DNA from: Acidilobus saccharovorans 345-15
Lineage (GTDB): Archaea > Thermoproteota > Thermoprotei_A > Sulfolobales > Acidilobaceae
Direction: 5' to 3'
Assembly: GCF_000144915.1 (NCBI RefSeq)
Contig: NC_014374.1
Location: 930,001-994,000, forward strand
DNA length: 64,000 bases
Part shown: piece by piece, positions 1-64,000 of the stretch
How positions within the stretch are numbered: position 1 is the first letter of the stretch
Layout: each line of letters begins with the position of its first letter
Program-made: the position numbers and the translations under genes
The notes under the pieces: model-generated
The model's input: only the letters and a program-made list of their open reading frames with translations
Databases searched by the model: none
What the model was told of the DNA's origin: nothing

Positions 1-1104
1 AAAGACCTTTATGTCGCGTGGAACGCCGTAACTTTCGTCATACCTCTCCACCTCAGCAATGACCACCCTCCTGGCGGGGAGGTTAACCCCGGCCGCCAGC
101 GTCGGCGTGGCAAATATGGCAGCTAAGGCCCCGTCCCTGAACGCGTCCTCTATTAAAGTCCTCTGCTCATTTGAAAGCCCGGCATGATGATATGAGACCC
201 CCGACATTATGAGCTCCGCTATCTCCTCCCTGAGGAGCCTGGGACCCTCCGTCGCCAGTATCTTAGCGGCATACTCCCTGGCCTTTCCCTGGTTGAACTT
301 GAGGAGGTTCCTTGGAAGCCTGGCGGCCATCTTGGCCAGCTGGACGGCCCTTCTCCTTGACTGGACGAAGACGAGCGTCTGGCCGCCCTGCCTGCTCTCG
401 TCAACCACAAGGTTTATGCTGGGGTTGGCGCTCACCTCCTCCACCTTCCTCTTACTGCCATCTGAAAAGTGTATGACGCCGTCCTTGTAGACTCCCTCGC
501 TCAGGGGCACCGGCCTCCAGTTACACTTCACCAGCTTAGCCCCTATCCAGTTGGCTATCTCGTCGACATTTGATACCGTGGCGCTCAGCGCCACGACCTG
601 GACACCCCTTGACCTATAGAGGACCTTGGAGAGGAGGGTCTCGATTATCGGCCCCCTCTTTTCATCATCCACATAGTGTATCTCATCAACAACTAGCGAG
701 CCCATCTTATCAATAATGGAGGGGCTGTTCCTTATGATGGAGTCCAGCTTCTCGTAGGTGGTTATTATAACGTCGTTCCTGTTTACAATAATCTCGTCGT
801 TCACGTTTAAGTCCCCTATGCTTATGCCCACCTTAAGGTTCAGCTTCGTGAGGGCCTCCCTGAACTCCCTGTACTTCTCAGTAGCTATGCTCCTCAGGGG
901 CGCGGTGTAGAAGGACTTCGCGCCCTTTAGGGCCGCGGAGGCCAGGGCCACCATAGCTATGAAGGTCTTCCCCGAGGCCGTGGGTGATGAGACCAGGAGG
1001 CTCCGGCCGTCCTCAACGCCTGCCTCAATGGCAGCCCTCTGTGGTGGGTAGAGCTCCTTGTAGCCCAGTATTTGCATCAGCCTCTCGGCGACCTTTGCTG
1101 ACAA
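1..1104 (-). CDS. hel308: Ski2-like DNA helicase, Hel308 type (3' part missing)
   Basis: Superfamily 2 helicase expected to unwind lagging-strand or stalled-fork DNA. Visible in order: the Q-motif region YPPQ, Walker A SPTASGKT (about residues 40-47), Walker B box DEIH, motif III SAT, motif IV with VFVQSRRRA, the Hel308-typical YHHAGLS, and motif V (ATPTLAAGVNLP). The ratchet and C-terminal domains lie beyond the left edge. I chose TTG at 1104: an in-frame stop lies at 1111-1113 just upstream, and only ATG at 1077 would be an alternative, which would trim the N-terminus. It starts 12 nt after the mcm stop, on the same strand, so it is likely cotranscribed with gins23-mcm. Hel308 identity rests on motif pattern; another Ski2-like helicase is possible. 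Confidence 0.85.
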   Translation of the reverse strand, partial: MSAKVAERLMQILGYKELYPPQRAAIEAGVEDGRSLLVSSPTASGKTFIAMVALASAALKGAKSFYTAPLRSIATEKYREFREALTKLNLKVGISIGDLNVNDEIIVNRNDVIITTYEKLDSIIRNSPSIIDKMGSLVVDEIHYVDDEKRGPIIETLLSKVLYRSRGVQVVALSATVSNVDEIANWIGAKLVKCNWRPVPLSEGVYKDGVIHFSDGSKRKVEEVSANPSINLVVDESRQGGQTLVFVQSRRRAVQLAKMAARLPRNLLKFNQGKAREYAAKILATEGPRLLREEIAELIMSGVSYHHAGLSNEQRTLIEDAFRDGALAAIFATPTLAAGVNLPARRVVIAEVERYDESYGVPRDIKVF

Positions 1105-1115
1105 AGTCCCTCACG

Positions 1116-3203
1116 TTAAACCTCCTTGTAGCAGTTGGACCTAATTTCTGCTATCTGGCCCTGCCTGTTCATGGCCCTTATGGTCTCCTCGACCTTGTCT
1201 GGCGCGGCCTTCGTCTGCGACGTGACCTCCTTTATTATATCGTCGAGCTTAACGCAGGGCCTGCCGTCCTCCCTGAGCCTCTTTATGGTGTCAACTATGA
1301 CGGTCATGAGCTTCCTGGTGTGGAAGCTGGCGCCAGTCGCTATCATTGAGTAATCTATGAAGCCGGACTCCACGTCAAGGCCCACGCTGCCTAGGAACGA
1401 CAGCATAAGCCTCACGGCCTCCTCGGCATCCTCGGCGTCTACCCTGTCCTTGAGCGCCATCCTGGCATGGGCCTCCGAGAGCCTCACGAGGGCCTCAAGC
1501 TGCCTTGCAGTGACCGGCACGGGCGTCTGGCCCTCGTTGCCGTACTTTGAGGCGGAGGACCTCATCGTGACGAAGAACGACTCTATTATAGACTTTGCCT
1601 CCTCGGTCAGCTTAGGCCTTGAGTACCTCTTGGCGTATATTATGTACTTCTTAAGTAGCTGCGGGTCTATCTCAGGCACATACTTGGAATAGTCGCTGTG
1701 AACGTCCAGTATGTACCTCGCCAGCCTCCTGTCATGCTCCATGGCCATAACGTCCTTTACTACAAATATCAGGTCGAACCTTGAGAGCACGGTGGGCGGC
1801 AGGTTGACGTTGTCTATGAAGCTCCTCTGGGGATCGTAAAGCCCATACTTGGGGTTGCCAGCTGCAAGGACGGCGGCCCTGGCGTTTAGCCTGGCCACTA
1901 TGCCTGCCTTTGATATGCTCACCGACTGCTGCTCCATGGCCTCATGTATCGAGGCCCTGTCCTCAGGCCTCATCTTATCAAACTCGTCTATCACGGCAAG
2001 GCCCCCGTCGGCTAACACCATGGCGCCCGCCTCCAGGAAGTACTCACTGGTCTTCGGATCCTTCAGGACTGCGGCGGTCAGCCCAGCGGCCGTCGAGCCC
2101 TTGCCGCTGGTGTAGACGGACCTGGGGGCTATCCTGGCCGCCGACTGCAGGAGCTGGCTCTTGGCGACTCCTGGGTCTCCGACAAACAGTACATGTATGT
2201 CGCCCCTTATCCTGGTGCCGTCAGGAGCTACCTTGGGCACCCCTCCGAAGAGCTGGAGCGCTATGGCCTCCTTGAGGTCCCAGTGGCCATATATTGTGGG
2301 CGCTACGCTCGCTATGATCTTCTCCCTTATCCAGGGGTCCTTGGAGAGCTCAAGTATCTTCTCCTCGTCGTCCCTAGTTATAGCTACCTCTTCGAGCACC
2401 TTCTCGGAGACCCTGAGGCTGTTGGCCTCTATCTTCAGCTCAAAGTAAGGCGCCTTGTCGTTTCCCGCTGCAGGGCTGGGCCTCACTATGCCTACCACGG
2501 TGACCAGGTCCCCTGGCCTAGCCATGTCAACTAGGTCCTCCGTAAGCTCCACCGTCACGCTCCTTGGCATCTGACCTCCTGGGACGTCCTCGGGCCTCTC
2601 CTGGAGCGTTATCTCCTGCCAGTCTACATAGACAGACTTGTCACGCAGGAGCACGAACCTGCCGCCGGCCTCCCCGCAGACCGGGCACTGAAGAGGCCTA
2701 TCTATCTTATCCTCGAGGTACTCGTCCTCCTCATAGGGCCACTGGAACTCAGCGTTGCAGCCCTCCTTTTCGTGCCGGTAGACTGCCTTGATCATCTTGC
2801 TCCTGACGGGCCTCATCCTGGTTATTATGCCCTCCACCTGAATCAGCTTGTTCATATACTGGGTCTTGATGTCCCTGATCTTGGTGGTCTCGTAAAGCCC
2901 CTGCACCCTCACGTGGAGCTTCCCTTTACGCTTGGCAAACTCCGCGTCCTCGCCGGTCACAAGCTCCAGGAGGGCCTCGTCGAACTCCTTCAGCACCTTC
3001 TGCGGCTCATCTATGAGCATGTTGGCAAGGTCCGTGTTGTACCTGTAAAGGTCCTGAAAGTCAACGAGCAGGCTGCCCAGGTCAAGGTTTATCATCCTGT
3101 GCAGCCTGTCCATGTACTTCAGGCCCTCGACGCTTCTGAAGTTCCTGATAAAGTCCTTAAACTTCTCCCCTATGCTCAGCTGCTCCTGCTCAGCGGCGCT
3201 CAA
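1116..3203 (-). CDS. mcm: Replicative helicase MCM
   Basis: Hexameric 3'-5' replicative helicase of the archaeal CMG-like complex. The N-terminal part carries an HxxxxC...CxxC zinc site (around CPVCGE), then the AAA+ core: Walker A GDPGVAKSQ (about residues 341-349), Walker B VIDEFDKM (about 402) and the arginine-finger box SRFDLIF (about 472), followed by a C-terminal winged helix. An ATG at 3245 would give 709 aa but overlaps gins23 by 46 nt. TTG at 3203 overlaps the gins23 TGA as TTGA and has a GGGGGTGA Shine-Dalgarno 7 nt upstream, giving 695 aa, close to Sulfolobus MCM (about 686). Translational coupling to gins23 is likely. Confidence 0.95.
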   Translation of the reverse strand: MSAAEQEQLSIGEKFKDFIRNFRSVEGLKYMDRLHRMINLDLGSLLVDFQDLYRYNTDLANMLIDEPQKVLKEFDEALLELVTGEDAEFAKRKGKLHVRVQGLYETTKIRDIKTQYMNKLIQVEGIITRMRPVRSKMIKAVYRHEKEGCNAEFQWPYEEDEYLEDKIDRPLQCPVCGEAGGRFVLLRDKSVYVDWQEITLQERPEDVPGGQMPRSVTVELTEDLVDMARPGDLVTVVGIVRPSPAAGNDKAPYFELKIEANSLRVSEKVLEEVAITRDDEEKILELSKDPWIREKIIASVAPTIYGHWDLKEAIALQLFGGVPKVAPDGTRIRGDIHVLFVGDPGVAKSQLLQSAARIAPRSVYTSGKGSTAAGLTAAVLKDPKTSEYFLEAGAMVLADGGLAVIDEFDKMRPEDRASIHEAMEQQSVSISKAGIVARLNARAAVLAAGNPKYGLYDPQRSFIDNVNLPPTVLSRFDLIFVVKDVMAMEHDRRLARYILDVHSDYSKYVPEIDPQLLKKYIIYAKRYSRPKLTEEAKSIIESFFVTMRSSASKYGNEGQTPVPVTARQLEALVRLSEAHARMALKDRVDAEDAEEAVRLMLSFLGSVGLDVESGFIDYSMIATGASFHTRKLMTVIVDTIKRLREDGRPCVKLDDIIKEVTSQTKAAPDKVEETIRAMNRQGQIAEIRSNCYKEV

Positions 3204-3760
3204 CCGCTGCTCACCCCCATGAGGGACTGAATGTAGTTCTTCCACGAGTTGAAGGCGTTCTTGAGCTGCGTGTAGATGAGCACCTCCTCAGGAGTCATGT
3301 TGGGGACCTCCTCGTCTCCCATATCAGTTTGGGCGAGCCTCACTATCTTGGAGAGCCTCAGCTGGGAGAGCTCTATCACGTTCTTTTCGCTGACGTCCTT
3401 GTCATTTATCAGCATGTGCGAAGGCGACCTCTTTATAGCCTCATCAAGGGACCTTATGAACTCGCCAACCGCAACGTAGAAGTCGGATGGCAGCTGGGCA
3501 AGGTGAGAGCCGCTGGCGGACCTCCTCTCCTTGTAGTGGTAGTTGTTTATGTAGTTAACGTCTACCTCCTCCTTAGGTTTGGCGTAGCCCTCCTTCGAGA
3601 GCACCTCAGCTATCCACCTGGGCACCTCGACCTCGTCCCCCTTCTTCGCCTGAAGGGGGCCGTCAGGCAGGGGTATGGTGCAGTCGTTCAATATCATGAC
3701 CTTTATCGGCCTCAGCATGCCATCAAGGCTCAGCAGCTGCAGCCTCTCCTCAAGCTTCAC
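3200..3760 (-). CDS. gins23: GINS subunit Gins23
   Basis: Subunit of the archaeal GINS complex, which joins MCM and the GAN/RecJ-like nuclease. It has 186 aa. The small B-type domain lies at the N-terminus (about residues 15-60, with GDEVEVPRWIAEVL) and a helical A domain follows. That B-A order is the Psf2/Psf3-like arrangement of Gins23; Gins15 is A-B. It directly precedes mcm with a 4-nt TTGA stop/start overlap, as the gins23-mcm pair is arranged in Sulfolobus. The start is GTG at 3760, and the gene is divergent from rfcS across about 125 bp. Confidence 0.85.
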   Translation of the reverse strand: MKLEERLQLLSLDGMLRPIKVMILNDCTIPLPDGPLQAKKGDEVEVPRWIAEVLSKEGYAKPKEEVDVNYINNYHYKERRSASGSHLAQLPSDFYVAVGEFIRSLDEAIKRSPSHMLINDKDVSEKNVIELSQLRLSKIVRLAQTDMGDEEVPNMTPEEVLIYTQLKNAFNSWKNYIQSLMGVSSG

Positions 3761-3885
3761 AGTGTCGCCCTAACCTAACTCTGCCGGCGAGAACCAATAA
3801 GGCCAGAGGGCCCCCGCTCAGGGCTTGACTGCAAGCCACCTTATTAGCCCAGGCCACAACAATAGTTAACGCGGGGCTCAATAGC

Positions 3886-4875
3886 TTGAGCACAGCCATA
3901 GAGGAGCTTCTGTGGACTGAGAAGTACAGGCCTAGGAGCCTGAAGGAGATAGTGAACCAGAAGGAGATAGTTGAAAGGCTCTCCAAGTTCGTCGCGGAGA
4001 AGAACATGCCCCACCTGCTCTTCGCCGGCCCGCCGGGCACCGGGAAGACCACCGCGGCCCATGCGCTAGCGCATGACCTCTACGGCGACAACTACACTCA
4101 GTACATGCTGGAGCTGAACGCCAGCGACGAGAGGGGAATAGACACTATAAGGGAGAAGGTAAAGGAGTTCGCCAGGAGCAAGACCCCGCCAGACATACCG
4201 TTCAAGATAGTGCTCCTTGACGAGGCTGACAACATGACAGCTGACGCGCAGCAGGCCCTCAGGAGGCTCATGGAACTCTACAGCGCCAACACAAGGTTCA
4301 TACTCGCCGCCAACTTCCCGTCAAAGATAATAGATCCCATACAGAGCAGGTGCGCATTCTTCAGGTTCACCCCGCTCGGCAAGGATGATGTGGTGGGAAG
4401 GCTCAGGTATATAGCGGAAAAGGAGAACGTCAAATACGACGAAGACGCGCTGGAGGCCATCTACGACATATCTGAGGGTGACATGAGGAAGGCAATAAAC
4501 ATACTTCAGACGGCGGCCTCCTTAGGCAAGGTCGACGTTGACTCCGTATATAAAGTAGTTGGTATGGCGAGGCCTAAGGACATAAGGGAGATGGTCGAGG
4601 AGGCGCTTAAGGGCGACTTCACGGGCGCCAGGGAGCTCCTCAGGAAGGTGATGATAGAGTACGGCCTCAGCGGCGAGGACGTCGTTAGGCAGATACACCG
4701 TGAGCTTTTCAGCAACGACCTCAAGATACCCGAGGAGCTCAGGGTTATGATAGCTGACTACCTCGGGGAAATTCACTACAGGATAGTAGAGGGGAGCGAT
4801 GACGACATACAGCTCAGCGCGTTCCTGGCTTGGCTGGCAATGATGAGCAAGCGGGTGGGGGCCGCAACGACATGA
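3886..4875 (+). CDS. rfcS: Replication factor C small subunit
   Basis: Clamp-loader AAA+ ATPase that opens PCNA, with 329 aa. Features seen: N-terminal RFC box LLWTEKYRPRSL, Walker A GPPGTGKTT (residues 48-56), Walker B LLDEADNM, the SRC motif in IQSRCAFFRF that supplies the trans arginine finger, and a C-terminal helical collar. Start TTG at 3886 gives the expected N-terminus. Its TGA is overlapped by the rfcL ATG (ATGA), so the two subunits are probably translated in a fixed ratio from one mRNA. Divergent from gins23-mcm-hel308, which makes a compact replication locus. Confidence 0.96.
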   Translation: MSTAIEELLWTEKYRPRSLKEIVNQKEIVERLSKFVAEKNMPHLLFAGPPGTGKTTAAHALAHDLYGDNYTQYMLELNASDERGIDTIREKVKEFARSKTPPDIPFKIVLLDEADNMTADAQQALRRLMELYSANTRFILAANFPSKIIDPIQSRCAFFRFTPLGKDDVVGRLRYIAEKENVKYDEDALEAIYDISEGDMRKAINILQTAASLGKVDVDSVYKVVGMARPKDIREMVEEALKGDFTGARELLRKVMIEYGLSGEDVVRQIHRELFSNDLKIPEELRVMIADYLGEIHYRIVEGSDDDIQLSAFLAWLAMMSKRVGAATT

Positions 4876-6326
4876 GCCTTCAGCAGCGAATTCCATGGAT
4901 AATAAAGTACAGGCCCAAGAGCGTCAACGATGTAGTAGACCAGGAGGAGGCTAAGAGCCAGTTCCTCACCTGGCTCGAGGCGTGGCTCAAGGGGAGGCCC
5001 CCAGAGAAGAGGGCGGCCCTGCTTTATGGCCCCCCGGGCGTCGGAAAGACTAGCCTTGTTGAGGCGGCGGCGCATGACTATAAGCTTGAGGTGCTGGAGC
5101 TGAACGCCAGCGACTACAGGAGGGCCGAGGACATAAGGAGAACTGTTGGCGTTGCCGCCTTCAGGAGGCCCCTGACCGGGAGACTAATGATAATACTCAT
5201 GGACGAGGTTGATGGCATAAGCGCCAAGGGGGACGCCGGAGGCCTTGACGAGCTTCTAAGGATAATACCAAATGCGCAGAACCCCATAGTGCTTACCGCG
5301 AACGACCCGTGGAAGGACCAGCTCAGGCCCCTAAGGGAAGTGACGCTCATGATAGAGTTCAAGAACCTCTCCACTGGCAACGTAGTATCGCTTCTCCAGA
5401 ACATATGCGACAGGGAGCACATAGAGTGTGACCGCGAGGCGCTGAGGTACATAGCCGACAAGAACGCGGGGGACGTGAGGGCCTGCGTCAACGACCTTGA
5501 GGCTGTCGCAGAGGGCTATGGGAAGGTCACTATGGAGCTTGCCAGGGCCCTCGTCAGGGGGAGGGACAAGAGCATCGACCTCTGGAGGACCCTTAATGAC
5601 GTCTTTTATGCCAAGGCCGGGTGGATGGCCAAGAAGGCCGTGACCAACTCTGAGGAGGACTATGAGACCATTATGGCCTGGCTTAACGACAACATTCAAA
5701 ATAAGTACGGGGACCCGGAGGATGCATTCAGGGCCTGGGACGCCCTCTCGAGGGCAAGCCTCTTCCTCTCCAGGGCTAAGGCCGGCAACTGGGACTTCCT
5801 CTCGTATGTCTTTGACCTGATGGGGCCGGGCGTCGCGATGGCGAGACAGGTGGAGCAGTCGCCCCTGAGGAACAGGTATCAGTACCCATCGAGGATAACG
5901 CTTATGGCTAAGCTTAAGGACATCAGGAGCGTTAGGGACTCCATAGCAGAGAGGTTAGCCTCAAGGCTCCACATATCAACGTCTACGTTTAAGGAGGACG
6001 TCCTACCTTACCTCTTCATAATATTTAGGCAGGGGGACCTGAACATGGCCGGAGGCCTCGTGGTGGGCTACGGCCTAACAGAGTCCGAAGTGCAGTACCT
6101 GGCTGGCCCCAGGAGCAGGGACGTGCTGAAGTCAGCCGATGCGGTCCGCGAAGCTCTCAGGAAGGGCTCTGAGGTAAAGGCAGCCGAGGGGAAGGGGCCC
6201 CAGGGCCAGCCAAGGCAGGCCGAGAGAGGCAGTAAAGGCCAGCTGACGCTTGACATGTTTGGGTTGGGTTCAAGTTCCCCCAGACCCTCGGACGATAAAG
6301 GCAAGAGGGGAAGGACCCGTAAGTGA
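4872..6326 (+). CDS. rfcL: Replication factor C large subunit
   Basis: Large clamp-loader subunit, 484 aa. Residues 1-25 carry the WIIKYRPKSVNDVV box, followed by Walker A GPPGVGKTS and Walker B DEVDG; as usual for RfcL the SRC motif is absent. The C-terminal tail is charged and contains a PCNA-interacting peptide, QLTLDMF, about 21 residues from the end. An upstream ATG at 4830 is in frame but lies inside rfcS; ATG 4872 overlaps the rfcS stop as ATGA and follows a GGTGGGG ribosome site, so I use it. The stop is only 4 nt from the stop of the convergent ligase-like gene. Confidence 0.95.
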   Translation: MSLQQRIPWIIKYRPKSVNDVVDQEEAKSQFLTWLEAWLKGRPPEKRAALLYGPPGVGKTSLVEAAAHDYKLEVLELNASDYRRAEDIRRTVGVAAFRRPLTGRLMIILMDEVDGISAKGDAGGLDELLRIIPNAQNPIVLTANDPWKDQLRPLREVTLMIEFKNLSTGNVVSLLQNICDREHIECDREALRYIADKNAGDVRACVNDLEAVAEGYGKVTMELARALVRGRDKSIDLWRTLNDVFYAKAGWMAKKAVTNSEEDYETIMAWLNDNIQNKYGDPEDAFRAWDALSRASLFLSRAKAGNWDFLSYVFDLMGPGVAMARQVEQSPLRNRYQYPSRITLMAKLKDIRSVRDSIAERLASRLHISTSTFKEDVLPYLFIIFRQGDLNMAGGLVVGYGLTESEVQYLAGPRSRDVLKSADAVREALRKGSEVKAAEGKGPQGQPRQAERGSKGQLTLDMFGLGSSSPRPSDDKGKRGRTRK

Positions 6327-6330
6327 GCCC

Positions 6331-7851
6331 TTATAGCTTATCTACAAAGTATATCTTATGCAACTTCTTGTAGAACGCCACTTGACTGTTAACAAAGTCC
6401 AGAAGGTCCTTCTCCGTGACGCTTGCGCCGGGCCTGAGAACGACCTTGGCCACAGGCTTCTCGCCAACCGCTGGGTCCCTCTCTCCATAGACATATGCCT
6501 GCTGGACGTCTGGGTGCCTCATGAGAACCGCCTCAAGATCTCTTGGAAATATAGGGTAAGCCTTATACTTTATCATCCTTTTCCTCACGCCCCTGAAGTA
6601 AAGCAGCCCCCTCTCGTCAATGCTCATAAGGTCCCCTGTCCTTAGCCACCCGTTGTAGAACGCTTTGCTCGTCTCCTCAGGGTCCTCGTAGGCCTCCATC
6701 AGCCATGGCGCCTTGGCCAGCAGCTCCCCTGTCTCTCCTGGGCCCTTCTCCTCGGTCGGGTTGTCGGGGTTCACTATCATTATGTCAACGCCTGCTATGG
6801 GGGCGCCCACGGTACCTTTGACCTCCCCGACAGTGGTAGGCTGATAGGTGAGGACCCAGGACTCCGTCATTCCGTAGAACTGCACGAGCGGAGCGCCGAA
6901 GGCGCTGCGGAAACCCTCCTGAGTCTCAGGCCTTAGGGGAGCGCCGCCCGAGAGCCCGAGCCTCACGCCAGGGGGAGCGCCGCGACTCTTCGCAGCCTCT
7001 ACCAAGGAGTCATGCATTGTGGGGGCTCCCGATATGAAGTTTATGCCGTAAATCCTTATGGCCTCTAGCGCTGCAACGTCGCTCCACCTCTGCATAAGGA
7101 CAACGGAGCCCCTGAGGTAAAGGGGCGTCAGCGTGCTGACCTGAAGGCCCAGCACGTGGGTCATAGGCGCCACTACGATGGACACTGGCCTGAAGTCCAG
7201 CTTCATCGAGTCGGCCAGGGCCTTGACCGCTGTTGAGAGGGCGCGGTGAGTGTGATAGACCTGCATTGTACGTCCTGCGATGCCTGCGTAATACATCACT
7301 AAAGATCTTGAGCTGGACTTCACGTCATCGCCGTAGATCTCGTCACTCCTTATAACGTCGCTCATGGTGTGCACTTTGACCTCGCCCTCCTTAGGCTGCC
7401 CATCAACTACAAGCACCTCTTCGACGCCTGCCCTGGCCATAGTCTTCTGCTCCCTTTCATAGAATTGTTGCGAGACCACACCAACCTTAATTCCCCTGCC
7501 CCTCAGCTGCTCATAAAGGTCTTCAGATATAGTCAAGGGGTCGACTAGCACAGAAATGGCGCTAGACCTCCATATCCCGAGCAGGCCCGCTAAAGCCTCT
7601 ATCCTATTATTCGCCGCGAAGAGCACCTGATCCCCTTCATTAACGCCAAGCGACCTCAGAAAGCCTGCGACCTTAGCTGAGGCTCTCCTGAGGGCCCCCC
7701 ACGTGTAGCAGGAGCCCGTCTCAAGCTGCAGGGCGGCGCACTCGCCCTCGTGGCCTCTCCACACATTGTCAAGGAGCGAGTGTATAGGCTCCTCTACAGG
7801 CTCCAGCTCGGGAAGGCCTCCCTCAAAGAGCCTTATCCATATCTTTTCCAC
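6331..7851 (-). CDS. AMP-forming acyl-CoA synthetase-like protein with degenerate active site
   Basis: ANL-superfamily adenylate-forming enzyme fold, 506 aa. Recognisable elements: the adenylate-binding YGMTES, the GWLRTGDL aspartate motif, and the hinge region RGVRKRMIKYKAYPIFP leading to the small domain. Two canonical features are missing. The phosphate-binding loop, normally YTSGTTGxPKG, reads YYAGIAGRTMQ, and the protein stops right after YFVDKL, where the catalytic A10 motif (PKTxSGK) would begin. No other frame restores that motif before the converging rfcL stop. It may act as a thioester-forming or ligand-binding relative rather than a normal ligase; the substrate is unknown. Divergent from the dehydratase gene. 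Confidence 0.8.
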   Translation of the reverse strand: MEKIWIRLFEGGLPELEPVEEPIHSLLDNVWRGHEGECAALQLETGSCYTWGALRRASAKVAGFLRSLGVNEGDQVLFAANNRIEALAGLLGIWRSSAISVLVDPLTISEDLYEQLRGRGIKVGVVSQQFYEREQKTMARAGVEEVLVVDGQPKEGEVKVHTMSDVIRSDEIYGDDVKSSSRSLVMYYAGIAGRTMQVYHTHRALSTAVKALADSMKLDFRPVSIVVAPMTHVLGLQVSTLTPLYLRGSVVLMQRWSDVAALEAIRIYGINFISGAPTMHDSLVEAAKSRGAPPGVRLGLSGGAPLRPETQEGFRSAFGAPLVQFYGMTESWVLTYQPTTVGEVKGTVGAPIAGVDIMIVNPDNPTEEKGPGETGELLAKAPWLMEAYEDPEETSKAFYNGWLRTGDLMSIDERGLLYFRGVRKRMIKYKAYPIFPRDLEAVLMRHPDVQQAYVYGERDPAVGEKPVAKVVLRPGASVTEKDLLDFVNSQVAFYKKLHKIYFVDKL

Positions 7852-7970
7852 TTAAATCCCACCAAAGTAAGAAAGCTGTGGCTCTTAAATCCCTGTAGCC
7901 CTTGGCTATCTAGTATCTGCTATGCGTATATACTGCCCTTTTCTAGACTAATACCGCGGGGCATCCTAAT

Positions 7971-9236
7971 TTGAAAGAGCTCAGGATAACAAAGGTAACC
8001 TCGTTTACTGTGCAGGCAAACTTTGAGTGGACCTTTGTAAGGGTCTACTCCGGGGACCTTTACGGCACCGGGGAGGCGGGCCCTACGCCTGGCGCCTCGG
8101 CGATAGCTAATACGCTCGGCAGCGTAATAGTTGGCGAGGACACATTTAAAGTAAACAGGATCCTCCAGAAACTTAGGTGGGCCACGCTCTACGCCGGCAC
8201 GTCAGCATATCACATAATATCAGCCATAGATATGGCCATCTACGACCTAATTGGCAAGTACCTCAACCTGCCGGTCTATGCCCTGCTTGGCGGCGATAGG
8301 ACAGAGATACCAGTGTACGTGGATGCTCACGGAGGCAAGGGCCTTGAGGCCATGAACTCAGCGCTCATGCCTGTTGAGCCCCCATGGATTTCGCAGGCCA
8401 ATGTGGAGAAGGGCAGGATAAAGGAGCCAAGCCCGGTTCACGGCAGGCTCACCGCTGAGGCGTGGACTTCAGACTACACTCCTGAGGCTTACGCGTCAAG
8501 AGCAAGAGAGCTGAAGGCGGAGGGCTGGAAGGCCATAAAGTTTGACCTGGACGTGCCGACGCCCCACTCAGACCCTGTCAGACTAAGGAGCGGAAGGCTC
8601 AGCCAAGCCGAGGTACAGTACCTTGCGGCGCTGGCCGAGGCCGTCAGGGACGCCGTGGGTTACGACGTAGATATCATGTTTGACCTTCACTGGCGTTACG
8701 ACCTCAACACGGGCATCGCCCTGTGCAGGGCTCTTGAAAGCGTTAAGCCCAGGTGGGTCGAGGACCCGACGCCGGCGGTCACCACGTTAACTAACCTTGA
8801 CGAGCTAAGGATGATCACCTCCCGCTGCAACGTCCCCATAGAGGTTGGGGAGAACCTCTACACGTACTACCAGTTCAAGGACCTTCTCGGCACAGGGGTC
8901 AGCGTGTGGGCCCCTGACCCAGCTAAAGCCGGAGGTATAACGGAGCTGCGGAGGATAGAGGAGCTGGCGTCGCTCTATGATATAGAGGTCTCACCTCATA
9001 ACATAGGCTCCCCCATAGCAACTATGGCCGCGGCCCACGCAGCGTCCGTTAGTAACACCTTTGGGGCTCTTGAGTTTCATGGACATGACTTGCCGTTCTG
9101 GAACGACCTAGTCAAGAGCAAGAAGAGGATAATAGATGCCAGTAGGAGCGCCATAGTTTTGACTGACGAGCCGGGCCTCGGTGTAGAACTCGACGAGGAA
9201 GTCGCCGCAAGGCTGTGGCCTGGGTTCGAGCTCTAG
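7971..9236 (+). CDS. Mandelate racemase/enolase-superfamily dehydratase (sugar-acid type)
   Basis: 421-aa enolase-superfamily enzyme that probably removes water from a sugar acid. The capping domain is followed by a TIM barrel with a Lys in KAIKFDL, metal ligands in FDLHW, VEDPTP and EVGENL, and a catalytic His in SPHNIG. Gluconate or galactonate dehydratase of a branched Entner-Doudoroff pathway is plausible for a crenarchaeon, but an insertion around residues 125-150 sets it apart from Sulfolobus gluconate dehydratase, so I do not assign the substrate. Start is TTG at 7971. A T-rich tract follows the stop. Confidence 0.85.
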   Translation: MKELRITKVTSFTVQANFEWTFVRVYSGDLYGTGEAGPTPGASAIANTLGSVIVGEDTFKVNRILQKLRWATLYAGTSAYHIISAIDMAIYDLIGKYLNLPVYALLGGDRTEIPVYVDAHGGKGLEAMNSALMPVEPPWISQANVEKGRIKEPSPVHGRLTAEAWTSDYTPEAYASRARELKAEGWKAIKFDLDVPTPHSDPVRLRSGRLSQAEVQYLAALAEAVRDAVGYDVDIMFDLHWRYDLNTGIALCRALESVKPRWVEDPTPAVTTLTNLDELRMITSRCNVPIEVGENLYTYYQFKDLLGTGVSVWAPDPAKAGGITELRRIEELASLYDIEVSPHNIGSPIATMAAAHAASVSNTFGALEFHGHDLPFWNDLVKSKKRIIDASRSAIVLTDEPGLGVELDEEVAARLWPGFEL

Positions 9237-9260
9237 CGGCCAAGGCGGCGATTGAGTTAG

Positions 9261-9274
9261 TCTTTTTTATTTCT
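9261..9274 (+). terminator. T-rich terminator after the dehydratase gene
   Basis: A TCTTTTTTATTTCTT tract begins about 25 nt after the stop of the dehydratase gene. Oligo-T runs are the usual archaeal intrinsic stop signal. It could instead contribute to the promoter of the downstream sRNA candidate. Confidence 0.45.
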
Positions 9275-9288
9275 TGAGCCTTAGATCA

Positions 9289-9366
9289 TTATGGGCGGCG
9301 CATGAGGACCCTGGCATGTCCTGAGGTGATGAGGATTACGAACCCCCGACCTGACGCCGCCCATAA
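9289..9366 (+). ncRNA. Candidate C/D-box sRNA closed by a 12-bp stem
   Basis: A perfect 12-bp inverted repeat (9289-9300 with 9355-9366, TTATGGGCGGCG) encloses C-like ATGAGGA (9302-9308, 6 of 7 consensus), D' CTGA (9321-9324), perfect C' GTGATGA (9326-9332) and D CTGA (9351-9354). The C-D' spacer is exactly 12 nt, the archaeal norm. The D'-C' spacer is only 1 nt and the C'-D spacer is 18 nt, which is unusual. The guide before D is complementary to a tRNA T-arm-like sequence (GTCGGGGGTTCG), so a tRNA target is possible (inference). The long terminal stem is unusual for this class, and a structured RNA of another class cannot be excluded. Confidence 0.5.
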
Positions 9367-9447
9367 GGTGAAATCAACCTACATGGCAGTATTGCACTCT
9401 ACCATTATTATGATAATAAATTAAAAGCACTATGCTAAGGGCGAAGG

Positions 9448-9522
9448 GGCCCGGGCCGGGATTTGAACCCGGGACCTCCGGGTCCACAGCCCGGCGCTCT
9501 AGCCAGCTGAGCTACCCGGGCC
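9448..9522 (-). tRNA. trnH: tRNA-His (GTG)
   Basis: Full cloverleaf on the minus strand. The acceptor is GCCCGGG/CCCGGGC, with an encoded extra G at position -1 facing discriminator C73, the histidine identity pair. The D arm is GCTC...GAGC, the anticodon stem is CCGGG/CCCGG with loop CTGTGGA (anticodon GTG), and the T arm is CCGGG-TTCAAAT-CCCGG. There is no intron and CCA is not encoded. Confidence 0.97.
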
Positions 9523-9741
9523 ACAGGGCCCACGCCCTCAGCTCATCGGCACGCTGCCTCAGGCCGGGCCCCTCCACGCCTACCTGTGACTGTTGACTCT
9601 ATTTACCCTTTTCCTCCTATGACGAGCTATCCCCCACTAGGTGCAGCGCGAAGGCTATACAGCATGAACTTACTATGTCCTGAATTCCAAACAGCTAGGC
9701 TAAAAGGGCCCTCGTCACCTCTGGTCCTGGGTGAAGACTAG

Positions 9742-10437
9742 TTGCCAGAGGTGCCCTTGAAGAGGGTTGACAAGAACACATGGATCATCGACAAGGGCTT
9801 CAAGGGCTGCATGAGGGTCCCAGCGATAATATACGCTGATGACCTGCTCGTCCAGAAGATGCAGCAGGACCTCACGCTGGTTCAGGCAGCTAACGTGGCC
9901 TGCCTCCAGGGGATACAGCAGTACAGCATAGTAATGCCTGACGGCCACCAGGGCTACGGCTTCCCCATAGGCGGCGTCGCCGCTATGGACATTGAGGAGA
10001 ATGGTGTCATAAGCCCTGGGGGAGTAGGCTATGACATAAACTGCGGGGTCCGCCTCATAAGGACTGACCTCACAGTTAACGACGTTAAGCCCAAGATAAA
10101 GGACCTCATAAATGCCATCTATGAGAACGTGCCGAGCGGGCTGGGCAGCACTGGCAAGCTGAAGCTCAGCTTCCAGGAGCTTAACAGGGTCCTCGACGAG
10201 GGGGTTAGGTGGGCCGTCGAGAAGGGCTATGGCTGGGATGAGGACATAGAGAGAATTGAGGAGCGCGGCAGCTGGAAGCTTGCCGACTCAAGCAAGGTGA
10301 GTGACACTGCCAGGAGAAGGGGCGCCAGCGAGCTTGGCACCCTGGGAAGTGGGAATCACTTCCTCGAGGTCCAGGTGGTTGACAAGGTGTATGATGAGAG
10401 GCTGGCCAAGGCCTTCGGCCTCTCGAAGGACAGGTGA
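9742..10437 (+). CDS. rtcB: RNA-splicing ligase RtcB, N-terminal part (split gene)
   Basis: First 231 residues of RtcB, the GTP- and Mn-dependent 3'-phosphate RNA ligase that joins tRNA exons. It carries the metal-binding Cys in [10 protein letters not shown] and the His in GSGNHFLE. A normal archaeal RtcB is about 480 aa in one frame. Here the frame ends in TGA right after [10 protein letters not shown], at the exact place where homologs continue into [15 protein letters not shown]. The continuation is in the -1 frame and starts at GTG 10434, overlapping the stop as GTGA. No residues are missing across the junction. Start is TTG at 9742, preceded by a TATA-like CTAAAAGG at about 9701. Confidence 0.9.
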
Positions 10438-11189
10438 CAGTAATGATACACACCGGCAGCAGGGGGCTCGGCCACCAGATAGCGAGCGACTACCTGCAGA
10501 TCATGGAGAGGGCCATGAGGAAGTACGGCACGATGCCGCCGGACAGGGAGCTGGCCAGCATACCATACAATACGCCCGAGGCCCAGGACTACGTCAAGGC
10601 TATGGCGGCTGGGGCTAACTATGCCTGGACCAACAGGCAGATAATAACTCACTGGGTCAGGGAGAGCTTCCAGCAGGTGTTTAAGGTCGACCCGGAGAAG
10701 CTCGGGATGCACCTGGTCTACGACGTGGCCCACAACATAGCTAAGATAGAGGAGTACGACATAAACGGAAAGAGGAGGAAGGTAGTGGTGCACAGGAAGG
10801 GCGCCACGAGGGCGTTCCCGCCGGGGAGCCCTGAGATACCGAGCATATACAGGGATTATGGGCAGCCCGTGCTGATACCTGGCAGCATGGGCACCGCGAG
10901 CTACGTGCTAGCCGGCGTTGAGACTGGAGTGAAGACCTGGTTCACTGCACCCCACGGGGCTGGGAGGTGGATGAGCAGATCTGGGGCTAAGAGGGAGAAG
11001 ACCTACAGGGAGGTAGTTCAAGAGATGGAGAGCAAGGGCATATACCTCAAGGCAAGCAACGTGGCCACGGTAATAGAGGAGATGCCTGAAGCCTACAAGG
11101 ATGTTGACAGGGTCGCGCAGGTGGCCCACGACGTCGGCATTGGAAGGCTCGTGGCCAGGCTTCGGCCCCTGGGCGTCACCAAGGGCTGA
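10434..11189 (+). CDS. rtcB: RNA-splicing ligase RtcB, C-terminal part (split gene)
   Basis: The remaining 251 residues of RtcB. They contain the metal His in [12 protein letters not shown], the His in YDVAHNIAK and the guanylated active-site His in [10 protein letters not shown], and end in the family-typical RPLGVTKG. All catalytic residues of the enzyme are therefore present across the two frames. GTG 10434 overlaps the upstream TGA and has a GAAGGA-like ribosome site about 6 nt before it, so separate translation as a second subunit is possible. A one-base sequencing error or a -1 ribosomal frameshift would instead yield a single chain. Confidence 0.9.
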
Positions 11190-11284
11190 CAAACGCCTTT
11201 TGAGCATCTACATGTTAAGGAACCAGGCCTGTATGGTGTACTGTATTTTACTTTCTCCTCTAACAGCTACCTGAAAAGAGCCCG

Positions 11285-11665
11285 GTGCTGGACATGAAAG
11301 GGGGTCTGCTGAGGGGGCTCGCCACATTTATGATATTAGCTGAGCTCGCCGAGAGGCCGAAGTGTGGCTACGAAATAGGCAAGGATATATCGCAGAAGGT
11401 GGGAGGCAAGCTTCCTCCTGGCTACGTATACGTGATGCTCAGCATGCTGGAGAAAAAAGGCCTCGTGGAGAGCAGCCCCATAGGCGAGAGGAAGAAGGAG
11501 TACAGGATAACGGAGAAGGGAATAGACTTCCTCATAGAACATGAGCAACACATAGATAAAGTAATAGCGCTGCTGAGGGAGGTAGAGGGCGTTGCCAGGT
11601 CGCTGAGGTACTCAAGGCTCCAGAAAAGCGGTGGGCTGCGCGAGGGCGAGCCTAGCCAAAGCTAA
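11285..11665 (+). CDS. PadR-family transcriptional regulator
   Basis: 126-aa winged-helix protein. An N-terminal PadR domain (about residues 8-80) shows the GYEIGKDIS helix, the LPPGYVYVMLSMLEKKGLV recognition region and the EYRITEKG wing, followed by a C-terminal helix for dimerisation. The start is GTG at 11285. A T-rich TATA-like TGTATTTTAC lies about 40 nt upstream. It sits between rtcB and the M20 hydrolase on the same strand; its target genes and effector cannot be told from sequence. Confidence 0.85.
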   Translation: MLDMKGGLLRGLATFMILAELAERPKCGYEIGKDISQKVGGKLPPGYVYVMLSMLEKKGLVESSPIGERKKEYRITEKGIDFLIEHEQHIDKVIALLREVEGVARSLRYSRLQKSGGLREGEPSQS

Positions 11666-11700
11666 TTAACCTCATATGCAGTTGAAGCCTGGGGCTATAT

Positions 11701-12987
11701 ATGAACGTAGAAAGCCTTAGCATGAGGTTAGCGAAGCTAACCTCTGACATGATAAGAATTGACACCTCCAACCCTCCTGGCCACACGAGGGAGTTCGTGA
11801 ACTTCCTTGTAGACTACCTGCAGCTTCAGGGCTTCAGCCCTGATACTGTTGAGATAGCTGAAGGCAAGCCAAACCTAATAGTTAAGGTTGGCTCGGGGTC
11901 GCCGACGCTGATACTCAACGGCCACATGGACGTGGTGCCTGCTGGCGACAAGGGGAAGTGGACCAAGGCCGACCCCTTCTCCGGGGAGATCAAGGACGAC
12001 AAGGTTTACGGGAGGGGCGCCACTGACATGAAGGGCGGACTGGCTGTAATAGTAGCACTATTCTCTGATGTGGCAAAACTTATAGAGGACAGGGGAGCGG
12101 GCTCCCTTACGTTAGTGGCCAGCGCTGACGAAGAGGTTGGAGGCGCCAATGGACTGGGGGCCCTCGTCTCCAGAAAAGTTGTCACGGGGGACGCAGCGAT
12201 AATAGCTGAGCCGTCAGGCGTCGAGACGATCTCCATAGGAGAGAAGGGGCTCTGTCAAATATCGCTGACAGTTAAGGGCAGGTCCGCCCATGGTAGCATG
12301 CCCATCCTTGGCGATAACGCCATAACAAAGTCGCTTGACGTCATAGAGCTGCTTTCACAGGCCATAGACTCCTACAATTCTAAGATAGAGCCGCCTAAGG
12401 ATCTTGAGGAAATGCTTGAGAGCTCTATAGACGTCCTGGTTGAGGAGGCCAGCAAGTCACAAGTTAAGATATCAAGGAGCGAGGCGGAGTACGTGCTTAA
12501 GAAGATAACCTTCAACCCAGGCGTCATGCACTGCGGCACAAAGATCAATGTAGTGCCCGACAGGTGTGACGTTGAAATAGATACAAGGCTGCCGCTTGGG
12601 GTCAAGGGCGGCGGCGAGCGCACGGCCTGTGAGCTCCTGCTCGAGGACATAAGAAGCATACTCCTGGAAAACCTGCCGCCTGACAGCTTTGAGCTCGGAA
12701 TTCTTAACAGCAGCGAGCCTAACTACACGGATCCTAACAGCGGCATAGTTAAGGTAATCTCTAATTCTATTGAAAGGGTCCTTGGCGTTAAGCCTAAGTA
12801 CCGCATAGAGACAGGCGCCACCGACGGCCGCTATTTGAGGTATGTCGGCGTGCCTGTGGCGATCTACGGCCCTGGCGAGCCGTTCTTAGCGCACGCCTAT
12901 AATGAATACGTAAAGATCGAAGATTTAGAGAAGGCCTATAAGGTCCTCAGGGATGCCGTGCTATCATTTTTCAACGTGAGCGAGTGA
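11701..12987 (+). CDS. M20-family amidohydrolase (ArgE/DapE-like deacylase)
   Basis: 428-aa zinc aminoacylase/deacylase. Metal ligands and catalytic residues are visible: NGHMDVVPAGD (His and Asp), GRGATDMKGG (bridging Asp), ADEEVGG (Glu base and ligand), IAEPSG, and the C-terminal His in LAHAYNEY. The dimerisation lid sits between about residues 190 and 310. Family substrates are N-acetylornithine, succinyl-diaminopimelate or N-acyl amino acids; none is decided here. It could be the deacylase partner of the GNAT and racemase pair at 49-51 kb, but it is 38 kb away. Confidence 0.85.
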   Translation: MNVESLSMRLAKLTSDMIRIDTSNPPGHTREFVNFLVDYLQLQGFSPDTVEIAEGKPNLIVKVGSGSPTLILNGHMDVVPAGDKGKWTKADPFSGEIKDDKVYGRGATDMKGGLAVIVALFSDVAKLIEDRGAGSLTLVASADEEVGGANGLGALVSRKVVTGDAAIIAEPSGVETISIGEKGLCQISLTVKGRSAHGSMPILGDNAITKSLDVIELLSQAIDSYNSKIEPPKDLEEMLESSIDVLVEEASKSQVKISRSEAEYVLKKITFNPGVMHCGTKINVVPDRCDVEIDTRLPLGVKGGGERTACELLLEDIRSILLENLPPDSFELGILNSSEPNYTDPNSGIVKVISNSIERVLGVKPKYRIETGATDGRYLRYVGVPVAIYGPGEPFLAHAYNEYVKIEDLEKAYKVLRDAVLSFFNVSE

Positions 12988-13149
12988 AAGGGCCGTTTTT
13001 GGCTTAAACCCTTCCAAAGTGCAGTATATCGTCAAACTCGGCTATCGTCATTTGAGACCTCCACAGCAGTTTCTACGACGTTTCCGATGTGGTATAACAT
13101 CTTAGCACCTTACTCTAAAGTTTTTCGATAGACTTTCTTAATAGAAACA

Positions 13150-13157
13150 TTTTTAAA
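13150..13157 (+). promoter_or_regulatory. TATA box and BRE for the peroxiredoxin gene
   Basis: TTTTTAAA preceded by purine-rich AGAAAC (13143-13148), a good BRE-TATA pair in an AT-rich stretch. It predicts a start near 13180 and a short leader of about 10 nt before ATG 13190. Confidence 0.65.
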
Positions 13158-13189
13158 CTAGCAAACGCCTCTGACACCTGCGTGAGAAC

Positions 13190-13777
13190 ATGATAGAGGT
13201 TGGTTCACCTGCGCCTGACTTCACGGCAAACGCCTACTTCCCTGCAGAGAACAGGGTTGGCAAGCTGAGCCTACATGACTTCAAGGGCAAGTGGGTCGTT
13301 TTAACGTTCCATCCAGGCGACTTCACTTTTGTCTGCGCCACGGACCTTGAGGCCTTCCAGGCGTACTACGATAAGTTCAAGGCTAACAACGCCGAGGTCC
13401 TAGCGGTCAGCACCGACAGCGTCTACTCGCACAAGGTCTGGGTCGAGACAAGCCCAAGAGTTAAGGGTGTCAAGTTCCCGCTGGTCGAGGATATAAACAA
13501 GCAGATATCCACTGCCTACGGCTTCCTTAACACGGCCACCGGCATGACAAGGAGAGGAACGGTCATAATAGACCCTGACGGAATAGTTCAGTACATATCA
13601 GTGTTTAACGATAGGCTTGGAAAGGACGTGCCGCATATCTACAACGCCTTCATTAACTTGAAGTACCTCTACGAGCACCCGCCAACACCAACGGAGTTCG
13701 ACATAGTGAGCGCCAACAAGGGAGAGGGCTCCCAGGTACTCCACATAAGGATACCGGACAGCATAGGGAAGCTGTGA
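13190..13777 (+). CDS. Peroxiredoxin (AhpC/Prx family), single-cysteine form
   Basis: 195-aa thiol peroxidase that reduces H2O2 and organic peroxides. The thioredoxin-fold domain has the peroxidatic Cys at residue 49 in GDFTFVCATD (usual form FxFVCPTE) and the conserved Arg in TGMTRRGTVIIDPDG. There is no other cysteine in the protein: the C-terminal resolving Cys (VCP) of typical 2-Cys enzymes is missing, so it should work as a 1-Cys enzyme using an external thiol. It is monocistronic, with its own promoter upstream and a T-rich terminator downstream. Confidence 0.92.
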   Translation: MIEVGSPAPDFTANAYFPAENRVGKLSLHDFKGKWVVLTFHPGDFTFVCATDLEAFQAYYDKFKANNAEVLAVSTDSVYSHKVWVETSPRVKGVKFPLVEDINKQISTAYGFLNTATGMTRRGTVIIDPDGIVQYISVFNDRLGKDVPHIYNAFINLKYLYEHPPTPTEFDIVSANKGEGSQVLHIRIPDSIGKL

Positions 13778-13782
13778 AGATA

Positions 13783-13830
13783 ACTATTTTAACTTTATTT
13801 TAGTTTTATATTTATTTCAAGTTATTTTTC
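13783..13830 (+). terminator. T-rich terminator after the peroxiredoxin gene
   Basis: Several T runs (ATTTTAACTTTATTTTAG and following) start a few nt after the stop. The same AT-rich tract probably also provides the TATA element for the Mrp gene. Confidence 0.55.
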
Positions 13831-13886
13831 CTTATCTAACTAACGTTTAATTCCCGTGACCTCAGAGAAGCAGAAGGGAGATTACT

Positions 13887-14843
13887 TTGGCTGAGAGCCC
13901 TGACGAGGGCGAGAAGAAGGGTCTCAGGATGTCACTTCCCCAGAAGTCGTCGCCCTCAGCGGCGCCTGGAGGAGGCCAGAGCTACAGGGAGATCGCGGAG
14001 CGCATGAAGCAGGTCCAGGAGGAGCAGAGGCTTGTAGTTAAACGAATGAAGGAGATCCCTTACAAGGTAGCCATACTGAGCAGCAAGGGAGGCGTTGGAA
14101 AGTCATTCGTAACCGCCAATCTAGCCATGGCATTGGCAACCATGGGTAAAGTTGTTGGTGTCCTAGATGCGGACTTCCACGGTCCCAGCATGCCAATGAT
14201 GTTGGGCCTGAGGAACGTCAGAGGCCTCCTGGCCAGGGAGGATGGTAGCATAGTTCCTGCGGTTAACGTATATGGCGTTAGGCTCGTCTCCGTGGGTCTC
14301 ATGCTTCCGAGCGACGATGCCCCAGTGATCTGGAGGGGGAGCATAAAGACAACAGCAATAAGGCAGCTTTTGGCCTACACCGATTGGGAGGGAGCTCAGT
14401 ACCTTCTCATAGACCTGCCGCCCGGCACGGGCGACGAGCAGCTCACCATAGCCCAAACTATACCTGGACTCACAGGCTTCCTGCTCGTCACGATACCCAG
14501 CGAGGTCTCTAAGATAGTTGTTAAGAAGGCTGCGGCGTTCGCTGAGAAGCTGAACGTGCCGCTGCTCGGCATCGTGGAGAACATGAGCTACTTCAAGTGC
14601 CCAGACGGCAGCATACAGTACATATTTGGCAAGGGAGCAGCCGAGGAGATAGCTAAGGAGTACAACATACCGTTCTTAGGGCAGATACCTCTGGACCCGC
14701 ATATACGGGAAGCTAATGACAACGGGGAGCCGTTCTTCCTTGAGTACCCTGACTCGGAAGCCGCAAAGTCATTCCTAGACATAGCTAAGAAGTTCATAGA
14801 TGTAGTCGAGAAGGGCAACAGGACTCAAGCACAGAGTTCTTAA
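13887..14843 (+). CDS. Mrp/NBP35-family P-loop ATPase (Fe-S cluster carrier)
   Basis: 318-aa MinD/Mrp-type ATPase for assembly or transfer of iron-sulfur clusters. The deviant Walker A SSKGGVGKSF (about residue 65) and LLIDLPPGTGDEQ (Walker B/switch) are typical. A charged N-terminal extension of about 45 residues precedes the domain. The usual CxxC cluster-binding pair after ENMSYF is reduced to a single Cys (KCPDGS), so cluster binding would have to differ from the bacterial type. Start TTG 13887 follows a GGGAG ribosome site. Convergent with rpl23. Confidence 0.9.
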   Translation: MAESPDEGEKKGLRMSLPQKSSPSAAPGGGQSYREIAERMKQVQEEQRLVVKRMKEIPYKVAILSSKGGVGKSFVTANLAMALATMGKVVGVLDADFHGPSMPMMLGLRNVRGLLAREDGSIVPAVNVYGVRLVSVGLMLPSDDAPVIWRGSIKTTAIRQLLAYTDWEGAQYLLIDLPPGTGDEQLTIAQTIPGLTGFLLVTIPSEVSKIVVKKAAAFAEKLNVPLLGIVENMSYFKCPDGSIQYIFGKGAAEEIAKEYNIPFLGQIPLDPHIREANDNGEPFFLEYPDSEAAKSFLDIAKKFIDVVEKGNRTQAQSS

Positions 14844-14894
14844 AGCGTGTAACTCTCGCCCCTATCCCTTATGTATCATACATAAAGGAAGGGA

Positions 14895-15161
14895 TCATAT
14901 GAGGCCTAGCTTGGCGGCCACGTCGGAAGCTTTATATTCACTTGAAAGCCTCACGTAGGCCTTTTTCTCACCAGTAGGAGTTATCAGCGTGTTCACCGAC
15001 TGCACCTTAACGCCGAAGAGCGACTCTACAGCCCTCTTTATCTCTGGCTTGTTTGCATCGCGGGCCACTATCAGCACCAGCGTGTTGGCCTTCTCCATGA
15101 GGCTCATAGCCTTCTCGCTCATTACAGCCCTAAGTATTATCTCCCTTGAGTTTGAGCTCAC
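14895..15161 (-). CDS. rpl23: Ribosomal protein uL23
   Basis: 88-aa large-subunit protein at the polypeptide exit tunnel, docking site for SRP and nascent-chain factors. It shows the family start ([16 protein letters not shown]), the [17 protein letters not shown] segment and the GEKKAYVRL strand. The start overlaps the rpl4 stop by 4 nt. In most archaea rpl2 and rps19 would follow; here the operon ends and the next gene (mrp) is convergent. Confidence 0.96.
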
Positions 15162-15988
15162 GATAATTCACCTCCTACCTTAAATCTCTCAGCAAGCGCG
15201 TTAAGCGCGTTTGATGTTATAACTGTGAGCCTGCCAGGCTCGCCTCCTGGGGCCAGCTCAAGCACGCTCACGAGCTGAGGCTCCACTACGTCAACTCCTG
15301 GGAACCCTCTCACTGACCTGGCGAAGGGGGAGTCTATATCGTCCACTATGAAGAGTATGCTGACCGGCGTTACGTACCTCCTGCCGCGCATCTTGCCCTT
15401 TCCAGCCCTTATCCTAGTTCCCTCATAGGCCCTCTCTATGTCCGAGTAGACCCCTATCTTGCTCAGCAACTCCCTTGCATCCGACGTCCTCTTTACGGCC
15501 TCCGACACTGAAGAGTCTAATATTATTGGCGTCGCGGTTGCGGAGAACACGTGCCCCCTGTCCCTAACAAGCTCTGGGATAGCGGTCGCGGCCAGGGCGC
15601 TCATGGTGCCAAGTATCCTCTCTGTCCTGTTGACGTCCTCCTTTATCTTCTTCTCCACGGTGGGCGGGAAGGCCCTCCTGCCCCCTCTCACGAACGGGGC
15701 AAGCCTTGCCCTAGTGGAGCCCCTAATCCTCGGAACCCTGGCAAGACCGTGGTGAATTCCAAGGCTTACTGCGGTCGTCCTCTTGCCAGCCATGGGATCC
15801 CTTCCCTTGGGCTGCAGGGCGGCGGTGAACTCGCTCATGAAGACCCTGTGTATGAGGTCCCTCCTGACGGGTACCCTGAAGACGTCCGGCAGCTGGACCT
15901 CCCCGGCCTCCTTGCCCTCGGCGTCATACTTAGGCACAGATATGGGTGGGTTCATGTAGAGCAGGAACCCAAGGCTTACCCTACTCAT
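15158..15988 (-). CDS. rpl4: Ribosomal protein uL4
   Basis: 276-aa large-subunit protein whose extended loop lines the exit tunnel. Archaeal L4 hallmarks include [18 protein letters not shown], the loop with [14 protein letters not shown], and the [11 protein letters not shown] segment. ATG 15988 lies 4 nt after the rpl3 stop; the alternative ATG at residue 12 (before [10 protein letters not shown]) would give a more typical N-terminus. Operon order is rpl3-rpl4-rpl23. Confidence 0.96.
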
Positions 15989-15992
15989 GACA

Positions 15993-17030
15993 TTACACCC
16001 CCTGCTTGCTCTGTAGGCTCACAAACGTTATAGTTGGCTTGACGACGCCAAGCTTTAGGTACCACCTAGGCGGCCTCACGGGGTACCTCATAACTATAGG
16101 CCTCTTGACCGCGCCTGGTATGGTGCCCTCCAGGACCACCAACGTGCTCCTGGGTATACCGTAGTGCAGGAAGCCGCCGGCTGGAGTGTATGCAGCCCAA
16201 TCATCTGTTATGTCAAGTATCCTCTTGTTGTACTCCGTCCTCCTGTGGAAGCCCAGCTGTCCTGGGTTTGGTATCTCCCACCAGGTGCCCTTACCGTGGC
16301 TCCTGGCCCCTATGCCCCTGGCCTTCTTCCTGTGCTTGTGCCACCTTGGCAGCACCTTGACGCCGAACCTCTTAACGTCTCCCTGGAACCCCTTGCCCTT
16401 GGTTACGGCGATGACGTCCACCATGAGGCCTGGCTGAAAGACTTCGCCCACAGAGAGCGTCTTGCCAAGTATTGAGGTGGCGTAGTCAAAGGCTGCTTTA
16501 ACGTCGCTGCCTGGAGAGGCGACTTTAACCTCCAGCAGGTCAGGCGACTTCTTACTGAGCCCACCAGTTAGCTTGGGCTGCGTTGCCACCAGGACTCTAA
16601 CCTCTTTGATATCGCTTAGCGAGGCCTCAAGCTTCTTAAGCATAGACTGCGTGTCAAAGGCCCCGATGGCGCTTATCCTCCTCTCGAGCTCAAGATCAAG
16701 CGGGGGCCTTGCCCAGGCCTCACCTACGGTGTAAAGTCCCCTGTTCTCATCGTAGCCATAGCCTCTCACTGCAAGCACGAAGATGGGCGGGGCCTCAAGC
16801 ACAGTTATGGGTCTGAATACCTCCTTGCCAAAGGTTGGCGAGCCCTGCCTGTTATCCACTATGAATGCGTGAGTCATGCCGGCCTTGTACCCAATGAAGC
16901 CCAGCAGCGTCGGCTTCTGCGCGCTAACCTCAGGCCAACTGCTGACGCTTGGCACGAACTCCGATGAGCGCTTCCTCGGCATAAATCCTAGGCTGCCACG
17001 TCTTGGCGCTGACTTTTTACGATGCCCCAC
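15993..17030 (-). CDS. rpl3: Ribosomal protein uL3
   Basis: 345-aa early-assembling large-subunit protein. Archaeal L3 features include the N-terminal MGHRKKSAPRRGSLGF, FIGYKAGMTHA, VTKGKGFQGDVKRFGV and the TWWEIPNPGQLGFHRRTEYN region. It is the first gene of a three-gene ribosomal operon. A TATA-like element on the minus strand (CCTTTAAAATG, about 17077-17087) lies about 50 nt upstream. Confidence 0.97.
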   Translation of the reverse strand: MGHRKKSAPRRGSLGFMPRKRSSEFVPSVSSWPEVSAQKPTLLGFIGYKAGMTHAFIVDNRQGSPTFGKEVFRPITVLEAPPIFVLAVRGYGYDENRGLYTVGEAWARPPLDLELERRISAIGAFDTQSMLKKLEASLSDIKEVRVLVATQPKLTGGLSKKSPDLLEVKVASPGSDVKAAFDYATSILGKTLSVGEVFQPGLMVDVIAVTKGKGFQGDVKRFGVKVLPRWHKHRKKARGIGARSHGKGTWWEIPNPGQLGFHRRTEYNKRILDITDDWAAYTPAGGFLHYGIPRSTLVVLEGTIPGAVKRPIVMRYPVRPPRWYLKLGVVKPTITFVSLQSKQGV

Positions 17031-17187
17031 TCCTTAGCACCTCGCTACATCAGCCTCGTATAGGCTGGGGGCTGGCATTTTAAAGGTTGAGCCTCCAGCA
17101 AAGCTTTCTTAGAGGCCCTTGCCCAGCAGCCGCGGGGCCGAGCATTTTAGATGCTAGGCGTCTAAGGCCCTCTGGGGAGTCGCGGGC

Positions 17188-17853
17188 TTGGGCATGAAGT
17201 CAGGCGTCTTCGACCTTGACGGCACACTGGCAAGTACAGCGAGCGCGCACCTAGCGTCATGGATAAGGGCCCTTCAGGCATTAGGCGTTAACAACGTGAC
17301 CATAGATGAGAGGCAGCTCTTAGGAAGGAGGGCTACGGAAATAGCGTCCATAATACTGAGCTCTCTCAAGCCTACCAACTTGAGGGTGACTGCTGAGGAG
17401 CTAATAGCTCTAAAGACTAAGTTCTTTGAGCAGGTCGTTAAAGTGAGCGTAAAGCCCATGCCTTGCGCTATTGAGCTGACTTCTGCTGTTAGGAAGTTCG
17501 GTGGAAAGGTTATCGTAGTCACTTCCTCGCTCAGCGCGTCGGCAAGGCTAATACTAGGCGCCATCGGCATTAAGCCCGACGTTCTGATAACGGGCGATGA
17601 AGTTGAAAGGGGCAAGCCCGACCCAGAGCCCGTACTTAAGGCGCTCTCACAGGCCAGCCTAGCCCCCTCTGAAGTATTTGCCGTGGGCGACACCATTAAT
17701 GACGTCGAAGCCTATTGGAGGAGCGGCATAAGGGACATATACCTAGTGAAAGGCGATGTGCCTATGCATTATGAAGATGAACTAGTCGCCAGGTTTGGCG
17801 CTAAAAAAGTAGAGAGCCTCTGTGACATTCTTAATGTCGAGTACCCTCATTAA
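17188..17853 (+). CDS. HAD-superfamily phosphatase (phosphoglycolate phosphatase-like)
   Basis: 221-aa haloacid dehalogenase fold with a helical cap. Motif I is FDLDGTL with the nucleophile Asp, motif II VVTSS, motif III GKPDP, and motif IV VGDTINDVEA. Sequence style fits phosphoglycolate phosphatase/beta-phosphoglucomutase-like subfamily I; the substrate is not determined. Start TTG at 17188, or ATG two codons later. A TATA-like TTTTAGA lies about 40 nt upstream. Divergent from rpl3. Confidence 0.85.
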   Translation: MGMKSGVFDLDGTLASTASAHLASWIRALQALGVNNVTIDERQLLGRRATEIASIILSSLKPTNLRVTAEELIALKTKFFEQVVKVSVKPMPCAIELTSAVRKFGGKVIVVTSSLSASARLILGAIGIKPDVLITGDEVERGKPDPEPVLKALSQASLAPSEVFAVGDTINDVEAYWRSGIRDIYLVKGDVPMHYEDELVARFGAKKVESLCDILNVEYPH

Positions 17854-17898
17854 CTGCTCTTACAAAATCTGTGTCCGACGCCTTAGTGGCCATCTAAG

Positions 17899-17907
17899 AA
17901 TTTAAAG
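17899..17907 (+). promoter_or_regulatory. TATA box for a leaderless gene
   Basis: AATTTAAAG is centred about 25 nt before TTG 17928, the archaeal TATA-to-start distance, which supports a leaderless mRNA and that start codon. Confidence 0.55.
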
Positions 17908-17927
17908 CTCTGCTTTCCACAGCTACC

Positions 17928-18305
17928 TTGAGATGTAAGGACTTGAGGATAGCGATATTCTATGGAGGACAGGACTTTGCCCTGCAGCCCCTAAGTAGGG
18001 CTGAAGTTCTGGGCATAATAGATGAGGAGCAGAAGGTGGTGGAGCAATACGAGAACCCTGCCCCGGAGATGGGAAGCCAGGCAGCAATTGAAGGCCTGAT
18101 AGAGCTGGGAGCAAAGGCAGTCATAGTCAGGGATGACACCCTGAGCCAGAGCGAGTACAAGGCGTTGAAGGGCCAGGTAAAGTTCATGCCAACCCAACTG
18201 GGAAACCTCTACGACGTGCTTGAGCACCTGGAGGAGGTAAAGCAAGGGGCAAAGGACCAGCTTGAGGGCCTGGAGCAGGGCGAGAGCGCTCAGCAGGAAA
18301 GCTGA
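17928..18305 (+). CDS. Small acidic protein of unknown function
   Basis: I do not recognise this 125-aa protein. The N-terminus looks like a beta-alpha unit (RIAIFYGGQDF), a second strand follows (AIEGLIELGAKAVIVRDD), and the C-terminal third is a Glu/Gln-rich amphipathic helix that could be a coiled coil. There are no cysteines after residue 3 and no membrane segment. The start TTG at 17928 is supported by a TATA box 25 nt upstream; TTG at 17943 is an alternative. It sits between a HAD phosphatase and a macro-domain protein on the same strand, with gaps of about 75 nt on each side. Confidence 0.7.
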   Translation: MRCKDLRIAIFYGGQDFALQPLSRAEVLGIIDEEQKVVEQYENPAPEMGSQAAIEGLIELGAKAVIVRDDTLSQSEYKALKGQVKFMPTQLGNLYDVLEHLEEVKQGAKDQLEGLEQGESAQQES

Positions 18306-18381
18306 ATCCAGCGTCAGCTCGGGTTTCTCTAAGCGTTGATAGCTTTTTAGATGGCCCTTCCTATAGACTTTAGGGAGGGCC

Positions 18382-18930
18382 TTGCTCGCTGTCAGGTATG
18401 GCCAGGTCGCAGTTATAGTCAAGCTTGGCGATATAACTGATGAAGAAGCTGACGCAATAGTTAACCCGGCCAACTCCTACCTAATAATGGGTGGCGGCGT
18501 TGCAGGCGCTATAAGGCGAAAGGGCGGCAAGGTGATAGAGGATGAAGCTATATCCAAGGCTCCTGTCGACATAGGGGATGCCGTGGCTACCACCGCGGGC
18601 AAACTCAAGGCTAAGTATGTAATACACGCGCCTACAATGAAGGAGCCAGCTTCGCCCACCAATGAGACCAACGTGAGGCTTGCCACCAGGGCAGCACTTA
18701 AGGTTGCGAGGCAGCTTAACGTCAACAGCATAGCCTTCCCCGGGATGGGCACCGGGGTGGGAGGAGTCCCGTTCACGGTGGCTGCAAACGCCATGGTTGA
18801 CGAAATAAAGAAGTTTATTGATGTAAACGGCCCGCCGCCCTTTAAGATAGTTCTCGTGGCAATAGATGAGGGCCTCTATGAGGCGTTCTCTGCGGCGGTA
18901 AGCTCTTACCTAGGCTCTAGGGGTATTTAA
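18382..18930 (+). CDS. Macro-domain protein (ADP-ribose binding/hydrolase)
   Basis: 182-aa stand-alone macro domain. The ligand-binding signatures are present: GDITDEEADAIVNPANS, the glycine loop LIMGGGVAGAIRRKGG, and the phosphate loop PGMGTGVGGVPF. Family members bind ADP-ribose, remove it from proteins or hydrolyse O-acetyl-ADP-ribose. Start TTG 18382. Its TAA overlaps the ATG of a 41-codon frame (TAATG), and the ABC transporter genes follow. Confidence 0.9.
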   Translation: MLAVRYGQVAVIVKLGDITDEEADAIVNPANSYLIMGGGVAGAIRRKGGKVIEDEAISKAPVDIGDAVATTAGKLKAKYVIHAPTMKEPASPTNETNVRLATRAALKVARQLNVNSIAFPGMGTGVGGVPFTVAANAMVDEIKKFIDVNGPPPFKIVLVAIDEGLYEAFSAAVSSYLGSRGI

Positions 18931-19055
18931 TGCAGATCCTTAAGGACCTTGGAAAGGACGTCTCTACGGCGTTTCCATCCTACCATTTAGGGATACCCAA
19001 CACTGTTGAAGAATTAATAACCCTGAAGCCAGGTGTCAGATCGATCAATGATTAG
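18930..19055 (+). CDS. Possible small protein, 41 aa
   Basis: Short frame that starts in a TAATG overlap with the macro-domain gene and ends in TAG inside the first codons of the ABC ATPase gene. This tight spacing suggests coupled translation. The peptide (starting MQILKDLGKD) has no membrane segment, cysteine or family I recognise. It could be a genuine small protein, the remnant of a longer gene, or chance. Confidence 0.35.
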   Translation: MQILKDLGKDVSTAFPSYHLGIPNTVEELITLKPGVRSIND

Positions 19056-19869
19056 GTGGGGTGGATACGTTGGAAGAACGAGTTCCCTAGAGGCCGTCGC
19101 CCCAAGCGCTGCTGCCGGCCCCGTGCTAGAAGCCGAGGACATATCGTTCTCATATAATAACTATAAGGTCCTTGACCATGTAAACCTAGAAGTTGATGAA
19201 AATAACTTCGTAGTAATAGTGGGACCCTCAGGTGCCGGCAAGTCGACGCTGCTGAGGATACTGGGGGGTTTCATAAAACCCTCGAGCGGCAGGGTCCTCC
19301 TCATGAATGAGGAGGTAACGAGGCCCACTCCTAAGATAATGATGGTCCACCAATCCATAGTTACTTTCCCATGGATGACGGTGCTTGACAACGTCCTCAT
19401 GGGCACCGAGGTCAGGCACCTGCCCAAAGACGTAGCGAGGCAGGTAGCCCTCCAGATGATAGAAGTCGTCGGTCTGAAGGGCTTTGAGCACTTTTACCCC
19501 AAGGAACTGAGCGGGGGCATGAGACAGAGGGTCGCCATAGCGAGGGCGCTGGCGGCCGATCCCATAGTGCTCCTCATGGATGAGCCCTTCTCCCACCTGG
19601 ACGAGCTCACTGCGGAGTCGCTAAGGAGGGAGGTCTATAATATGTTATTTAACGTGAACACGCCGCTCAAGGGTGTAGTTATGGTAACTCATAACCTTGC
19701 AGAGGCCGTAGAGCTGGCAGACGTAGTCTACATTTTGAACGGGAGGCCTGCGACGATAACTGGCAAGGTTAAGATAAACCTGCCGAGACCCAGAAACCCG
19801 AGGGATCCAGAGTTCATGAACTACACCGACGTACTTTACGATTATATAGCCGAGTACAGAGGGGCGTGA
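19033..19869 (+). CDS. ABC transporter ATPase, nitrate/sulfonate/taurine type
   Basis: 278-aa ATPase. Walker A is GPSGAGKSTL, Q-loop VHQS, signature LSGGMRQRVAIARAL, Walker B VLLMDEPFSHLD and switch His in VTHNLAEAV. The SGGMRQR signature and short C-terminus are typical of the SsuB/TauB/NrtD group. GTG 19033 is used; ATG 19048 is a good alternative. The stop overlaps the start of the permease gene (GTGA). No substrate-binding protein gene is adjacent. Confidence 0.9.
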   Translation: MSDRSMIRWGGYVGRTSSLEAVAPSAAAGPVLEAEDISFSYNNYKVLDHVNLEVDENNFVVIVGPSGAGKSTLLRILGGFIKPSSGRVLLMNEEVTRPTPKIMMVHQSIVTFPWMTVLDNVLMGTEVRHLPKDVARQVALQMIEVVGLKGFEHFYPKELSGGMRQRVAIARALAADPIVLLMDEPFSHLDELTAESLRREVYNMLFNVNTPLKGVVMVTHNLAEAVELADVVYILNGRPATITGKVKINLPRPRNPRDPEFMNYTDVLYDYIAEYRGA

Positions 19870-21500
19870 TTATGAGCTATGCTAACATCTACGTTACTAT
19901 TGCCCTCGCAATACTCGCTACCACCGGCAGGGTCTTCCTGACAATAGGGCTCTCCATAGTAACTGGCTGGCTCCTTGGATACTTAGCCATTAAGAGCAGG
20001 GCCTTTGAGAGCGTCTATGTCGGCCTTAGCGAAGTCCTGGAGTCCGTTCCTGTGATATCATTCTTCCCAGTGGTGTTGATCTTCTTCGTTGACAGGATCG
20101 GGGGTTACATAGGCGTCGAGCTGGCCGTCGATTTCCTTGTATTCACGGCTGTGGTGTGGAACATATGGATGGGCATCTACCAGGCGTTCAAAACGTTGCC
20201 ACTCCCAATGCTAGAGGTAGCTGAGAACCTAAGGTATGGCTTTATAGCCAAGATGAGGAGGCTTTACATACCTTTTTCTATGCCCCGCATAGCAGCCAAC
20301 CTAATTCCTAGCTTCGCTGACGCGTACTTTTACATAACTGTGAGCGAGGTGTTCTCTATAGGGGCAACTAGCTACCACGTGTTTGGCATAGGGTCCCTGA
20401 TAGCCAAATTCATGAATGAGGGCATGCTTAATTACGTCTACTACTCCCTCCTAGGCCTCGCCATGCTTATTGCTGGCGTAATCTTTGCCTTAAGGAACTT
20501 TGCCAACTGGGCAGTAGCAAAGTACGGGCTGGACACGCCGCCTAGGTCCGCTCATCCAGGGGTCAGGACCAGGTGGAGGTCCCTGAGCAGATTCTACGCG
20601 GCCGCCAGGCCGCTGCGCGTGATAACAACCGTCACCTCCAGGCCTGTTAGGGCGGTACCTTTACGGAGAGTTGAAAGGATACAGCTATCTGAAAGGCAGC
20701 TTGACTGGGCCCTCAGGATCGTCGGCGCGGTGCTGCTATTGCTTATAATTTATGGCGCTGCGAAGGCAGCGCTGTCGGTAAAGCCAAGTACTTGGAACTA
20801 CCTTCTCTCCAATACATGGCCTATAATTGTCGGCCTAGCCTATGACTACGCGAGAGTGGCCGTAATCACGTTGATATCGTTTGCAATTGCCGTCTTCGTA
20901 GGTTACTACCTGGCCTTCCACAGGAGGGCGGAGGCGGTCTTCATACCGCTGATTCAGTCCCTCTCAGCGCTGCCAGCTCCAGCCTACTTCCCCTTGCTCT
21001 TCCTTGCAACCAGCGCCATACTCTACAGGGCGTTTGGAGGCTTTACCAACGAGCTCTACGTCCTGTTCCTTGGCTTTGTAAGCACGTTCTACTACATATT
21101 CTACGCGTACTGGATGGGCATTAAGGCGGTCCCACATGAAGTTGTAGAGCTCATGGACAACCTAAACATGGGCTTCTTCAAGAGGCTGCGCAAGATACTG
21201 ATTCCTGGAACCCTACCATACATAGTCACTGGGCTGACGTCGACAATAGACAGCGCCTGGGGAGGACTTATGATTGGGGAGTACTGGCCTGACATCATAG
21301 GCGATAAAACGCTCGAGGTGTCACATGGAATACTGAAGATACTTGACGTGGCCACCAATGAAGGTAACATAGCGCTCGCGGCCTACGCTTCCCTGATATT
21401 CGGCATAGTTGTAGTGGCCTTCGCCCTTTTGTTCACCAGGCACCTGCTTGAGATTTCAAGGAGAAAATACGTCATAGAGGAGTCCATATACGCTGCCTAG
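19866..21500 (+). CDS. ABC transporter permease with two fused membrane domains
   Basis: 544-aa protein made of two tandem BPD-type permease domains, each with about six membrane helices: residues about 1-215 and about 280-540. Each half has the cytoplasmic ATPase-contact (EAA-like) loop, seen as MLEVAENLRYGFIAKMRRLYIP and later VVELMDNLNMGFFKRLRKILIP. The halves are joined by a basic linker of about 60 residues. A single fused chain would replace the usual permease dimer. It is translationally coupled to the ATPase; the missing binding protein leaves the substrate open. Confidence 0.88.
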   Translation: MIMSYANIYVTIALAILATTGRVFLTIGLSIVTGWLLGYLAIKSRAFESVYVGLSEVLESVPVISFFPVVLIFFVDRIGGYIGVELAVDFLVFTAVVWNIWMGIYQAFKTLPLPMLEVAENLRYGFIAKMRRLYIPFSMPRIAANLIPSFADAYFYITVSEVFSIGATSYHVFGIGSLIAKFMNEGMLNYVYYSLLGLAMLIAGVIFALRNFANWAVAKYGLDTPPRSAHPGVRTRWRSLSRFYAAARPLRVITTVTSRPVRAVPLRRVERIQLSERQLDWALRIVGAVLLLLIIYGAAKAALSVKPSTWNYLLSNTWPIIVGLAYDYARVAVITLISFAIAVFVGYYLAFHRRAEAVFIPLIQSLSALPAPAYFPLLFLATSAILYRAFGGFTNELYVLFLGFVSTFYYIFYAYWMGIKAVPHEVVELMDNLNMGFFKRLRKILIPGTLPYIVTGLTSTIDSAWGGLMIGEYWPDIIGDKTLEVSHGILKILDVATNEGNIALAAYASLIFGIVVVAFALLFTRHLLEISRRKYVIEESIYAA

Positions 21501-22423
21501 GGCTTAAGCACCGCCCTGCCCAGGGCTTTTCCATTCAGAATGTCGCTGTACGCCAGGTTCACATCATCAAGTCTGTAAGCTTTATAAAAGGGCTTTACCA
21601 GGCCTTCGCCTATGAGTTTCACTGCCTCCTCGTACTCAGACTTTGTGTAAGCCGATGTGCCGCTTATCTTAAGCTCCCTCATGACTAGCAGCGCCGGCCT
21701 CTCTATCGAGATGGGCTCTCCAGTGACGTTCCCCACTAGAACCAGTTCGCCTCCGCGCCTTAGGCTTCTCATGCTCTCGTTTATCAGCGGCGCGCCGACT
21801 ATTTCAAAGACATAGTCCACTCTTCCCAGGCTTCTGTAGAAGGAGAGGTCCGTTACGACAGATACGCCCAAGCCCTCCAGGACGTGCGCCTTCTCCTTGG
21901 ACCTCACGTACGCTATTACGTTGGCATGAAGAACATTAGAGAGGTACTGGACCCCATGTATGCCAACGCCGCCGCTGGCGCCTGTGACGAGGACCCTGTC
22001 GCCTGGTCTAACGCCTACCACCCTGGATGCGTGAATCAGGGTGGCCACGCCGCAGGTGGCGGCAGCGTATTTGTCGAACTCCTCGTCAGGGAGCCTAACT
22101 ATGTTTGACCTAGGCGCTGCCATCAGCTCCGCGTATCCGCCCGGCCTTCTCTCGCCCAGGGGGAGGAACTCCTCTGAGCCAGGGTCCGCAGGATAAACTC
22201 CCACTGGCTCTCCATCCTCGGTAACACCGAACACCTCATGGCCTAGCACCAGAGGAGGCTTCAAGTTCCTGAAGCCGCCGCGCCACACCACTATATCTCT
22301 ACCGCACACGCCCACCGACTTGACCTTCACTATAACGTCGTTCCCTTCAGCATTGATGTCAACATAATCTATATCAAACTGTCTGCCAAATTCCCTTAAT
22401 ATAGCAGCCCTCGCTCTTACCAC
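21497..22423 (-). CDS. Zinc-type alcohol dehydrogenase-like oxidoreductase (MDR)
   Basis: 308-aa medium-chain dehydrogenase/reductase. The catalytic zinc ligands Cys (SVGVCGRDI) and His with Glu (GHEVFG) are present. The four-Cys structural zinc lobe is absent, which makes the protein shorter than typical ADHs. The Rossmann nucleotide motif is VTGASGGVGIHGVQ. Quinone oxidoreductase-like or acryloyl-CoA reductase-like roles are possible. It starts at GTG 22423 with a TATA-like CTTAAATTAT about 20 nt upstream, and converges on the ABC permease with a 4-nt stop overlap. Confidence 0.85.
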   Translation of the reverse strand: MVRARAAILREFGRQFDIDYVDINAEGNDVIVKVKSVGVCGRDIVVWRGGFRNLKPPLVLGHEVFGVTEDGEPVGVYPADPGSEEFLPLGERRPGGYAELMAAPRSNIVRLPDEEFDKYAAATCGVATLIHASRVVGVRPGDRVLVTGASGGVGIHGVQYLSNVLHANVIAYVRSKEKAHVLEGLGVSVVTDLSFYRSLGRVDYVFEIVGAPLINESMRSLRRGGELVLVGNVTGEPISIERPALLVMRELKISGTSAYTKSEYEEAVKLIGEGLVKPFYKAYRLDDVNLAYSDILNGKALGRAVLKP

Positions 22424-22473
22424 CGCGCGCCCCTAGATAATTTAAGTAGTCAAAGCAGTAGATATCGCATAAG

Positions 22474-22481
22474 CTTATAAG
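22474..22481 (+). promoter_or_regulatory. TATA box for initiator tRNA
   Basis: CTTATAAG, preceded by an A-rich BRE-like stretch, predicts a transcript start near 22504. That is just before the left arm of the inverted repeat around the tRNA. Confidence 0.55.
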
Positions 22482-22518
22482 CTGCATAGATGGCCTGTTG
22501 CTAAAAGGGCAAAGGGAG

Positions 22519-22544
22519 GCGGGGTAGGGCAGCGGGGTAGGGCA
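22519..22544 (+). repeat. 13-bp tandem duplication at the tRNA 5' end
   Basis: GCGGGGTAGGGCA occurs twice in tandem (22519-22531 and 22532-22544). The second copy is nucleotides 2-14 of the mature tRNA (acceptor 5' strand, TA, D-stem 5' strand and the next A). The first copy lies mainly in the leader, its last base being nucleotide 1. Confidence 0.95.
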
Positions 22545-22604
22545 GCCTGGTAGCCCGCGGGGCTCATAACCCCGAGGTCGGTGGTTCAAATCCACCCCCC
22601 GCTA
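22531..22604 (+). tRNA. Initiator tRNA-Met (CAT)
   Basis: 74-nt cloverleaf. The acceptor AGCGGGG/CCCCGCT has the A1-U72 pair and the anticodon stem CGGGG/CCCCG has the three G-C pairs that mark archaeal initiators. The loop is CTCATAA (anticodon CAT), the T arm GGTGG-TTCAAAT-CCACC, and A73 the discriminator. There is no intron and no encoded CCA. A duplicated copy of its 5' strand lies directly upstream. Confidence 0.95.
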
Positions 22605-22702
22605 TAACCCTTTGCCCGTTGCGCTCCTCTGGCCTGGGTTGCCTACAGGCTTACCGACTAGGCGTTTATTCTCGAGGACGCAGGTTCAGAGACGGTGGAG
22701 CC

Positions 22703-23560
22703 TTGACCAGGGTCTCAGTTATAGGCCTTGGAAGAATGGGTAGGGGGATAGCCAGGAGGCTCTCGTCTAGGGGGTATGAGGTATTCGGATATGACGTTAT
22801 GACCTCGGCATACTCATACCTTAAGGACCTGCAGAACTTCAAGTCATTGAGCAGCCCTGCCGACGCCTCGGAAAGCGACTTCGTGCTTCTTTCCCTTCCA
22901 GGAGGCTCCGAGCTCCTAGCAATTCTGCCCCAGCTTAAAGGCCTTGAAGGCGTTGCCATAAATCTGACCACCATAGGCCTTGAGGAGTCCAGGAAGGCCA
23001 AGTCATTGGCTGAAGATCTTGGGCTTAAGTATATCACTGCCATGATGGAGGGAGGTCCAACGAATGCCGAGGCAGGAACTCTGGTACTTTACGTTGGTGG
23101 TAATAGGGGCCTCTACGAGGCTTCGAAACAGGTGCTGAGCGACATGGGACAGCATATATATGTGGGAAGCGACGAGTCGGCCGTAGCCCTCAAGCTCATA
23201 AGCACGCTAATACTTATGGCTAACACGGTGGTCCTCGCTGAGGCGGCCTCAGCGCTGAAGAACCTGGGCGCACCGCCAGACGACATTGTTAAGGCGCTCT
23301 CCATGGGAGGCGCCGACTCCGCGCAGCTCAGGTCAAGGCTACCGCTCATGTTAAAGGGCTCCTATAAGGAGCTCTTCTCGATAGAGCTAGGCAGCTATGT
23401 GGCTGAGGAGGCGCTTAAGGCCCTTAAGGAGCTGGGCTCCACGTTCACCCCGGTCCTGGCCGAGGTAAGCGAGGTGCTGGCGGCGGCTAAGCAGAGGGGC
23501 CTGGGCAAGAGTGACATCTCTGAGGTTGAGGAGCTCTACAGGCTCCTTTCCCTGAAGTAA
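22703..23560 (+). CDS. 3-hydroxyisobutyrate dehydrogenase-family oxidoreductase
   Basis: 285-aa NAD(P)-dependent beta-hydroxyacid dehydrogenase. The N-terminal dinucleotide motif is VIGLGRMGRGIARRL, followed by the substrate loop MMEGGPTNAEAGTL, the catalytic Lys in VALKLISTLILMAN, and an all-helical C-terminal domain. A longer frame to 22619 exists, but TTG 22703 has a GGTGGAG ribosome site and places the Rossmann motif at residue 5, as in the family. Substrate (hydroxyisobutyrate, glyoxylate/succinic semialdehyde or another) is not determined. Confidence 0.88.
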   Translation: MTRVSVIGLGRMGRGIARRLSSRGYEVFGYDVMTSAYSYLKDLQNFKSLSSPADASESDFVLLSLPGGSELLAILPQLKGLEGVAINLTTIGLEESRKAKSLAEDLGLKYITAMMEGGPTNAEAGTLVLYVGGNRGLYEASKQVLSDMGQHIYVGSDESAVALKLISTLILMANTVVLAEAASALKNLGAPPDDIVKALSMGGADSAQLRSRLPLMLKGSYKELFSIELGSYVAEEALKALKELGSTFTPVLAEVSEVLAAAKQRGLGKSDISEVEELYRLLSLK

Positions 23561-23633
23561 GCCTTTGCCACTAAGCCGCCCGCATTCCTGAACCTTTTAT
23601 ATTAGTTGGCATCGTTTAGGCTGGGGCTTTGGC

Positions 23634-24017
23634 ATGAAGGAGGCGGTGTTTACCGAGAGGGCTCCAAGGCCCATAGGGCCTTACAGTCAGGCAATAATAG
23701 CTGGAGACCTTATCTTCGTGTCAGGCCAGATACCGATAGACCCTTCCACAGGCCGTATAGTGAGCGATGATTTCAAGGAGCAAGTAAGGAGGGCCCTGGA
23801 GAACGTTAAGGCCATTCTGGAGGCCGGCGGTTCCTCCCTCGACGACGTCGTGAAGGTGACCGTATACCTCAAGGACCCCTCTAGGTTCCAGGACTTTAAC
23901 CAGATCTACTCAGAGTACTTCAAGGGGTCCTTCCCAGCCAGGACTACAGTCTTCGTTAACGACCTTCCAGCGGGGGCCCAAATAGAGATCGACGTAATAG
24001 CCGTCAGGCACACCTGA
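23634..24017 (+). CDS. ridA: RidA/YjgF-family deaminase
   Basis: 127-aa trimeric enzyme that hydrolyses reactive enamines/imines made by PLP enzymes such as threonine dehydratase. Family blocks are present: [17 protein letters not shown], the [20 protein letters not shown] region with the substrate-binding Arg of FPARTTV, and the terminal [11 protein letters not shown] 23634 is preceded by a T-rich TATA-like element (CTTTTATA) about 40 nt upstream. Convergent with the next gene, 4 nt apart. Confidence 0.95.
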
Positions 24018-24021
24018 AGGG

Positions 24022-24765
24022 TTATTTGCCATTTTCTCCCTGCTGTATCAGCACTTTACAGGCCCTCTTTATTATATCCGTTGACCCCCTTAGACCTCCT
24101 GAGAACTCCCTCTTAGACTCAAACCTTATTACGGTTGGCCTTTTGCCCGTTCTCCTCTCCACCTCGGCCGCAAGCCACTCCTCATCCATAGCCTGGTCTG
24201 GGCCAAGCACTATGTAGTCAGGCTTTATGTCCTCTATAGGCTTCAGGTAGTCCTTCTCGTCGCCCAGCACAGCCTTATAGACGAACTTTATGGAGCTCAG
24301 TATCTGCAGCCTTGACTGCTCGTCAAGTACAGTTGGCCTTCCCTTGTCTCTCTGCGCGTTGAAGTCCCTTGCAACTATAACATAGAGTTTGCCCAGCCTT
24401 GAGGCAAAGCTAAGCAGCTGTAGGTGGCCGGGGTGCAGGATGTCAAAGGTTCCAGCCACGACAACCTTTTTGGAGTCAACAGGGGGTGAGGGCCAGCTGA
24501 AGTCAAGTATGCCTAGGAACCTAAGTGAATCCAATAGGCCTTCCGCATATGATACGGAAACCAACGCTGTCGCAGGGTCGCCCTTAGCAAGGTAGTACTC
24601 GGCATCATTTACATAGGCGGACACGTTCTCTAATATGGCGCTTGCCCCAGGTAAGGTGCTAGGACCTAGGCGGCTCAGCTTCTCCTCAGCCGCGCGGACA
24701 GCCTCCCTGATTCCAGCCAGGTACTTTTCTACCCTGCTGCTAAGGTCCTCGTTAGCTGCAGCGAT
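24022..24765 (-). CDS. DUF357 - nucleotidyltransferase fusion (FAD synthetase/cytidylyltransferase-like)
   Basis: The C-terminal domain is a cytidylyltransferase-like fold with GTFDILHPGHLQLL (the HxGH site) and a phosphate-binding end (SGGLRGSTDII). Archaeal FAD synthetases (RibL) and glycerol-phosphate cytidylyltransferases share it. The N-terminal part is a helical DUF357 domain ending in SYAEGLLDSLRFLGIL. The first usual start (GTG 24624) would cut DUF357 in half. In-frame DUF357-like sequence (VEKYLAGIREAVRAAEEKL) continues upstream to a stop at 24766-24768, with no ATG, GTG or TTG. I place the start at ATC 24765, 5 nt after a GGGTGA ribosome site at the spt5 stop; CTG 24717 is the alternative. 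Start uncertain. Confidence 0.75.
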   Translation of the reverse strand: MAAANEDLSSRVEKYLAGIREAVRAAEEKLSRLGPSTLPGASAILENVSAYVNDAEYYLAKGDPATALVSVSYAEGLLDSLRFLGILDFSWPSPPVDSKKVVVAGTFDILHPGHLQLLSFASRLGKLYVIVARDFNAQRDKGRPTVLDEQSRLQILSSIKFVYKAVLGDEKDYLKPIEDIKPDYIVLGPDQAMDEEWLAAEVERRTGKRPTVIRFESKREFSGGLRGSTDIIKRACKVLIQQGENGK

Positions 24766-24770
24766 TTAGC

Positions 24771-25289
24771 TCACCCGCCCTGCTCCTCCTGGCCTTCACG
24801 TTCCTTGCCCACCGGCTTCACCTGGTCTATTGGTATGGTGACTATTATCTTAGAGTCGCCCTCCAACAGGTTAACGTCGACCTCGCCCTTCCTGACCTCT
24901 ATTATCCTGCCCCTCATGCCTTTAAACGGCCCGCCTATGACCTGAATTACGTCGCCCTTTGCTATAGGCTCCGCAGCTGCTGGCGGCTTCACCAGTTTAA
25001 GTATATCGTCAACCGACACCATAGTTGGTCTCCTCCTCTTTATGTTTCTTACGCCTCTTATGAGGTAGTAGAGGTCCTTAACATCACCTACCTCGACGAA
25101 GACCACTCCCTTTAAGTCGGGCGAGTAAACGATGCTCCTCACGTCAAGCTGAAGGGTTCTGGCTCTCTCGCCAAGGACTGCCACAACTCGTTCTTCGTAG
25201 CCCCCTGTCACGTAGATCGCATAAAACCTGCTGCCCTGGGCAGCGCCTCCCCCTTGCTGCGGCGCACCCGAGCCTGCCTGGGATGACAT
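24771..25289 (-). CDS. spt5: Transcription elongation factor Spt5
   Basis: 172-aa NusG/Spt5 protein that clamps RNA polymerase on DNA together with Spt4. An NGN domain (about residues 21-105, starting FYAIYVTGGYEERV and including VVFVEV) is followed by a KOW domain (KGDVIQVIGGPFKGMRGRI). A Gly/Gln-rich N-terminus and Glu/Gln-rich C-terminus flank them. It follows secE by 9 nt with GGTG as ribosome site, the conserved archaeal secE-spt5 order. Confidence 0.95.
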   Translation of the reverse strand: MSSQAGSGAPQQGGGAAQGSRFYAIYVTGGYEERVVAVLGERARTLQLDVRSIVYSPDLKGVVFVEVGDVKDLYYLIRGVRNIKRRRPTMVSVDDILKLVKPPAAAEPIAKGDVIQVIGGPFKGMRGRIIEVRKGEVDVNLLEGDSKIIVTIPIDQVKPVGKEREGQEEQGG

Positions 25290-25298
25290 AGTAACACC

Positions 25299-25478
25299 TC
25301 AGCTCAGAAGTATGACATATATCAGGTGTATAATGTATGCTATGGCGCCCACCAGTAGCATGCCAAGAAGTGTTAGCCTTGTCAACAGCCCGAACTCCTC
25401 ATCGTCAGGCTTTCTCGAGAGCAACAGTATCCTCTTCCACGAGGCCACGTGGTTCTGAAGCTTTTCCTTTAAGCTCAC
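25299..25478 (-). CDS. secE: Preprotein translocase subunit SecE (Sec61 gamma)
   Basis: 59-aa single-span component of the SecYEG channel. A cytoplasmic amphipathic helix (SLKEKLQNHVASWKRILLL) with the family KP (SRKPDDEEF) is followed by a C-terminal membrane helix (TLLGMLLVGAIAYIIHLIYVI). Size and position directly before spt5 match archaeal SecE. Start is GTG at 25478. Confidence 0.92.
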   Translation of the reverse strand: MSLKEKLQNHVASWKRILLLSRKPDDEEFGLLTRLTLLGMLLVGAIAYIIHLIYVILLS

Positions 25479-25512
25479 GGCGCCCGCCTTCGATACTAGG
25501 TGAGGCCAAAGT

Positions 25513-26199
25513 TTAAGTGCTCTGCGTCAGCAGTCCCCTAGCCTCAAGGGCTTTCCTGTACTCCTCGACCAGGTTCCTCCGCACAACCCTGCCCTTCGGC
25601 TTCTCCTCAAGCCATGCGGCAGTCCTGAACCTGTAGACCTTGACCTTTTCATCGTACCAGCAGTCAGGCCAGAGGCCGGCCTTTATGCACGTCTCGGAGA
25701 GGAACGTCTCGACGTCCCACATGTTCTCGACGGGGACCTCTGGCAGCAGGAGGCCGCGGTAGAACCCCCTCTCAACTACGAGCCCATCCCTGCCTATGGT
25801 CACGAAGGCCTTGCGTCCCTCGGGCGTGCGCGGGGCCTCCTCGAGCTTTGATAGGATGGAGACCTCGAAAGTCACGCTATCGAGCTCGCTCCTCTCCATG
25901 GGCATGAACCTGGGGTCGTTAAAGGCGGCCTCCACCGCGACCTCTATGACGGACCTCACCAAGGGCTTAATGGGCTCTATAAAGCCTATGCACCCCCTTA
26001 AACTCCTTGCCTCACCCTCGTATGTCTCTATGGTAACGAAGGCCGCCCCAGGCCTCAGGAGCAGGGGGTCCAGTCCCTGAGGGGTTGGCATGAGAGCCCT
26101 GTTCTCAAAGTAGTATTCAACGCTTTTCCTTGCTATCCTAACGAGCTCCTCTCCTAAAGCGTCGCTAACCTCGTCAGGATCCACGGGCTGCTGGCTCAC
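25513..26199 (-). CDS. AMMECR1-domain protein
   Basis: 228-aa protein with the AMMECR1 fold: the near-invariant LRGCIGFIEP motif, AAFNDPRFMPM, and C-terminal KAGLWPDCWYD with the RFRTAAW strand. The domain is conserved from archaea to humans with no settled biochemical role; in some archaea it is linked to the radical-SAM/MEMO gene group. A frame to ATG 26232 exists, but GTG 26199 has an AGGAGG ribosome site 9 nt upstream. It lies 34 nt upstream of secE's start on the same strand, so they may share an mRNA. Confidence 0.9.
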   Translation of the reverse strand: MSQQPVDPDEVSDALGEELVRIARKSVEYYFENRALMPTPQGLDPLLLRPGAAFVTIETYEGEARSLRGCIGFIEPIKPLVRSVIEVAVEAAFNDPRFMPMERSELDSVTFEVSILSKLEEAPRTPEGRKAFVTIGRDGLVVERGFYRGLLLPEVPVENMWDVETFLSETCIKAGLWPDCWYDEKVKVYRFRTAAWLEEKPKGRVVRRNLVEEYRKALEARGLLTQST

Positions 26200-26352
26200 G
26201 TTACTTCGCCTCCTGGGGCTAACGGCCAGCAAAGCTTAAATAGCAAAGCGTGAGCCTAAACGCGTTTCGCGCCCTTAAGCTCAGGGACTTAAGAATAAAA
26301 TCTCGGCAAGCCAGTGGCACTCGGAGCTAAGCTAAGTCGCGGTGAAAGCGAT

Positions 26353-26610
26353 ATGCAGAGCTCAGAAATTGAAGTGTTGTGCCCAAGGTGCAAGGTCCCC
26401 ATGAATTTTTACTCAAGGACTGAAAGGACCTCCAGGACTGATGGAACCGAGATCAACATAGTCAGGTATTACAAGTGCCCAGTGTGTGGCAAGACCATAA
26501 TCGACGAGGAGCTGCTTGTCAGGCAGACCGCAGAGGGGGCTAAGATAACGGTGAAGCACAACGGACTGAAGAAAACTGCCATCATAAGGGAGGTGTCCCG
26601 CGCGGATTAA
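26353..26610 (+). CDS. Small zinc-ribbon protein
   Basis: 85-aa protein with two CxxC pairs (VLCPRCKVPM and YKCPVCGKTI) about 35 residues apart, a zinc ribbon. The rest (ELLVRQTAEGAKITVKHNGLKKTAII) looks like beta strands. Function unknown; nucleic-acid binding or a transcription-related role is only a guess. A GTG at 26314 would add 13 residues; ATG 26353 has GGTGA 7 nt upstream. The 3' end overlaps the convergent endonuclease V gene by 29 nt. Confidence 0.75.
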   Translation: MQSSEIEVLCPRCKVPMNFYSRTERTSRTDGTEINIVRYYKCPVCGKTIIDEELLVRQTAEGAKITVKHNGLKKTAIIREVSRAD

Positions 26611-27394
26611 GCGAAGCTCTTCTTGCCACTTCGGCGAAGTTTTTGAAGGCGGTAATCTCCTTAAGATCGCATGCCTTCACTTTAACCTCTGGAGGCTCTT
26701 TACCCCTCAACATCGACCTCAGGTCCTTACTTATGGCGTCCGCCGCCTGGAGCGGGTAGGGGAGCCTGAGGCCATCTACGAGAAGGGACCTAACTACATC
26801 TACGCTATACTTAAGGCCCACCAGGTTCCCTGGACTTACATAGATGCGGGATCCTGTAGGGGCCCTTAGTACAGCGCCTACAGCGGCATCGCCTATGTAG
26901 ATACAAGTCCCATAGTCGCACGGGACCTCCCGACCGTAGAGGAGCCCCTTTGCCACGCCTACGGAGGGGAGCCTCAACGCCACGCCCAGATGGGAGGCTA
27001 TGCCAAAGCCTCTTGGATGGGCTATACCATGACCGTCAACCAGCAGGAGATCCACGCCTCTTCCGCTGGTGGCCTTTATGAGGGCTGGCGTCATTAGCTC
27101 CAGCTCCCTGAAGGCCAAGAGCCCGGGGACGTACGGAATGCAAACGGGCCCGTAGGCATAGTAGCATTCAACGGATCTTGATGTGACGTCAACTACCAGG
27201 GCTGCCGCGACCCCAAAGGTGCTGCCCTGGCCCCAGTAGGCCGCATCGACAGCGGCCAGGGTCCTGGGAGGCGCTATATCTTTACCGAGCCTCAGAAGGC
27301 CCTTAAGCTTCAGCTGGTCGTCCCTAGCGATGCTGTAACTGAAGCTCGACCTAACTCCAAGGCAGGCCTTCTCCCACTCAGGACTCCTCAACAA
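26582..27394 (-). CDS. nfi: Endonuclease V
   Basis: Repair endonuclease that cuts next to deoxyinosine; 270 aa. Active-site residues sit in LAAVDAAYW (Asp), YVPGLLAFRELE (PYxxGxLxFRE-type motif, Glu) and DGHGIAHPRGFGIASHLGV (Asp and inosine pocket), then SVGVAKGLLYG. The C-terminal extension of about 45 residues is longer than usual. The gene starts inside the 3' end of the proteasome beta gene (17-nt overlap), so it is likely cotranscribed with it. Confidence 0.93.
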   Translation of the reverse strand: MLRSPEWEKACLGVRSSFSYSIARDDQLKLKGLLRLGKDIAPPRTLAAVDAAYWGQGSTFGVAAALVVDVTSRSVECYYAYGPVCIPYVPGLLAFRELELMTPALIKATSGRGVDLLLVDGHGIAHPRGFGIASHLGVALRLPSVGVAKGLLYGREVPCDYGTCIYIGDAAVGAVLRAPTGSRIYVSPGNLVGLKYSVDVVRSLLVDGLRLPYPLQAADAISKDLRSMLRGKEPPEVKVKACDLKEITAFKNFAEVARRASLNPRGTPPL

Positions 27395-28001
27395 CCCTCA
27401 GCCTTAGGCTCTTCTCCTTCACGGCGCCGCTCGTAGATATGGAGATAACGTCTATGCCATCGCCTGTTGAGGCGTCCCTCTCCATCGATATCCTTAGTGC
27501 GCCTACAGCTACCTGCTCTGCCTGATCGAGGGACAAAGCATCATTGTACTGATCCTCCAGGAAGCCGAGCGCTGTGGTGGCGCCGCTTCCGACGGCCATA
27601 TACTTGTCCTCAGAGACGGAGCCTAAGGAGTCGAGGGTGTAGATCTTGGGCTGCCCATCCCTGTCTATGCCGCCTACGAGGGCCTCTATTATGAATGGGA
27701 GCATCTTATATGAGTAAAGTATGCCTGACAGCAGCTTCGATATGGCGTAGAGGCTCATGGTCCTCTCCTCTGTGAGCTCATAGTACTTGCTCTCAGCCGT
27801 AAGGTATCTAAGTATGGCGCCTACGTCGGCGTAAAGGCCGCTCATTGCTATTGCAGCCCTGTTGTTTATCAGGAACACCTTCTTCGCGTTCCTGCTCATA
27901 ACAAAGGAGCCGTAGGCCATCCTCTTGTCGGTGGCCAGCACAACTCCGTCCTTGGCCTTAACGCCAACAGCCGTCCCTTGTTCGATCTCGTAAGCTGACA
28001 C
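27378..28001 (-). CDS. psmB: Proteasome beta subunit
   Basis: 207-aa N-terminal-nucleophile hydrolase of the 20S proteasome. A short propeptide (MSAYEIEQG) would be removed to expose Thr1 in TAVGVKAKDG; Lys33 lies in LATDKRMAYG, and the GSGATTALGFL and SxDxA-type DASTGDGIDV regions are present. This is therefore a catalytically competent subunit, not the inactive crenarchaeal paralog. GTG 28001 has GGAGA upstream and a minus-strand TATA-like TTTAAATT at about 28037. Confidence 0.95.
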   Translation of the reverse strand: MSAYEIEQGTAVGVKAKDGVVLATDKRMAYGSFVMSRNAKKVFLINNRAAIAMSGLYADVGAILRYLTAESKYYELTEERTMSLYAISKLLSGILYSYKMLPFIIEALVGGIDRDGQPKIYTLDSLGSVSEDKYMAVGSGATTALGFLEDQYNDALSLDQAEQVAVGALRISMERDASTGDGIDVISISTSGAVKEKSLRLRVVEES

Positions 28002-28135
28002 GGGTCTCCACCAGTTGAGGGTCAGTATAAGGGGAATTTAAAAGAGGCGCGTAATAACTTCAGCCCAATCAGTAATACTTGCCCTCCTGAGCTAACACCT
28101 ACCCTCCTCTAAGGGTTCCTGGGAGGCTGAGCGAG

Positions 28136-28936
28136 TTGCCAGGAATTGCGGATGTAATAAGAAAAGCGTTCGGCTGGGGGCTTAGCAGGGATAACGATAG
28201 CCCTGGGGACCTCTTCAACCAGGGGGAGGGAATTAACTATGACGAGATACTTGCGCAGCTTAACATAGTCAAATCCGAAGTAGACAGGTTTAAGCTGAAG
28301 ATACTTAATGACATAAACACCTACCACGCTAAACTGGTAAGCGCGATAAAGGCCCACGACAATGAGGGCATAGAGCTCAGCGCGTCGGAGCTAGTCATAA
28401 AGAAGAGGGTCTATAAACTGATAGCCACGTATGGGCACCTGATAGGTGTGGCCATAGAGAGAATAAACGACGCCAGGACCGTGGAGTCCATAGTTAAGGC
28501 CGTGGCGCCGCTCCAGTACGCTATGAGCGCCATAAGCAACTACCTCTCAGGTCTGGCGCCAGACGCCTCTGCGTCCCTGGCGTCCGTGTTTGAGTCGACA
28601 GAGAGCGTGATAAGGAAGGTCAACATGATAAGCAGCATGCTGCCAGAGGGCAGAAGCATAGCCATGCTTGACGACGAGACTAAGAGGGTGATAGCCGAGG
28701 CCATGAAGGAGGCCCAGGAGGAGACTGAGAAGCTGACGCCGGAGGTGCCCAAGTCTGTCAACCCTGAGGTGCTCGAGGGGAAGCTCGTTGAGTACATAAG
28801 GGCCTCCGGAGGAGTTATCAGGATATCAAAGGCGGCCGAGTACCTGGGAGTATCCCCTGAGGTAGTGAAGGACCTGCTGGCAAGGCTTCAGGCTAAGGGC
28901 GTGCTCAAAGTTGAAAGCGTGGCCCAAACGACGTGA
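28136..28936 (+). CDS. cdvB: ESCRT-III homolog CdvB
   Basis: 266-aa cell-division protein that polymerises at midcell and is remodelled by CdvC. The ESCRT-III helical core covers about residues 30-200 (including IKKRVYKLIATYGHLIGVAIERI). A Pro-containing stretch (LTPEVPKSVNP, about 210-222) is a likely MIM2 for the CdvC MIT domain. The C-terminal winged helix (ISKAAEYLGVSPEVVKDLL) is the part that binds CdvA in Sulfolobus. Start TTG 28136. In Sulfolobus cdvA precedes cdvB; here the upstream gene is the divergent proteasome subunit. Confidence 0.92.
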   Translation: MPGIADVIRKAFGWGLSRDNDSPGDLFNQGEGINYDEILAQLNIVKSEVDRFKLKILNDINTYHAKLVSAIKAHDNEGIELSASELVIKKRVYKLIATYGHLIGVAIERINDARTVESIVKAVAPLQYAMSAISNYLSGLAPDASASLASVFESTESVIRKVNMISSMLPEGRSIAMLDDETKRVIAEAMKEAQEETEKLTPEVPKSVNPEVLEGKLVEYIRASGGVIRISKAAEYLGVSPEVVKDLLARLQAKGVLKVESVAQTT

Positions 28937-28995
28937 AGCCTCACACCCTTAATATGATCTAATAATAATAGCTTAGGGAAGCGGAGGCGACCACC

Positions 28996-30153
28996 ATGTC
29001 GTGGAGCCCAGTGCAGATGCTAGAGAACATGGCTAAGAAGAAGATAGAAGAGGCTCTGACTGCCGAGAAGGAGAAGGACTACGCCACGGCTGCCGACAAG
29101 TATAAAAAGGCCCTAGAGGCGCTCGAGGAGATACTCAGAAACTACCCTGATCACCCCCTCATAGGCGTCTACAGGAGGATGTATTACGACGTGAGCTCAA
29201 GGCTCAAGTACATCGAGTCTAAGGGAGCGCAGCCCCTGAGCGAGGGGGATGACATAGTTAAGGTTGACCTTAAGGGCGAGGCCAACAGTGATGATAATGA
29301 ACCGCCCGAGTTCGTGCTCAGGGAGAGACCTAAGGTCTCCTTCAATGACATAGCAGGCCTTGACGATGCCAAGAGAGCCATAAGGGAGGCCATAATTTAC
29401 CCCATAACGAAGCCCGAGCTATTCCCGCTTGGATGGCCCAGGGGCATACTCCTGTATGGCCCGCCTGGCACCGGCAAGACTATGCTGGCCGCGGCGGTGG
29501 CCAGCGAGGTTGCGGGGGAGTTCCTCTACGTTGACGCTGCCAGCATTATGAGCAAGTGGCTTGGGGAGGGTGAGAAGAACGTCAAGAAGCTCTTTGACTA
29601 CGCTAGGTCCAGGGCCAAAGGAGGCGTACCCGTCATAATATTCATTGATGAGGTTGACGCCCTTTTTGGAGTCCATGCCAACGAGGTAGGAGGAGAGGTT
29701 AGGGTAAGGAACCAGTTCCTCAAGGAAATGGACGGCCTTCAGGACAAGGGTGAGAAGCTGCACGTATATGTCATTGCGGCCACCAACAAGCCCTGGGACC
29801 TCGATGAGCCATTCATCAGGAGGTTCCAGAAGAGGATATACGTTGGACTCCCTGACTTCAACGCCAGGAAGAGGCTTCTTGAGATGTTGCTTTCCAAGCT
29901 TCCAGCCGGAACTGATGTAGATATTGACGAGCTGGCAAGAAAGCTTGAAGGCTACTCAGGAAGTGACATAAAGGACCTGGTGCAGGACGCCTACATGAGG
30001 ACTGTAAGGGAGTACTTTGAAAATAAGCTAAAGGACCTCAGGCCGGTGAACATGGCGGACTTCGAGGAGTCCATGAAGAACAGGAGGCCCAGCGTTGACG
30101 AGAAAATGCTTAAGGCCTATGAGGCCTGGAGTGAGAAGTTCAAGGCAGTCTAA
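28996..30153 (+). CDS. cdvC: Vps4-like AAA ATPase CdvC
   Basis: 385-aa ATPase that disassembles CdvB polymers during division. The N-terminal MIT domain (about residues 5-75) is followed by a linker and an AAA domain with Walker A GPPGTGKTM (155-163), Walker B VIIFIDEVDALFG, and the arginine fingers in FIRRFQKRIYVGLPD. A terminal Vps4-type helix completes it. An AT-rich TATA-like region separates it from cdvB by 59 bp, so it may have its own promoter as well as read-through. Convergent with the methyltransferase gene. Confidence 0.95.
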   Translation: MSWSPVQMLENMAKKKIEEALTAEKEKDYATAADKYKKALEALEEILRNYPDHPLIGVYRRMYYDVSSRLKYIESKGAQPLSEGDDIVKVDLKGEANSDDNEPPEFVLRERPKVSFNDIAGLDDAKRAIREAIIYPITKPELFPLGWPRGILLYGPPGTGKTMLAAAVASEVAGEFLYVDAASIMSKWLGEGEKNVKKLFDYARSRAKGGVPVIIFIDEVDALFGVHANEVGGEVRVRNQFLKEMDGLQDKGEKLHVYVIAATNKPWDLDEPFIRRFQKRIYVGLPDFNARKRLLEMLLSKLPAGTDVDIDELARKLEGYSGSDIKDLVQDAYMRTVREYFENKLKDLRPVNMADFEESMKNRRPSVDEKMLKAYEAWSEKFKAV

Positions 30154-30156
30154 ACG

Positions 30157-31035
30157 TCACCAGGGCCTCTCGCCGACAACCCCCATAACGTCACCCAGGT
30201 ACCTCAGCTTCTCAAAGCCTACGGACTTGAGGTTCCTCATAACTCCTGCATAAAGGCTTCGCCCCCTGGCTCTTCCCGGCTCCCCCGTGTAGTGAAATAT
30301 CCTTCCGTCTGGCCTGAGCAACTCAAAGAACCTGGCGTAGAGGCGACTGGAGTAAAGACATCCTGTTTCACCGGTCAGCCTGGGCGGATCATGAATTATA
30401 ACATCAAAGGGTCCCTCGATATAGTTGACTACTTCACAGGCGTCGCCGCGTATAATCGTTATATCCTTGAAGTCCCTAAGCCGAAAGCTCCACGGGTTTC
30501 TCTCAGCAATCCAGAGCACCTCTTCCCTGAGCTCCACACTGATGACCTTAGCTCCCGCCTTGAGGGCCTCAGCGGCGGTGTAGCCTAAGCCCGTGCCTAT
30601 CTCGAGGACCTTGTCCCCTCTTCTCACGCCAGCGGCCTTTACCTTAAGTTCGGCATCCCTTAGGGGCGTGGTGCCGGAGATCCTGTGCATGTGTATGCCG
30701 TTGATTTCCAGGGTTGGAGCGCCGCCCTCCAAGGGCACCAGCTTGTAGTATGACGTGGGCGTCCTGAGCTCCACCTCGTAGAAGTTACCGTCAGGCAGCA
30801 CTGCGAGTATAGACCTCCTTCTTGAATGAGCCCTTAACAGACTTCTAGCGACTTCATATGTAACGCCATTAAAATCAATAGCTATAAAATCGCCGTCATA
30901 TGAAGCTAGAGCCTCGCCGAGGCCAACATTTACCTTGACCCTCGATGCCCTGCCCTCAGCTATTGCAAGGCTTTCCCACGGCGCTAACAGGAGGCAGTTG
31001 CAGGGCCTGAACTCAAAAACCTCCAGCGATGGCAT
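30157..31035 (-). CDS. Predicted archaeal SAM-dependent methyltransferase
   Basis: 292-aa protein. A divergent N-terminal half is followed by a Rossmann methyltransferase domain: motif I VLEIGTGLGYTAAEAL, acidic VISVEL (motif II), and the post-motif DVIIHDPPR. The DPPR motif resembles nucleic-acid amino-methyltransferases. It looks like the archaeal predicted methyltransferase group COG2521; the substrate is unknown. The start overlaps the herA stop by one base (TAATG), so it belongs to the mre11-rad50-nurA-herA transcript. Confidence 0.75.
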   Translation of the reverse strand: MPSLEVFEFRPCNCLLLAPWESLAIAEGRASRVKVNVGLGEALASYDGDFIAIDFNGVTYEVARSLLRAHSRRRSILAVLPDGNFYEVELRTPTSYYKLVPLEGGAPTLEINGIHMHRISGTTPLRDAELKVKAAGVRRGDKVLEIGTGLGYTAAEALKAGAKVISVELREEVLWIAERNPWSFRLRDFKDITIIRGDACEVVNYIEGPFDVIIHDPPRLTGETGCLYSSRLYARFFELLRPDGRIFHYTGEPGRARGRSLYAGVMRNLKSVGFEKLRYLGDVMGVVGERPW

Positions 31036-32591
31036 TAAGTTAGCTCACCGATGATATCGTTTATATCATCATTGTTACTGCTGCTAGAGCTCTTCCATTC
31101 CTTCACAAGGTCCAGGTCTCCTCCCCCTTTCTTACAGGGCTCCCCCTCGCAGACGCACGGATCTATCTTAACTACCGCTGGCAACCTAACCATACTGCCT
31201 ATAACTATGGCCTCGCCTGGGTTAAGGCTGGGCAGCATGTTGGCCAGGTCCTCGCTTAGCTCCTCGCTGGCCTCCTGCACATACTTTATGTCCTGAGGCT
31301 CAACCATCCTAAGTATTATCTTGTTGTTAGTCTGGCTCAATACGTCGGGGTCCACGTTCCTAGGCCTCTGGCTCACTATTACAAGCCCTATGCCGAACTT
31401 CCTTCCCTCCCTCGCTATCCTGGCGGCCCAGTACTTAGTTAGTGTTGAGTCCCTCGCCGGTATGAGGACGTGCGCCTCCTCTATGACAGTGACTACCGGG
31501 CTTGGGTAACCCCTCTTCCCGCCGCTGTGCTTCCACGCCTTCCTCTCGGCCAGGAGTCTCCTGAGGTAATGACTAACTATCGCGTCAGCTCCCAGCTCGT
31601 CGAGCTCGCTCAAGTCAAAGACGTTGAGCATGCCGGGCTTTATGATTTCCTTAAGCTCAAGGGGGACGGACTTACTTAGGATATCGCCGTAGTAGTCCTG
31701 AAGGTCGCTGAGCCTGTTCAGCACACCAACGGCTGGGTCTGAGTTACCTCTATCGCGGGCCCTAGAGACCTCCTTCGTGAGCTCCTCGATTAGATCGTCC
31801 GAGCTGGTCTTACCCGCGTAATAGTTATCTATTACCGTGCTCCAGGCCTCCCTGAGGACCCTGAGCTGATTGGTGGCGTTATCCGGTATCCTGGTCAGCT
31901 CCACCAGCTCGTTGAAGGACAGCCTGGCTGGATTTATCGCGGGCCTGGCTATGTAGTTGGCCCTTGGGCCAAGCTTAAGGTCCCCGTACTCCCCATGCAT
32001 GTCAAATATTACTACGGTCGCTGAGAGCTCATCGACTAGTCTCCTAGTTAAGACGCAGACAGTGTTGCTCTTGCCTCCGCCGGTGACTGCAAGTATCGCC
32101 AGGTGCCTCGTGAGCTTGTTAACGTCTATGCCGTAGCTTATGCCGTCATTTATGAGCGACCCTATCCTCAGCCAGTTACCCCCATTGCCCTGGAATACCT
32201 TTTCCAGGACCTCCCGGGGAGTCTCGTAGACCTCAGTGCCAGGCCTTGGGGGCACCTTGGGTAATGAAATGCTGCCCCTCAGCAGGTCCTCCTCATAGCT
32301 TAGCCACCGCACCGTCCCCTTTATGTAAGTTGGCGAGACCGCTGGGCTTTGCTTCAGTATCTGAACTAACCCATCAACGGACTCCGGGCTCGTGACGTCC
32401 TCGGGAAGCAGCCTGTTGCCTGAAGACACCGACTCAACGATGCCAAAGAGGCACCCGTCCGGCGACTCAGCCAAAACGTAGGTGCCCGTGTGGGGCACCC
32501 TGTCCTCTGCAAAGAGCACCTGGCTCGAGCGCGGGGTGCTCTCACCGACTATCCAGCCCAGCCTCTTGCCGTCTGAACACGGATAGCTCAC
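31035..32591 (-). CDS. herA: DNA translocase/helicase HerA
   Basis: 518-aa FtsK/HerA hexameric ATPase that drives DNA end resection with NurA and the Mre11-Rad50 complex. An N-terminal HAS-barrel (about 1-150) is followed by the RecA core with Walker A AVTGGGKSNTV (about residue 170), Walker B VVIFDMHGEYGD, VIEEAHVLIPARDS, and the arginine-finger region GLVIVSQRPRNVDPDVLSQ. Fourth in the operon, 13 nt after nurA. Confidence 0.95.
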   Translation of the reverse strand: MSYPCSDGKRLGWIVGESTPRSSQVLFAEDRVPHTGTYVLAESPDGCLFGIVESVSSGNRLLPEDVTSPESVDGLVQILKQSPAVSPTYIKGTVRWLSYEEDLLRGSISLPKVPPRPGTEVYETPREVLEKVFQGNGGNWLRIGSLINDGISYGIDVNKLTRHLAILAVTGGGKSNTVCVLTRRLVDELSATVVIFDMHGEYGDLKLGPRANYIARPAINPARLSFNELVELTRIPDNATNQLRVLREAWSTVIDNYYAGKTSSDDLIEELTKEVSRARDRGNSDPAVGVLNRLSDLQDYYGDILSKSVPLELKEIIKPGMLNVFDLSELDELGADAIVSHYLRRLLAERKAWKHSGGKRGYPSPVVTVIEEAHVLIPARDSTLTKYWAARIAREGRKFGIGLVIVSQRPRNVDPDVLSQTNNKIILRMVEPQDIKYVQEASEELSEDLANMLPSLNPGEAIVIGSMVRLPAVVKIDPCVCEGEPCKKGGGDLDLVKEWKSSSSSNNDDINDIIGELT

Positions 32592-32604
32592 GCCGACTCA
32601 CCTC

Positions 32605-33822
32605 CTAAACCCTGAGGACGCTCCTACTCTCGGGGACCAGGTCGAGGCTGACAGCCCTGAGCGCGGCGTCCATTTCAGCCGAGGTGACCCTCGCCTTTGA
32701 GTCTGCCATGAGAAGCGGCAGCGGATACCCTTCGGCCGTAAGCGGGAGCGCTGAAAGCTTGGAGAGGGCTTCCCTAAGCACCTGTTCGTAGCTCTGAGCC
32801 CTGCGGTCGTAGACCACTTCAACCTTAAAGATGTAGCCTCCGCGCCTCAGCCTTACAAAGGCCGTCACCACGGAGAGCCTGTTCTCGTAAAACTCCCTGA
32901 GGTCGCCGACGTCAGGGTACATGCTCCGCCCGCTCTCCTTCAGGCCAAAGTAATCATAGATGCTGTTGTAAACGTTTGCAACGGTGTAGCCTGGCTCCAG
33001 GTTCCCCTTAGCCCTTAGGGCGCCCTCTATTACGTGAATGTCGGGAAGGCTCCTGTTGCAGAAGCTCGTCGACCTGCTGGTCTTAACCACGAAAACTGGT
33101 ATGGAGTTCTGGGACCACGCCTTCTCAACTACGCTCTTAAAGAGATACAGCCTCTCAAGGTTTTCCATGGCTAAAACTGAGTAAATGATCTTCCTCCCGT
33201 TGCCCGAGTTAAGGTCTAGGCCGCCCTGGGCCGCGAGCCTCAGGAGGGCCCTTGCCGTGAGGGGCCTCCTTGAGGCGTTACTTATGATGTCAAGCACGCA
33301 CTCCACGTCAGGCTCCGTGCACGTGCCCTGAGTAAGGCCTTTCAGGGCCTCGGAACGGTTGACGAGCACCCTTGCCGCCAGCTCGAGGCTCTCGCCCCAA
33401 GTAACTTCGGTGCCCACCCTTCCCCACCGCATCGGCGGGGTCCCGTCAAACAAAGCTATGCCTCCCCTCGCGGCGCTCTTGGCTGAGACGTCCAGCTCCA
33501 GGACTTGCCTGTAAAGCCTTAGCCTCTGCCCAGGCTCCAGGCCCTGCGGCACCACTAGGCCAACAAACCCCTCCTGGACGCTATTAAATTGACCATTATC
33601 GCTGAAGCTAGCCCCCCACGCCTTCACGGCAAAGAGAGTGTAGGTCCTTAGCTTCCTGTCGCCCTGGCCTCCGTCCTCGACCGAGTATGCGACGGGCCCC
33701 TTGGAGGGCTCTGGCAGGCTACGCCACTCGAAGTCGCAGGCCTCAGGGGCGCCGCTTACCAAGCTCCTTATAATATCCCTGAGCTCAAGGGCGTCGGCCA
33801 CCACGCTGCTCATATTAATCAC
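32605..33822 (-). CDS. nurA: 5'-3' nuclease NurA
   Basis: 405-aa resection nuclease that sits on the HerA ring. RNase H-like acidic positions are visible in YSVEDGGQG (usually xVDGG) and ALFDGTPP, with further conserved blocks at VLVNRSEALKG and PVFVVKTSRS. It is somewhat longer than Sulfolobus NurA (about 340 aa). ATG 33822 overlaps rad50 by 8 nt; ATG 33813 is an alternative just past that stop. Confidence 0.88.
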   Translation of the reverse strand: MINMSSVVADALELRDIIRSLVSGAPEACDFEWRSLPEPSKGPVAYSVEDGGQGDRKLRTYTLFAVKAWGASFSDNGQFNSVQEGFVGLVVPQGLEPGQRLRLYRQVLELDVSAKSAARGGIALFDGTPPMRWGRVGTEVTWGESLELAARVLVNRSEALKGLTQGTCTEPDVECVLDIISNASRRPLTARALLRLAAQGGLDLNSGNGRKIIYSVLAMENLERLYLFKSVVEKAWSQNSIPVFVVKTSRSTSFCNRSLPDIHVIEGALRAKGNLEPGYTVANVYNSIYDYFGLKESGRSMYPDVGDLREFYENRLSVVTAFVRLRRGGYIFKVEVVYDRRAQSYEQVLREALSKLSALPLTAEGYPLPLLMADSKARVTSAEMDAALRAVSLDLVPESRSVLRV

Positions 33823-36553
33823 CCTCGCACTTGACCGTAGAAACGCCGTCGGGGCCCTTCTCCACGGAGCACACCTTGTCTACGTTATCAACTAGGTCCA
33901 TGTGGTGAGTTATCACTATGAGCTGCTGCAGCCCTCCCTCCTCAGTGAGCTTGCCAAGCACGTCGACCAGCGCCCTTCTTCTCTCGTCGTCAAGCATGTC
34001 TGTGGGCTCGTCCAGCAGCAGGAACCCTATGTTGGAGTGCATCATCCTGTTGAGGGCGAGCACGTAAGCCAACGCTATTACTATCTGTTCGCCTCCGCTA
34101 AGGCTTGCTATTGGCCTTTCACGGCCCTGCCTGTCAACGACTACGAAGTAAAACGCGTCCTCGGTCTCCTTAACCTCGACCCTTGCGTAGTCCAGCCCGA
34201 AGACCCTGAATATCTCGTTCATCTCATTCTCAAGGCTCACCAAAGCCCTCCTGTAGAGGGTCCTCTCAAGCCTCTCAAGCGCCTCGACGGCCCCAAGGGC
34301 TGCGTCGAGCTTATCTAACGCCTTAGACAGCGACTGCTCCTCCTCGTAAGCCTTGTCTGCCTCCTTCTTGGCCTGCTCAATGCGCGAGCTTACGGAGGCC
34401 AGCTGCGCGCTTAACTTGGTGTAGGCGTTCCTCAGCTCATTCAGCTTTGACCTCTCAGCCTCGCAGGCCGTAGCCTGTGATTTGAGGGACTCCAGCTTTG
34501 CCCTGACCTCGCCTATCCTTGACTCAAGCAGCGCCTTCTCCGAGGCTAGGTCGCCCAGGCGGGACTTCACTATGTTAAGCTGCTCTAGCAGCGATGGAAG
34601 CTCTGCAACCCTCCTGGCAGCGTCTTCTATGACATTCTTCGCCCTCTCATAGCTGGGGGCCCCTGTGGCCTCAAGCAGCTTCTTAATTGCAATGTCCCTG
34701 GCGTCCGTCTTGGCTTTAAGCTCGCTGGCCAGGCTTTCATACCTGCCCCTCAGCTCCTTCGCGGCTTCAGCGTCCTTGACTCCGAGCGACAGGAGCCTGT
34801 TCTTTGCAGAAACATAAGCCGAGTACTCCCCCTCTAAGCTCTTGAGCTCGTCCTTTACCTCCTTTTCCTCCCTAGTCACCTCTTCAAGCTCTCTCTTTAT
34901 GGACTCCACGTCTACGATCTTGACCCTAGCGAGTGAATTCATCAAGCGTTCAAGCTGGGCCTCCAGCACCTGAACGGTGCGAACCCTGTCCTCAAGCTCT
35001 GAGATGGAGCTGCTGACCTTTTCAAGCTCCTCTGAGACGGCTCTCTCCTCGGTGGCGAGCCCCTTCCTCTCATTGTCAAAGTGCTTCAGCAGCTCCTCCT
35101 TCCTCTCCGGCGAGAGGGGTGAGCCGCAGACGGGGCACCTGGCCTCACCGCTGGTGCCCAGGACTTTAACTATATCATTAAGCTGCAGGGCCCTTTGCCT
35201 CACTGATCCAAGCCTGGCCTCAAGCTCTTGCTGTTTCCTACGAAGCGACTCGAGGTCGTTTGCGAGCTTCGCAACGCTCTGCCGTAGCGACTCTAAGCCC
35301 TCTGGCGAGGCTGATATAGAGGCTCCAACCAGGGAACCTAGCCGCTTAATGATGTCATCCACCTGTGACCTGAGTAGGTTAACCTGGGACACGGCGGCCT
35401 CCGCGCTGCTCAAGGACTTCGCGAGCTCCATCTCTCTCCTGCGCAGCACGTCCTCAAGCTTTGTCCTGAGCTCCGTGTACCGTCTATAGCCGTTCTCGTA
35501 CCGCTCAACGTCGCTTAACGCGTCGACCGCAGACCTTAACGCGGTTAAGTCCCTGTAAATGCCTGCTATCTCAGCGTTAAGCGAGTCCACCTCTTTGACC
35601 TGGGGCTCCAGCGAGGCCAGCCCCTTAGCCTTCTCTGCCTCTTGAACCCTGCGCTCAAGCTCTCTCGACTTGAGCTCCAGCTCCTCGGCCTCCCTCGACT
35701 TACCGGCCAGCTGCTGCTCAAACTCTTTCAGCTGCCGCTCAAGTTCTGGTATAGCGCCGAGTGGACTGCAGAGCTCATTTACCTTAGCCTCGCGCTCCTT
35801 AACTTCCGCCTCCAGCCTCTCTACTTCCCCCTTAAGCTTACCGAGCTCCTCCTCAAGGGCCCTGAGCTCAGAGAGCCTCTCCTGCCTGACCTTCCTGACG
35901 CTCTGAAGCATCATGGCGACCTCGGACCTTCTCCTTGGACCTACCTCAACAGAGACTATCGTTGTGCCGTCGCTTCTGGAGGCCCTTATAGCGTGCGACC
36001 TTATGTTCTCTGCCGCGGACCTGAGCTGAGGTATCCCTATAGCCGTCTCCACGAGCTCCCTAAGCCTTTTGCTCTCCTCGCGGGCAAGTATCGACGCTAT
36101 CTCTTCAAGGCCGCCCTGCTTTATGATCACGGCGGAGTCTATGAAGCCCTTGTAGTCGTTAACTCCGTGAAGGCCGAGGACCTTGGCCATCTCTTCCCTG
36201 TAGTCTGACGCCGTGCTCGCGACAAGCTTGCCATCTACAGTGAGCCTATAGCCTGATGTGGCTGAGTCCTGCCTGCGCTTCTCTATACTCGCGATGGCTT
36301 TGACCTCGCTCCCTGAATCTATATCCTTGAGCACTAGCTCGACAGCGGCTTTGGAAATACCTGTCCTGACGAGGTTGGATAGCTTTCCCCTCCACCCATT
36401 TGTTGTGAGGGCGTAGTAAATGGCCTCGAACATGCTTGTCTTGCCGGCGCCGTTCTGGCCGACTATGGCTATGCTGCCCCTGGGCAGCTCGATCTTGGTG
36501 TCCTTATGGCTGAGGAAGTCCTTCAGGGTCAGCTTACTTATTATGTAAGTCAT
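33815..36553 (-). CDS. rad50: DNA double-strand break repair ATPase Rad50
   Basis: 912-aa SMC-like protein. The N-terminal Walker A is GQNGAGKTSMFEAIYYAL; two long coiled coils meet at the zinc hook CPVCGSPL (Cys 473 and 476); the C-terminal signature is SLSGGEQIVIAL and Walker B FLLLDEPTDMLD. With Mre11 it tethers and processes DNA ends. Its ATG overlaps the mre11 TGA (ATGA), giving coupled expression. Confidence 0.97.
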   Translation of the reverse strand: MTYIISKLTLKDFLSHKDTKIELPRGSIAIVGQNGAGKTSMFEAIYYALTTNGWRGKLSNLVRTGISKAAVELVLKDIDSGSEVKAIASIEKRRQDSATSGYRLTVDGKLVASTASDYREEMAKVLGLHGVNDYKGFIDSAVIIKQGGLEEIASILAREESKRLRELVETAIGIPQLRSAAENIRSHAIRASRSDGTTIVSVEVGPRRRSEVAMMLQSVRKVRQERLSELRALEEELGKLKGEVERLEAEVKEREAKVNELCSPLGAIPELERQLKEFEQQLAGKSREAEELELKSRELERRVQEAEKAKGLASLEPQVKEVDSLNAEIAGIYRDLTALRSAVDALSDVERYENGYRRYTELRTKLEDVLRRREMELAKSLSSAEAAVSQVNLLRSQVDDIIKRLGSLVGASISASPEGLESLRQSVAKLANDLESLRRKQQELEARLGSVRQRALQLNDIVKVLGTSGEARCPVCGSPLSPERKEELLKHFDNERKGLATEERAVSEELEKVSSSISELEDRVRTVQVLEAQLERLMNSLARVKIVDVESIKRELEEVTREEKEVKDELKSLEGEYSAYVSAKNRLLSLGVKDAEAAKELRGRYESLASELKAKTDARDIAIKKLLEATGAPSYERAKNVIEDAARRVAELPSLLEQLNIVKSRLGDLASEKALLESRIGEVRAKLESLKSQATACEAERSKLNELRNAYTKLSAQLASVSSRIEQAKKEADKAYEEEQSLSKALDKLDAALGAVEALERLERTLYRRALVSLENEMNEIFRVFGLDYARVEVKETEDAFYFVVVDRQGRERPIASLSGGEQIVIALAYVLALNRMMHSNIGFLLLDEPTDMLDDERRRALVDVLGKLTEEGGLQQLIVITHHMDLVDNVDKVCSVEKGPDGVSTVKCEGD

Positions 36554-37797
36554 GAGGCGCTCAGCCTCCTAAGGATCTCAAGCGACTTGGGCCACGACGC
36601 CAGCTTCTCGAGGGCCGAGTCTACGGCGTCCTCCTCGCCTTCAGCTGCTGCCGCCGCTAGCTCCAGCACCACCTTAGCCGTGAACTCGTCGTTCCCCACT
36701 ATTTCCTGTAGCATCTTAACTATGTCAATGCTTGTCTTCGCCTCGCCCCTGGGCAAGCTTGCACTTTCATCGACGGCCCTCGTAACGTGAGGTATGACTA
36801 TTAAGTTGAGTTCCTTGGCTATCCTGTTGGCCTCCGCCTCTATCAGCCTCGTTGGAATTCCTGGAAGCGCCGTTATGTCAAGGTGAACCAAGGGCTGGGA
36901 GTTGGGGCTCTTCATAACCTTCGATATAGCGCCCTTCAAGTCGTAGTATACGGAGCCTGGCTCCTTTATTGTGACAGGTATTACATAGTGCTCCCTCACA
37001 GTCACAGGAACCTCGCTGACTGTCGCCTCATCAGAGGAGAGGTCCACCAGGAGCGGGCCCCTCTTATGCGTCTCCCTGGCCTCCTTTATGTCAAGCGGGT
37101 ACAGGGACCCAGGGTAGGCATACCACAGGTTTCCGTCGGCGAACTTCTCATAGTTTATTTCCCTCTTGTGTATATGGCCTAGGGCTACGTAGTTGACCCT
37201 AGGGAAGGACCTTACTGAGGTGACGGTCTCGTCAGCGAAGGGGAACACAGGGTCAACAGGCATGTGAGCTACAAAGACGGACTTAATGCCGTCCCTCCTC
37301 AGCTCCCTAGCGCGGGAGTCATAGAAGGGGCTCAGCCTGCTGTAGATTTTCCTCTTTTCATCTATGCTCACCTTAGAGAACGGGTACACCATAAATGCCA
37401 CTCCATTTAACTTAACTGTAGTGAGGTCCACTAACTGAGGTTCAGTTAGATTGCCTGCTCCCAAGAGAGCGGGGGCGTAGAAGCCCTCTATTGCTTCAGA
37501 CATCAACGACAGGAGGCTGTGCTCTCTCCTCCCCGGCGTATCATGTTCCCCATGAGCTGCTACAACCTTTATGCCGTGAGATACGAAATTCTTTATCAGC
37601 CTAAGCGCCCTCACAAGCGTAGTGTTGTCGGGATGCGGCGCATCAAAGAGGTCGCCGGATATAACGAGAACCTCCGCGTGATCCCTTCTCACGGCCTCTA
37701 AAGACTCTTCGAAGGCCCTGAATATGTCCTCGTATATTATCCGCTCGCCGTATTTCTTAGCGCCAAGATGTATATCTGACATGTGTGCCAGCAGCAA
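36550..37797 (-). CDS. mre11: Nuclease Mre11
   Basis: 415-aa metallophosphoesterase nuclease. Metal motifs are SDIHLG, GDLFDAP, AHGEHDTP, VAHMP and GHIHKR. The third motif reads GEHD rather than the GNHD of euryarchaeal and eukaryal Mre11. The C-terminal region holds the capping and Rad50-binding helices. First gene of the mre11-rad50-nurA-herA-methyltransferase run, in which all junctions are overlapping or within 13 nt. Confidence 0.95.
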   Translation of the reverse strand: MLLAHMSDIHLGAKKYGERIIYEDIFRAFEESLEAVRRDHAEVLVISGDLFDAPHPDNTTLVRALRLIKNFVSHGIKVVAAHGEHDTPGRREHSLLSLMSEAIEGFYAPALLGAGNLTEPQLVDLTTVKLNGVAFMVYPFSKVSIDEKRKIYSRLSPFYDSRARELRRDGIKSVFVAHMPVDPVFPFADETVTSVRSFPRVNYVALGHIHKREINYEKFADGNLWYAYPGSLYPLDIKEARETHKRGPLLVDLSSDEATVSEVPVTVREHYVIPVTIKEPGSVYYDLKGAISKVMKSPNSQPLVHLDITALPGIPTRLIEAEANRIAKELNLIVIPHVTRAVDESASLPRGEAKTSIDIVKMLQEIVGNDEFTAKVVLELAAAAAEGEEDAVDSALEKLASWPKSLEILRRLSAS

Positions 37798-37882
37798 CTG
37801 CTAAGACCCCGACCTGACCCCAGGCTTCACTTAGCTGTAATACCCTAAATCTCTAAGCTTTTCGCCCTTAGGCCTCACACGC

Positions 37883-37889
37883 TATATAA
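37883..37889 (+). promoter_or_regulatory. TATA box for the hexulose-phosphate synthase gene
   Basis: TATATAA is centred about 24 nt before TTG 37910, consistent with a leaderless transcript and with that start codon. Confidence 0.65.
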
Positions 37890-37909
37890 GCTCAGCGAAA
37901 AAGCCTGCG

Positions 37910-38653
37910 TTGCCGCTTCAATCAGGCTATAATCCCGTGTTCCTCCGTGAAAGGCAGGTGCGGGGCTTGGGAAGCCTAGTTGAGAGGCTAAGGGAGTGCG
38001 GCCACCTGCTCCAGGTAGCCCTTGACTTCACAGACCTTAGGGATGCCGTGAGGATAGGTTCGCTCACGTCACTAGGACCTGCGGTGATACTTGAGGCTGG
38101 GACGCCCCTCATAAAGTCCGAGGGCATGAAAAGCGTTGACATACTTAGGTCGCTCCCTGGGAGACATCTCGTGATGGCAGACACAAAGACTGCAGACGTG
38201 GGCGGCCTTGAGGCCAAGCTGGCCTTTGAGCACGGCGCTGACGCTATGAGCGTCCTGGCGGCCAGCAGCGAGGAGACCATTAAGGAGGCCGTCAGAGAGG
38301 CTGAGTCCGTTGGGAAGGACGTCTACGTTGACTTGATAGGCTTCACGGAACTAGACTCATGGCTTAAGAAGGCCAAAGGCGCAGGCGCCCACGTTGCTGT
38401 GATACACATAGGCATTGACGTTCAGAGGGCCCTAGGCATAACCGCAGCGCAGGCCACCGATATAGTGAGGAGAGCCAAGGATGTCTTCGGAGGGCCGGTG
38501 GCAGTCGCAGGCGGCATAAAGCCTTCAGATGTTAGCGCCCTGGCCTCGGCCGGCGCTGACATAATAATTATAGGCTCCGCAATAACTAAGTCCTCAGACC
38601 CAGCGGCCGCAGCTAAGGCCGCCCTTGATGGATTAAGGCCAAGGTGCCAGTAG
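37910..38653 (+). CDS. hps: 3-hexulose-6-phosphate synthase
   Basis: 247-aa OMP-decarboxylase-superfamily barrel. The LQVALDFTDLRDAV start, the ADTKTADVG form of the DxKxxD catalytic motif, and GGIKPSD with IIIGSAITKS phosphate loops are typical of HPS. In archaea lacking the oxidative pentose-phosphate route, HPS run in reverse makes ribulose-5-phosphate for nucleotide synthesis. No phosphohexuloisomerase gene is adjacent; a 98-aa gene follows after one base. True OMP decarboxylase is encoded elsewhere (pyrF at 47.6 kb), which supports the HPS call. Confidence 0.85.
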   Translation: MPLQSGYNPVFLRERQVRGLGSLVERLRECGHLLQVALDFTDLRDAVRIGSLTSLGPAVILEAGTPLIKSEGMKSVDILRSLPGRHLVMADTKTADVGGLEAKLAFEHGADAMSVLAASSEETIKEAVREAESVGKDVYVDLIGFTELDSWLKKAKGAGAHVAVIHIGIDVQRALGITAAQATDIVRRAKDVFGGPVAVAGGIKPSDVSALASAGADIIIIGSAITKSSDPAAAAKAALDGLRPRCQ

Positions 38654-38654
38654 C

Positions 38655-38951
38655 ATGGACGACGTGAAATTAATTGTCAAAGAGTCCATCAAGGAGTATA
38701 ACAGGTACAGGTCCCCTGAGGCAATTGCCAGGCTCGTTACCAGGAAGGGCGACACCTACTACGTCAAGTTTGACGGAAGCTACTGCGAGACCTGCGGCCT
38801 TTACGACTGGATCGACGACCTGAGGTACGTAATGCTTGAGAAGGGCCTTAATGTTGAGATAGAGAAGCTCAAGGAGCCCGAGGGGCCTGAGGGGAGCGTC
38901 AGGGTAGCCGCGTTTAGGGTCAAGCAGTTGAGGGCTTCGCAGAGGCCCTAA
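38655..38951 (+). CDS. Small conserved-looking protein with CxxC
   Basis: 98-aa protein of unknown function. It is mostly alpha/beta with a central SYCETCGLYDWIDDL segment whose CxxC could bind metal or be redox active. It begins one base after the hps stop, so it is almost certainly cotranscribed. The 3' end overlaps the convergent lactamase-fold gene by 32 nt. I do not recognise a family. Confidence 0.7.
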   Translation: MDDVKLIVKESIKEYNRYRSPEAIARLVTRKGDTYYVKFDGSYCETCGLYDWIDDLRYVMLEKGLNVEIEKLKEPEGPEGSVRVAAFRVKQLRASQRP

Positions 38952-39828
38952 AGCTCAGCCCCCTTTCACCGACTTCAACTTCTACTGCGTTCTCATCCCT
39001 GAGGCACCTTATATAGCCCTTGACCGTGGCCTCCAGCAGCATCAGAACGTCAGGCGTTAACTCAGAGTACTTGAACTTCTTTAACAGCGCAACAAGTATG
39101 TCCTCTATGGTAGCCGATTTTGACATGACGTTTAGGATTACTTCCTTAGCTTCCTCTATCCTTCTGATATTAGCCTCTATGAAGGGGCCTGCGTCGGACG
39201 CCTTAATTAAAGGGCCATGTGAAGGCACTATAAAGTCGACCCTGCCCTCAAGCTTCTCTATAGTGCTTAGGCTTCCCTCCGCGGCGCAGGGCATCCTGTG
39301 ATATGGGACGCCGTACTTCTCAAGTACCCTGTCACCGAAGAGCGCATCTGCCACGTAGAAGACTCCGTCTGGGGTTATAGCGCCCACCTGGCCGTCCGTG
39401 TGGCCCGGCAGCCTCACGAGCTTAAGGGGGCCGTAGCTGTCGCGCTCAGGGGGGATCTCCACATCAACCCTGATCGGGGGGCCATGGAACGTAAGGAGCT
39501 TGTCAGCTGGATTAACTGGGTAGCCGAACGTCATTACTACCCTGAGCTCTGGATTTTTTGCTATGGGAGCGTCGAGACTGCTCATGGCTACTTCGTCAAC
39601 CTGCAGCTCTCCTAAGGCGGATAAGTGGTCGCTGTGATAGTGGGTGACAAGGACCGACTTCCTCCCTGCCCCGAGCTTCTCCAGGTCCCTCCTAAGCGCC
39701 CTTGGCCTGTCCTCCCCTTGGCCGGGATCAACTATGTAGACCGTTCCCGTCTCCCTATCAGTATAGAATAACGTCGCGGGGCTCCCCTTCTCTAAGAACG
39801 TGGAGCCCTTGATAGTGCTAAGAGTCAA
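38920..39828 (-). CDS. Metallo-beta-lactamase-fold hydrolase
   Basis: 302-aa zinc hydrolase. Binuclear metal motif THYHSDHLSAL (HxHxDH), His in RLPGHTDGQVG, bridging Asp in YVADALFGD, and a final His in VPSHGP. A C-terminal helical domain of about 80 residues follows (possibly a winged helix). Glyoxalase II-like or LACTB2-like nuclease roles are both compatible. A TATA-like GTTTTTAACG on the minus strand lies about 40 nt upstream. Confidence 0.85.
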   Translation of the reverse strand: MTLSTIKGSTFLEKGSPATLFYTDRETGTVYIVDPGQGEDRPRALRRDLEKLGAGRKSVLVTHYHSDHLSALGELQVDEVAMSSLDAPIAKNPELRVVMTFGYPVNPADKLLTFHGPPIRVDVEIPPERDSYGPLKLVRLPGHTDGQVGAITPDGVFYVADALFGDRVLEKYGVPYHRMPCAAEGSLSTIEKLEGRVDFIVPSHGPLIKASDAGPFIEANIRRIEEAKEVILNVMSKSATIEDILVALLKKFKYSELTPDVLMLLEATVKGYIRCLRDENAVEVEVGERGLSFRASAKPSTA

Positions 39829-39973
39829 GGCCTTCTCTCCTCCTTTTCCCTACAGCACACGCGTTAAAAACAATCATTTGTAGCCTTTGGCCAACATCGT
39901 TAAAGACATGTGCACGAAAAACTGTGCGAAGCAACTAAAACAGTTAAAGAAAGGCCTTAGAGTGCTTTAGTCC

Positions 39974-40471
39974 TTAGAACTCCTCCTCCCCGCCTTCCTC
40001 GTTACTCTCTTCGTTCCTTGGAGGCCTTCTACCTCCAAAACTGCGGCGACCTCCGAACCTCCTTGAACCTCCTCTCGGTGGCCTATACCCCGTAGACTGA
40101 GCCTTTGGCGTGTTCTCTGGGATTTCCTCAGCCTTTGGCACCTCGCCGTCATCTATCTTTTCTATGGACCCCCTGCTGCCTATGTTGAGCTGTACCTGTC
40201 CCTTGAAGCTTGTGGTCCACGCGCCTTTCAGCTCTACGGCGTCGCCCTCGTTAAGCTTGCCCGCCTGTTGCCCCCACGCGGTGAGCTTTATTCTGCCCGT
40301 CTCGTCGCCTACTACGGCCTCGCTTATCGTTCTGTCTCCTCTCTGCGTGTGTATGGTCTTTGGAGGCTCAACACTCAAAACACGAACCTTTATGTCTATA
40401 TTATCCTCACCCTCGCGAAGGCTAGAAACCTTGCGAGGGGACTCTCCACCCTCTCCCGACACTTCACACAC
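39974..40471 (-). CDS. ssb: Single-stranded DNA-binding protein (crenarchaeal SSB)
   Basis: 165-aa protein with one OB fold (about residues 15-115; SEAVVGDETGRIKLTAWG and AWTTSFKGQVQLNIG match Sulfolobus SSB) followed by a flexible Gly/Arg tail (GGSRRFGGRRSFGGRRPP) and an acidic end (EEGGEEEF) for partner recruitment. GTG 40471 is used; the tract before the OB fold is slightly longer than in Sulfolobus. Monocistronic. Confidence 0.93.
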   Translation of the reverse strand: MCEVSGEGGESPRKVSSLREGEDNIDIKVRVLSVEPPKTIHTQRGDRTISEAVVGDETGRIKLTAWGQQAGKLNEGDAVELKGAWTTSFKGQVQLNIGSRGSIEKIDDGEVPKAEEIPENTPKAQSTGYRPPRGGSRRFGGRRSFGGRRPPRNEESNEEGGEEEF

Positions 40472-40665
40472 TCTCGCTAGTTACGCGCCCTCTCCTGTTT
40501 CCAGGAAAGGGCCAAGAACGGCTGGCCTAGCGGGGTTTATAAGCATACCTGCTCCTTTGAAAGCCCCTGAGCTAGCCTGACAAATGCTTATTTTCCTATT
40601 TTTCACTGGTGCCCCAGGTGCGGAGCTGATGAGCCTTTGCTGCTGGGAGGGCGCTTAAGGTAAGC

Positions 40666-41274
40666 ATAGCCTCGGTTGGAGTAGATCTTATAAGGCCCCA
40701 TGAAATGTTCATTCCTGAGCGCGTTGATGAGGTCCTGAAGAGCGTAACAAGGAGCATGGTCATGGCCAAGCCCTTAGTAGTTGCCGCAGATTCATGGATT
40801 TTAGTTGATGGCGCCCACAGGTTAGAGGCGCTGAAGAGGCTTGGTGCCCGTTACGCGCCCGCCGTTATTATAGATTATAACTCTGATGAAGTAAAATTGC
40901 TCGGATGGGTGAGGAGCTATTCATATAGTAGCGAGGCGCTTAACGAGCTTCGCAGGCTAGCTGCTATATCGAAGCGTAGGAATCGTCACGATGGCTCCGT
41001 TATGATATGGCTTGAGGGGCTGGACTCGTACTACGACATTAAGAAGTTCGAGTCCCTGGGCTTTACCCTAAGAGGCGTCTCGACGTCTACAAGGTCGCTC
41101 GCGGGCCTCATAGTGATACCTCCCCCGCCTACCAAGGACCTTGTGGTTAGGGCCGCCATGTCTGGGGAGCTCCTGCCGCCCAAGGCAACCCGCCACATAA
41201 CAGCAGCCAAGAACATAATTCTCCCAACGTCTCTCAGAAGGATAATTCATGATGGCAGGGAGTGGCCTTGGTAA
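40666..41274 (+). CDS. serK: SerK-like free L-serine kinase (ParB/Srx fold)
   Basis: ParB/sulfiredoxin-fold protein resembling Thermococcus SerK, which phosphorylates free serine for cysteine synthesis. Matches: the nucleotide/substrate motif LVDGAHRLEALKRLGARYAP and the C-terminal PTKDLVVRAAMSGELLPPKATRH. The first ATG (40705) would lose the conserved VDLIRPHE segment, whose Glu corresponds to SerK Glu30. The open frame extends back to an in-frame stop at 40630-40632 with no ATG, GTG or TTG. I place a provisional start at ATA 40666; a nearby frameshift from ATG 40629 is the alternative. Confidence 0.7.
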   Translation: MASVGVDLIRPHEMFIPERVDEVLKSVTRSMVMAKPLVVAADSWILVDGAHRLEALKRLGARYAPAVIIDYNSDEVKLLGWVRSYSYSSEALNELRRLAAISKRRNRHDGSVMIWLEGLDSYYDIKKFESLGFTLRGVSTSTRSLAGLIVIPPPPTKDLVVRAAMSGELLPPKATRHITAAKNIILPTSLRRIIHDGREWPW

Positions 41275-41290
41275 GTCACGAAAGCTCCCT

Positions 41291-41734
41291 TCAGCGTTTC
41301 TCTACCTGGGACTGCAGCACGTACACTAAGGTTATGTAGTGCGGCGCTAACCTTATTATGTCCCTCTTAGAGATCATGCCAACCGGCTTCATGTTGTTCC
41401 TGGAGAGGACCGGAAGATGCCCTATGTTGTGAGTCCCCATGAGCTCAGCGGCCTCCTTGACCGTATAGTCCTCAAGCACGAAGTAGGGGTTCTTCGTCAT
41501 TATGTTGCCCACGGGCACGTTACGGGATAGCCCCTTAGCAACCACCTCCCTCACTATGTCGGTCTTAGTAACTATACCTATGAGGTTGTCACTGTCATCA
41601 ACTATAATGAGGGAGCCTACGCCTTTGTCCATCATTATCTGAGCTGCCTCGTTAACAGGCGTTATAGGGGTAACCTTAACTGGCGGGGTGTGCATTATGT
41701 CCCTGACCAAGGGCTCTGTGGCCATAGCGTCCAC
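41291..41734 (-). CDS. CBS-domain pair protein
   Basis: 147-aa protein consisting of two CBS motifs (about residues 10-65 and 75-135) with the typical PVKVTPITPVNEAAQIM, GSLIIVDDSDNLIGIVTKTD and HLPVLSRNNMKPVGMISKRD blocks. Such pairs bind adenine nucleotides (ATP/AMP/SAM) and act as sensors. There is no fused effector domain. Start GTG 41734. Partner unknown. Confidence 0.9.
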   Translation of the reverse strand: MDAMATEPLVRDIMHTPPVKVTPITPVNEAAQIMMDKGVGSLIIVDDSDNLIGIVTKTDIVREVVAKGLSRNVPVGNIMTKNPYFVLEDYTVKEAAELMGTHNIGHLPVLSRNNMKPVGMISKRDIIRLAPHYITLVYVLQSQVEKR

Positions 41735-41815
41735 CAGATCCCTTTGGCTCCCTGCCAGTTAAAATGTAATGGTAAGCTAAATACCAAGCACTAACAGCTT
41801 TCTATATTTAGCTAC

Positions 41816-42340
41816 TTAAGGACTTTTCTCGTCGTTTTCACTTATGACCTTGCTGCTCTGAACCAGCATCCGGGCATCGTTGACTATTTTCCTTATGTTA
41901 TTCCAGTGGCCGCCCTCCCAGTATACATGACCGCACTTAACACACACGTAAAACTTGCCATACCTAGCTAAGGCTCCTGGAGGAACGCGGCCCCTTATAA
42001 TATTCTTGTCAGTGACCTCCCTCAGGGGCCCATTGCATATTGGGCACCTGCTTATCGAGGGGTCAGCCCTGAGCTCTATGAGTCCCTCACTGGCAAGCCT
42101 GGCAAGGTTTCTAGCTACGTCTACTTCGGGAAGAAGAACGGCCTTTAGCTTCAGCTTTTCAGCCCTTCTGTGGAGGCCCTTGTCGCTAGTGATTATTATC
42201 CTACCAGTCCTTGCAGCTATGCTTAGTATCTGAGCATCATTATATGACTTGGAGTAAAGCGTGTCGTATCCCATCATTCGCAGCCACTTGGCTAGGGTGC
42301 CCAGCATCGCGTCAACTATGAACTTGTTGCTTTGCTGCAT
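41816..42340 (-). CDS. Mut7-C/PIN-like RNase domain protein with zinc ribbon
   Basis: 174-aa protein. The N-terminal PIN-like Mut7-C fold has FIVDAMLGTLAKWLRMMGYDT, DAQILSIAARTGRIIITSDKGL with the conserved acidic residues. A C-terminal zinc ribbon (CPICNGPL and CVKCGHVYW) follows. Mut7-C domains are predicted ribonucleases. ATG 42340 is preceded by a TATA-like TTATAT element on the reverse strand. Confidence 0.88.
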   Translation of the reverse strand: MQQSNKFIVDAMLGTLAKWLRMMGYDTLYSKSYNDAQILSIAARTGRIIITSDKGLHRRAEKLKLKAVLLPEVDVARNLARLASEGLIELRADPSISRCPICNGPLREVTDKNIIRGRVPPGALARYGKFYVCVKCGHVYWEGGHWNNIRKIVNDARMLVQSSKVISENDEKSP

Positions 42341-42429
42341 TGCCCGTGGCCTCTCTGGGTGTGCGCCGGTGAAGCCTTATATCTCATCTAAGGCGGGAAG
42401 CGAAGTTCATGGTATAGCTCCTTAAGGCT

Positions 42430-43116
42430 TCACTGCCTTAGCCTCAAAAAGCTAAGACGGCCAAGCGTGGCGTTGTAAAGGGGCACCCATAGCCTCTCGC
42501 CAATGCCGTCAACTAAGAGGCTTGACCACACGCCCACCACAATGCCGCCCACTATGTCCCACAGCCAGTGAACCTGCAGAAGGAGCCTAGTGAACATTAT
42601 CACTGCGGCATAAAGTATCACGACATAGCTGAGCCCCCTCCTTCTCATTGATGGCGTTGCCGTAAAGTAATATGCGAGAACCGTAACCCTCACGGTATGC
42701 CCTGAGGGGAACCCATAGTAGTCCGCGTTCAACAGGTTGCCCAGAAGTCCAAAGTAAATGAATGGCTCGTGGGGACGCGGCTCCATTATGTACGCCTTAA
42801 GTATAGCCGTCACTATCATTGAGAAGATGACGGCGACCGCGAATGACGTTAATCTCTTTGATGCGCTCTTATGGACCCCCACGTCAAAAAAGTAGGCTAT
42901 AGCTGTGAGCACGGCGAACACCTCTAAGCTCGCAGTGTAGGAGATCCCCTCCACTATCACTTGCCTGTCAGGCCCTATGTTCCTGAGCACGACCTGGTTT
43001 ATGATGTCTATGCCATCAACTCCTCTCAGAAGCTCCAGAACTAGGACTACCACAAGGGCTGCTGAAGCTATAAGGAAAGCCCTGAGGTTAGCATGACGTT
43101 CGCCTGAGCCCATCAA
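42430..43116 (-). CDS. PAP2-family membrane phosphatase
   Basis: 228-aa integral membrane protein with about six helices. The three PAP2 active-site motifs are present: KAYIMEPRP, PSGHT, and HWLWDIVGG with an upstream Arg. Family members dephosphorylate lipid or polyprenyl phosphates; a role in recycling dolichyl/undecaprenyl-type pyrophosphate or in lipid turnover is inference. It stands just downstream of pyrD on the same strand, 71 nt away. Confidence 0.88.
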   Translation of the reverse strand: MMGSGERHANLRAFLIASAALVVVLVLELLRGVDGIDIINQVVLRNIGPDRQVIVEGISYTASLEVFAVLTAIAYFFDVGVHKSASKRLTSFAVAVIFSMIVTAILKAYIMEPRPHEPFIYFGLLGNLLNADYYGFPSGHTVRVTVLAYYFTATPSMRRRGLSYVVILYAAVIMFTRLLLQVHWLWDIVGGIVVGVWSSLLVDGIGERLWVPLYNATLGRLSFLRLRQ

Positions 43117-43187
43117 CCTTCACTCAAGGTCCTGTAAACTCTCAAACGCTATTAAATGCCGTTCTGAGCCTTGGCTGACTCCCTGAG

Positions 43188-44093
43188 TCACTGGCGGGCG
43201 GCTGCCCCCACCATATCCGTCAGCGACTTGAAGCCCATGTAGTTCATGTAATCAGCTATGCCTCTCTTTATCTCACCTATTACTTGAAGGCCCCTCCTTA
43301 CGAGCCCTGAGCCCACCTGAACAGCCTTCGCCCCAGCCAGGATAAGCTCTACAGCGTCCTCCCAGCGCTCCACGCCGCCAGCGCCAAATATGTCAGGCCT
43401 AAGCTCCCTGTAGACCTCGTAAACGGCTCTTACGGCTATTGGGTGAATTGCTGGGCCGGAGAGGCCCCCAATTCCATGACCAAGAGCAGGCCTTAGGCTG
43501 TAAACGTCTATCCTCATAGCTCTTACGGTATTTATCAGCGTGAGCCCTTTAGCGCCGGCCTCAAGCGAAGCCTCTGCCGTCTCGACCATCTTATCAGAGA
43601 TGCCAAGCTTAGCTATTACCGGTATCTTGACTGTCGAAGCCACGGCGCTTACGACCTTCCTGCTCATCACGGGATCCATACCTATGTCTAGGCCCATCTT
43701 CTCAACGTGAGGGCAACTCAGGTTAAGCTCTACCGCGGCAGCTCCGGCCTCCTCAGCGACAGCGGCGACCTTAGCGAAGTCCTCTGGAAGAGAGCCAGCG
43801 ACGCTGACTATTATGGGGATTCCAAGCCCTGCGAGCGCCCTCATGTGATCCCGTAAGCCCTCTATGCCCGGGTTCGCCAAACCTACGGCATTCAACGAGC
43901 CCATGTCTAAGTGAATCACCCTTGGCATAGGGTAAGGCTGCCTTGGGGAGGGAGTGTAAGACTTCGTAACTAGCGCGCTGACGCCTGATCTCCCTATAGC
44001 GAGGAGGCCGTCAAGGCTCTCGCCCATGATGCCGCTGGCGTTCAGAACCGGGTGCTGCAGCTCTAGGCCTGCCACCCTTACCTCAAGGTTCAA
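43188..44093 (-). CDS. pyrD: Dihydroorotate dehydrogenase
   Basis: 301-aa FMN-dependent class 1 enzyme oxidising dihydroorotate to orotate. Motifs: PVLNASGIMGESLDGL (FMN), LNLSCPHV with the catalytic Cys of class 1B/1S enzymes, IAKLG, GLTLINTV and FGAGGVERWEDA/VQVGSGL phosphate loops. A frame to 44225 exists, but TTG 44093 has an AGGAGGGG ribosome site and gives the usual length; it overlaps pyrC by 11 nt. Last gene of the pyr run. Confidence 0.93.
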   Translation of the reverse strand: MNLEVRVAGLELQHPVLNASGIMGESLDGLLAIGRSGVSALVTKSYTPSPRQPYPMPRVIHLDMGSLNAVGLANPGIEGLRDHMRALAGLGIPIIVSVAGSLPEDFAKVAAVAEEAGAAAVELNLSCPHVEKMGLDIGMDPVMSRKVVSAVASTVKIPVIAKLGISDKMVETAEASLEAGAKGLTLINTVRAMRIDVYSLRPALGHGIGGLSGPAIHPIAVRAVYEVYRELRPDIFGAGGVERWEDAVELILAGAKAVQVGSGLVRRGLQVIGEIKRGIADYMNYMGFKSLTDMVGAAARQ

Positions 44094-45351
44094 CCTCTCC
44101 CCTCCTGCTGAAAGGGTTAAGCGCTGTGGGCTTAAGAGTGACCTCCATCTCTTCGGCGGCGAGCTGACCTCCGATAAAGACCGCCCTAGGGGCTGCCGCG
44201 AGCTCCTCCATAAAGGCGTGGCCATAAGGCGCTTTACTGTAGGTCGACAGAAACCTTGAGGGGCTCTCGCTGACCACGACTAAGTTGCCCCTGTAACCTA
44301 CCTCGATAAGGCCGTAACGGGCTCCAAGGCCTAATATCTTGGCGGGGCCAGAAGTTAACAACCTCAGGAACTCAGACCTACTTAGCGCGTGGGCCCTGAC
44401 GAGCCTGTAAAGCAACCAAGGCCACAGGCCAAGCCAGGGTATCCCCGCCGGGCAGTGAGGCCACGCAGACTTCTCGCCCAGCGAGTGCGGCGCGTGGTCA
44501 CTTGCAAGGGCGTCGAAGAGCCCCTCAGTAAGGGCCTTCATCATTAAAGTCCTTGTGATCGGGTCCCTGAGCGGAGGATTAACTCTGAAGTAGCAGCCTC
44601 CTAACGTGTAGTCATAGAGTAAGTAGTGCGGAGTTGTGTCGACGCTGAAGCCCATGCTCTTGGCCAACCTTAAGGTGCCCGGGCATGACACGTGAGTTAT
44701 GTGAACTTTGGCCGCGGCTTCAGAGAGGTAATAAAGGCTCGCCCCCTCCATCCAGCAGCCCCTCAACTCCCCCCTCTCATAGTTGTCCTCGTCCCATACT
44801 CTGTCTGCCTCGGGAAGCTCGGGGTGGACTACAGCAAGCACGTTACTCAGCCCAAGTATCTTCCTAACGCTGCTCCACCTCTTCATAATATCTTCTGGGA
44901 AAATCTTGAAGCCAGCAACCGCAAGGTTCAATATCTTCGTTATGAGTTCGGGCGAGTCAGGGACGCCAGCATAAACAGCGTAGTCTACAAAGGATTTTTC
45001 GGCAAGCTCGTTAAGCTTGAGCCCTATGGCCTCAGGGGTTGAAAGTCTTGGCTTAGTGTTAGGCATGTCTGCCACAAGAGTTATGCCTGAGGAAAGCGCC
45101 GCCCTGGTGCCAGTCGCCTCGTCTTCCTTATATGATAGCTCGAGGCCCCTTAAGTGAACGTGTATGTCCACCAGGCCCGGCGCTATGTATTCGCCCTCGC
45201 CCTCGTAGGAGTATACTTTATCCCCCCTTGGCGTCTTAGATATGGAGTTTATGAAACCGTTGCTGCCTATGTTAACGCAGCCACTGCCCAGGAAGCCTCG
45301 TGAGTCGATTAGTTTGCCGCAAACTGATACGACGTTCTCGTAATCCTTCAG
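44083..45351 (-). CDS. pyrC: Dihydroorotase (CTG start)
   Basis: 422-aa type I amidohydrolase closing carbamoyl-aspartate to dihydroorotate. Metal-site motifs: VDIHVHLRG, the Lys in GFKIFPEDIMK, VVHPELPE, VHITHVS and ASDHAPH. No ATG, GTG or TTG is possible near the domain start. CTG 45351 overlaps the pyrI stop as CTGA, with GGTGGTGGG 5 nt upstream, exactly like the other coupled junctions in this region, so I take it as the start. The nearest upstream GTG lies about 26 codons inside pyrI and would add an Arg/Trp/Cys-rich tail that looks like out-of-frame pyrI. Confidence 0.88.
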   Translation of the reverse strand: MKDYENVVSVCGKLIDSRGFLGSGCVNIGSNGFINSISKTPRGDKVYSYEGEGEYIAPGLVDIHVHLRGLELSYKEDEATGTRAALSSGITLVADMPNTKPRLSTPEAIGLKLNELAEKSFVDYAVYAGVPDSPELITKILNLAVAGFKIFPEDIMKRWSSVRKILGLSNVLAVVHPELPEADRVWDEDNYERGELRGCWMEGASLYYLSEAAAKVHITHVSCPGTLRLAKSMGFSVDTTPHYLLYDYTLGGCYFRVNPPLRDPITRTLMMKALTEGLFDALASDHAPHSLGEKSAWPHCPAGIPWLGLWPWLLYRLVRAHALSRSEFLRLLTSGPAKILGLGARYGLIEVGYRGNLVVVSESPSRFLSTYSKAPYGHAFMEELAAAPRAVFIGGQLAAEEMEVTLKPTALNPFSRRGEVEP

Positions 45352-45845
45352 CTTCGCCCACCACCGACAAGCTGCTCTATAACATCGTTTTCTCCTATTT
45401 CTGTGCCGCAGTAATGGCACTTGAGCCTGAGGGGTGACCCGCTGACCAACAGGAACCTGCTGCTTATGGGCTCCCCGGGCTTCCTTGATATACAAGTAGG
45501 GTTAGGACACCTTAGCACGCCCTCTATTACTTTAGGTACCTCGACCTTCCTCTTTTCAACTACATTGTAGTCCTTAATTATGTTTATTGTGGCCTCTGGC
45601 GCCACCAGGGAAATCTTCATGAGGTCCTCTATCCTTGGATAGTAACCTTCTAGTTTCACTATGTCCTTTTTCTTCATTCTAGCGCTATCAACGTTCATAA
45701 CTACTGCCACCCTGAAGCCTTCGTTTCCAGTTATTCCAAGTATCTTGAGCACTACGAGGGCCCTGCCGGCTGGTATGTGATCTATGACTGTGCCCTCCCT
45801 TATCTTGCTCACCAGCAGCACTTTCCTCTGGCCTTCCCCGCTCAA
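45348..45845 (-). CDS. pyrI: Aspartate carbamoyltransferase regulatory subunit
   Basis: 165-aa allosteric subunit that binds ATP/CTP. The N-terminal nucleotide domain has the typical [19 protein letters not shown], and the C-terminal zinc domain has CPNPTC...CHYCG. It overlaps pyrB upstream (4 nt) and pyrC downstream (CTGA). Confidence 0.96.
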
Positions 45846-46786
45846 CTTGCTTCACCCCCTAAGATCAGGTTAAGGAGAGCCATCCTAAGGGGCACTCCAA
45901 GGCTTGCCTGCAGGAAGTAGGCCTGGTAGCTAGTGCTATCCACATCAGCTGCCAGCTCGTCAACCCTAGGCAGGGGGTGCAACACCTTGGCGCTGCCCTT
46001 AGCGTAGGCCTCCAGTAGCCTCCTTGTAATTCTATAGCTGCCGCGGACCTTCTCATACTCCTGAGGATCTGGGAACCTCTCCCTCTGTATTCTCGTAACA
46101 TATATCACGTCCGCCCTGGAAAGTCCCTCCTCAAGCTTAACGTACTCAAGCCTCAGCCCCCTGGACTCAACGTCCCTCCTTACCTCATCCCTTAGCTGAA
46201 GCTGTGGCGGCGCTGACAACATAACTGAGGCTGGCTTAAACAGGGAAAGTGCCCTCAGGAGGCTTGCGACAGTCCTTGCATACTTGAGGTCTCCTACTAT
46301 GAGGTAGTTAAGGCCATCAACGCTCCCGAAGAGCTCCCTCACGGTATAAAGATCTAACATGGCCTGAGTTGGGTGGTGCTGGCTTCCATCACCTCCGTTA
46401 ATTACTGGAACCCTTGCAACCTCGGCGGCTAGAGCAGCCGCGCCTTCATATTTGTGCCTAATCACTATTAGGTCTGCGTAGCCATCCAACATCCTAATGG
46501 TGTCAACAAAGCTTTCTCCTTTGGCTACGCTGGTAGCCTCCTCGGCGGAGAAGCCTATAACGTCAGCTCCAAGCCTCTTGGCTGCCGCTTCGAAGCTGAG
46601 CCTCGTTCTAGTAGATGGCTCAAAGAACGCCGTGGCTATTATTTTCCCTTCGAGGGTTCTAGTCACTCTGCCAGAGGAGAGCTGACGACGCATCTTGTCA
46701 GCCTCCTCAAAAAGAATCTCCAGGTCCTCCCTTGTGAAGTCCCTTGGGTCTATTACGTCACGACCGCGCCAGGGCAAAATGCCCAC
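45842..46786 (-). CDS. pyrB: Aspartate carbamoyltransferase catalytic subunit
   Basis: 314-aa enzyme joining carbamoyl phosphate and aspartate. Signature [14 protein letters not shown] (carbamoyl phosphate), [17 protein letters not shown], and HPLPRVDEL are present. GTG 46786 is 24 nt downstream of a minus-strand TATA box, so pyrB heads a leaderless pyrBICD transcript, separate from pyrFE. Confidence 0.97.
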
Positions 46787-46806
46787 AAAAAGCGAGGTAG
46801 CCTGAA

Positions 46807-46814
46807 CTTTAAAG
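46807..46814 (-). promoter_or_regulatory. TATA box for pyrBICD
   Basis: CTTTAAAG on the minus strand, centred about 24 nt before GTG 46786. It indicates an internal promoter within the pyrimidine cluster and a leaderless start. Confidence 0.6.
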
Positions 46815-46969
46815 TGTTTATAGCCTTATCTAATAGCCTGAGGAAACTACGACACATCCTAGTTAGACAACGCTACATTGATTAGCTATACAAAGCTATC
46901 TTGATCTTAATCTGCCTTACTTAATTTTGAATTCAGTCTAAATGACTGTGAATATCGCTCTGAAGCCCT

Positions 46970-47572
46970 TTACGTAGTCCCCCAAAGTTCGCCGGCTAAA
47001 GAGTTTAGCTGTTCATCGCTTATCATGCCAAGCCTTCTGGCCTCTTCAAGTATGCTCCTTAGCGTGGTCACTGAGAGCAACTTGACTCCCATGCTTTCCA
47101 GGGACCTTCTGGCCCCCTGTTCGCGGTCAACGATTACAGCCCCAATTACCTCCCTAGCCCCGTGAGACCTGAGAACGCTGACGCCAAAGGAGAGGCTGCT
47201 GCCTGTGGTAGCCACGTCGTCTATCAGCAACGCTGTCACGCCTTTGACTTCGGCTCCTTCAAGGTCCCTCTCGGTTCCATGCCCCTTGGGCTGACGGATG
47301 TAAGCCAAGGGAAGTCCTAAGCTGAGGGCAACGGCGGTAGCCCACGGCACTCCTCCGGTTGCGACCCCCACCACAGCGCAGTTCCCGCATTCCCCCACGT
47401 CCTCTATGACCATGTGGGCCAGCTCTAATGATATTATCCTAAAGGCCTCAGGATACCCTATGACCTTCCTAAGGTCTATATAGACATGACTTACCCTGCC
47501 GGAGGTGAGCCTAAACTCGCCAAAGAGCACGGCACCAGTGTTGAGCAGAAGCCTCTCTATGGTGCCGCTCAT
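46970..47572 (-). CDS. pyrE: Orotate phosphoribosyltransferase
   Basis: 200-aa type I phosphoribosyltransferase. The PRPP loop is ALLIDDVATTGSS, and FGEFRLTSGRVSHVYIDLRKV plus the RQPKGHGTERDLEG flexible loop are diagnostic. ATG 47572 overlaps the pyrF TGA (ATGA) with AGGTG 8 nt upstream; ATG 47581 would add three residues. A 183-bp AT-rich gap separates it from pyrB. Confidence 0.95.
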   Translation of the reverse strand: MSGTIERLLLNTGAVLFGEFRLTSGRVSHVYIDLRKVIGYPEAFRIISLELAHMVIEDVGECGNCAVVGVATGGVPWATAVALSLGLPLAYIRQPKGHGTERDLEGAEVKGVTALLIDDVATTGSSLSFGVSVLRSHGAREVIGAVIVDREQGARRSLESMGVKLLSVTTLRSILEEARRLGMISDEQLNSLAGELWGTT

Positions 47573-48252
47573 CTGCGGCACCTCATTAGGGCCTCCTCCT
47601 GTTCGAGGGCTATGAGCTCCACGGCCTTCTTAGGATCCGGGCTCTCCGTTATGCTCCTCCCTATGATTTCGTAGTCGGCTCCGGCGCAGATCGCATCCCC
47701 GGGCCTTGCTCCCTGAGTGCCGACGCCAGGAGCAAGTATCTTCACGTCAGCACCGAGGGCATTCCTTACAAGCGATATTATGTCAGGCCTTGTTGCTGGG
47801 GCCACGACTCCCCATGGGTTCGCTTTCTTCACCACATCCATAATAGAGTCCAGGTTCCTGTCATAGAGCTCACGCGACCCTTCGTGGCTCATTGAGGCCA
47901 CAAGTATTAGCTTTATGTTCCACTCCTTAAGTTTCTCGGAGACCTTGTCAAGGGCGCCTTTGTAGCCTACAAAGGAGTGGGCGATGACAGCGTCGACATA
48001 ATCCTTCACCAGCGAGACCACCCTGACCATTATATCACCTATGTCAGCAAGCTTAAGGTCTGCTATTAGCAGGCCGTTTCTAATTCTTGACCTGGCTGCT
48101 GCGAGTGACTCAAGGCCGCATTGTATAATGAAGGGGATGCCAACCTTGAAACCAACTACCTCATCCCCTAGGTCAGTCATAATCTTTACTAGACCTTGAC
48201 AGCTGCCAAGCACGGGGCCATCTATGGCAACGATTATGGGGCTTGCCTTCAA
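47569..48252 (-). CDS. pyrF: Orotidine-5'-phosphate decarboxylase
   Basis: 227-aa TIM barrel making UMP. The catalytic ADLKLADIG (DxKxxD) motif, the APGVGTQGARPGDA phosphate-gripper region and IIGRSI are present. First gene of the pyrFE unit; with pyrBICD downstream, every UMP step after carbamoyl phosphate is encoded here. Confidence 0.95.
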   Translation of the reverse strand: MKASPIIVAIDGPVLGSCQGLVKIMTDLGDEVVGFKVGIPFIIQCGLESLAAARSRIRNGLLIADLKLADIGDIMVRVVSLVKDYVDAVIAHSFVGYKGALDKVSEKLKEWNIKLILVASMSHEGSRELYDRNLDSIMDVVKKANPWGVVAPATRPDIISLVRNALGADVKILAPGVGTQGARPGDAICAGADYEIIGRSITESPDPKKAVELIALEQEEALMRCRR

Positions 48253-48284
48253 CTAAACCCTCCTATCAACAGGCAACGGGAGTT

Positions 48285-49253
48285 TTAAGCGTGAGCGGAC
48301 CCTGAGGCCCACTCCATGAACTTAGAGACGGCCTCTTCCAGCGGCGTAAACTTAAAGTCGCTCAAGTACCTGCTGGAGTACTTGTAGTTGCTTGAAAGCA
48401 TGCGGTACATCATCTTAAACGGCGATGAGGGCACAGCCGCGGCGAGCCTGATCGCCCACCTGGCGCTCACCGCGTGGCAGTCCTTCCTGAGCATCCTGCA
48501 GATCGTTTGACCCACGTCACTTATATCGACGTCGAAGGGCCAGTTGGCGTAGACCCACTTTCCATCAAAGGCGCCTGAGCCAGCCATAGCAAGTATCCTG
48601 GCCAGGTCCCCTGAGTACACCATGTTCCTCGAACCAAATCTCAGCGTAAGTCCGCGCTTTGCAGCCCACAGCGTTACCTTCCACTGGACCTCGTAGCCCC
48701 AGGGACCGAAGACCAGGGATGGCCTAACTATGGACCACTTGCCGCCCAGCCTCGTGCCCTCCGAGACGAGGAGCCTCTCGCCCTCAGCTTTCGTAACCTC
48801 ATAAGGGGTCCTGTGAATGAACACCTTAGGGTTCAGGTGCTCATCCTCCTCCTCAACGAGGGACCCCCTCGGCACCCCCCTCAGCTCGGCCGCCACCGCC
48901 GTGGAGCTTACGTAAACAACCCTTGCACTGGCCTGAGACGCGGCCTGGACCACTTGCCTGAGGAGGCCTACGTGAGCTTCCTCGAACTCCCTGTAGCTCC
49001 CACTGATCTTGCCAGCTATATGGTAGTACACGTCCCCTCCCAGTTTACTTAAGGCCTCAGGTGTTATGGAGTCGAGTACAACCATGTCTACGCCCATCTT
49101 GCTTAAGTCATTTGAGAGGCCTGGCCTTCGCTTCACGGAGGACCTCCTAGCCACCACTACAACTTCATGACTTCCTTTGAGCTCAGCGGCTAAGTTTATG
49201 CCCACAAAGCCCACGCCGCCTACAAGCACATGCCTCACGGCAACTTCACACAT
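48285..49253 (-). CDS. NAD-dependent epimerase/dehydratase (extended SDR)
   Basis: 322-aa extended short-chain dehydrogenase. The nucleotide motif VLVGGVGFVGINLA is near the N-terminus, followed by VYVSSTAV and the catalytic YEVTK (YxxxK), then RPSLVFGP. The style resembles 3-beta-hydroxysteroid/NAD(P)-sugar epimerases; substrate unknown. GTG 49253 or, five codons on, GTG 49238 may be the start. Same strand and only 32 nt from pyrF, so it could be cotranscribed. Confidence 0.85.
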   Translation of the reverse strand: MCEVAVRHVLVGGVGFVGINLAAELKGSHEVVVVARRSSVKRRPGLSNDLSKMGVDMVVLDSITPEALSKLGGDVYYHIAGKISGSYREFEEAHVGLLRQVVQAASQASARVVYVSSTAVAAELRGVPRGSLVEEEDEHLNPKVFIHRTPYEVTKAEGERLLVSEGTRLGGKWSIVRPSLVFGPWGYEVQWKVTLWAAKRGLTLRFGSRNMVYSGDLARILAMAGSGAFDGKWVYANWPFDVDISDVGQTICRMLRKDCHAVSARWAIRLAAAVPSSPFKMMYRMLSSNYKYSSRYLSDFKFTPLEEAVSKFMEWASGSAHA

Positions 49254-49296
49254 TAGAAAAAGGCCAGGTTTAAGTTAAAATTATATGCAAGTATAA

Positions 49297-50409
49297 CTAA
49301 AATGACGTTTGGTAGAGCCTTTTGGCTGTCCTGCGCACCTGGTCCTCAAGCACTTCAACTCCTATGCCACTTCTCGTAGGTGCTGATATGGTGCCGTCCC
49401 TGTTAAGCTCCCAGGGAGGTTCTACTATGTCGTTTTCATAATACCTGGAGCTCGCACTTACGTCATTAGGGTATTTGACACCCTCTAGCGTTGCCGCCGC
49501 CACCAGGTGCCCCCTGCCCACGCCGGTCTCAAGCATGCCGCCTATCCATATGGGCCTTCCCAGCTGCCTATACCAGAAGTCATGGATCCTCATGGTCTCG
49601 CCGAGGCCTCCTACCCTGGCAGGCTTCACATTTATTATCATGGCCGAGCCAAGCTGGTAGGCCTTCCTAGCGTCGTCTAGGTCTGTGATGCTCTCGTCAA
49701 GGCATATGGGCGTCCTTATTCTCCTGGCCAGCTCAGCGTGATCCACGAGATCCCTCCAGCCCAGGGGCTGCTCTATCATGAGCAGGTTGTACTCGTCCAG
49801 CCTCCTGAAGACCTCTACGTCGCTTAGGCTGAAGGAGGCGTTTGCGTCGACCTGAAGGGGTAAGTTAGCCCCAAAGGTCTCCCTTAGCTTCTTGACTGGG
49901 GCCACATCATAGCCCGGCTTTATCTTTATCTTTATCCTCGCATAGCCCTGCTGAAGATAGCTGTCAACGACCTTTACCAGTTCCTGCAGCGAGGGCTGTA
50001 TACCGACGCTGACGCCGCTCACTATTTTGTCCCTGACCCCTCCTATGTACTTCCATAGCGGTAGCCCCTCAAGCTTGGCGGCGAGGTCCCACAGAGCCAT
50101 CTCGACGCCAGCCTTGGCCATGTTGTGGCCCCTTATCCTGCTTGCTAAAGCGGTGAAGTTCCTTGGGGTTATGTCGCCCTTCAGCTGCGGCAGAATGAAG
50201 TCCCTTATTACATGCCACGCGGTCTCGTTGGTCTCATAGCTATACCACGGGCCTGAGTCCGCTACCACCTCGCCCCAGCCAACCTCGCCTCCCTTCTCTT
50301 CAACACGGACCAGAATAGCGGGCCTCTCCTCCGTCCTCCCAAAGCTTGTCTCAAAGGGGGACTTTAACTTAACCCAGATCTCTATGAGTTCAACTTTCCT
50401 TAGCTCCAC
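49297..50409 (-). CDS. o-Succinylbenzoate synthase/N-acylamino acid racemase-family enzyme
   Basis: 370-aa enolase-superfamily enzyme. Catalytic KxK in ARIKIKIKPG, metal ligands in QVDANASFS, MIEQPL and CLDES, and the second Lys in NVKPARVGG are the OSBS/NSAR pattern. No menaquinone genes are nearby. Its start overlaps the stop of a GNAT acyltransferase gene by 10 nt, so N-succinyl- or N-acyl-amino-acid racemisation is the better guess (inference). Confidence 0.85.
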   Translation of the reverse strand: MELRKVELIEIWVKLKSPFETSFGRTEERPAILVRVEEKGGEVGWGEVVADSGPWYSYETNETAWHVIRDFILPQLKGDITPRNFTALASRIRGHNMAKAGVEMALWDLAAKLEGLPLWKYIGGVRDKIVSGVSVGIQPSLQELVKVVDSYLQQGYARIKIKIKPGYDVAPVKKLRETFGANLPLQVDANASFSLSDVEVFRRLDEYNLLMIEQPLGWRDLVDHAELARRIRTPICLDESITDLDDARKAYQLGSAMIINVKPARVGGLGETMRIHDFWYRQLGRPIWIGGMLETGVGRGHLVAAATLEGVKYPNDVSASSRYYENDIVEPPWELNRDGTISAPTRSGIGVEVLEDQVRRTAKRLYQTSF

Positions 50410-51266
50410 GGTCTCACCCCATCAAGGACCTCGCCCAGGCTCTCCCTCACCATTATCACGTAGCCGTGCCCATACTTGTCCCATGTGAAGTCCGAGGCTA
50501 CGTAGCCCTCGCCCAAATATTTAAGGTAGGCCTGTCTCGTGACCTCCCTCCACCTGGAGGCGAGCTCCCTGTTCACGGAGTTCAGGGCAGATACTGAGTA
50601 AGGAAGCCCTATGGCAACCGCCGCTGGGCTTCTGCTAAGGTCCGGTCCCTTGGGCTCCTCACTCCCCCTTGGACCAACTGGGACAACAGCCACGTGAGCC
50701 CCCAACTCGACCAGCTCCTCAAGGGAGGGGGTCCTCGCGACACTGGATATCTTGTTGATAACATTCTTGCTGTCGAGGTACCACTCAGCCACGGCCCTGT
50801 CCGTCTCGAGGCCAGCGTTTATTGAGTCGTGAAGATAACCATAGTACCTGACCTTGTACTTTGTGAAAATGGCTCCAAGCTTGCCAAGGTTGAAGTGCGC
50901 GTTAAGGCTCTGCAGCGGGTCAAAGGTCCACTTTATGAGCCTGACCCCCGCGGCTAGAACTTCCCTCCTCTGGGCAAGCTTGAGGCTGGTGCCTAAGCCG
51001 CTGTACTTCCTCTCGCTTACCACGCCCGTCATGTGACTGTAGAAATAAGGCCCCTCGGGAGTCTCTACAAACCAGCCCAATGAAAAGCCCACAAGCCTGT
51101 CCCCATCGAAGGCCCCCAGGACTAGGCCACCGTTATCAACCATGGCTTTAAGCATGTGGAGCGGCACAGCCTCGCACTGCGACCTATCCATTCCCCAGGC
51201 GGAGAGCTGAACCTCGACTACTTGAGACAGCTCCAAAGGATCACTCAACTTCCTGATCTCGATCAT
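50400..51266 (-). CDS. GNAT-family acyltransferase (COG3375-like)
   Basis: 288-aa protein. The GNAT core holds LVGFSLGWFVETPEGPYFYS, a CoA-binding RKYSGLGTSLKLAQR segment, and IKWTFDPLQSLNAHFNLGKLG, the mark of the COG3375 group. In Geobacillus a related GNAT succinylates D-amino acids next to an N-succinylamino acid racemase, and the neighbour here is of that racemase family. ATG 51266 has GGGG about 7 nt upstream; TTG 51278 would add four residues. Confidence 0.82.
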   Translation of the reverse strand: MIEIRKLSDPLELSQVVEVQLSAWGMDRSQCEAVPLHMLKAMVDNGGLVLGAFDGDRLVGFSLGWFVETPEGPYFYSHMTGVVSERKYSGLGTSLKLAQRREVLAAGVRLIKWTFDPLQSLNAHFNLGKLGAIFTKYKVRYYGYLHDSINAGLETDRAVAEWYLDSKNVINKISSVARTPSLEELVELGAHVAVVPVGPRGSEEPKGPDLSRSPAAVAIGLPYSVSALNSVNRELASRWREVTRQAYLKYLGEGYVASDFTWDKYGHGYVIMVRESLGEVLDGVRPWS

Positions 51267-51373
51267 TAAGTCCCCCAAATATATGCTGCTTCAGGGTAAA
51301 ATTTGATTTGCGACAAAAGCTCAGACTCTTAGCCTTTCGGTAAGCCCTCAAGACCTGCGAGAGCTGAAACGTC

Positions 51374-52363
51374 ATGATATACGTGAAGCTCGGCAAAGGA
51401 GGCCCTAAGGTTAGCGCTATAGGCCTTGGCTTCTGGGAGATAGGTTCAACCTCGTGGAGGGGCAGCGAGGAGGTCTCCGTTAATATAGTTAGAGCCGCCG
51501 TTAACAATGGCATCAGCTTCTTCGACACCGCCGAGGTCTATGGAATGGGGAGGAGCGAGCGGTCCCTGGGCAACGCAGTAAAGACCCTTGGGCTCAGGCC
51601 TGATGATATAGTGGTAGCCACGAAGGTCGCAGGCTTCAGGCCGTTAAGGTGGCTTGTGGCCAAGGCTGCAGAGGCGTCCGCCAGAAGGCTTGGCCTAAGG
51701 CCGTCCCTGCTTCAGCTTCACTGGCCGCCCCCAGCGTGGGTGCCCCTCTGCGAGCCGCTGAGGGGGCTTGAGGACGCAGCTAAGAGGGGGCTGACGGAGT
51801 TCATAGGGGTCTCCAACTTCCCCGGGCACATGCTTGAGGAGGCGGCGAGCTGCCTCAGGTCAGCTGAGATAGTAAGCGACCAGGTGGAGTATAGCCTTGC
51901 CTTCAGGACTCCCGAGCTTGACGTCTTCAGGACTGCGGAAAAGCTGGGCATTGGTATCATAGCCTACTCGCCGCTGGCCAAGGGAGCTCTCGCGGGCGCC
52001 GCCGCAACCAGGCGCATTCAAAGGATGGACCCAAGGTTCAGGGCAGCCTCCCGGGACCTAGAGCTTCAGGAGGCTCTGACCAAGGTAGCTGCGTCCCATG
52101 GAGTTACAAAGGCGCAGGTAGCCCTCTCATGGATAGTCGGCAAGGGCGCCGTCCCTATACCTGGCACCACTAAGCCTGAGAGGGTCGCCGAGCTTGCAGG
52201 CTCAGCTGAGTTAAGGCTAGCTGATGATGAGCTCTCGCTCCTTGACAAGGCGAGCTCTAAGTATGTAAGCGTGTGGGGCAGAGGCTACTCAAACCTTAGG
52301 GCGCTCAGGTTTATACCGTGCGGGCTCCAGTACCTAGGAGTTAAAGTTATGGGAGGCGCATAA
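51374..52363 (+). CDS. Aldo/keto reductase
   Basis: 329-aa (beta/alpha)8 NADPH-dependent oxidoreductase. The catalytic tetrad is seen as FFDTAEVYG (Asp, Tyr), ATKVAG (Lys) and LLQLHWPPP (His); the coenzyme-binding VPIPGTTKPERVAELAGS is near the C-terminus. ATG 51374 is used. Divergent from the GNAT gene. Substrate unknown. Confidence 0.92.
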   Translation: MIYVKLGKGGPKVSAIGLGFWEIGSTSWRGSEEVSVNIVRAAVNNGISFFDTAEVYGMGRSERSLGNAVKTLGLRPDDIVVATKVAGFRPLRWLVAKAAEASARRLGLRPSLLQLHWPPPAWVPLCEPLRGLEDAAKRGLTEFIGVSNFPGHMLEEAASCLRSAEIVSDQVEYSLAFRTPELDVFRTAEKLGIGIIAYSPLAKGALAGAAATRRIQRMDPRFRAASRDLELQEALTKVAASHGVTKAQVALSWIVGKGAVPIPGTTKPERVAELAGSAELRLADDELSLLDKASSKYVSVWGRGYSNLRALRFIPCGLQYLGVKVMGGA

Positions 52364-52493
52364 TACTTTGAGGCGCACTGCGTCGAAGCCCAGACGCGAG
52401 ACAGGCCCTACAACTGGGCCATCCCTGCAACTGGCTGTGGCCTGGTAGCTTAGCGATAAAAAACGAAGGGCCTACCCTCTTCAAGGGAAAACC

Positions 52494-53609
52494 GTGAAGC
52501 TGGAGGACATAATGTCGAGGCTTGCCGAAGTGGCCAGGTCGGTGCCCATCCACTACAGGGACGGGATACTGGGCTCCATGACTACTCCTCCTCACCCGCT
52601 AGCTAAGGCAGCCTTTGACATGTTCCAGGGACTCAATGTAAATGACGAGGAGCTCTACAGGCCCCTCAGGGAGCTGGAGGAGGAGGCCATAAAGGAGCTC
52701 GGAAGCTACCTTGGCGGCAGCAGGTGCACGGGCTACATAACCAGCGGCGGCAGCGAATCCAACCTGGCGGCCCTTTACCTTGCGAGGGAACACGGCTTTA
52801 ACAACGTCTACTACACGGCCGCCGCGCACCACTCTATAACTAAGGCCGCCTACCTGCTCAGAATGAGGCCTGTTGAAGTTAAAATGAAGGAGTACCGGAT
52901 GGACCCGGCCTCCCTCAGGTCCCTCTGCAAGGCGAACGGCCCAGGCGTTGTAGTAGTTACTGTAGGCACCACGTCCGTGGGCACAATAGACCCCGTGGAG
53001 GAGGTCTCTGACGTTGCAGCTGAGTGCGACTCCATAGTTCACGTCGATGCTGCCCTGGGCGGCCTTGTGGCTCCCTTCGTTTACCCCAACAGAAAGCTCG
53101 GGTTCCAAAACGGGCCAGTCATGAGCGCCACACTTGATCCCCACAAACTTGGGCTTGCCCCACTGCCCGCCGGCGGCCTGATAGTTAGGGACGAGCATTG
53201 GTTTAAGCCCCTCGACTTCAAGGCAGAATATTATCCTGCGGGACACCAGGTGGGCCTCTTTGGGACCAGGAGCGGGGGGCCTGTGGCGGCCACCTGGGCC
53301 ATCGTAAAGTACATGGGCCGTGACGGCTATGCCGCGCAGGCCCATGAACTCATGGAGAGAACCAGGTACTTACTGAATGAAGTTAAAGGTTTAGGGCTCG
53401 AGACGCCCGTGGACCCTGAAGTACCGGTTGTGTGTATAGAGCATGCCGGCGATGACTACTTAATGAGATCGCTCGCCAAGGAAGGGGTCTACGTCTACAA
53501 ATGCGGCCTGGTGCCCGGCATAAGGGTTGTTGTAATGCCCCACGTAACTAAGGCCCTCCTGGATAAGTTTGTGTCATTACTCAGAGAGGTGCTATCTCAA
53601 CAGCGTTAA
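52494..53609 (+). CDS. PLP-dependent aspartate/tyrosine decarboxylase (MfnA-like)
   Basis: 371-aa group II decarboxylase. The PLP Lys is in LDPHKLGLAPLP, with TSGGSESNLAAL for phosphate and HVDAALGG for the pyridine-binding Asp. Archaeal MfnA homologs act on tyrosine (methanofuran) or aspartate (beta-alanine for CoA). A crenarchaeon has no methanofuran, so aspartate is likelier (inference). GTG 52494 follows CAAGGG; a TATA-like GATAAAAAAC is at about 52455. Confidence 0.88.
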   Translation: MKLEDIMSRLAEVARSVPIHYRDGILGSMTTPPHPLAKAAFDMFQGLNVNDEELYRPLRELEEEAIKELGSYLGGSRCTGYITSGGSESNLAALYLAREHGFNNVYYTAAAHHSITKAAYLLRMRPVEVKMKEYRMDPASLRSLCKANGPGVVVVTVGTTSVGTIDPVEEVSDVAAECDSIVHVDAALGGLVAPFVYPNRKLGFQNGPVMSATLDPHKLGLAPLPAGGLIVRDEHWFKPLDFKAEYYPAGHQVGLFGTRSGGPVAATWAIVKYMGRDGYAAQAHELMERTRYLLNEVKGLGLETPVDPEVPVVCIEHAGDDYLMRSLAKEGVYVYKCGLVPGIRVVVMPHVTKALLDKFVSLLREVLSQQR

Positions 53610-53615
53610 CAAAGC

Positions 53616-54965
53616 TCACATAGGCATCGTTATTAGGCCCTTATCAAGCAGCGCGTTTATCTTCTGCCTCACGGTCCCTATTATCTCGGTCGCCCTCTCG
53701 AGCTCCTCCCTGTAAGTGGTAGTCCTCCTGGCGACCCCCTCCTCAACCGCCTTAACCGCGACCGCTGCGGCGACCCTCGGGTAGACCTCCCACTCCTCCA
53801 TGGTGGGCAGTATCCTGTCCTCGCCTATGCCCCCCCTCTCCTCGGCGAACTTGGCGAGCTCAACGGCCGCTGCTATGGCCATGGTGTCGGTTATTGTCCT
53901 CGCCCTCACGTCCAGCACCCCCCTGAAGACCGCCGGGAAGACGAGGCTGTTGTTGACCTGGTTAGGGAAGTCGCTCCTGCCCGTGGCCACCACCCTGGCC
54001 CCGGCCCTCCTGGCCTCGGAGGGCCATATCTCGGGCACCGGGTTCGCCAGGGCGAACACAACGGCGTCCCTGTTCATCCTTGAGACCCACTCGGGCCTTA
54101 TGACCCCTGGGCCAGGGGCCGACGCCGCGACAACTACGTCAGCCCCCTCGAAGGCCTTCTCGATGGGCGAGTCTGGAGGCAGGCCCCCGCCCCTCGTCTC
54201 TATGGCTATCTGGTACTGGTATGGATCTGTGAGCATGAGCTTGTCTATGTCCTTCATCTCAGGGTGGAGGACACCATTTTTATCGACCGCAACTATATGG
54301 TTGGGCTTAACGCCCATGTACTTCAATAGCCTGTAGAACGCTGTATTAGCCGCGCCGACCCCAAAAATCACTATCCTGACGTCCTGGAGCTTCTTGCCAA
54401 CAACCTTAAGCGCGTTGATGAGGCCTGCCAGGATTGCTGTTGCCGTCCCCTGCTGGTCGTCGTGCCACACCGGTATCTGGAGCTTCGACCTGGCCTCGTC
54501 CAGTATGGTGAAGCACTTGGGCTTCTCTATGTCCTCAAGGTTTATGCCGCCGAAGGAGGGCTCTATGGCCTCTAGGAACCTCACGAAGTCCTCAGCCTTT
54601 GAGAACCTGTGCACTATGGGCACGGCGTCGACGCCCCCAAGGTACTTGAAGAGCAGCGCCTTGCCCTCCATCACCGGGTAGGCGGCCTCGGGGCCGACCT
54701 TGCCGAGGCCCAGAACCCTGGTGCCGTCGCTCACGACGGCTATCGTGTTCCACCTGGAGGTGAGCTCGAAGGAGAGGTCGGGGTCTGAACTTATGAGCCT
54801 GCTCACGGCAGCGACGCCTGGGGTGTACCAGACCGCGAGGTCCTTGAGGCCCCTCACGGGCACCTTCGGCAGGACCTCTATCTTGCCGCCGTAGAACCTG
54901 TGCATGTTGATGCTGAGCGAGTACCACTCCTCTGTAGCCGGCTCTCCCTCTGACACTCTGGCCAC
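53616..54965 (-). CDS. Malic enzyme (NAD(P)-dependent, decarboxylating)
   Basis: 449-aa enzyme converting malate to pyruvate and CO2. Family blocks: YGGKIEVLPKVPV, AVWYTPGVAAVSR (Tyr), GKALLFKYLGG (Lys), the metal-binding IEDIEKPKCF region with HDDQQGTA, and the dinucleotide motif IVIFGVGAANTAF. A TTG at 55025 would add 20 residues; GTG 54965 gives the usual N-terminus. The phosphotransacetylase-like domain of longer bacterial enzymes is absent. Confidence 0.93.
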   Translation of the reverse strand: MARVSEGEPATEEWYSLSINMHRFYGGKIEVLPKVPVRGLKDLAVWYTPGVAAVSRLISSDPDLSFELTSRWNTIAVVSDGTRVLGLGKVGPEAAYPVMEGKALLFKYLGGVDAVPIVHRFSKAEDFVRFLEAIEPSFGGINLEDIEKPKCFTILDEARSKLQIPVWHDDQQGTATAILAGLINALKVVGKKLQDVRIVIFGVGAANTAFYRLLKYMGVKPNHIVAVDKNGVLHPEMKDIDKLMLTDPYQYQIAIETRGGGLPPDSPIEKAFEGADVVVAASAPGPGVIRPEWVSRMNRDAVVFALANPVPEIWPSEARRAGARVVATGRSDFPNQVNNSLVFPAVFRGVLDVRARTITDTMAIAAAVELAKFAEERGGIGEDRILPTMEEWEVYPRVAAAVAVKAVEEGVARRTTTYREELERATEIIGTVRQKINALLDKGLITMPM

Positions 54966-55059
54966 GCTCGCGCTAGCGCGGGCCTGAGCCCTTAACACGC
55001 TTTTCAATAAAACTGGTAGAATCAAGCTATAACATTACTTTGCTATCCTTAACAAAAGG

Positions 55060-56886
55060 TTAGTTACTCTCCACCATGAATATCCTCCTAGTGTACGGGC
55101 TCAGGTAGCCCCTTAGCAGGCCGCCGCTAAGCTGCGGCTGATACTTTGGAATAACCCAGTACTTCATGAGCGGCAGGTATATCAGCCCTGAGACCGTGAA
55201 GGAGAGCAACCATGAGCTGTTGAAGAGGACCTGGTGGTAGGGCAGAGGAGCGTATATGAGCACGGTCACTATCAGGAAGGTAATGACAGCCGCTGGGTTT
55301 ATGCCGTGCCAGTACCTATAGATTCCGTCGCTCTTAAACACGTCAGCCAGATCAAGCTTGAACCTCCTTACTACAGCGTAGTCAAATATTATCACGCCCT
55401 CTATGCCTCCAAGGAGACCGCCGTATGTCAGCAGCCAGTTAGTTATGTAACTGTAAGCGTTGCCATAATAGCTCCACGCGCCTATGCCAACGGCTATCGC
55501 GATAAGCGCTAGGGACCCCTTAAACCAGCTCATGTGCTTTGGGAACGTGTTGGCTATATCATATGCGGGACCGACGGCGTTGGCAAAGGCATTAACCAAG
55601 AACGTGGCCAACATTATGGATATTAGGACGAAGTAGCCAAGGGGCCTCGTCATGTAGAGGGCCGTTAGGACTATGGGGTCCCATATTACCTTGCCATAGA
55701 GCTCGTAGGCCGCCGCGGTGGTCATCACGGAGAAGGCCGCCACGGCAAGCATTAGGAACGGCATGGTTAGCTGTCCATAGGTCTGGGAGCTCTGCGACCT
55801 TGCAAACCTAGTGTAGTCCGGCATTGTAAGCGCCATAGTTGCCCAGAAGGCTATGTTAGCGTTAAGGAATGCCAGGAAGCCCAGCCAGGTGAAGTGGCCC
55901 TGACCCGATATGGCTGACAGGTTAACGGACCACCCAGCCGCGCTCATGAAGTAAACCCATAGGCTCACGAAGGCGATCATAACTATGGGCCCTCCTACCC
56001 TCGCAAGCCACCTGAGGGCGGGCTGCGACTTCACTATAGGCGATAGGTAGAATACCAACATCTGCGCCGCTATAACAATCACAAACGTGGCCCAGAATAT
56101 GCTTGGGAAGTCCTTTGCCAGCACGAATGGGTAGTTCTGGAAGTGAGCCACGGTGTAGGCTATCGTCGAGGTCCTGCCCGTGTATATGGCGTAAAGCGCT
56201 GTGGCGGCCTCAGCTATTATGTAGCTCTCTATCCCCCACCACCCTGCCCCTATCACTGCCCTCACCCAGCTTGGGAACATAGCGCCGTAGGTTCCCCACC
56301 TGGTCCTGGTGAGCTGCGGCTCAGCTATGCCATACCTTGCCCCTCCGTGGGACTGTATTATCATAGGAATGACCACTATTAGGTTCCCTAGGAACACCGT
56401 AAATATGGCCTGAAGTGGCGTTAGGCCCAGGAGCAGTCCTATGCTGGCTAAAGTCCATGATGGCACTATGAAGGCCATCGACACCCATATCAGGAAGTAA
56501 GTCAGCGCCCCCCACGTTCTCCTGGATATAGGCACTGGATGTATGTCAGGGTTCCAAAGGAACTTCTCTTCGGGAAAGCCAGCCGTGAGCTCCACCTGGC
56601 CCTTGGTGGGGTCGTAACGAGTTATGGACAGCGGAGTGAGGCCGGACGAGCCTGACTTGGAAGAGTCCGATGGCCCGAAGCCTGGGCCTCCCAGTTTCCG
56701 CGCCAAAATGCCTTCTCTCGCCTGTGAGGCTACCCACTTATAAGGGTTACTCAGCTTGGGCCGCAGCCTTCCAGGCCTTAAAGGCCTGCCGCGGTACGAC
56801 GACTTGCAATATTCATAGCCGCTGCTGAGCGCAACTGGTCCACCTATCGATGAACTTACCAGGAGGCTTAGAGGTCGGTACAGCAT
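55060..56886 (-). CDS. NCS1-family nucleobase/cytosine-allantoin permease
   Basis: 608-aa secondary transporter with about twelve membrane helices. The entry NPDIHPVPISRRTWG and TLASIGLLLGLTPLQA, the SHGGARYGIAEPQL segment and the FPSWVRAVIGAGWWGIES helix are typical NCS1. About 105 hydrophilic residues precede the first helix, which is long; a minus-strand TATA box at 56920-56932 fits ATG 56886, so the extension may be real, but GTG at residue 98 is an alternative. Uptake of uracil, cytosine, allantoin or hydantoin is possible. Confidence 0.88.
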   Translation of the reverse strand: MLYRPLSLLVSSSIGGPVALSSGYEYCKSSYRGRPLRPGRLRPKLSNPYKWVASQAREGILARKLGGPGFGPSDSSKSGSSGLTPLSITRYDPTKGQVELTAGFPEEKFLWNPDIHPVPISRRTWGALTYFLIWVSMAFIVPSWTLASIGLLLGLTPLQAIFTVFLGNLIVVIPMIIQSHGGARYGIAEPQLTRTRWGTYGAMFPSWVRAVIGAGWWGIESYIIAEAATALYAIYTGRTSTIAYTVAHFQNYPFVLAKDFPSIFWATFVIVIAAQMLVFYLSPIVKSQPALRWLARVGGPIVMIAFVSLWVYFMSAAGWSVNLSAISGQGHFTWLGFLAFLNANIAFWATMALTMPDYTRFARSQSSQTYGQLTMPFLMLAVAAFSVMTTAAAYELYGKVIWDPIVLTALYMTRPLGYFVLISIMLATFLVNAFANAVGPAYDIANTFPKHMSWFKGSLALIAIAVGIGAWSYYGNAYSYITNWLLTYGGLLGGIEGVIIFDYAVVRRFKLDLADVFKSDGIYRYWHGINPAAVITFLIVTVLIYAPLPYHQVLFNSSWLLSFTVSGLIYLPLMKYWVIPKYQPQLSGGLLRGYLSPYTRRIFMVESN

Positions 56887-56919
56887 ATCTGCAAAGGCCT
56901 GTGGACCGCCATTTTACTC

Positions 56920-56932
56920 TAAAAAATATTTA
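56920..56932 (-). promoter_or_regulatory. TATA box for the NCS1 permease gene
   Basis: TAAATATTTTTTA on the minus strand predicts a transcript start about 15-20 nt before ATG 56886. Confidence 0.6.
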
Positions 56933-57004
56933 GAAAGTTAGTGCACAGTTGCGGGGCTTCCATCTAGCTGTTACAGCCTCAGAGGGCAGGCGACGCCTAA
57001 GGTA

Positions 57005-57141
57005 GGTGTTACCTGTGGACTCCCCTGGAACCCCGAAAGCCGGCAGGTAACACCGGCCTAGCGGGCCCTTCATGAAGCTCCGTCCTTTGAGCTGTATAGC
57101 GCCGCTGGGGAAGCCTTCTCAATCAAGGCGCCGGTGTTACC
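57005..57141. repeat. Three GGTGTTACC arms with alternative pairing
   Basis: GGTGTTACCTG (57005-57015) is perfectly complementary to CAGGTAACACC (57044-57054). The same middle arm, read as GGTAACACCGG (57046-57056), is perfectly complementary to CCGGTGTTACC (57131-57141). As RNA these would be two mutually exclusive 11-bp stems; as DNA, three sites for one protein. The area is gene-free. Confidence 0.75.
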
Positions 57142-57217
57142 TTCCGGGAGCCAACGCTACATGGGGGCGCCGGAGGGGCCTCGGCCTCCTTGGGACAAAG
57201 GAGGCTCCATCAGCCAG

Positions 57218-57334
57218 GTTAACTTTTTGCTAGCAATTTTAATTTAGAGTTAACGCGCACTTAACTCCGCCCCCCTCATTTGCTGCACTTGGTTTAACTG
57301 GAGTTAACTGCGCCCACTTGACGGAGCGGTTAAC
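57218..57334. promoter_or_regulatory. Cluster of GTTAAC palindromes
   Basis: GTTAAC occurs at 57218, 57249, 57303 and 57329, with near copies CTTAAC (57260) and TTTAAC (57293), six in 117 bp. Two sites share the context GAGTTAAC(T)GCGC, and GAGTTAA...TTAACTC forms a 7-bp inverted repeat at 57247-57267. It lies between divergent NCS1 permease and cupin genes and may be an operator array. Confidence 0.5.
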
Positions 57335-57340
57335 CTATGA

Positions 57341-57494
57341 GGCCGGCCGCCCCCGCTTGAGGGCGCGCGGCCTATGGCCGACCTTGGGGTTGCAGGGGAG
57401 GGGCAGGGCCGCGGACGCCCTGCAAGGGTGCACAGCTGTGAAGACCGGTTGACCGGCCCGTAGAGCGACCGGTGCACGGGCCTGATAGCTATCA
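57341..57494. other. GC-rich hairpin-rich noncoding segment
   Basis: No coding frame looks real here. Inverted repeats: TTGCAGGG/CCCTGCAA (57390-57397 with 57418-57425), GGCCCGT/ACGGGCC (57455-57461 with 57476-57482), and the 12-bp palindrome TGATAGCTATCA (57483-57494). GACCGG also repeats three times. It could be a structured RNA or protein-binding DNA. I did not find SRP or RNase P signatures. With the two preceding entries it fills the gene-free stretch 56940-57611. Confidence 0.45.
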
Positions 57495-57611
57495 TGTTAG
57501 GCAAAAGCTCCCTGCGGCCAGCGTTGACCACAGTTCCAGTCACAAGGATTCCTGCAAGGCGTGAGCTTAAGCTTATTTGCGCGGGCCGCAGCCCTACATG
57601 CCAGGGATAGC

Positions 57612-57986
57612 ATGAAGTTCGGCAACTATGCAGATGTGCCCCCGCAGGACGTTTCAGCCCTATTGCCGGGCACCAGCGGCGTTACAGTGCAGTGGCTCGT
57701 CAGTAAAGCTGACGGCTCTGATAAGATAGCGCTAAGGAGGTTTGTGGTGAAGCCGCACGGAGTCATGCCGTATCACAGGCACAAGTATGTGGAGGCGGTG
57801 TATATAATTAAGGGAACCCTCAAAGTTACTATAAATGGCGTCACTAAGGTGTTGAAGGCTGGCGACTTCTTCTACACGGGCCCCTACGAGCCTCACAGCA
57901 TAGAAAATCCATCAGATGAGGAGTCGGTGTTTATCTGCGCTATAAGCTACGAAGATGATATGAGCCTTCAGCCCGTTAACGCGTGA
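57612..57986 (+). CDS. Cupin-domain protein
   Basis: 124-aa single-domain cupin. Motif 1 is HGVMPYHRHKYVEAVYIIKG with His-His-Glu metal ligands, and motif 2 is AGDFFYTGPYEPHSIEN with the fourth His. It likely binds a metal and a small acid or sugar; enzymatic role unknown. A longer frame to 57561 exists, but ATG 57612 lies about 35 nt after a TATA-like CTTATTT. Divergent from the NCS1 permease. Confidence 0.85.
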   Translation: MKFGNYADVPPQDVSALLPGTSGVTVQWLVSKADGSDKIALRRFVVKPHGVMPYHRHKYVEAVYIIKGTLKVTINGVTKVLKAGDFFYTGPYEPHSIENPSDEESVFICAISYEDDMSLQPVNA

Positions 57987-58182
57987 GGCCCTTGCTCCTC
58001 AACGCCTGAAGGTTAACAGAAAACTAGCTTAGCTTTATTATAATTAAAATGACTGTTATTAAAAAGCTGTATTACATAAACACTTTTGAGCTGTTCGGTT
58101 TAACTATTGCTATTCTATTATTCTCCTTAATATTTATGCTAAAAATAACCTGTTGAAATCCATGTAGACTCTTCATCATAGG

Positions 58183-58190
58183 ATAAAAAC
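58183..58190 (+). promoter_or_regulatory. TATA box for the sugar-binding protein gene
   Basis: ATAAAAAC predicts a start near 58210. The leader then carries GAGGTG (58215-58220) 7 nt before TTG 58228, which decides that start codon. Confidence 0.6.
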
Positions 58191-58227
58191 TGCCCAATTC
58201 TCCAGGTCTCAGCTGAGGTGTAGCATA

Positions 58228-59826
58228 TTGCACACCAACAGGCGTTCTATAAGTGGTACAACTATTGCGATAATAGTCATAGTGATTGTAATAATCGCTG
58301 CAGTAGGTGGATACGCTGCATATCTTGCCACGAAACATCATGTGACCACTACAACTACACCTACGACGACAACGACCACTACAACTACTACGACGACACC
58401 TATTACTACGACGACAACTTCTGTCACATCGATAACCTTCTACACCTGGTGGGCAACTGAGGGCTACATAGCGCTAAAGCACTTCATACCGGTGTTCCAG
58501 AGCGACAACCCGCCCTACACGGTCTCGCTTGAAGTGATACCTGGAGCTGGAGGCACCAACGCTAAGTTCACGATAGCTGGCATGATGGAGGCTGGCAAGC
58601 CTCCTGCAGCCTTCCAGGTGCACTTCGGGCCTGAGATGGCCTCCTATGCGCTCATAACGTCTCCCAATGACTTCGTTAACTTCACTTCAATAGCCCAGAA
58701 GATGGGCCTGTGGACAGGCGCCGTAACTGAGGCCCTGCTCTCAGGAACTTTTAACGGAAGCATGCTCTCAATGCCGGTCAACGTGCACAGGGGAGCGCTG
58801 CTCTACATCAACATGAAGGTGCTCAGGCAGTACAACCTGCCGCTGCCAACAAACATGAGCACCCTGATCTACGACACCGTTCAGCTGGCCGAGCACGGCG
58901 TCACCCCGTGGATGGTGCCAGGCGCGGACGGCGGCTGGGACCAGCTCAACCTCTGGGAGGACATATTCCTGTCACTCGCCATACAGAAGTATGGCCTTGC
59001 TGGCGGCGCCAGGCTCTACAACGAGTTCGTCTACGGAACCATAGACCTCTCCAACGCCTCAGTGCAGCAGCTCGTTAACGAGACGGACTCGCTCTTCGTG
59101 AACTTCACCTCCTACGACTACCCCGGCTGGCAGAGCCTGACGTGGACCGAGGGCCTCAGCGACCTGATAGAGGGCAAGGCCGTGTTCCAGGCTAACGGAG
59201 ACTGGCTAACCAACTACGCCTATGACTACTACAACGTTACCACCTACCCTGCTATCGAGCCATACATAAGCTGGCCTAACGTGACTGTCGTGGTTGAGCC
59301 GTTCCCAGGCACGAACGGCACCTACGCGTTGGTCATAGACTCCGTGGGCGTGCCTAAGCCATATCCGACCACCTCTGCAGGAGTGAAGCTAGCAACCTTC
59401 TGGGCCTCATATGTGGGCCAGGAGGCCTGGACGAAGTGGAAGGCCACCACCTACTGGAAGAACGCCACTGACTACTTCAACACGCCGGAGCAGTGGTGGA
59501 GCCACGAACAGCTGGTCAGCACCCCAGCGGACCAGTTCGTCTACCAGCTGTCTGACGGCGGGCTCTTCGACGATGTCTTCGGGAGCTGGATCTCGCAGGT
59601 GCTAGCGCTCCAGGAGAGCGGCTCGGCATACATACCGGCATACAACGCGCAGCTGGCGTCGCTTGTTCACAGCGAGTGCGAGGACTGGCTGGCCGCTGCT
59701 AAGATAGGCCTTGGATACCTTGGCATAGCTGGCCAGCCGTTCGCCGGCTACGTGCCGCCGTGGGTAATAGTGCCAGGGTACTACTTCAACTCCAGCTACG
59801 CGTGTCCAACATATACCCTGCCATAA
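58228..59826 (+). CDS. ABC transporter sugar-binding protein (membrane-anchored)
   Basis: 532-aa extracellular receptor. An N-terminal membrane helix (about residues 12-34, TIAIIVIVIVIIAAVGGYAA) is followed by a Thr-rich linker of about 30 residues, probably O-glycosylated, and then a family 1 solute-binding domain. Many NxT/NxS sites suggest N-glycosylation. The gene order binding protein-permease-permease-ATPase matches Sulfolobus glucose transporter glcSTUV; glucose is a good guess but not shown. It has its own promoter, and a T-rich tract after the stop would favour more binding protein than membrane parts. Confidence 0.9.
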   Translation: MHTNRRSISGTTIAIIVIVIVIIAAVGGYAAYLATKHHVTTTTTPTTTTTTTTTTTTPITTTTTSVTSITFYTWWATEGYIALKHFIPVFQSDNPPYTVSLEVIPGAGGTNAKFTIAGMMEAGKPPAAFQVHFGPEMASYALITSPNDFVNFTSIAQKMGLWTGAVTEALLSGTFNGSMLSMPVNVHRGALLYINMKVLRQYNLPLPTNMSTLIYDTVQLAEHGVTPWMVPGADGGWDQLNLWEDIFLSLAIQKYGLAGGARLYNEFVYGTIDLSNASVQQLVNETDSLFVNFTSYDYPGWQSLTWTEGLSDLIEGKAVFQANGDWLTNYAYDYYNVTTYPAIEPYISWPNVTVVVEPFPGTNGTYALVIDSVGVPKPYPTTSAGVKLATFWASYVGQEAWTKWKATTYWKNATDYFNTPEQWWSHEQLVSTPADQFVYQLSDGGLFDDVFGSWISQVLALQESGSAYIPAYNAQLASLVHSECEDWLAAAKIGLGYLGIAGQPFAGYVPPWVIVPGYYFNSSYACPTYTLP

Positions 59827-59844
59827 CCCACTGGTAACGAACTA

Positions 59845-59858
59845 GTTTTGGTTTTTGA
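59845..59858 (+). terminator. T-rich terminator after the binding-protein gene
   Basis: TTTTGGTTTTTGATT about 20 nt after the stop, with further T-rich sequence to 59877. A new TATA box follows at once. Confidence 0.5.
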
Positions 59859-59880
59859 TTCCACACCTTTTCTTTTAACG

Positions 59881-59888
59881 TATTTAAG
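59881..59888 (+). promoter_or_regulatory. TATA box for the permease-permease-ATPase genes
   Basis: TATTTAAG predicts a start near 59910. The short leader contains GAGGTGA (59917-59923) 8 nt before ATG 59932. Confidence 0.6.
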
Positions 59889-59931
59889 TCGCTGTAGTTA
59901 GAACTGTATACGAAAAGAGGTGAATGAATAT

Positions 59932-60852
59932 ATGGGCAACAAGGAAACTAACGTGAACACTATTAAGAGGGCCAGGCGACTAAGGCTGAGATCCAGTTCC
60001 GTACAGTTAGCCTTGATGGCGCTTCCTACGCTGTTCTTCGGCGCCCTGCTCATATATATAGTAGTCTGGAACGTTGTTCTATCCCTGCAAAACTGGTCAC
60101 TGCTAAACAGCAGACACACCTTCGTTGGCTTCGCCACCTATGAAGCCATATTCAAGAGCCTTTTCTTCAGGATAGCCATTTATCATTCAACTATATTCTC
60201 CCTTGGACTTGTAGCTATAGGTGACCTAGCCGGCCTGCTCCTCGCTGGCCTCCTCTACTTCTTGCCCAACACGCAGCGCAGCCTATACCTCTCCATATTC
60301 CTGTACCCACTGGCCATATCGATGGCCACCAATGGCCTTATATGGGACTGGCTTTTCAACCCTGAGCTTGGTTTTGGGTGGATAACCTCCCACCTGGGTT
60401 TACCGCCGGTTAACCCGCTAGCAACAGCCACCTCGACAACCCTATCTATGTTTCTGGTAGAGTTCTGGGCCTACACGGGGCTCGCGGTGCTATTCTATTT
60501 AGCGTCATTTATGAGCATAGATAAGTCTATAGTGGAGGCTGCAAAGATAGACGGCGCGGGAGGCTTTAAGATACTCTTCAGGGTCCTTCTTCCAAACTCA
60601 ATGAATGGCTTTATAGTCGCCACTGCGCTGCTGTTCCTGTTCTCCTTCAGGATGTTTAGCCTGCCCTTCGTGATAGGGGGTGGCCCAACTAACCTGGACC
60701 TCATGACTCTTGTAGAATACGTCTACTACGAGTTCTACACTGAATTCTTCAGCCAGTCAGCTGCGGCCTCAACGCTTATAACGCTGATAGCCGCTGCGGT
60801 GGTAATACCGTATGCACTTTTTGGTATAAAGAAGTGGATTATGAGGGGGTGA
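59932..60852 (+). CDS. Sugar ABC transporter permease 1
   Basis: 306-aa MalF/GlcT-type permease with six membrane helices. The EAA loop reads SIVEAAKIDGAGGFKILFRVLLP, which contacts the ATPase. ATG 59932 follows a GAGGTGA ribosome site at 8 nt; GTG 59920 (four residues longer) lies in that site and is less likely. The second permease starts 4 nt after the stop. Confidence 0.9.
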   Translation: MGNKETNVNTIKRARRLRLRSSSVQLALMALPTLFFGALLIYIVVWNVVLSLQNWSLLNSRHTFVGFATYEAIFKSLFFRIAIYHSTIFSLGLVAIGDLAGLLLAGLLYFLPNTQRSLYLSIFLYPLAISMATNGLIWDWLFNPELGFGWITSHLGLPPVNPLATATSTTLSMFLVEFWAYTGLAVLFYLASFMSIDKSIVEAAKIDGAGGFKILFRVLLPNSMNGFIVATALLFLFSFRMFSLPFVIGGGPTNLDLMTLVEYVYYEFYTEFFSQSAAASTLITLIAAAVVIPYALFGIKKWIMRG

Positions 60853-60856
60853 AAAC

Positions 60857-61708
60857 ATGGCATCCTATAGGACTAGGCTGCTCAAGTATGCCCTGCTTCA
60901 GCTGGCGGGAGGCCTTGTAGTAATATTTTGGCTCATGCCCCTCTACGCAATGCTTATAGACGGCTTTAAGACGAACTTCGAAGCTACGGTTACCTCAGTG
61001 TTCCAGCCGCCAACGCACTTCACGCTTTCAGCCTACATGACTGTCTGGGACAGCATGAAGAAACCCCTCATCAATAGCGTCATAGTTGTTATCCCTGTTA
61101 CTGTGCTCTCGGGCATACTTGGTGAGATGGGGGCATACTTCTTCTATTCACTTGGTGAAAGGCATCCAATAGTTAGCAACACGGGGTTCTCAATAATTTC
61201 GCTTGCCACGTTTATACCAGTGGAGTCGACGCTGCTTCCACTCCTCCTGCTCGAGGCCCACAGCGGCATGCTGAACACCTATTGGGGAGTAATATTTGCG
61301 AACCTGCTGTTCTACATACCGACCGCCGCGCTGCTCATGTCGATATTCCTGCCCTCCGTGCCCAGGTACCTAATAGAGGCTGCAAGAATCGACGACGCCA
61401 GCCAGTGGACCATATTCTGGAAGGTCGTGTTCCCGCTGGCGCTGCCAGGCTTCCTCTCAACCGTGATATTCGTGTTCATAATGTCGTGGAATAACTTCTT
61501 CCTGCCGCTGGTGCTTACTACTACGCCATCTATGAGGATGGTTCCTGTGGAGGAGAGGTTCTTCACTGGAGGCTATGGAACTATCTACAATGAGACCTAC
61601 GCCGCCGCGGTGCTTGCTTCAATAGTTCCGCTGGCCGTGTTCATAGCTCTAGGAAGGTATTTCATACGCGGCCTAGCAGCGCTGGGAGGGGGAGCAAAGG
61701 GGGTCTGA
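60857..61708 (+). CDS. Sugar ABC transporter permease 2
   Basis: 283-aa MalG/GlcU-type permease with six membrane helices and EAA loop YLIEAARIDDASQWTIFWKV. It pairs with permease 1. ATG 60857 has GGGGTGA upstream, overlapping the permease 1 stop. The ATPase gene begins 3 nt after its stop. Confidence 0.92.
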   Translation: MASYRTRLLKYALLQLAGGLVVIFWLMPLYAMLIDGFKTNFEATVTSVFQPPTHFTLSAYMTVWDSMKKPLINSVIVVIPVTVLSGILGEMGAYFFYSLGERHPIVSNTGFSIISLATFIPVESTLLPLLLLEAHSGMLNTYWGVIFANLLFYIPTAALLMSIFLPSVPRYLIEAARIDDASQWTIFWKVVFPLALPGFLSTVIFVFIMSWNNFFLPLVLTTTPSMRMVPVEERFFTGGYGTIYNETYAAAVLASIVPLAVFIALGRYFIRGLAALGGGAKGV

Positions 61709-61711
61709 GCC

Positions 61712-62827
61712 ATGGCCTCGGTCAGGGTCGAAAACTTAAAGAAGATCTTCAGGAGAGGCAAAATAGAGGTTCGTGCCGTTGACGGAATAACCATAACAAT
61801 ACCTGACGGCCAGGCCTTTGGCGTTCTGGGGCCCAGCGGCCATGGCAAGACCACGTTCCTAAGGCTAATAGCCGGGCTCGAGGTGCCCACTGACGGCACC
61901 ATTTACTTTGATGACGAGCTGGTCTCGGCCCCTGGAAGAATTGTAGTGGAGCCGGAGCACAGGGGCATAGCAATGGTATTCCAGCTCTGGGCGCTCTACC
62001 CCAACATGACGGTCTACGATAACATAGCGTTTCCGCTCCGTAACGCCAAGGTGCCAAAGAGCGAGATAGATAAGAAGGTCAAGGAAATAGCAGAGGAGCT
62101 GGGCCTCACCAAGGTCCTTAACCATTATCCAAGGGAGCTCTCGGGAGGGCAGATGCAGAGGACAGCCATAGCCAGGGCGCTGGTGAAGAACCCTAGGCTG
62201 CTCCTAATGGATGAGCCCTTCAGCAACCTGGACGCGGCAGTGAGGGACAGCGCCAGGGCCCTTGTCAGGAAGATACAGAGGGAGAGGAAGTTGACCACTA
62301 TAATAGTATCTCACGACCCGGCAGACATTTTCTCTATAGCCGAGGTCGCTGGCGTCATAATTAACGGCAAGTTCGCGCAGGTCTCGTCCCCTACTGACAT
62401 CTATGACAACCCTGCCAACGAAGTGGTTGCTAAGCTTGGAGGCGACATAAACATAGTGAACGTCACGGTCTCCGGCGGCTTCATCTACTTATCCAGCTCG
62501 GTCAAGGTACCCTCGCCCAACCCCAAGCTTGAAGGTAAGTATAGGCTCGGCGTAAGGCCTGAGGATGTGATGCTTAGCGACAGCACTGACGCGCCTGGGA
62601 TGACGTTTGCTGGGAAGGTTAAGGTCAAAGTGTCAAGTTACGTGGCCGGCGTCTTCAGGACCGTGGTCTCGCCTATAGACGACGATTCCGTAGAACTCAT
62701 GGTCAATATGGGCGGCTACGTAGAACCTGGATCCGAGAAGAACCTGCTCATAAGGACTCAGAAGATAAAGCTCTTTGACGAAAACGGCGAGAACGTGACC
62801 TTAAGCGCCTTAAAGACCAATAGCTAA
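61712..62827 (+). CDS. Sugar ABC transporter ATPase
   Basis: 371-aa MalK/GlcV-type ATPase. Walker A GPSGHGKTTFL, Q-loop VFQLWALYPNM, signature LSGGQMQRTAIARAL, Walker B LLLMDEPFSNLDA and switch VSHD; a C-terminal OB/regulatory domain (from about residue 240) ends with GVRPEDVML. A TATA box and a C/D-box sRNA follow within 40 nt of the stop. Confidence 0.95.
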   Translation: MASVRVENLKKIFRRGKIEVRAVDGITITIPDGQAFGVLGPSGHGKTTFLRLIAGLEVPTDGTIYFDDELVSAPGRIVVEPEHRGIAMVFQLWALYPNMTVYDNIAFPLRNAKVPKSEIDKKVKEIAEELGLTKVLNHYPRELSGGQMQRTAIARALVKNPRLLLMDEPFSNLDAAVRDSARALVRKIQRERKLTTIIVSHDPADIFSIAEVAGVIINGKFAQVSSPTDIYDNPANEVVAKLGGDINIVNVTVSGGFIYLSSSVKVPSPNPKLEGKYRLGVRPEDVMLSDSTDAPGMTFAGKVKVKVSSYVAGVFRTVVSPIDDDSVELMVNMGGYVEPGSEKNLLIRTQKIKLFDENGENVTLSALKTNS

Positions 62828-62835
62828 GTTTTAAG

Positions 62836-62844
62836 CTTATTAAA
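62836..62844 (+). promoter_or_regulatory. TATA box for the C/D-box sRNA
   Basis: CTTATTAAA lies about 25 nt before the predicted 5' end of the sRNA (62865), so the RNA need not depend on read-through from the transporter genes. Confidence 0.55.
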
Positions 62845-62864
62845 CGCTTCCATTAAGGTAGAAC

Positions 62865-62937
62865 GCGGAAACCGTGATGACACGACGGTAAGCTGAGCCT
62901 CGGGCTGTGAAGACCGTTCACCCTTGCTGAGAACCGC
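62865..62937 (+). ncRNA. C/D-box sRNA (2'-O-methylation guide)
   Basis: All four boxes are clear: C GTGATGA (62874-62880), D' CTGA (62893-62896), C' GTGAAGA (62907-62913), D CTGA (62927-62930). Spacers are 12 nt (C-D') and 13 nt (C'-D), the archaeal optimum, with 10 nt between D' and C'. The ends GCGG and CCGC (62865-62868, 62934-62937) pair. Guides are GACGGTAAG before D' and TCACCCTTG before D; rRNA targets are expected but not assigned here. Confidence 0.85.
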
Positions 62938-62943
62938 TTTTGT

Positions 62944-63783
62944 TTACTCCTCATACTCTTCCTTATTGCTTGCGCTCTCAGAGCTCTCGGAGAGGGACCT
63001 CCTCATCTCCTCGACCTCCTCCTTTGGGAGCTCGACTATAGATATTGAGTTAGGCGCGACCTTGAGGTACTTGTCCCACACGACTACTATGCCCTCATCC
63101 GTTATCTCCATAGGGTGCCTCACCATGGATATCTTAGAGTCCCTCATCTTCCAAACTATTATTGAACGGTAAAGCTTGCCCTCTATCTCATCCAAGTCCA
63201 GCCTTATTATACCGTCAACCGCGTGTTCAACGCCAGGGCCTCCGAAGCCCCTCTCACCTACAGAGACCTGGCTCACGAAGAATGCCGTGCAGCCTAGGCC
63301 GGAGACGACCCTCTTCAGTATCATTACTATGTTCCTGGCAACTGCGGGCTTAGAGAGGTACAGGGTGCTTACAGAGTCTATCACGACCCTCTTGGCCTTG
63401 ATGTCCTTAATGGCCTGTCTGACAACGTCCACAAGCTCTGAGACGTTGTCAAGGTCCTTTACTATGTACTTCTCCCTCTGGGCGGCCGACCCTATGCCCG
63501 TGGTGAAGGCATCTACTATGGCAAAGGTCCCCTTCCTCTCATATTCATCGATGTTCCAGTTGAAGTGCCTGAAGCTCCTCCTGACAGAGCTCGGGTGCTC
63601 CTCAAGGGCCACATAAACTCCAGGCTCCCCCCTGATAAGGCCGTTGTATATGAACTGCTGGGCCATTATGGACTTGCCAGTGCCGGGACCTCCAGACACC
63701 ATGACGACGTTCCTCTCGGGTATGCCCCCATAAAGTATCTCATCAAGGCCTGGTATGTACGTCCTGACCCTTGGCGTTACCAT
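62944..63783 (-). CDS. KaiC-like RecA-superfamily ATPase
   Basis: 279-aa single-domain KaiC/RadA-like ATPase. [18 protein letters not shown] precedes Walker [12 protein letters not shown] (about residue 33); Walker B is [10 protein letters not shown], and [23 protein letters not shown] is typical of this archaeal group. The C-terminal 25 residues are Glu/Ser rich. Roles in signalling or DNA metabolism have been proposed for the family; none is shown here. It follows another minus-strand gene by 21 nt, with AGGTGGTG as ribosome site. Confidence 0.9.
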
Positions 63784-63804
63784 CCAACACCACCTATTAC
63801 ATCT

Positions 63805-64000
63805 TTATCGCCTTTCGGCCCTTTTAATCTGACTTTGCAAGCTCGTCCTGTTTACATCAACGCCACGTGTAGATATCCTGCCCCTGGGAGCTCCGTGGTT
63901 CCCACCAGCTTCAGACCCCTCGATGGCCCTTACAAGGGAGAACCTTATGATAGTTATGTCATCCTCTAGCATGAAGTCTCCATATATCGACCTAAGCTCC
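63805..64000 (-). CDS. C-terminal end of an unidentified protein (partial)
   Basis: An open frame enters from the right edge and ends in TAA at 63805-63807, leaving 64 residues. It includes YGDFMLEDDITIIRFSLVRA and a basic tail (SQIKRAERR). The short spacing to the KaiC-like gene suggests one operon. The DDITIIRFS segment faintly resembles the last strand of PP2C/SpoIIE phosphatases, but too little is visible to call it. Confidence 0.55.
   Translation of the reverse strand, partial: ELRSIYGDFMLEDDITIIRFSLVRAIEGSEAGGNHGAPRGRISTRGVDVNRTSLQSQIKRAERR

What the first reader, a model, noticed from the sequence alone, without database searches (positions are those of the whole stretch)
22519..22544. 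Tandem 13-bp duplication of the 5' end of initiator tRNA
Seen: GCGGGGTAGGGCA is repeated head to tail so that the leader carries a second copy of the acceptor 5' strand and D-stem 5' strand. Either copy could pair with the acceptor 3' strand; using the upstream one would replace A1-U72 by a G-U pair and insert 13 nt in the D region. This sets up two competing precursor folds and possibly two RNase P sites for an essential tRNA.
Basis: partly seen in the sequence, partly recalled or inferred. Interest (0 to 1): 0.7.

Follow-up and report, generated by a model that had tools for sequence, protein, structure and literature searches.

The report
Initiator tRNA leader mirrors acceptor stem
The short repeat in front of this archaeal start-tRNA gene is a local form of a conserved element: in many relatives the same sequence, at the same distance, can pair with the end of the transcript to form a second outer stem around the tRNA that starts every protein, which suggests an undescribed layer in how this essential tRNA is made.

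Summary
The repeat is real: GCGGGGTAGGGCA at 22519-22531 and 22532-22544, the only perfect head-to-tail duplication with a unit of 10-30 bp in the window. It overlaps tRNA-iMet (22531-22604). Two other assemblies of the genus carry it unchanged, so it is not an assembly error. Only part is conserved: GCGGGG ending exactly 6 nt before A1, in 72 of 147 sampled genomes of the order. In three genomes scanned in full, the only other tRNA with such a copy at that offset is tRNA-Gln(UUG) of this genus, which copies its own acceptor. In most relatives the trailer carries CCCCGCC, usually followed by RCCA, able to pair with the leader copy as an outer acceptor-like helix. This holds even where the initiator gene is split: in 11 of 11 split loci the 3' half keeps CCCCGCC. 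The spacer TAGGGC lengthens the match to 13 only in this genus. Best reading: the 5' strand of a terminal clamp helix of the initiator precursor. Its function is inferred, not tested.

The parts
22473..22480 (+). TATA-like box GCTTATAA; predicted start of transcription about 27 nt downstream (around 22500-22507)
   Evidence: Weight-matrix scan, -58 relative to A1; in most relatives the box peaks at -48 to -43, so the leader is about 10 nt longer in this genus. Start site is inferred.
22507..22516 (+). 5' strand GGGCAAAGGG of the leader-trailer helix of this genus
   Evidence: Perfect 10-bp complement of 22608-22617 (p=0.003 by shuffling); all four species of the genus have a different perfect helix here: GGGCAAAGGG/CCCTTTGCCC, GGGCGAGGG/CCCTCGCCC, GGCAAGGGG/CCCCTTGCC, GGCAAGGACCT/AGGTCCTTGCT
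22519..22531 (+). Copy 1 of the repeat: conserved leader element GCGGGG (22519-22524), spacer TAGGGC (22525-22530), tRNA A1 (22531)
   Evidence: GCGGGG ends exactly 6 nt before A1 in 72 of 147 genomes of the order; spacer variable
22532..22544 (+). Copy 2 of the repeat: tRNA positions 2-14 (acceptor 5' strand, U8 A9, D-stem 5' strand, A14)
22531..22604 (+). Initiator tRNA-Met(CAU), intronless, ends at discriminator A73, CCA not encoded
   Evidence: ARAGORN, Rfam RF00005 68.2 bits
22597..22603 (+). Acceptor 3' strand CCCCGCT, contested by copy 2 (A1-U72, native) and copy 1 (G22518.U22603)
   Evidence: Partition function at 37, 60 and 80 C
22608..22617 (+). 3' strand CCCTTTGCCC of the leader-trailer helix; the trailer element CCCCGCC of the relatives is absent here

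Best explanation
The repeat is the local form of a conserved leader element of the initiator tRNA in this archaeal order. Shown by comparison: (G)GCGGGG, a copy of the tRNA's acceptor 5' strand, sits exactly 6 nt before A1. In most relatives that have it, it is the 5' strand of a predicted terminal leader-trailer helix whose 3' strand, CCCCGCC followed mostly by RCCA, resembles the acceptor 3' end, so the precursor carries a second acceptor-like helix around the tRNA. Shown: in split initiator tRNA genes the two strands lie on separate half genes and remain complementary. Shown: in the window's genus the trailer copy is absent, a 9-11 bp complementarity just upstream takes its place, and the leader copy remains; the spacer TAGGGC matches the D arm and extends the identity to 13. 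Inferred: the helix clamps the ends of the primary transcript, helps the intron-rich or split precursor assemble and survive at high temperature, and leaves a short A-rich single strand beside the RNase P site. Inferred: the unpartnered copy in this genus is either a remnant or an alternative partner for the acceptor 3' strand that delays 5' processing.
For: Spacing fixed at 6 (77 gap-6 matches against 35 over the other 12 gap lengths; 72 genomes by my count); the spacing-constrained scan gave 72 contigs, all Thermoproteota, mostly labelled Desulfurococcales, Acidilobaceae or Pyrodictiaceae. CCYCGCC occurs in the first 40 nt of 57 of 78 trailers, 4.4 expected in shuffles, followed by RCCA in 39 of 58. 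RNAalifold on 26 precursors chosen for having the element returns the cloverleaf plus this helix; 98.4% of cells paired against 48-74% when slid. L025 keeps the helix by a double change (GGCGGAG/CUCCGCC), L020 has a different perfect helix at the same place (UGGGGCCG/CGGCCCCA). 11 split loci with 12-18 bp linker duplexes, several with protein-size ORFs between the halves: all keep CCCCGCC on the 3' half. TATA boxes put the start of transcription near the start of the helix strand. RNase P RNA is present in the window's genome.
Against: The 7-bp helix is nearly invariant, so there is little covariation: one double change, two G-U changes, one register change. Flanking positions do not covary (p 0.91 and 0.84). 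Some lineages keep GCGGGG without CCCCGCC (L010, L122, L198, L199, Sulfolobaceae-like L284-L286), so the leader copy has some constraint beyond this helix. Within one genome the iMet leader-trailer helix is not unique in strength (second of 45 in G000). No transcript data for any of these genomes were found, so transcript ends and processing are inferred.
Confidence: 0.6

Rival explanations
1. One reading: the leader copy is kept to compete with the tRNA's own acceptor 5' strand for the 3' strand, giving two precursor folds, one of which hides the RNase P site.
For: In this genus the alternative fold dominates in silico; GCGGGG is kept where the trailer partner is gone; where the trailer partner is absent the copy is sometimes exactly AGCGGGG (4 of 13), never where it is present (0 of 56); tRNA-Gln(UUG) of the genus copies its own acceptor GCCGGG at the same spacing in three species.
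Against: Most relatives have a better partner in the trailer, and L025 and L020 keep that helix while breaking the copy. Secondary-structure energies omit tertiary contacts and modifications. The Gln case may be a single event.
Confidence: 0.2
2. DNA-level element: a G-rich start region needed for promoter escape or factor binding at the initiator tRNA promoter.
For: In most relatives the TATA box places the start of transcription near GGCGGGG.
Against: In this genus, and in L288, the TATA box lies about 10 nt further upstream while the element keeps its distance from the tRNA; the trailer complement and its presence on split 3' halves are unexplained; other tRNA leaders of the genome lack such a start region.
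Confidence: 0.08
3. Neutral replication slippage or chance in a GC-rich leader.
For: The extension TAGGGC+A beyond the conserved core is found only in this genus; leaders there are GC-rich.
Against: Core and spacing are conserved over many families; expected own-acceptor copies are 0.24-0.45 per genome over all offsets 7-30 and all tRNAs.
Confidence: 0.07
4. Remnants of neighbouring initiator tRNA gene copies: the leader copy is a stump of a 5' end and the trailer CCCCGCC-RCCA a stump of a 3' end, kept by accident or later recruited.
For: The trailer element looks like a tRNA 3' end with RCCA in 39 of 58, and in some trailers (L012, L015, L018, L110) it is preceded by GCGGGG.
Against: Long conservation with exact spacing and retention on split halves need selection. 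It concerns origin rather than function and could be true together with the best explanation.
Confidence: 0.05

Closest known systems
Leader-trailer pairing in precursor tRNAs (extended acceptor stems, studied with bacterial RNase P, PMC9433436)
   Same: Leader and 3' flank of a pre-tRNA pair and change access to the RNase P site
   Different: There the pairing directly extends the acceptor at N-1 to N-3 and inhibits cleavage; here a separate 7-bp copy of the acceptor lies 6 nt away, conserved across much of an order and largely specific to the initiator
Processing stems of archaeal pre-rRNAs (leader-trailer helices with bulge-helix-bulge motifs)
   Same: A helix joining the two flanks closes off an RNA domain to be excised
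   Different: No bulge-helix-bulge by inspection; one side has 6 nt and the other 4 to more than 30 nt
Split and permuted archaeal tRNAs (PMC3218864)
   Same: Same group of archaea; many initiator genes here are split, with complementary linkers at the break
   Different: The described linkers pair at the splice junction; the element here pairs the outer ends of the tRNA and occurs in intact genes too

Membership tests
Pre-tRNA leader-trailer helix | Leader and trailer complementary beyond chance and conserved between species | tested here: met
   57 of 78 trailers against 4.4 expected; 98.4% paired cells; four different helices in the window's genus
Pre-tRNA leader-trailer helix | Covariation of the pairing | tested here: inconclusive
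   One double change, two G-U, one register change, relocated helices in the genus; flanking positions do not covary
Pre-tRNA leader-trailer helix | Both strands present in the transcript | not testable with these tools
   Only TATA-based inference
Bulge-helix-bulge splicing substrate | Two 3-nt bulges on opposite strands separated by a 4-bp helix | tested here: not met
   By inspection of G000, L012 and L112: 6-nt (or 14-nt) strand opposite 4 to 30 nt, no central 4-bp helix
tRNA gene without RNase P leader (leaderless, as in Nanoarchaeum) | No leader and no RNase P | tested here: not met
   RNase P RNA found in G000 and 52 of the other 59 genomes; TATA box at -58
Integration site scar at a tRNA gene | Repeat of a tRNA end at the far side of an inserted element | tested here: inconclusive
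   The copies abut head to tail with nothing between, and the core is conserved over families; no search for integrase genes around the locus was made

The most novel reading that the evidence does not exclude
The initiator tRNA precursor of this order is a strand-exchange device: two or three copies of the acceptor 5' strand (leader, tRNA and, in some, trailer) and one or two copies of the 3' strand (tRNA, trailer) trade partners to time or regulate maturation of the one tRNA that limits translation initiation.
Probability: 0.15. Interest if true: 0.8.

Novelty: new variant of a known kind. Interest (0 to 1): 0.55.

Why it matters
Initiator tRNA is essential, and in these archaea its gene is often broken by introns or split. 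A conserved outer copy of its acceptor stem, kept even when the two ends are on different genes, would give a concrete handle on how such precursors are held together and matured at high temperature, and on why the initiator is treated differently from other tRNAs.

Tried and rejected
Assembly artefact (same 13+13 bp in two other assemblies). Chance. Bulge-helix-bulge or splicing of the repeat as an intron (no motif). A general property of all tRNAs (three genomes scanned: at offset 13 only iMet, and Gln(UUG) in this genus). A G-quadruplex (the four-tract motif is not shared by the relatives, so it cannot explain the conservation). Extension of the helix beyond 7 bp (no covariation at -14 or -15). 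Occurrence outside the order: among 300 genomes of the phylum the only match outside was not a tRNA; this pattern would miss initiators with a different acceptor. Literature searches for a described initiator leader-trailer element in these archaea gave none in the titles, abstracts and passages I looked at in the held library.

Full report
Observation. The window reads GCGGGGTAGGGCA twice head to tail at 22519-22544. ARAGORN and Rfam place an intronless tRNA-Met(CAU) at 22531-22604; its A1-U72 pair and GGG/CCC anticodon stem mark it as the initiator (general knowledge). The repeat is the only perfect head-to-tail duplication with a unit of 10-30 bp in the window. Two independent assemblies of the same genus carry it unchanged (L002, L004). 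One of these contigs is 56,142 bp, the length of a record named Acidilobaceae archaeon UBA162. The window's own genome is one contig of 1,496,453 bp, by length probably Acidilobus saccharovorans (memory, not tested).

What is conserved. In relatives the block that stays is GCGGGG, ending exactly six bases before A1 of the initiator tRNA; the six bases between vary. A scan of 147 genomes of the order with gaps of 2-14 listed, by my count, 77 matches with gap 6 against 35 spread over the other 12 gap lengths; 72 genomes have the gap-6 form. One or two of the 77 lie outside tRNA genes. One initiator leader has gap 7 (L189). A spacing-constrained scan of the named genome collection gave 72 contigs, all Thermoproteota and mostly labelled Desulfurococcales, Acidilobaceae or Pyrodictiaceae. 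Among 300 genomes of the phylum the only match outside the order was not a tRNA. Some members of the order lack the element (Caldisphaera-like L021-L023, L009, L017). The spacer is mostly pyrimidine-A-A/G-A/C-A-pyrimidine; in this genus it is TAGGGC or CGGAGC, and TAGGGC equals tRNA positions 8-13, which stretches the match from 6-7 to 13. The spacers of tRNA-Gln(UUG) in the same genus (TGAGGC, TAGGAC, TGACGC) look alike although that tRNA's D arm differs, so the D-arm likeness is probably incidental.

The partner. In 57 of 78 trailers long enough to judge, CCYCGCC occurs in the first 40 bases, against 4.4 expected in shuffled trailers, and in 39 of 58 it is followed by RCCA. It is the complement of the leader GGCGGGG. 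Together they would form an outer helix that looks like a copy of the acceptor stem with its 3' tail. RNAalifold on 26 precursors chosen for having the element returns the cloverleaf plus this helix, and 98.4% of its cells are paired against 48-74% when the partner is slid by 1-3 columns. The helix hardly varies, so covariation is thin: L025 keeps it by a double change (GGCGGAG/CUCCGCC), L027 and L099 by G-U, and L020 has another perfect helix in the same place (UGGGGCCG/CGGCCCCA). Positions outside the seven pairs do not covary.

Split genes. Several initiator genes in these relatives look split: complementary linkers of 12-18 bp at the break, TATA-like boxes before several of the 3' halves and, where the halves are more than 1 kb apart, protein-size ORFs between them. 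In all 11 such loci the 3' half carries CCCCGCC in its trailer and the 5' half carries GGCGGGG in its leader. The two strands of the outer helix then lie on different half genes and still match. I regard this as the strongest evidence that the pairing itself is under selection. For the loci with halves only 250-375 bp apart a long intron is not excluded.

The window's genus. Here CCCCGCC is missing. Instead each of four species has its own perfect helix of 9-11 pairs just upstream of GCGGGG: GGGCAAAGGG/CCCTTTGCCC in the window (22507-22516 with 22608-22617), GGGCGAGGG/CCCTCGCCC, GGCAAGGGG/CCCCTTGCC and GGCAAGGACCT/AGGTCCTTGCT. The TATA box lies about 10 bases further upstream than in most relatives, so the longer leader is probably transcribed. 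Within this one genome such complementarity is not unique (second of 45 tRNAs); the weight comes from its persistence across the genus.

With the relocated helix formed, a nearest-neighbour partition function gives the leader copy, not the tRNA's own strand, as partner of the acceptor 3' strand (0.9-1.0 at 37 and 80 C). In relatives with the trailer copy this mispairing is near zero; most relatives without any copy fold natively. The model lacks tertiary contacts, modifications and proteins and also misfolds many relatives' acceptors, so it shows only that competition is possible. Two facts favour some role of the copy itself: lineages without CCCCGCC keep GCGGGG, and tRNA-Gln(UUG) of this genus, another tRNA with A1-U72, carries GCCGGG, a copy of its own acceptor, at the same spacing in three species. 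RNase P RNA is present, so a leader is expected to be removed.

Mechanism. Most likely the element is the 5' strand of a clamp that ties the two ends of the initiator precursor, useful for an RNA that is often interrupted or split and must fold at high temperature, while the fixed six-base A-rich spacer keeps the RNase P site single-stranded. In bacterial RNase P, leader pairing right at the cleavage site is inhibitory (PMC9433436), which fits a spacer being kept open. These functional steps are inferred.

Limits. Transcript ends are inferred from TATA boxes. The locus collection is partly selected by a pattern that requires the spacing, so proportions are not prevalence; one search allows any gap from 2 to 14 but requires the exact acceptor sequence. 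The trailer count includes one genus member whose own relocated helix strand fits the pattern (L002). No published description of this element was found in the held open-access library, which lacks most subscription papers.

Noticed in passing
L062, L068/L291, L072, L074, L084, L093/L326, L109, L115, L126, L196/L327, L294: Apparently split (trans-spliced type) initiator tRNA genes in uncultured relatives: halves 250 to 1440 bp apart, 12-18 bp complementary linkers, TATA-like box before several 3' halves, sometimes ORFs between. The table in PMC3218864 lists a split initiator for Nanoarchaeum equitans and a permuted one for Thermofilum pendens.
   Followed up: partly
G000 tRNA-Gln(TTG), L146; also L149, L150: tRNA-Gln(UUG), also an A1-U72 tRNA, has its own acceptor strand copied at the same offset: GGCCGGG-TGAGGC-AGCCGGG, in three species of the genus; tRNA-Gln(CUG) does not.
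   Followed up: partly
window 9446-9521 (-) and flanks, L036: tRNA-His has a 10-bp leader-trailer complementarity GCTGAGGGCG/CGCCCTTAGC in this genome; it is not among the strongest in G003, so probably not conserved.
   Followed up: partly
L032: tRNA-Thr(GGT) leader is a perfect hairpin GCTGGGGGC-CAAAA-GCCCCCAGC directly before the tRNA, and the trailer TGGCCCCCAGT can also pair with it.
   Followed up: no
L012, L018, L110, L111 trailers: In Ignicoccus-like trailers the tRNA 3' strand is followed by a further acceptor 5' copy, for example CCCCGCT-ACCA-AGCGGGG in L012, a possible hairpin that would hide the CCA end in its loop.
   Followed up: no
L051 (G000) and L222 (G003): tRNA-Val(TAC) leaders carry GGGCCCG, a copy of their own acceptor strand, 24-25 nt upstream in both species.
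   Followed up: no
L029, L030, L063, L064, L292, L293, L297, L301, L302: Initiator tRNAs with apparent introns in the T arm and in the anticodon arm, some with more than one.
   Followed up: no
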